In this document: positions 1 through 15,115 of the stretch, piece by piece
How the letters are laid out: the number at the start of each line of letters is the position of its first letter
How positions within the stretch are numbered: the stretch's first letter is position 1
Assembly: GCA_031283395.1 (NCBI GenBank)
Contig: JAITBV010000182.1
Span: 1-15,115, forward strand
Source: Candidatus Adiutrix sp.
GTDB taxonomy: Bacteria; Desulfobacterota; Desulfarculia; Adiutricales; Adiutricaceae
DNA: 15,115 bases
Reading direction: 5' to 3'
Program-made: the position numbers and the translations under genes
Notes under the pieces: model-generated
Seen by the model: only the letters and a program-made list of their open reading frames with translations
Database searches by the model: none
What the model was told of the DNA's origin: nothing

Positions 1-1131
1 AAGATAGCCGACCAGATATCCGACGCGGTGCTGGACGCCATCCTGGGCCGCGACCCCGAAGGCCGGGTGGCCTGCGAAACCCTGGTCACCACAGGCCTGG
101 CCCTCATTGCCGGCGAAGTGACCACCAACTGCTGGGTCGATCTGACCGAGGTGGTGCGCCGCACCATCGCCCGCATAGGTTATAACGATTCGCACATGGG
201 TTTCGATTGGCATACCTGCGCGGTGCTCAACTGCATTGGCAAGCAGTCCCCGGACATCGCCATGGGGGTGGATTCCGCCGGAGGCCGCGAGCAGGGGGCG
301 GGCGACCAGGGGCTGATGTTCGGCTACGCCATTTCCGAGACGGAGGCCCTGATGCCCCTCCCCATCCACCTGGCCCACCAGTTGACCCGGCGCCTGGCCG
401 AAGTCCGCCGGAACGGCGCGCTGAATTTTCTGCGGCCCGACGGCAAGTCCCAGGTTTCCGTGCAATATGAAAACGGCCGGCCCAAGCGGGTGGAGGCGGT
501 GGTCATAGCCTCCCAGCACTCCCCGGAGGTCTCCCAGCCCAAACTCCGGGAGGCCGTCATCGAGGAGGTCATCAAAAAGACCCTGCCGGCTCATCTCCTG
601 GACGCCGACACCAAGCTCCACGTCAACACCACCGGCAACTTCGTCATCGGCGGGCCCATGGGCGATTGCGGCCTGACCGGCCGCAAGATCATAGTTGATA
701 CCTACGGCGGCTGGGGCCGGCACGGGGGCGGGGCCTTTTCCGGCAAGGACCCTTCCAAGGTGGACCGCAGCGCCTGTTACATGGCCCGCCAGGCCGCCAA
801 AAACGTGGTGGCCGCCGGCCTGGCCGAATGCTGCGAAGTCCAGTTGGCCTACGCCATCGGCCTGGCCGACCCGGTTTCCGTCATGGCCCGCACCTTCGGC
901 ACCGGCCTGGTGGAGGATGAAATCATCGCCCGGGCCCTCTGCCGGGTCTTTTCCTTCAAGCCCGCCGACATGATCCGCTTTCTGGACCTCAAAAGGCCCA
1001 TTTTTGAAAAGACGGCCAGTTACGGCCACTTCGGCCGCACCGAGCCGGAATTCACCTGGGAATCAACGGCCAAGGCCGGAGAACTTCGTGAAGCCGCCGG
1101 CCTCAGCGGCCCGCCCCGGCCACCGGCCTGA
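1..1131 (+). CDS. metK: S-adenosylmethionine synthetase (MetK), 5'-truncated by window edge
   Basis: This enzyme makes S-adenosylmethionine from ATP and methionine in the cytoplasm, releasing phosphate and pyrophosphate. The frame is open from base 1 and reads [15 protein letters not shown], the usual continuation of the N-terminal ...EGHPDK segment, so only about 15-20 residues are missing; the GTG at 28 is internal, not the start. Two family signatures are present: [12 protein letters not shown] (bases 295-330), the ATP-site motif, and [16 protein letters not shown] (about 724-771), the glycine-rich phosphate loop. The C-terminus is complete, with a short Pro/Gly-rich tail. The next gene starts 26 nt downstream with no terminator between, so co-transcription with the peptidase is likely. 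Recognition is certain; only the start lies outside the window. Confidence 0.97.
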
Positions 1132-1157
1132 AGCTCAAGGCCGCTTACAGGAAACTT

Positions 1158-3833
1158 ATGAAATTTTTTCAATTCGCCGGAACCCTGATGGTCCTGGGCG
1201 GGCTGCTCCAGCCGGTCCGGGCCTGGGGGGCAACGGAGGAGAGCTTTCGCCTCCGCAACGGCCTGAAGGTCATCCTGGCGGAACAGCCGGGCAGCCCGGT
1301 GGTTTCACTCCGGGTGCTGATAAACACCGGCTCGGCCGACGAGGCCGGCCGGCCGGAATACGGCCTGTCCCACCTTATGGAGCACATGGCCTTCAAGGGC
1401 GGCCGCCGCTACCCGGAAGGGACCGCCACCGCCCTGGTGGAGCGCAACGGCGGCGAGATCAACGCCTACACCAGCAACGACAGCACCGTCTATTACCTGA
1501 GCCTGCCGTCCGAGCGGGCGGCCCTGGGCCTGGACATCCTGGCCGACCTGGTTTTCGCCCCCCTCTACGATCCCAAAGAATACCGCCTGGAAAAAGAAGT
1601 GGTCGTCGAGGAGATCAAGCGCGGCCGGGATAACCCGGACCGGGTCCTGATGGAGGAATTTTTCGAGGCGGCCTACCCGGATCACCCCTACGGCCGCCCG
1701 GTGATCGGCTACGAGGACACGGTGCGCCAGGCCACGGTGGCCGTGGCCAAGGCCTTTCATCAAAAACACTACCGCCCGGACAACGCGGTCCTCCTGGTCA
1801 CCGGCGGCTTTGACCGGGCCGCCCTGGCCGGCCCCATCGAAGAATTCTTCGGCGGCCTGGCCCCCCCGAAAAAAAACCTGCCCCCGCGGCCGGCGGCCGC
1901 CCTGACCGCTATCGGCGGCCCGGTGGTCCGCCTGATAAAAAGCGAAAAGGCGGCCCTGGCCAAAATAGCCTTGGGCTTTCGCGGGCCGGCCGGAGGCGCC
2001 CCGGAAACCCCGGCCCTGGACCTGTTGTCCGCTGTTCTGGCCGAAGGCAAGGCCAGCCGACTGACGGAATCCGTAAAAGACGACCAGGCCCTGGTCACCG
2101 ATATTTCAGCCTTCAATCACACTCCCCACGGCCCGGGGCTCTTCATCATCACCGCGGAAACCGAGCCGGAGAAGGCCGCCCCGGCCACGGCCGCCATTTT
2201 GAGGGAATTGGCCCGCCTGACCTCGGAACCCCCGGCCGGCGATGAGTTGGCCCGCATCCGGGCCCTGGCCGAAAAAAATTTCGTGCTCGGCCAGGAGAGC
2301 GCCTCGGGCCTGGCCGCCCAATTGACCGAATTTGAAAGCCTCTACGGCGACTATCGCCTCCGGGACGCCTATCTGCCCATATGGAACCGCCTCGGCGCCC
2401 CCGAACTGGCGGCCGGCGCCGCCCGCCTTTTCCGGCCGGAAGACCTGACCCTGGTGATCATGCTGCCGGGCCAGGGGGAAGTTGATTTTACGGCCAAGTC
2501 CCTGGCCGGCCTGGCCCGGGAGGCCCTAACCTCCCGCCAGGCCTCGGCCGAAATAAAGACCACGCCGGCCTTTCAGGAAATGCGCCTCTCGGCCGGGCCG
2601 AAACTTCTGGTGATGCGGGACGCCACCCTGCCCCTGGTGACGGCCAGAGCCGCGGCCCTGGGCGGGATATTGGCTGAAACCGAGGCCCAAAACGGCCTTA
2701 GCCATTTCATGACCTCGGTCTGGGCCCGGGCCACCGAGGAGCGGACGGCTCCGGCCCTGGCCCGGGCCGCCGAGGACATCGGCGCTTCCATAACCGCCTT
2801 TTCCGGCCGCAATTCGGTGGGGCTCAACGCCTCTTTTCTTTCGACCCATTTCAAAGAAGGCCTGGCCCTCTGGGCCGAAGTCCTGACCCGCCCGGCCTTC
2901 GCCCCCGAAGAAGTGGAAAAGGTCAGGCCCGAGATCCTGGCCCAGATAAAGGCCCGGGACGAACACCTAGCCGGCCGCCTGCTAAGGCTCCAGGCCCGTC
3001 ATCTCTACCCCGGCGGCCACCCCTACAGCCGGGACCAGTTGGGCACTCTTAAGTCCGCGGCCGCTTTTCAGCCCGGCGACCTGAAAGATTTCTACACCCG
3101 TCTCGTCCGTCCGGACCAGATCATCCTGGCCGTGGCCGGCGATGTGGACCCGGACCAGGTGCGCAACGAGATGGAAAAGCTCCTGGCCGGCTGGCGGCCC
3201 GCCGGGACCGGCCGGGCCGTGACCATCCCGGGGCCACCTGAGCCCCTGGCCGACCCGGCCCCGGTCACCGAAACCCTGGACCGGGCCCAGACCCACCTAG
3301 CCCTGGGGTTCCAGGTCCCCGGCCTGGGTTCCCCCGAAGGCCCGGCCCTGGATGTCCTGGCCGCCTATCTCTCGGGCATGTCCGGCCCCCTGTTCCGGGA
3401 ACTAAGGGACCAGCAGAGCCTGGCCTACACTGTCCAGGCCTTGCACGAACCGGGACTTTCCATCGGCGCCTTCCGCTTTTACATAGCCACCGACCCCTCC
3501 AAGGTCGGAGCGGCCTGGGCCGGTTTTCAGGATATTATCGGGAAGGTCCGGGCCGGGACCATCAACCCGGAGGAACTGGAAGGGGCCAAGCGCTACCTGG
3601 TGGGCGCGGCCAAGATCGGCCGGCAGACCGTCTCCAGCCGGACCGGGCAGGCCCTCTTGAACAGCCTCTACGGCCTGGGCCTGGACCATGAGGAAAAACA
3701 TTTGGCGGAGATCGAAAAAGTGACCGCTTCCGAAGTGCGGGCCGCGGCCGGGCGTTTCCTGGCCCCGGACCGGGGCCTTCTGGCCGTCCTGGGCCAGATG
3801 CCGGAGGATTTCGCCCCGGCCAGAAGGCCCTAA
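1158..3833 (+). CDS. M16 family zinc metallopeptidase, two-half, exported
   Basis: This is an 891-aa insulinase/pitrilysin-superfamily peptidase. Residues 1-25 look like a signal peptide (KFF, then a hydrophobic stretch to VRAWGA), so it probably acts in the periplasm. The first half (about 30-450) has the inverted zinc motif HLMEH (H72, E75, H76) and the third ligand in VVVEEIKRG (E152, 76 residues after H76, the M16B spacing). The second half (about 460-885) has a degenerate site (H516-F-M-T-S) but keeps the FRELRDQQSLAY segment with R750 and Y757, the R/Y pair used for substrate binding in M16 enzymes. The first half lacks a clear R/Y pair. The chain therefore looks like an MPP-type beta/alpha pair fused end to end. 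The ATG is preceded by CAGGAAACTT, a reasonable ribosome binding site. It converges on the - strand methyltransferase gene with 13 nt between the stops. The substrate is unknown. Confidence 0.93.
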   Translation: MKFFQFAGTLMVLGGLLQPVRAWGATEESFRLRNGLKVILAEQPGSPVVSLRVLINTGSADEAGRPEYGLSHLMEHMAFKGGRRYPEGTATALVERNGGEINAYTSNDSTVYYLSLPSERAALGLDILADLVFAPLYDPKEYRLEKEVVVEEIKRGRDNPDRVLMEEFFEAAYPDHPYGRPVIGYEDTVRQATVAVAKAFHQKHYRPDNAVLLVTGGFDRAALAGPIEEFFGGLAPPKKNLPPRPAAALTAIGGPVVRLIKSEKAALAKIALGFRGPAGGAPETPALDLLSAVLAEGKASRLTESVKDDQALVTDISAFNHTPHGPGLFIITAETEPEKAAPATAAILRELARLTSEPPAGDELARIRALAEKNFVLGQESASGLAAQLTEFESLYGDYRLRDAYLPIWNRLGAPELAAGAARLFRPEDLTLVIMLPGQGEVDFTAKSLAGLAREALTSRQASAEIKTTPAFQEMRLSAGPKLLVMRDATLPLVTARAAALGGILAETEAQNGLSHFMTSVWARATEERTAPALARAAEDIGASITAFSGRNSVGLNASFLSTHFKEGLALWAEVLTRPAFAPEEVEKVRPEILAQIKARDEHLAGRLLRLQARHLYPGGHPYSRDQLGTLKSAAAFQPGDLKDFYTRLVRPDQIILAVAGDVDPDQVRNEMEKLLAGWRPAGTGRAVTIPGPPEPLADPAPVTETLDRAQTHLALGFQVPGLGSPEGPALDVLAAYLSGMSGPLFRELRDQQSLAYTVQALHEPGLSIGAFRFYIATDPSKVGAAWAGFQDIIGKVRAGTINPEELEGAKRYLVGAAKIGRQTVSSRTGQALLNSLYGLGLDHEEKHLAEIEKVTASEVRAAAGRFLAPDRGLLAVLGQMPEDFAPARRP

Positions 3834-3846
3834 GCCGGAGCGGCGG

Positions 3847-4530
3847 CTAACGGAAAGCCGTGAGCCAGGACCAGTAATAGGGCTTGCCCACCACCATCTC
3901 CACCCGGCCCCGGGTCCGGGCATCCTCCACCGGGGTGACGACGAAACCGCGCTCTTCCAGAAAAGCCGTCACTTCGGCCCGGCTCCACTGGTTCCAATAC
4001 CCTTTCAGGTGATTCCAGCCCGGGTCCAGCCAGCCGTCGGTCTCCCAGCGGATGATGGTCCGGTCGCCGAAATTGTCGCGGACGACCAGGGCCTTTAGCC
4101 CGGTTTCAGCCAGCCGCTCCAGGGGTTCGCGGAAATCGGCGCAGAAGGTCAGGGTATTGACCAAGGCCGCGGCCTCGAACTCCCGGCCGCCGAGGTCCTC
4201 CAGCCGGCCACGGATGAGGCGCTCGGCCGGCACCCCGTGGGCCGGAAGGATCCGGCGCCCTATTTCGATCAGCCCCGGGCTGTAGTCCAGCCCGTAATAT
4301 TCCACGGCCAGAGCCCGCCCTCGGAAGGAATGCCACAAATAACCGCTACCGCAGCCTATGTCCAAAAGCCGGGGAGGCGCGGCGGCGGCCCGGATGAAGG
4401 GGGCCAGAAGTTCGGCCGCCTGGGCCGAGGCGTCCATCTCCGCTTCCAGGCCCTCGGCCCGGCGGGCGTAAAGTTCCCTGAGGCCGGCGGAGTGTTCCCA
4501 AATATTAAGGTTCGGATCGGGACTGACCAT
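3847..4530 (-). CDS. Class I SAM-dependent methyltransferase
   Basis: This is a 227-aa Rossmann-fold methyltransferase. Motif I is LLDIGCGSGY (residues 55-64), and D82 in YGLDYSP is the expected acidic residue at the end of strand beta-2 that binds the SAM ribose. An N-terminal helical region of about 50 residues precedes the domain. The C-terminal half has an unusual Trp-rich stretch (RWETDGWLDPGW, then GYWNQWSRAEV) that may shape the substrate pocket. The gene starts 3 nt after the stop of the quinone methyltransferase gene, so the two are translated together as the end of the pnt operon. The substrate cannot be read from the sequence; a small molecule or lipid-like acceptor is plausible from context only. 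The stop is TAG at 3847-3849. Confidence 0.85.
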   Translation of the reverse strand: MVSPDPNLNIWEHSAGLRELYARRAEGLEAEMDASAQAAELLAPFIRAAAAPPRLLDIGCGSGYLWHSFRGRALAVEYYGLDYSPGLIEIGRRILPAHGVPAERLIRGRLEDLGGREFEAAALVNTLTFCADFREPLERLAETGLKALVVRDNFGDRTIIRWETDGWLDPGWNHLKGYWNQWSRAEVTAFLEERGFVVTPVEDARTRGRVEMVVGKPYYWSWLTAFR

Positions 4531-4533
4531 GGA

Positions 4534-5286
4534 TCAGGCGGGTTTCTCGCCCCAGACCAAAAGGGCGGTTTCAAAGGTGTAGAGGCGGCCGGCCAGGGCC
4601 GTGAAACCGGCCCCGGCCAGTTCCCCGGCCAGGCGGGCGGGCCGGGGAAAGGCCAGGATGCTGTCGGTCAGGTAGCGATAGGCCCCGCCGGACCTGGTCA
4701 GGATACGGCCGCCGATGAAGGGCACGAGGCGCCGGAGGTAAAAACCGGTCAGGCCGGCCAGGGGGGACTTGGGATCGTGGAACAGTTCCAGGATCAGGAA
4801 GCGGCCCCCGGGCTTGAGCACCCGGAAGACCTGGGCGTAGAGTTCCCCGCGCCGGCTGATATTGCGAAGTCCGAAGGAGATGGAAACGGAATCGAAGCTG
4901 GCCTCTTTGAAGTCCAGGGCCAGGGCGTCGCCCACGACCAGTTCCGGGGCCGGCGCGGCCAGGCCGGCCAGTTTGGGCCGGGCCAGGGCCAGCATGTCCG
5001 AGGACAGGTCCAGGCCGGTGACGGCCAGGCCGGGCCAGAGTTTTTTGGCGGCCAATATCTGGTCGCCGGTGCCGGCGGCCAGATCCAGGAGCCGCCCGGG
5101 CGGCTGAACTATTTTCAGGCGGCGGGCCAGGGCCAGCCGCCAGAAGGGATCGCGCCCCAGGCTCAGGACCCGGTTGACCAAATCGTAACGGCGGGCCACC
5201 CCGGAAAACATATCCCTAAGGACCAGGGACTCCTGCCGGCCCTGAAGGGCGCCGCCGGCCGGGCCGCTTTTGGCATTCATAATCAA
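4534..5286 (-). CDS. ubiE/menG: Quinone C-methyltransferase, UbiE/MenG type
   Basis: This enzyme transfers a methyl group from SAM to the ring of demethylmenaquinone (or the ubiquinone precursor) at the membrane, the last step of menaquinone synthesis. Family marks are FSGVARRYDLVNRVLSLG (residues 27-44), the SAM loop DLAAGTGD (68-75), FGLRNISRR, VLKPGG and YRYLTDSILAFP. The C-terminus is divergent: where UbiE proteins usually read TFGIVALH-like, this one has TFETALLVWGEK. The start is ambiguous. TTG at 5286 lies 6 nt from an AAGGAA Shine-Dalgarno (5293-5298), while ATG at 5280 lies 12 nt away; the longer form is given. It follows pntB by 40 nt and precedes the next methyltransferase by 3 nt. 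In a sulfate-reducer-like host menaquinone is the probable substrate, which is inference. Confidence 0.92.
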   Translation of the reverse strand: MIMNAKSGPAGGALQGRQESLVLRDMFSGVARRYDLVNRVLSLGRDPFWRLALARRLKIVQPPGRLLDLAAGTGDQILAAKKLWPGLAVTGLDLSSDMLALARPKLAGLAAPAPELVVGDALALDFKEASFDSVSISFGLRNISRRGELYAQVFRVLKPGGRFLILELFHDPKSPLAGLTGFYLRRLVPFIGGRILTRSGGAYRYLTDSILAFPRPARLAGELAGAGFTALAGRLYTFETALLVWGEKPA

Positions 5287-5326
5287 GCCCCGTTCCTTAA
5301 AAAATTTTTTTCAGGAACACTGGTTT

Positions 5327-6733
5327 TTATTTCCGCAATTTCTCGATCAGGCCCCCGACCGTTTCGACGGCGTCGCCCAACAGGAGAGCCGCCTTGGGGT
5401 TCTTATAGAGAGGGTTGTCGACGCCGGCATAACCGGGCTTGAGGTCGAGGTTGCAGATGATGATGTGCCGGGCCGCCTCGACGGCCAGGACCGGCATACC
5501 GTAGATGGGCGTCCCCTCGGCGGTATGGGCGGCGGGATTGATGACGTCGTTGGCCCCGACGACGACCGCCAGGTCGCATTCGGGGAAAGCGGGGTTGATC
5601 TCGTCCATCTCCTTAAGCTGCTCGTAGGGCACGGCCACCTCGGCCAACAGGACGTTCATGTGCCCCGGCATCCGTCCGGCCACCGGGTGGATGGCGTAAT
5701 CCACCAAAGCGCCGCCGGCCTCCAATTTATCGGCCAGTTCCTTGACCTGCGCCTGGGCCTGGGCCAGGGCCATGCCGTAGCCGGGGATGATGATGACCCG
5801 CCTGGCCGAGCGGAGGATCGCGCCCAGGTCGGCCGCCGGTTCCGGCCCGGCTTCCGGCCCGGCGGGAGCGGCCTCCGCCATCGGGGCGGCGGCCGGGGAG
5901 GAGGCGGCCGCGGCGGCCACCGAGGTCCGGCCCATGAGGATATCGGACAGGCCGCGGTTCATGGCGTGGCACATGCTCTGGGTGAGCAGGAGCCCGGCCG
6001 AGCCCACGACGCCGCCGACGGAAATGAGCAAAGGGTCGCCGACCGACATGCCCGCGCTGGCAATGGCCGTGCCGCTCAGGGAGTTCAACAGGGAGATGGT
6101 GATGGGCATATCCGCGCCCCCGATGCGGATGGCGAAGCTCACCCCGAGGAAACCGCTGAAGGCGGCGCAGGCGGTCACGGTCAGCCAGGCGGGCAGGAAC
6201 GGGCACCCGGCCGTACCGGCCCAGAAGAGCGAAAGCCCCAGGGCCAGGGCCGTCAGGATCTGGTGCCCCGGCCAGACCACGGGTCTCTGGTTCAAGCGCC
6301 CGCTCAGTTTCCCGGCGGCCACCAGGCTGCCCGCCAGGGTGACCATGCCGACGGCCAGGGCCAGCCCGGCCGTGATCAGGCTGAACAGGTCATCGGCGCC
6401 CTCAAACAGCTTTATCACGCCCACCACGGCCGCGGCCGCGCCGCAGAAACTTTTGAGCATGGCTATGGTCTGCGGCATGGCGATCATCCTGACCCGCCCG
6501 GCCCACCATAGACCGAAAATCGTCCCAAGGACTATGGGCCAGATTATGAGGCCCGGCTGAAGCGAAGCCGGATCGTGGCGGAGCAGGGCGAACAGGATGG
6601 CCAGGGCGACGCAGACCGCGCTCAGCCGGTTGCCCAGGACAGCGGTATGGACCTTGCTCAAACAGGCCAGGCCGAACAGCATCCCGACAACCAAAAGGCC
6701 GCAGGCCACGTAATAAACGGAAACGCTGATCAT
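5327..6733 (-). CDS. pntB: NAD(P) transhydrogenase subunit beta (PntB)
   Basis: PntB is the membrane and NADP(H)-binding subunit of proton-translocating transhydrogenase, which moves hydride between NADH and NADP+ coupled to proton flow across the inner membrane. The 468 aa match the family length. Residues 1 to about 265 are a string of hydrophobic helices (domain II). An Ala/Pro/Glu-rich linker follows (about 270-305). The C-terminal NADP domain (domain III) shows IIIPGYGMALAQAQ, HPVAGRMPGHMNVLLAEA-like residues (here LLAEVAVPYE), VVGANDVINPAA and a closing GVDNPLYKNPK segment. Its ATG overlaps the pntAb stop by 4 nt (ATGA), so translation is coupled. There is no terminator between it and the ubiE-type gene 40 nt downstream. 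Confidence 0.97.
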   Translation of the reverse strand: MISVSVYYVACGLLVVGMLFGLACLSKVHTAVLGNRLSAVCVALAILFALLRHDPASLQPGLIIWPIVLGTIFGLWWAGRVRMIAMPQTIAMLKSFCGAAAAVVGVIKLFEGADDLFSLITAGLALAVGMVTLAGSLVAAGKLSGRLNQRPVVWPGHQILTALALGLSLFWAGTAGCPFLPAWLTVTACAAFSGFLGVSFAIRIGGADMPITISLLNSLSGTAIASAGMSVGDPLLISVGGVVGSAGLLLTQSMCHAMNRGLSDILMGRTSVAAAAASSPAAAPMAEAAPAGPEAGPEPAADLGAILRSARRVIIIPGYGMALAQAQAQVKELADKLEAGGALVDYAIHPVAGRMPGHMNVLLAEVAVPYEQLKEMDEINPAFPECDLAVVVGANDVINPAAHTAEGTPIYGMPVLAVEAARHIIICNLDLKPGYAGVDNPLYKNPKAALLLGDAVETVGGLIEKLRK

Positions 6734-7050
6734 CGGCGGCCAGCCTCCTCCCCGCTCCGGCCGGCCACGGGGGCGGTCTTGCGGTCGAACATGTTCAGCA
6801 TCCGGCCCGTGACGTAAAAGCCGGCCGCTATATTGACCAGGGCCAGGGCGATGGCCACGGCCCCCAGGAGCTTGTTCTCCGGGCGGACCGCGGCGACAGT
6901 GGCCGCCAGGGTGCCCAGGACGGTCACGCCCGTTAAGGCGATCATCCCGGACATGAGCGGCGTGTGTAGCAGGCTGGGCACATTCTTGATCAGCTTGTAG
7001 CCGACCACCACGGATACGACAAAAATCGCGATCAGGCTCAGCGGACTCAT
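6730..7050 (-). CDS. pntAb: NAD(P) transhydrogenase alpha subunit, membrane part (PntAb)
   Basis: This 106-aa protein is the separate membrane portion of the alpha subunit, as in bacteria with a three-subunit transhydrogenase, rather than the fused PntA of E. coli. Hydrophobic segments are visible at about residues 4-20, 28-52 and 60-85, followed by a basic tail rich in Arg. It forms part of the proton channel with PntB. It overlaps pntAa by 4 nt at its start and pntB by 4 nt at its end, so the three chains should be made in fixed ratio. Identity rests on size, hydrophobicity and its position between two clear pnt genes. Confidence 0.94.
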   Translation of the reverse strand: MSPLSLIAIFVVSVVVGYKLIKNVPSLLHTPLMSGMIALTGVTVLGTLAATVAAVRPENKLLGAVAIALALVNIAAGFYVTGRMLNMFDRKTAPVAGRSGEEAGRR

Positions 7051-8204
7051 AGCCCCATGGCCTCCAGGGTGCCGGAGTGGACGATCTGGCCGTCGATGGT
7101 GGTCAGGATGGAGGACACGATCTCGTCCTGGCGGTCAAGGACTATTTTGCCGTCCTTGGTCAGGTACTTGACGAGGTTATAGATGTTGTTGGCGAACATC
7201 CAGGTCGAGCTGGTCGGGAGCAGGCCCGGGATATTCTTTATGCCGTTGATGGTGACGCCGTGCTTGACCGCGACCTCGCCGGGAGGGGTGATGGCGCAAT
7301 TGCCGCCCTGGTCGATGGATATATCGACGATGACCGAGCCGGCGGACATCTTTTTGACCATGTCCTCGGTGATCAGTATGGGAGCCTGTTTGCCGGGTAT
7401 CAGCGCGCCGCAGAAGACGATGTCCATCTGGGGCAGCAGGGCGGCTATCTTCTCGCGCTCCTTGACCAGCCATTCCTCGGGGAGGGTTTTGGCGTACCCG
7501 CCCTGCCCGACGGACAATTCGGCCGGCACCCCTATATCGACGACCTTGGCCCCGAGGCTCTTGGCCTGCTCGGCGGCGTCCGGCCGGATATCGGCGGCGT
7601 GGACCACGGCGCCCAGGCGCTTGGCCGTGGCTATGGCCTGAAGACCGCTGCCCCCGGCGCCGATCACCAGCACGTTTCCGGGGCTGATGGCCCCGACCGC
7701 GCAGAAGATCTGCGGCACGAACTTGGCCAGGGCATTGGCGGCCATGATGATGCCCTTATACCCGGCGCAGGTGCTCATTGAGGTCAGGGCGTCCATGTTC
7801 TGGGCGCGCGTGATCCGGGGGATGCCGTCCAGGGTCAGGCCGACCACGCCCTTGGCGGCCATATTGCGCACCATCTCATGGTTGGCCGGAGACGCCGGGT
7901 GAAGAAAAGTGATAATGATCTGCCCCGGGCGCAGCATATCCACCTCGTGGCAGTTCTTGGCCTGGTTGAACAGGGGCTCCTTGACTTTCAGTATCACTTC
8001 GGCCTTGGCGAACACTTCGGCCGGGCCGTCCACCAGGGTCGCGCCCTGGGCCGCATACTGCTCGTCGGCGAACAGGGCGCCGATGCCCGCGCCCCGCTCC
8101 ACCAGGACCGTGGCCCCGTCCTTGACCAGCTTGCCCGCGGTATCGGGCGTCGCGGCGACCCGCCTCTCCCCGAGCATGATCTCCTTGGGAACGCCGATAA
8201 TCAT
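7047..8204 (-). CDS. pntAa: NAD(P) transhydrogenase alpha subunit, NAD-binding part (PntAa)
   Basis: This 385-aa soluble NAD(H)-binding subunit (domain I) belongs to the alanine dehydrogenase/PntAA superfamily. The N-terminus reads MIIGVPKEIMLGERRVAATP, the family opening. The dinucleotide-binding loop is VLVIGAGGSGLQAIATAKRLGA, with the acidic residue in AADIRP at the end of the second strand. Other landmarks are FLHPAS, MDALTSMS and VIVDISIDQGGNCAITPPGE, the last a hallmark of the family and distinguishing PntA from Ald only by context. The neighbouring pntAb and pntB make transhydrogenase certain. The Shine-Dalgarno GGAGG (8214-8218) lies 9 nt before ATG. This is the first gene of a five-gene - strand operon. 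Confidence 0.97.
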   Translation of the reverse strand: MIIGVPKEIMLGERRVAATPDTAGKLVKDGATVLVERGAGIGALFADEQYAAQGATLVDGPAEVFAKAEVILKVKEPLFNQAKNCHEVDMLRPGQIIITFLHPASPANHEMVRNMAAKGVVGLTLDGIPRITRAQNMDALTSMSTCAGYKGIIMAANALAKFVPQIFCAVGAISPGNVLVIGAGGSGLQAIATAKRLGAVVHAADIRPDAAEQAKSLGAKVVDIGVPAELSVGQGGYAKTLPEEWLVKEREKIAALLPQMDIVFCGALIPGKQAPILITEDMVKKMSAGSVIVDISIDQGGNCAITPPGEVAVKHGVTINGIKNIPGLLPTSSTWMFANNIYNLVKYLTKDGKIVLDRQDEIVSSILTTIDGQIVHSGTLEAMGL

Positions 8205-8252
8205 TTATAGTATCCTCCATCAGGTTGGTTTTCCAAATCAAACACGACGATA

Positions 8253-8281
8253 AATATAACTTGCGGCCAGGGAAAAGGCAA
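8253..8281 (-). promoter_or_regulatory. Sigma-70-type promoter of the pnt operon
   Basis: On the - strand, TTGCCT (-35, 8276-8281) is followed after exactly 17 nt by TATATT (-10, 8253-8258). Matches to consensus are 4/6 and 5/6. Transcription would start near 8246 and give a leader of about 42 nt before the pntAa ATG, ending in a GGAGG ribosome binding site. Confidence 0.65.
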
Positions 8282-8286
8282 TATCC

Positions 8287-8321
8287 AAAAAAATGGAGGC
8301 GGGCCCGAAAAGCCCGCCTCC
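8287..8321 (-). terminator. Intrinsic terminator after the glycine-zipper lipoprotein gene
   Basis: A perfect 10-bp stem GGAGGCGGGC/GCCCGCCTCC (8295-8304 with 8312-8321) with a 7-nt loop is followed on the - strand by a run of seven T (8287-8293). It lies 15 nt past the stop of the lipoprotein gene and just upstream of the pnt promoter, so it insulates the two units. Confidence 0.9.
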
Positions 8322-8336
8322 GAGGTCAAGACTGGA

Positions 8337-8576
8337 TTATTTCTGGGCGTCGCCCACCACGGCTCCCCCCACTCCGCCGACCACGCCGCCAATGGCGGCC
8401 CCGGCCGCCGCTCCGCTCCGGCCGCCCGCAATGGCCCCGATGGTCGCGCCGACCAGGGCTCCGCCCGCCGCCCCGCTCACAGTGGCCTGTTCCTGCTTGG
8501 TCATATTGGTGCAGGCCAAGGACGGCAAAATCGCCAGAGCTATGATTCCGAAAAACACTGAAGCCTTACTTTTCAT
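8337..8576 (-). CDS. Glycine-zipper lipoprotein
   Basis: This is a 79-aa exported protein. Residues 4-21 are a signal peptide ending in PSLAC, with C22 the likely lipidated residue (the box has Ser at -3, so it is not ideal). After a short polar spacer, residues 33-77 are almost entirely Gly, Ala, Val and Ile with repeated GxxxG spacing (GAAGGALVGATIGAIAGG, then GGVVGGVGGAVVG). This is the glycine-zipper pattern seen in small outer-membrane or envelope-stress lipoproteins (Gly-zipper_Omp/YMGG-like families). Its leader (GAGGAGAACGACC before ATG) is nearly identical to that of the next gene upstream, 101 nt away, so the two are probably co-transcribed. A strong terminator follows. The exact role is unknown. 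Confidence 0.8.
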   Translation of the reverse strand: MKSKASVFFGIIALAILPSLACTNMTKQEQATVSGAAGGALVGATIGAIAGGRSGAAAGAAIGGVVGGVGGAVVGDAQK

Positions 8577-8677
8577 GGTCGTTCTCCTCTGAAGGGCACC
8601 GGCCCTGGTTATGATCCCGGGTGATTGGACCAGTAATGGTATATTTTATCATAAAAAACGTTTTTTTACGCCCCACC

Positions 8678-8929
8678 TCATCTGCGATAGTGGACCGGCC
8701 CCTTGGGAGGAGGCGGCCCGGGCGAATAGAACCGATTGACAGGCGGCGGCGGCGCGGGACGGTAGGCCAGCGGCGCGGGACGGTGGACGACGGCGGGGGC
8801 CGGCGCATAATAAACGCTTCTGACCGGGGCCGCCCCGGCGTGATGGGCGTGGGGGCGGGCGTGGCCGGTTGAATGGCAACCCGCCATAAAAACCGCGGTC
8901 AAGGCCAGGAACAGGATTTTTTTAGGCAT
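8678..8929 (-). CDS. Small His/Pro-rich lipoprotein
   Basis: This is an 83-aa exported lipoprotein of unknown function. The ATG at 8929 is chosen over an in-frame start further upstream because AAAGGAGG sits just before it, and the protein then opens with a clean signal peptide (MPKKILFLALTAVFMAGC) with lipobox MAGC and C18 as the lipidated residue. The mature part is low-complexity: an HSTGHARPHAHHAG cluster (six His in about 15 residues), then repeated Pro/Ala/Tyr/Arg motifs (YYAPAP, HRPAP, YRPAP), and a Pro-rich end. It resembles small metal- or cell-wall-associated surface lipoproteins, but no family is recognised. A candidate sigma-54 promoter lies directly upstream and the glycine-zipper gene follows. 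Confidence 0.72.
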   Translation of the reverse strand: MPKKILFLALTAVFMAGCHSTGHARPHAHHAGAAPVRSVYYAPAPAVVHRPAPLAYRPAPPPPVNRFYSPGPPPPKGPVHYRR

Positions 8930-8959
8930 GGTCGTTCCTCCTTTGCAGGGATATAACAC

Positions 8960-8976
8960 TACAAAGGCCGTGCCAA
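8960..8976 (-). promoter_or_regulatory. Candidate sigma-54 (-24/-12) promoter for the lipoprotein pair
   Basis: The - strand reads TTGGCACGGCCTTTGTA. This matches the sigma-54 consensus yTGGCACG-N4-TTGCW at every position except TTGT for TTGC in the -12 element. The predicted start (about 8949) leaves a leader of about 20 nt containing the AAAGGAGG ribosome binding site, which is a sensible layout. Confidence 0.6.
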
Positions 8977-9139
8977 GTCGACGCCATGCAATAATTACTT
9001 AATTTTATGGGTAAAAACAAACCAAGACCGACCAGATTTTACAATATGCCCCAAAATTACCCATCCTCACCGCATAAAAATTACTCACTCCCGCCCGGCT
9101 GGCCGCCATCCATAAAGAAGATGAACCGAAAAATGAGGT

Positions 9140-9595
9140 TCAGGCGGGCCGGCTTATGTAAGCCTGGTGGTCGGGCGGAACGGCCTGGTAATCACCGTCA
9201 AAGAGTTCCGAGGATATCACGTAGTCGGCCGTGGAGCGGGTGCAGGCCACGACGATATTGGCAATGGTCGAAAGGCGGATGAGGGCCTTTATGTCCACGT
9301 CGTGGGGCTGCATGGTCATGGGGTCGGTGAAGAAGATGAGTATGTCCAGCCGGCCCTCGGCAATAAGGGCCCCCATTTGCTGGTCGCCGCCCAAGGGGCC
9401 GGATTTCAGGCAGGTGAGGTCCAAAGCCAGGTCGGGATATTGCTCGGTGAATATCTGCCGTATGCGGTTTCCGGTGGTGCCGGTGCATACCAGCCGATGA
9501 TGAGCGAGACGGAGGGCGTTGAAAGCCGCCCATTCGATCATATCTTTCTTACAGGCGTCATGGGCGATCAGCCCGATGACTTTCCGCCGTTTCAT
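9140..9595 (-). CDS. mgsA: Methylglyoxal synthase
   Basis: MgsA converts dihydroxyacetone phosphate to methylglyoxal and phosphate, a bypass of lower glycolysis used under phosphate limitation or sugar-phosphate overload. The 151 aa match the family size. Catalytic and binding residues are visible: AHDACK (H12, equivalent to E. coli H19), SGPLGGDQQ with the catalytic base D71, FTDPMTMQPHDVD with H98 and D101, and the conserved helix segment ALIRLSTIANIVVA. The start at 9595 is preferred over an in-frame start 30 nt upstream because GGAGGAGG precedes it. It is transcribed alone, from a promoter near 9697-9724. The 120-130 nt after the stop hold no clear terminator. Confidence 0.95.
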   Translation of the reverse strand: MKRRKVIGLIAHDACKKDMIEWAAFNALRLAHHRLVCTGTTGNRIRQIFTEQYPDLALDLTCLKSGPLGGDQQMGALIAEGRLDILIFFTDPMTMQPHDVDIKALIRLSTIANIVVACTRSTADYVISSELFDGDYQAVPPDHQAYISRPA

Positions 9596-9664
9596 TTTTT
9601 CCTCCTCCGCTCCCTGGCGCAACATCCGGCCACACGGCCAAACATTTAAATATTACAATATCTT

Positions 9665-9692
9665 ATATGGCAGAGAACCATATTTGATATGG
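9665..9692. promoter_or_regulatory. ATATGG/CCATAT inverted half-sites at the mgsA start
   Basis: Three 6-bp half-sites, ATATGG (9665-9670), CCATAT (9678-9683) and ATATGG (9687-9692), form two overlapping inverted repeats immediately downstream of the mgsA -10 box. The position suits a repressor operator; the regulator is unknown. Confidence 0.4.
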
Positions 9693-9696
9693 CTAA

Positions 9697-9724
9697 AATA
9701 TAATTCACTTTTCTAAATAGTCAA
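9697..9724 (-). promoter_or_regulatory. Sigma-70-type promoter of mgsA
   Basis: On the - strand TTGACT (-35, 9719-9724) and TATATT (-10, 9697-9702) are 16 nt apart, each 5/6 to consensus. The transcript would start near 9690, giving a leader of about 95 nt. Confidence 0.6.
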
Positions 9725-9773
9725 GACTTTAGTTACTCCCCCAATTACTCACCTGGCCGATTCGGAGGATAAA

Positions 9774-10094
9774 TCAGCGTTGCCATTTGTCGGTCAGGGC
9801 TTTTTCCACCGCTTCACCGATTAGCCTTTCTATATTTCCAGCAAGGGTATCGTGAAGTTTTTCCATTGCGCTTTCAGGAGAATGTTTTACCTGAAAAAGC
9901 TCATACGCCTCAATTTCTAAAGCCCTGGCAATGCGTTCCAGCACTTCCGGGGTTGGAAATTTTCTGGAAACCTCAATCATGGCAATGTATTGTGTTGAAA
10001 TATTGGCTTTTTCCGATAACTTGGCTTGAGAAAGACCGCATTTTTTACGGTTTTCCTTCAAATTATTCGCCAGAATATCCCGGAGATTGGCCAT
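9774..10094 (-). CDS. XRE-family helix-turn-helix transcriptional regulator
   Basis: This is a 106-aa protein with a Cro/C1-type helix-turn-helix at about residues 8-65: NLKENRKKCGLSQAKLSEKA, then STQYIAMIEVSRKFPTPEVLERIARALEI, the classic five-helix pattern (LSQ..LA..., .S..YI..IE.G....P....L..IA.AL). A short C-terminal helix (about 75-105, Glu/Lys-rich) may serve in dimer formation. The weak ribosome binding site AGGTAATGG lies before ATG. It is divergent from the nuclease-methyltransferase fusion gene across a 218-bp region packed with repeats, the arrangement of controller (C) proteins of restriction-modification systems, which also are small XRE proteins. A controller or repressor role for that module is inference. 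Base composition is AT-richer than in the housekeeping genes to the left. Confidence 0.9.
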   Translation of the reverse strand: MANLRDILANNLKENRKKCGLSQAKLSEKANISTQYIAMIEVSRKFPTPEVLERIARALEIEAYELFQVKHSPESAMEKLHDTLAGNIERLIGEAVEKALTDKWQR

Positions 10095-10121
10095 TCCATT
10101 ACCTATTTTGCCTAAAAGACA

Positions 10122-10149
10122 AGGATAAACGCTTAATAGTATTTGACAA
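10122..10149 (-). promoter_or_regulatory. Candidate promoter of the XRE gene
   Basis: The - strand has TTGTCA (-35, 10144-10149), a 16-nt spacer and TATCCT (-10, 10122-10127; 4/6). The -35 overlaps the -35 of the opposing promoter by five bases. The CTAAAAGAC box (10112-10120) covers the expected start site, consistent with autoregulation. Confidence 0.45.
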
Positions 10150-10171
10150 GCGTCTTTTAGTTATATAAAAT
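10143..10171 (+). promoter_or_regulatory. Sigma-70-type promoter of the nuclease-methyltransferase gene
   Basis: On the + strand TTGACA (-35, 10143-10148, perfect) is followed after 17 nt by TAAAAT (-10, 10166-10171, 5/6). The GTCTTTTAG box (10152-10160) lies in the spacer, where a bound regulator would block polymerase. The leader to the ATG at 10313 would be about 135 nt and holds further inverted repeats. Confidence 0.6.
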
Positions 10172-10176
10172 TGTCT

Positions 10177-10220
10177 ATTAGATATTTATTTACGCCTGCA
10201 GCGAGCGCTAAATATCTAAT
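10177..10220. repeat. 12-bp perfect inverted repeat
   Basis: ATTAGATATTTA (10177-10188) is exactly complementary to TAAATATCTAAT (10209-10220), with a 20-nt spacer that is GC-rich in its second part. It would lie in the leader of the fusion-gene transcript, so it could be an mRNA hairpin or a DNA binding site. It has no T-run, so it is not a standard terminator. Confidence 0.6.
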
Positions 10221-10252
10221 TGCTTAATTATTTATCGTCATATTGGGCGATT

Positions 10253-10283
10253 GCCTTGAAGGCCGCTCAAATCTCCTTGAAGG
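10253..10283. repeat. Tandem CCTTGAAGG palindromes, 21 bp apart
   Basis: CCTTGAAGG (itself a CCTT-n-AAGG palindrome) occurs at 10254-10262 and 10275-10283, with the first copy extended to GCCTTGAAGGC. Spacing is two helical turns, as expected for two dimers on one DNA face, 30 nt before the fusion gene. Confidence 0.5.
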
Positions 10284-10312
10284 TGTTGAAAATCTCTCAT
10301 GAGATATAGCAA

Positions 10313-11641
10313 ATGGATGGCGGGGGTTTGAAGAGGAATATGCTGTTTGATATAGGAGAAAAAAAACAAAAGAACAAGCAATACATCTATATTATTCAGG
10401 CGCTATTAGAACCTGCTAAATGCAAAATAGGCAAGACCAATAACCTCGAGCGCCGATTACGGGATTACAATAATATGACGGGTGTATCAAAGGATAACCC
10501 GTATTTTTATTTATTCACCTGTGAAGTCAAAAATATGCGGGAGGTTGAAAACGCTATAAAGGCGGAATTTATCATTCAACGTGAAGAATCAAGCAAGGAA
10601 ATATATTTCTATAACTCCGCTTTGTTTAATGGGTATGTGGCATTCATAAAATCTCATAGCCAGTTTACCAAAGAGATTTTCACTAAACCAGAGGATAAAA
10701 AACGTGTTATAAAGATTGTCAAAAAAACAACCCCATCATTGAAAGAGAGAGGATTATCGCAACAAAACGTAATGCAAAAGGCACAGAGAAAAGACAATGA
10801 TGAATTTTATACCCGGCTTGAGGATGTTGAAAAAGAATTGTCCATGTATCCTAAAAGCATTTGGAGAAATAAAACCGTGTTTTGTAATTGCGATGACGCT
10901 GTTGACAACAACGCCAAAAACACATCGGCATTCGCATTATACTTTCTGGAACACTTTAAAGAATTGGAATTGAAAAAGCTTATATGCACACACTATAGTG
11001 GGATGGTTGATTTATTTAATCAAGGTATACGGGGATATGTGTTCACAAAGACTGGCTATAAGGAATTCAAAGAATTTCCAGATGGGTATATGGGCAGTTT
11101 TGACGATGATCTGTCATTGAAGATTCTAAAAGAGGATGCGGATATAGTATGCACTAATCCACCTTTTTCAAGAATGAGGGACTATTGGAAAATAACCATT
11201 GAAAGCAAAAAGCTGTTTTTGATTATTTCTAATATAGCAAACCCAATAACAAACGCTTTTATTCCGTATTTCTATGAAGGTAAAGTTAAGCCAGGTTATA
11301 ATCGCATAGACTATTTTCTGAACCCTAAAAGGGAACTTGTGGATGCTTCTGGACACTGGTTTACAAATTTTCCTATAAGAAACAGGCCAAAATATAAACA
11401 CCTGAAAATTGTTCCATTAAAAGAGATTCCGGAAAAATACAAAAAATTTGATGATTCCAAAATGCTTATTGTTGACCATTGCTATATTCCAAGTGATTAC
11501 AAAAAACCGTTTATAGTTTCCGCCCGCCCAATCCTAAATGGCCTATTGGAAAAGGGCTATTCAATAGTTCAGGATCGGGGATATATTCCCTATGTCAGCG
11601 GGAAGGAGTGTTTTAGAAGAGTTATGGTTAAAAGGGATTAG
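10313..11641 (+). CDS. GIY-YIG/T5orf172-like nuclease domain fused to EcoRI-type adenine DNA methyltransferase
   Basis: This is a 442-aa two-domain protein. Residues about 22-112 look like the GIY-YIG superfamily in its T5orf172/MUG113 form: YIYII (24-28), then CKIGKTNNLERRLRDYN (37-53) with the conserved Arg in the helix (R47/R48), EVENAIKAEF with the metal-ligand Glu (E79), and KEIYFYN (95-101). A basic linker follows (about 120-160). Residues about 160-440 match the M.EcoRI family of N6-adenine methyltransferases: DEFYTRLEDVEKEL (163-176), VFCNCDD (189-195), LKKLICTHYSG (220-230), ADIVCTNPPFSRMRDYW (276-292) with catalytic NPPF at 282-285, then LFLIISN. A separate restriction gene is not seen nearby. 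The ATG at 10313 has a weak ribosome binding site; M10 (10340), just after AGAGGAAT, is an alternative and loses no domain. It is divergent from an XRE gene and AT-rich, so probably acquired. The protein may cut and methylate DNA; nuclease activity is inferred from residues only. Confidence 0.87.
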   Translation: MDGGGLKRNMLFDIGEKKQKNKQYIYIIQALLEPAKCKIGKTNNLERRLRDYNNMTGVSKDNPYFYLFTCEVKNMREVENAIKAEFIIQREESSKEIYFYNSALFNGYVAFIKSHSQFTKEIFTKPEDKKRVIKIVKKTTPSLKERGLSQQNVMQKAQRKDNDEFYTRLEDVEKELSMYPKSIWRNKTVFCNCDDAVDNNAKNTSAFALYFLEHFKELELKKLICTHYSGMVDLFNQGIRGYVFTKTGYKEFKEFPDGYMGSFDDDLSLKILKEDADIVCTNPPFSRMRDYWKITIESKKLFLIISNIANPITNAFIPYFYEGKVKPGYNRIDYFLNPKRELVDASGHWFTNFPIRNRPKYKHLKIVPLKEIPEKYKKFDDSKMLIVDHCYIPSDYKKPFIVSARPILNGLLEKGYSIVQDRGYIPYVSGKECFRRVMVKRD

Positions 11642-11642
11642 C

Positions 11643-11701
11643 CAGTTTTCGAATAAATAAAAAGGAGACTATTATGGCTAGATGTCCTTTATTCAAAACT
11701 G
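11643..11701 (+). promoter_or_regulatory. Inverted repeat enclosing the ribosome binding site and start of a small ORF
   Basis: CAGTTTT-C-GAATAAA (11643-11657) pairs with TTTATTCAAAACTG (11688-11701): 14 bp with a single bulged C. The 30-nt loop (11658-11687) contains AAAGGAG and the ATG of the small Cys-rich ORF. It may control translation or mRNA stability. It is not a terminator, since no T-run follows. Confidence 0.5.
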
Positions 11702-11802
11702 ACTGTCTTGAGATGAATTGTGTTTAGTTTGATTGCCAGGTATGCAACCGCGCCACAAGAATGTTTATACTGGCGGCCACGAAATTCTGCTTCATTGACT
11801 GA
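11674..11802 (+). pseudogene. Small Cys-rich ORF interrupted by an in-frame amber codon
   Basis: A strong ribosome binding site (AAAAGGAG, 11659-11666) precedes ATG at 11674. The frame reads MARCPLFKTDCLEMNCV, then TAG (11725-11727), then FDCQVCNRATRMF and on to TGA at 11800-11802, 42 codons in all counting the amber. Cysteines lie on both sides of the TAG with zinc-site-like spacing (C4, C11, C16, C21, C24), so the real product seems to span the stop. A TGG (Trp) to TAG change is the simplest history. Other readings are a true 17-aa peptide, UAG read-through or pyrrolysine use, or a sequencing error. It starts 32 nt after the stop of the fusion gene and so could share its transcript. No family is recognised with confidence. 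Confidence 0.4.
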
Positions 11803-12106
11803 AAGAACGGTTTTGACCTTAGCTTCCCGTTCCTCATTTCTCCAACACTCCTCTCGCCGTCTGCTGGCCTCCAGGGGGGCAGGCCAAACAAACAGATTGA
11901 CAAATAGCCCAAATAGATACAATGTTAATTTTAAGCTTACGCATAAGGTGAATATCGGGGCATTTTGCGGCTCCGCCGCGCCCAAGCCGCGGCAGCCGGA
12001 GGGCATCATTCCAAACAGGGATTCCGACGGCTTTATGCGGAAGCGCCTGACCCGCGTTTCAGAGCGTATTTCAATGAAAAACTCTACTATTCAGGAGGTT
12101 GGCCTT
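11803..12106. other. Gene-free stretch before the DUF2846-like lipoprotein
   Basis: About 300 bp without a convincing gene. The frame of the downstream lipoprotein is open back to 11720, and the - strand is open over 11689-12009, but neither has a ribosome binding site or recognisable residues, and the lipoprotein has its own clear start. A short GCGGC-TCC-GCCGC hairpin lies near 11967-11980. The AT-rich first half (AATTTTAAGC near 11930) could hold a promoter; none is clear. Confidence 0.4.
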
Positions 12107-12679
12107 ATGCGGAAGTTGATGCTGTTTTTGGCGGTTTCGGTGATGGCTATGACCGGATGTGCCAGCAAGCACATGGATGTGGCGGTAATACAACAAAATG
12201 AAGGAGCCCTGGCTAAAAATCAGGCGGCTATCGTCTTTTTCAGGGATACGATTTTGGGCGCCGCAATTCAAGCCCCAATAATCGAAAGCCTGGATAAAGA
12301 TATCTCTTTTGTAGGTATAGTTTCGGCAAATACCAAGGTGTTGCATAAAACCACACCTGGCAAACATTACTATGTGGTTGGCGGGGAAGGTTCAAATCTG
12401 CTTGAGGCAGACCTGGCCCCTCAAAAATTTTATTATGTGCGCGTAAGCCCCAAAATGGGTTTTTGGAAAGCGAGATTTGCCTTTGAACCAATAACCGCCG
12501 ATGATGAAAAGTTGCAAAAGGCGTTATCCGGCTGCAATTGGGCTACCGCGGGGGCGTCCGCCCAAACCTGGTTTAAAAACAACAAAAGTAACCTGCAAAG
12601 CAAATCAGATGCCGCCGCCGGAAAAGAAAGCAAGGCAATTCTCAGGCCGGAAAACGGTTTTGGTATGCTGATTCAATAA
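12107..12679 (+). CDS. DUF2846-like lipoprotein
   Basis: This is a 190-aa exported lipoprotein. The ATG at 12107 is chosen because AGGAGG (12093-12098) lies 8 nt before it and the protein then opens with a signal peptide (MRKLMLFLAVSVMAMTGC) with lipobox MTGC and C18 lipidated. The body reads QAAIVFFRDTILGAAIQAPI (residues 39-58), then IVSANTKVLHKTTPGKHYYV, EGSNLLEADLAPQKFYYVRV and FWKARFAFEPI. This beta-rich pattern, with a PGKH turn and a KFYYVRV strand, is like the DUF2846 family of bacterial lipoproteins, whose function is not known. A polar Asn/Lys/Ser C-terminal stretch follows (about 150-180). Assignment to DUF2846 is by pattern only. A REP-like hairpin follows the stop. Confidence 0.8.
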   Translation: MRKLMLFLAVSVMAMTGCASKHMDVAVIQQNEGALAKNQAAIVFFRDTILGAAIQAPIIESLDKDISFVGIVSANTKVLHKTTPGKHYYVVGGEGSNLLEADLAPQKFYYVRVSPKMGFWKARFAFEPITADDEKLQKALSGCNWATAGASAQTWFKNNKSNLQSKSDAAAGKESKAILRPENGFGMLIQ

Positions 12680-12701
12680 GGTTTGTGTTTTATTTGCCTT
12701 A

Positions 12702-12730
12702 TGGACCCCGGCTTTCGCCGGGGTGACGGG
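12702..12730. repeat. REP-like palindromic element
   Basis: TGGACCCCGGCTTTCGCCGGGGTGACGG (12702-12730) forms a 7-bp stem CCCCGGC/GCCGGGG with a TTTC loop between TGGA and TGACG. This is the layout of the widespread TGGAnnCC...GGnnTGACG intergenic repeats found in many bacteria. No T-run follows, so it is not a classic terminator, though it may protect the 3' end of the lipoprotein mRNA. Confidence 0.55.
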
Positions 12731-12981
12731 GGAGGAGGCCCGTCAGGTTTGCGTTTATAGGATTCTTCATATAGCTACCATCAATGCCCCCCCCAACCAC
12801 CCGGCCGGCTTTGAATAAAAAAGCTTGACATTCGGCCCATTATAGGCAAAAAGTTAGTTATCAAGCTATGCCCTGTATCGAGGCGGCGGCATAAGCCTGC
12901 TCCGCATTCACAGGACTGACAATGACCGCCCCTCTTGTCAAGCCCCTCTGCTGTGTGGCAAAATGGCGACATGGTCAAGAA
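12731..12981. other. Intergenic DNA without a recognised gene
   Basis: This stretch lies between the REP-like element and the hairpin at 12982. It has a C-run (12787-12794) and a 6-bp TGACAA/TTGTCA inverted repeat (12917-12922 with 12935-12940). TTGACA at 12825-12830 has no matching -10 box at proper distance. No coding signal is evident on either strand. Confidence 0.4.
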
Positions 12982-13004
12982 AGCCCCCTTCCGGGGGCTC
13001 TTTT
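12982..13004 (+). terminator. Hairpin resembling an intrinsic terminator
   Basis: AGCCCCC (12982-12988), loop TTCC, GGGGGCT (12993-12999), then CTTTT. The 7-bp GC-rich stem is good but the T-run is short. It lies just before the membrane-protein gene and argues that coding begins after it. Confidence 0.5.
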
Positions 13005-13031
13005 GGCAGGGGCCGGAAAGGCGGTGTTCTG

Positions 13032-13700
13032 ATGTCGGTGCATGGAGGGAGGGGTGGTAAGGCCGCCCACCACCACCCGAAGGCCAAGCATACTCCCGTT
13101 GCCAAGGGGAAGGACGGAAAAGCGGCGGTTTTGAAGGGCGCGCGTCCTTCCGGGCCGCCCGCGGCGCCCAACCCGCCTCCGTTCCCGCCGGCTCAACTTC
13201 CGGCTGCGGCGCCTCCGGCGCTGTCCGGAAAGGCCCGTTTCTTCCCGTGGATATTGGCCGGTTGCGCCTTTCTGGCGGGCTGGGGCTTTTCCTTCGTGGA
13301 CTGGAGCGGTTTCGGCCTGCATTTCGGGGCCGGGAAGATCGGGGAGAAGGCGGCCCTGTCGCCGGTGGGCGCCAGGCCTTACCTGGTCGATCTGGTGGAG
13401 GGCTGGAGGCAGGAGGCGGTGGGGCCGAACCTGGACCTCCTTTCGAGCCCGGACGGCAGGGCGGTGATGCTGGTGACCTATGGTCTTTCGATAGTCGCCC
13501 ACCGGGAGCTTACGGCCCCCTGGGTGTCCCGCTATTCACACTTAAGGGGGGCGGCCCCGGACAAATATGTTTCGCTGATGAGACTTTCGAGGAAGAGGGT
13601 GGCGGTGACGGTCATGGGCGACCATCCAGGCAGGGTGGCGGTGTACCGGTCCATAAGGGAGGCCCCGACGTCCGGGATGGGCGGCTGGAGAGCGAACTGA
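13032..13700 (+). CDS. Single-pass membrane protein of unknown function, His/Lys/Pro-rich N-terminus
   Basis: This is a 222-aa protein of no recognised family. The frame is open from 12963, but the ATG at 13032 is preferred because the terminator-like hairpin (12982-13004) lies in the extra part; the ribosome binding site (AAGGCGG) is only fair. Residues 1-67 are low-complexity: Gly/Lys/His (GGRGGKAAHHHPKAKH), then Pro/Ala-rich. One membrane helix follows (FFPWILAGCAFLAGWGFSFV, 70-89). With the basic N-terminus inside, the C-terminal domain (about 95-222) should face the periplasm; it has few cysteines and a strand-rich look (VMLVTYGLSIVAH, RVAVTVMGDHPGRVAVYRS). The TSCPD-protein gene begins 72 nt downstream. 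Codon usage is GC-rich, as in the host backbone. Confidence 0.65.
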   Translation: MSVHGGRGGKAAHHHPKAKHTPVAKGKDGKAAVLKGARPSGPPAAPNPPPFPPAQLPAAAPPALSGKARFFPWILAGCAFLAGWGFSFVDWSGFGLHFGAGKIGEKAALSPVGARPYLVDLVEGWRQEAVGPNLDLLSSPDGRAVMLVTYGLSIVAHRELTAPWVSRYSHLRGAAPDKYVSLMRLSRKRVAVTVMGDHPGRVAVYRSIREAPTSGMGGWRAN

Positions 13701-13772
13701 GACAATGAGGAGAGATCACCATTTTTCCGCGAGTCAGTATTTTGCAGAAAATCGTTAGGAGGTTTTGGCGCA

Positions 13773-14039
13773 ATGGCCGCTTCCAAGCACATTTCCACGC
13801 CTAAAGGCGTGTGCTCCAAAAAGATTCATTTTGAACTGGAGGATGGGGTGATCCGCCGCCTGGGTTTTAAGGGCGGTTGCCCGGGCAATCTTAAGGGCTT
13901 AAGCCGGTTGGCCGAAGGCCGCCCGGCCAGGGAGTTGATAGGGCTTTTGGCCGGCCTGACTTGCGGGAACAAAGAAACATCCTGCCCGGATCAACTGGCC
14001 CGGGCCCTGGACAGGGCTTTGAAGCGGAAGGGCGGGTGA
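13773..14039 (+). CDS. TSCPD-domain protein (TIGR03905-like)
   Basis: This 88-aa protein carries the TSCPD domain, a small Cys-containing domain also found at the C-terminus of some B12-dependent ribonucleotide reductases; the stand-alone version has no established role. Features are the opening TPKGVCSKKIHFELEDGVI, GGCPGNLKGLSRL (Cys 37), GLTCGNKETSCPDQLARAL with Cys 66 and the name-giving TSCPD. The three cysteines suggest metal binding. The length agrees with the stand-alone family. AGGAGG (13757-13762) lies 10 nt before ATG, and a good terminator begins 6 nt after the stop. Confidence 0.9.
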   Translation: MAASKHISTPKGVCSKKIHFELEDGVIRRLGFKGGCPGNLKGLSRLAEGRPARELIGLLAGLTCGNKETSCPDQLARALDRALKRKGG

Positions 14040-14044
14040 GGCAA

Positions 14045-14070
14045 AAAGCCCGGCTGGACCGGGCTTTCTT
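14045..14070 (+). terminator. Intrinsic terminator after the TSCPD gene
   Basis: AAAGCCCGG (14045-14053), loop CTGGA, CCGGGCTTT (14059-14067), then CTT. With the five A in front (14043-14047) it can also act on the - strand, so it may end the 14136-15114 transcript as well. Confidence 0.8.
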
Positions 14071-14135
14071 GTCAGTTCCCGGGGGCGGCGAGCTAAGCCC
14101 AGGCTTTACATCGCTCTAATCGGGTGATAAATCCA

Positions 14136-14891
14136 TCAATCGTCAGCCGCCACATATGGATTGTGTTCACGTAAAGGCAACGAAGAAAAAAGTGCTCTGC
14201 CGGCGGCCAAGACCTCCGCTTCAGTTTCGATAGGCAAGCGGTCACGGGCCACCGGCGTTTCGTTTCGCCAAAATTTTTGCCCCACGCTCAAAAAACGGTC
14301 AATGGTCTGATCAATCAAAGGATAACTGATGGCCTCGGCCTCGACCACAATATGGAGACCCACTCCATAGCGGTAGGAACGATCCGGTTGGAAAGAATCA
14401 AATACCTCCGGCGGCTCGTTGGCAATGATTTCACGTTCCAACTGGTGACAATAATCTCGAAAAGTAAGACCGCCAAATTGGGGGTATTGAATCGGATTTT
14501 TGGGTAGCCAGGTATAGGTTCGAACCTTGCCTCTGGCATCACGTTCGTGGGGAATAGAGTCCATCTTGAATTCTTCTTCACGTTCCGCAAGCGATAGCCC
14601 AGCATAAGCCATCTCGAAGGCCCGTGACTCAATTTCACCCCAGAACATTTCGCGGGCGGTGACGATGTAGGCATTCCATATCTCGTACTTGTGACGCCCC
14701 AAAAAGACAAAATCAAACCATTGGTTGCAGATTACCGGCTCTTTTGGCTCAAGCAAAAGCGCGTCACTGGTAAAACGACCGCCATAAAGTTCGCGGTCGC
14801 GCTCAATCCGTTGACGCAACTTGAAACCTGCGGCAGAACGCTTAGTTTGTGATAGAGCGCTAAAATAGCGATGTCTTTTACGGGGTTTCAT
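14136..14891 (-). CDS. Hypothetical protein, 251 aa, next to a RhuM-like gene
   Basis: This soluble-looking protein is not recognised. There is no signal peptide or membrane helix. The N-terminus is strongly basic (MKPRKRHRYFSALSQTKRSA), which suits nucleic acid binding. The middle is rich in aromatic residues and acids (CNQWFDFVFLGRHKYEIWNAY, about residues 55-75; GEIESRAFEMAYAGLSLAEREEEF). A later segment, YGVGLHIVVEAEAISYPLIDQ, looks like a beta strand followed by a helix. Its ATG lies 4 nt after the stop of the RhuM-like gene on the same strand, so the two are translationally linked and may work together. Base composition is lower in GC than the housekeeping genes, which hints at an accessory origin. 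No function is proposed. Confidence 0.75.
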   Translation of the reverse strand: MKPRKRHRYFSALSQTKRSAAGFKLRQRIERDRELYGGRFTSDALLLEPKEPVICNQWFDFVFLGRHKYEIWNAYIVTAREMFWGEIESRAFEMAYAGLSLAEREEEFKMDSIPHERDARGKVRTYTWLPKNPIQYPQFGGLTFRDYCHQLEREIIANEPPEVFDSFQPDRSYRYGVGLHIVVEAEAISYPLIDQTIDRFLSVGQKFWRNETPVARDRLPIETEAEVLAAGRALFSSLPLREHNPYVAADD

Positions 14892-14895
14892 AAGC

Positions 14896-15115
14896 TTACC
14901 GCTTCACTGATTGTCTGGCCAAGTCTTCTAGCTCTTTCATCATTTCCGCTTCACCGATAGCTTCTTTTTCAGCTCGCCGTTTGGTGGCGTAGAGCCCATA
15001 TTCTTCTTTGGCCCGGCCGTCGGCCTTCTTCTTGCTGATCCGGCCGGAATCCTCCAACACTTGACGCTCGTTGAACTTTAAAAATTCATCCAGCTTACTC
15101 TGCCAATCCTTCATG
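14896..15115 (-). CDS. RhuM-family protein, C-terminal part, cut by the window edge
   Basis: The frame is open to the right edge; the Met at 15114 is probably internal. The 72 visible residues begin MKDWQSKLDEFLKFNERQVL, then SGRISKKKADGRAKEEYGLY, which resembles the conserved end of RhuM-family (virulence RhuM) proteins, where an (M)TMKDW..KLD.FL.FNE motif is followed by a G.IS...A...A..EY segment. The tail is longer and more charged than I expect from that family. RhuM-like proteins occur in accessory and prophage-like regions of many bacteria and lack a firm function. The gene is followed after 4 nt by the 251-aa hypothetical gene, forming an operon. Confidence 0.7.
   Translation of the reverse strand, partial: MKDWQSKLDEFLKFNERQVLEDSGRISKKKADGRAKEEYGLYATKRRAEKEAIGEAEMMKELEDLARQSVKR

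Follow-up and report, generated by a model that had tools for sequence, protein, structure and literature searches.

In the EcoRI system the restriction enzyme R.EcoRI and the methyltransferase M.EcoRI comprise 277 and 326 aa, respectively (PMC4081073), against about 430 aa in the single chain described here. Our locus has in common with this system the methyltransferase family (PF13651) and the nuclease-before-methylase order, but R.EcoRI is a separate PD-(D/E)XK enzyme, whereas here a short GIY-YIG domain sits on the methylase chain. Enzymes of types IIC and IIG are typically larger, possess PD-(D/E)XK nucleases and have a separate target-recognition domain; the fusion combines a GIY-YIG nuclease with an EcoRI-type methylase instead. 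What it shares with these enzymes (BcgI, MmeI, TspDTI and kin) is the placement of a nuclease and an m6A methylase on one chain, as outlined in PMC3039593. The same source describes RM.Eco29kI, in which a GIY-YIG REase precedes a methylase on one chain, as in the natural fusion; both activities were shown and protection against phage was weaker than that of the wild type. RM.Eco29kI is man-made, its methylase is of the m5C type, and its nuclease and methylase families differ from those of the fusion. R.Hpy188I, a GIY-YIG type II restriction enzyme, has the catalytic Glu, like the fusion, but is a separate protein with a separate methylase. As described in PMC2630997, Lys replaces the Tyr of the YIG motif in this enzyme and the Arg is present, which is also the case in the fusion. 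Association of a methylase with a GIY-YIG/T5orf172 nuclease is reported for DnmA-YeeB-YeeC (PMC9973331) and for OspHL35III-type systems (PMC4752239); in both, the components are separate proteins and include a helicase or translocase, and the OspHL35III methylase is MmeI-like. A natural fusion is likewise reported from lactobacilli, where a COG4123 class I methyltransferase is N-terminal to an Slx1-like GIY-YIG domain; going by that account, the domain order is the opposite, the methyltransferase family is another one and the nuclease is of the Slx1 type (PMC1564403). No paper describing the pairing of GIY-YIG with an EcoRI-type methylase was recognised in full-text searches (REBASE, preprints and most subscription papers lay outside their scope), and the pairing is apparently undescribed so far.

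The window, i.e., the whole stretch of 15,115 nucleotides of Candidatus Adiutrix sp. DNA that was analysed, encodes such a protein (Table 1). The original prediction, a GIY-YIG/T5orf172 domain fused to an M.EcoRI-type methylase, was confirmed for both parts by profiles, AlphaFold models and structure comparison, and the ORF is a genuine fusion of a nuclease with a complete M.EcoRI-type methyltransferase. Its start codon is uncertain, with homology setting in near residue 20. Among Pfam models, T5orf172 (PF10544) matched residues 23-92 (E=1.9e-10; 41.6 bits, cut-off 20) and MUG113 residues 37-94 (6.2e-7); the plain GIY-YIG model scored below its cut-off, and no NUMOD-type DNA-binding module was found in the protein. 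EcoRI_methylase (PF13651) matched at 4.5e-34 (118.7 bits, cut-off 26.4) in two stretches, the best of them beginning at residue 154, and the type II methyltransferase model of PADLOC covered residues 151-397 (1.7e-33). The N-terminal domain also matches the candidate defence family PDC-S57 (PADLOC; residues 20-99, 3.3e-10) and phrog_18781 of PHROGs (function unknown; 4.8e-10), and NCBIfam profiles gave no match to the fusion protein.

Table 1 Features of the fusion gene and its immediate surroundings in the window
Feature	Positions	Strand	Remarks
Low-GC island	9750..11750		GC 0.34-0.40; outside, GC climbs from 0.45 to 0.68
XRE-type HTH regulator, 106 aa	9774..10094	-	Divergent, inside the low-GC island; matches R-M controller models
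Promoter-like TTGACA-17-TAAAAT	10143..10171	+	11/12, 141 bp before ATG; consensus match only
Fusion ORF, 442 aa	10313..11641	+	GIY-YIG (T5orf172-type) nuclease domain and EcoRI-type adenine methyltransferase
Nuclease domain, residues 23-125	10379..10687	+	Y26, K38, R48, E79, N101
Linker and beginning of methylase, residues 126-153	10688..10771	+	Model confidence low at 129-139
EcoRI-type adenine methyltransferase domain, residues 154-442	10772..11638	+	Pfam, PADLOC, alignment
Codons of N-P-P-F catalytic motif, residues 282-285	11156..11167	+	TNPPF in the protein

The predicted structure of the N-terminal domain has the two-strand, helix, strand, helix layout of the GIY-YIG fold, with Lys38 standing where the YIG motif has Tyr and with the catalytic tyrosine, the helix arginine, the glutamate that binds metal in this superfamily and the asparagine of the domain in place; DNA cleavage by GIY-YIG nucleases depends on a divalent metal. 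Searches with the fusion protein against sequences of solved structures gave nothing at E<=1, and the A3 profile nothing against solved chains at E<=10; A2 returned two weak BURRH matches (E 0.4) among solved structures. R.Hpy188I and R.Eco29kI are absent among the fold matches listed, which excludes nothing. Like type IIC enzymes, which restrict and modify one and the same site, the protein unites a nuclease and a methylase domain in a single polypeptide.

The drop in GC content suggests that the island around the fusion gene was acquired from elsewhere. No HTH gene was found among the neighbour clusters common to at least three loci, and no shared terminal repeats or target-site duplication were recognised around the window copy. 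Promoter-like sites in the region number 12, against 6.9 in shuffles, and GAATTC, in which M.EcoRI methylates adenine, occurs four times in the window against 5.3 expected, a count that is uninformative on the fusion's own motif. Directly 3' of the fusion gene, behind an AAGGAG-like site, lies a 17-codon ORF (MARCPLFKTDCLEMNCV, 11674-11727), possibly left over from a Cys-rich protein. An ordinary host gene at 9140-9625 encodes a methylglyoxal-synthase-like protein with an MGS domain (Pfam); the pntB/pntA-like transhydrogenase genes (5327-8204) and the S-adenosylmethionine synthetase gene (1-1131) are ordinary host genes as well. The contig further carries a gene for an M16 peptidase, whose nearest named counterparts belong to Deltaproteobacteria bacterium Smac51 and Candidatus Adiutrix (60-63% identity); matches of 64-87% are to proteins named by function or not at all.

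Far from being a single case, the fusion represents a large family that is well conserved. Out of 7999 scored candidates, 6438 reached E<=1e-3, and in the 120 matches listed, for which the architecture was seen, T5orf172 and EcoRI_methylase were both present without exception (120/120). Databases label these proteins by domain, either as 'GIY-YIG nuclease family protein' or as 'adenine-specific methyltransferase EcoRI family protein'. Conservation was assessed in 185 distinct full-length rows, made up of the window copy, the listed homologues and the locus copies covering both ends, with truncated locus copies left out. Kept among them were Y26 in 183, K38 in 184, R48 in 183, E79 in 185, N101 in 181 and NPPF in 185. 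The concern that the N-terminal part might not be GIY-YIG, or might have lost its Arg or Glu in homologues, is not borne out: the fold is predicted and the residues are near-invariant. In ten gene pairs nuclease omega spans 0.00-0.29 and methylase omega 0.07-0.23, the nuclease value being the lower one in eight of them, with the qualification that the pairs are not independent, because five reuse the same five Helicobacter genes. Purifying selection acts on the nuclease as on the methylase in all ten. Pairwise distances of nuclease and methylase correlate (r=0.73) as do those of one methylase half with the other (0.70), and the two halves of the fusion evolved together.

Against this background, an ancient or decaying fusion whose nuclease is functionless is very unlikely. 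Decay does occur: the reading frame is broken in the linker of copies in two genomes (G086 and G077), one genome (G042) of the Helicobacter genus discussed below has a degraded copy with 27 stops, and in G083 only the nuclease part is present, counted as a remnant because an in-frame stop just precedes it. However, the low nuclease omega in all ten pairs and the near-invariance of the catalytic residues are not what a functionless domain would leave.

We surveyed the 134 nearest neighbours of the fusion in 80 loci (136 were chosen and two left out for size), viewing the 25 commonest of 78 and the 25 commonest of 185 neighbour families. No restriction gene recurs beside the fusion among these neighbours in the 25 commonest families. 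The commonest neighbour Pfam families, with three members each, are ExbD, DNA ligase and IS1595-type transposase. One neighbour matched a type II REase of PADLOC and one a specificity subunit of type I, two matched Uma2 of Pfam ('putative restriction endonuclease'), and mad3, PDC-S02, PDC-S03 and other defence models had one or two members each; given these few defence-model neighbours, or single undisplayed matches, some loci may conceal a partner. In two classical EcoRI-type loci, one from a phage of Helicobacter and the other from a plasmid of Klebsiella, R stands immediately 5' of M, and residue 18 of the plasmid EcoRI-family M aligns with residue 162 of the fusion (34% identity over 273 columns). 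From the order of R before M and from this point of alignment it follows that the nuclease domain occupies the place of R.

Two conserved active sites, the lack of a recurrent partner and the gene order of restriction-modification (R-M) loci together point to a single-chain restriction-modification enzyme. We consider it probable, at roughly 0.6, that the fusion is a self-contained single-gene restriction-modification system, type IIC-like, in which cutting would rely on the methylase half for recognition. Of the single-polypeptide R-M enzyme suggested in the original prediction, the architecture therefore stands, and the function is the best-supported reading of it. Less likely is the other suggestion, by which the N-terminal domain would serve target choice or phage response alone, since a complete nuclease active site is kept. 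Several observations count against the R-M reading: the 185 full-length rows reveal no conspicuous hypervariable block for target recognition, the many similar copies per genome described below seem redundant for restriction, a partner may be concealed in some loci, and methylase and nuclease each occur alone as well.

The two halves are also found apart. Tandem arrays comprise a pair of fusions with a methylase-only copy behind them in L009 (8574-12303), a single fusion ahead of three methylase-only copies in L060 (3830-8419), where the final copy has NPSF and not NPPF, a fusion with a partial methylase in L032, two copies in L027 and another two in L034, one of these cut by the contig end. 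In L009 the methylase-only copy begins with residues that match the fusion start, the picture that an in-frame deletion of the nuclease domain would give. Methylase-only copies inside contigs occur. Nuclease-only ORFs are represented by a 129-aa protein of Helicobacter ailurogastricus on a 1.58-Mb contig (P0198), by P0133 on a 175-kb contig and by two clusters of Brachyspira hyodysenteriae with 39 and 7 members (P0155 and P0156). The proteins of these clusters begin with TRPDQ repeats and end within the linker; the repeats may correspond to a pentanucleotide repeat in the DNA, as judged from the protein alone. Nine nuclease-only pieces were seen in 39 genomes, seven at contig ends; the other two are accounted for by two small pieces on contig C93 of G014 and by the N-terminal part of the H. 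heilmannii copy. In H. heilmannii a run of N separates the halves, and whether the gene is split there is undecidable. An asymmetry between nuclease-only and methylase-only copies, considered as a sign of toxicity, was dropped; nuclease-only ORFs occur on long contigs. The linker frame breaks and nuclease-only ORFs show that the halves also separate. Evidently the nuclease alone is tolerated, which fits a nuclease needing the methylase for DNA binding but also an inactive domain. As nuclease-only ORFs are tolerated and the domain of about 100 residues comes without a DNA-binding module recognised by Pfam, we infer that cutting would depend on recognition by the methylase half, as it does in type IIC/IIG enzymes.

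Persistence of methylase-only copies beside fusions and tolerance of nuclease-only ORFs would also suit a solitary epigenetic methyltransferase, whose GIY-YIG accessory would bind DNA, nick it or act as a sensor of phage or of modified DNA, with no classical restriction involved. To these can be added the repeat tracts at the start of the gene in some relatives, which resemble those of phase-variable regulatory methyltransferases. Homopolymers of at least eight, poly-C in L025 (9946) and L044 (9806) and poly-G in L039 (9987) and L057 (9168), lie upstream of the domain and downstream of the ATG nearest to it; in none of the four is this ATG in frame with the remainder. Pentanucleotide tracts were found in L056, (AGGAC)11 at 9964, and in L062, (GGACA)4 at 1. 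Four such G/C runs fall within the 11,750 bases of the 80 start regions, compared with 19 in 1,053,504 bases elsewhere (Fisher p=1.1e-4), and pentamer repeats two in start regions against none elsewhere in the 80 loci; p-values for the tracts are rough, the loci being related and the start regions having been counted after tracts were noticed there. Judged from these sequences, the start tracts look like phase variation of the whole chain in some relatives. The window copy is without a G/C run of eight but has an A8 run (10359-10366) that follows the first ATGs and precedes the nuclease domain, a possible slippage site. In G020, the genome of L025, a stand-alone EcoRI-type methylase match on the minus strand of contig C15 extends to 3426, and a poly-C (C15:3428) lies two bases beyond its 5' end, so that phase variation is possible for this methylase as well. 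The solitary methyltransferase is nevertheless unlikely: a full nuclease active site kept nearly everywhere under strong purifying selection exceeds what a binding platform would need.

The fusion family crosses many phyla and is mobile as a gene-sized unit. Scanning one genome per species yielded 208 stretches that encode a relative; we retained the best 80, which make up 79 loci. These best 79 loci span nine phyla (by record title), and gut MAGs, again read from record titles, are many of their sources. On a FastTree of 76 rows (with the window in twice), the phylum label changes 23 times, the minimum possible being 8. Copies per genome were counted in 39 genomes reached through the loci. 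One of these, MAG G011, has 11 copies covering at least model positions 35-427 plus two fragments at contig ends; the nine of its copies that the tree includes form one clade, and the copies therefore multiply and disperse within one genome. Homology of paralogue flanks reaches no further than about 30-75 bp upstream, a stretch that is often promoter-like, and about 25 bp downstream.

The genus to which G036 (the Helicobacter of L074) belongs was represented by 14 genomes; eight of them match, six with a full-length open copy and one with the stop-ridden remnant mentioned above. The gene is located between exbD and ligA in five of the 14; in two others exbD is directly followed by ligA with an empty junction of about 20 bp, and in the remaining seven exbD was not found beside ligA in the stretch examined. 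The fusion products of G036 and G049 are 99.3% identical against 88.4% for LigA, while those of G036 and G039 are 74.3% identical against 93.9% for LigA. Identity of the fusion is out of step with that of LigA, and alleles are therefore exchanged at the exbD-ligA site. Among genomes of the Brachyspira genus of G025, 6/26 match. The phage and plasmid collections hold 8 and 29 matching records, respectively, none over 80% of the query; every listed match starts at residue 142 or later, and these are for that reason methylase-only relatives. The set viral_contigs contributed one relative among 159 pattern stretches.

Mobility of this kind would be expected of a homing-like selfish gene, in which the nuclease opens target DNA for its own spread and the methylase protects resident copies. 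The gene-sized insertion between exbD and ligA, the replacement of alleles there and the dispersed clade of copies in one genome favour it, as does the scarcity of transposases nearby, the IS1595-type (3/134 neighbours) being the sole one in the 25 commonest neighbour families. Yet homologous recombination and ordinary gain and loss account equally well for the allele replacement. The single conserved cognate insertion site typical of GIY-YIG homing endonucleases was not found: neighbours vary between loci, the exbD-ligA site is common to one Helicobacter clade only, sites differ widely and no shared target sequence was seen in the flanks examined. With the lack of a NUMOD-type module in addition, homing is quite unlikely. 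A related possibility is a one-gene selfish R-M element, whose nuclease both restricts foreign DNA and drives transposase-free spread of the gene inside genomes and among those of many phyla, whose methylase protects resident copies and which some lineages switch as a whole via tracts at its start; this, too, we regard as distinctly improbable.

If the fusion is indeed a single-chain restriction-modification enzyme, its EcoRI-type methyltransferase half would recognise a DNA sequence and methylate adenine there, and the tethered N-terminal GIY-YIG domain would cut DNA where the methylase's sequence is unmethylated, in what may be a defence role. Two molecules on the DNA would plausibly be needed for cutting both strands, whereas a monomer would methylate; regulation by assembly has been proposed for type IIC enzymes in general (PMC12707154). 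With methylation by the monomer and cutting by the dimer, a new host would be methylated before being cut. The gene spreads across phyla as a unit barely larger than the ORF.

An active fusion would fit both activities of a complete R-M system into about 430 residues, which is very compact, and would be the natural equivalent of the engineered chain in which a GIY-YIG nuclease is joined to a methylase. It would also mean that a nuclease of unrelated fold can share a chain with an EcoRI-type methylase. With thousands of database members, movement across phyla, multiplication within genomes and apparent phase variation in some lineages, the family could influence how bacteria of the animal gut exchange genes and vary epigenetically.
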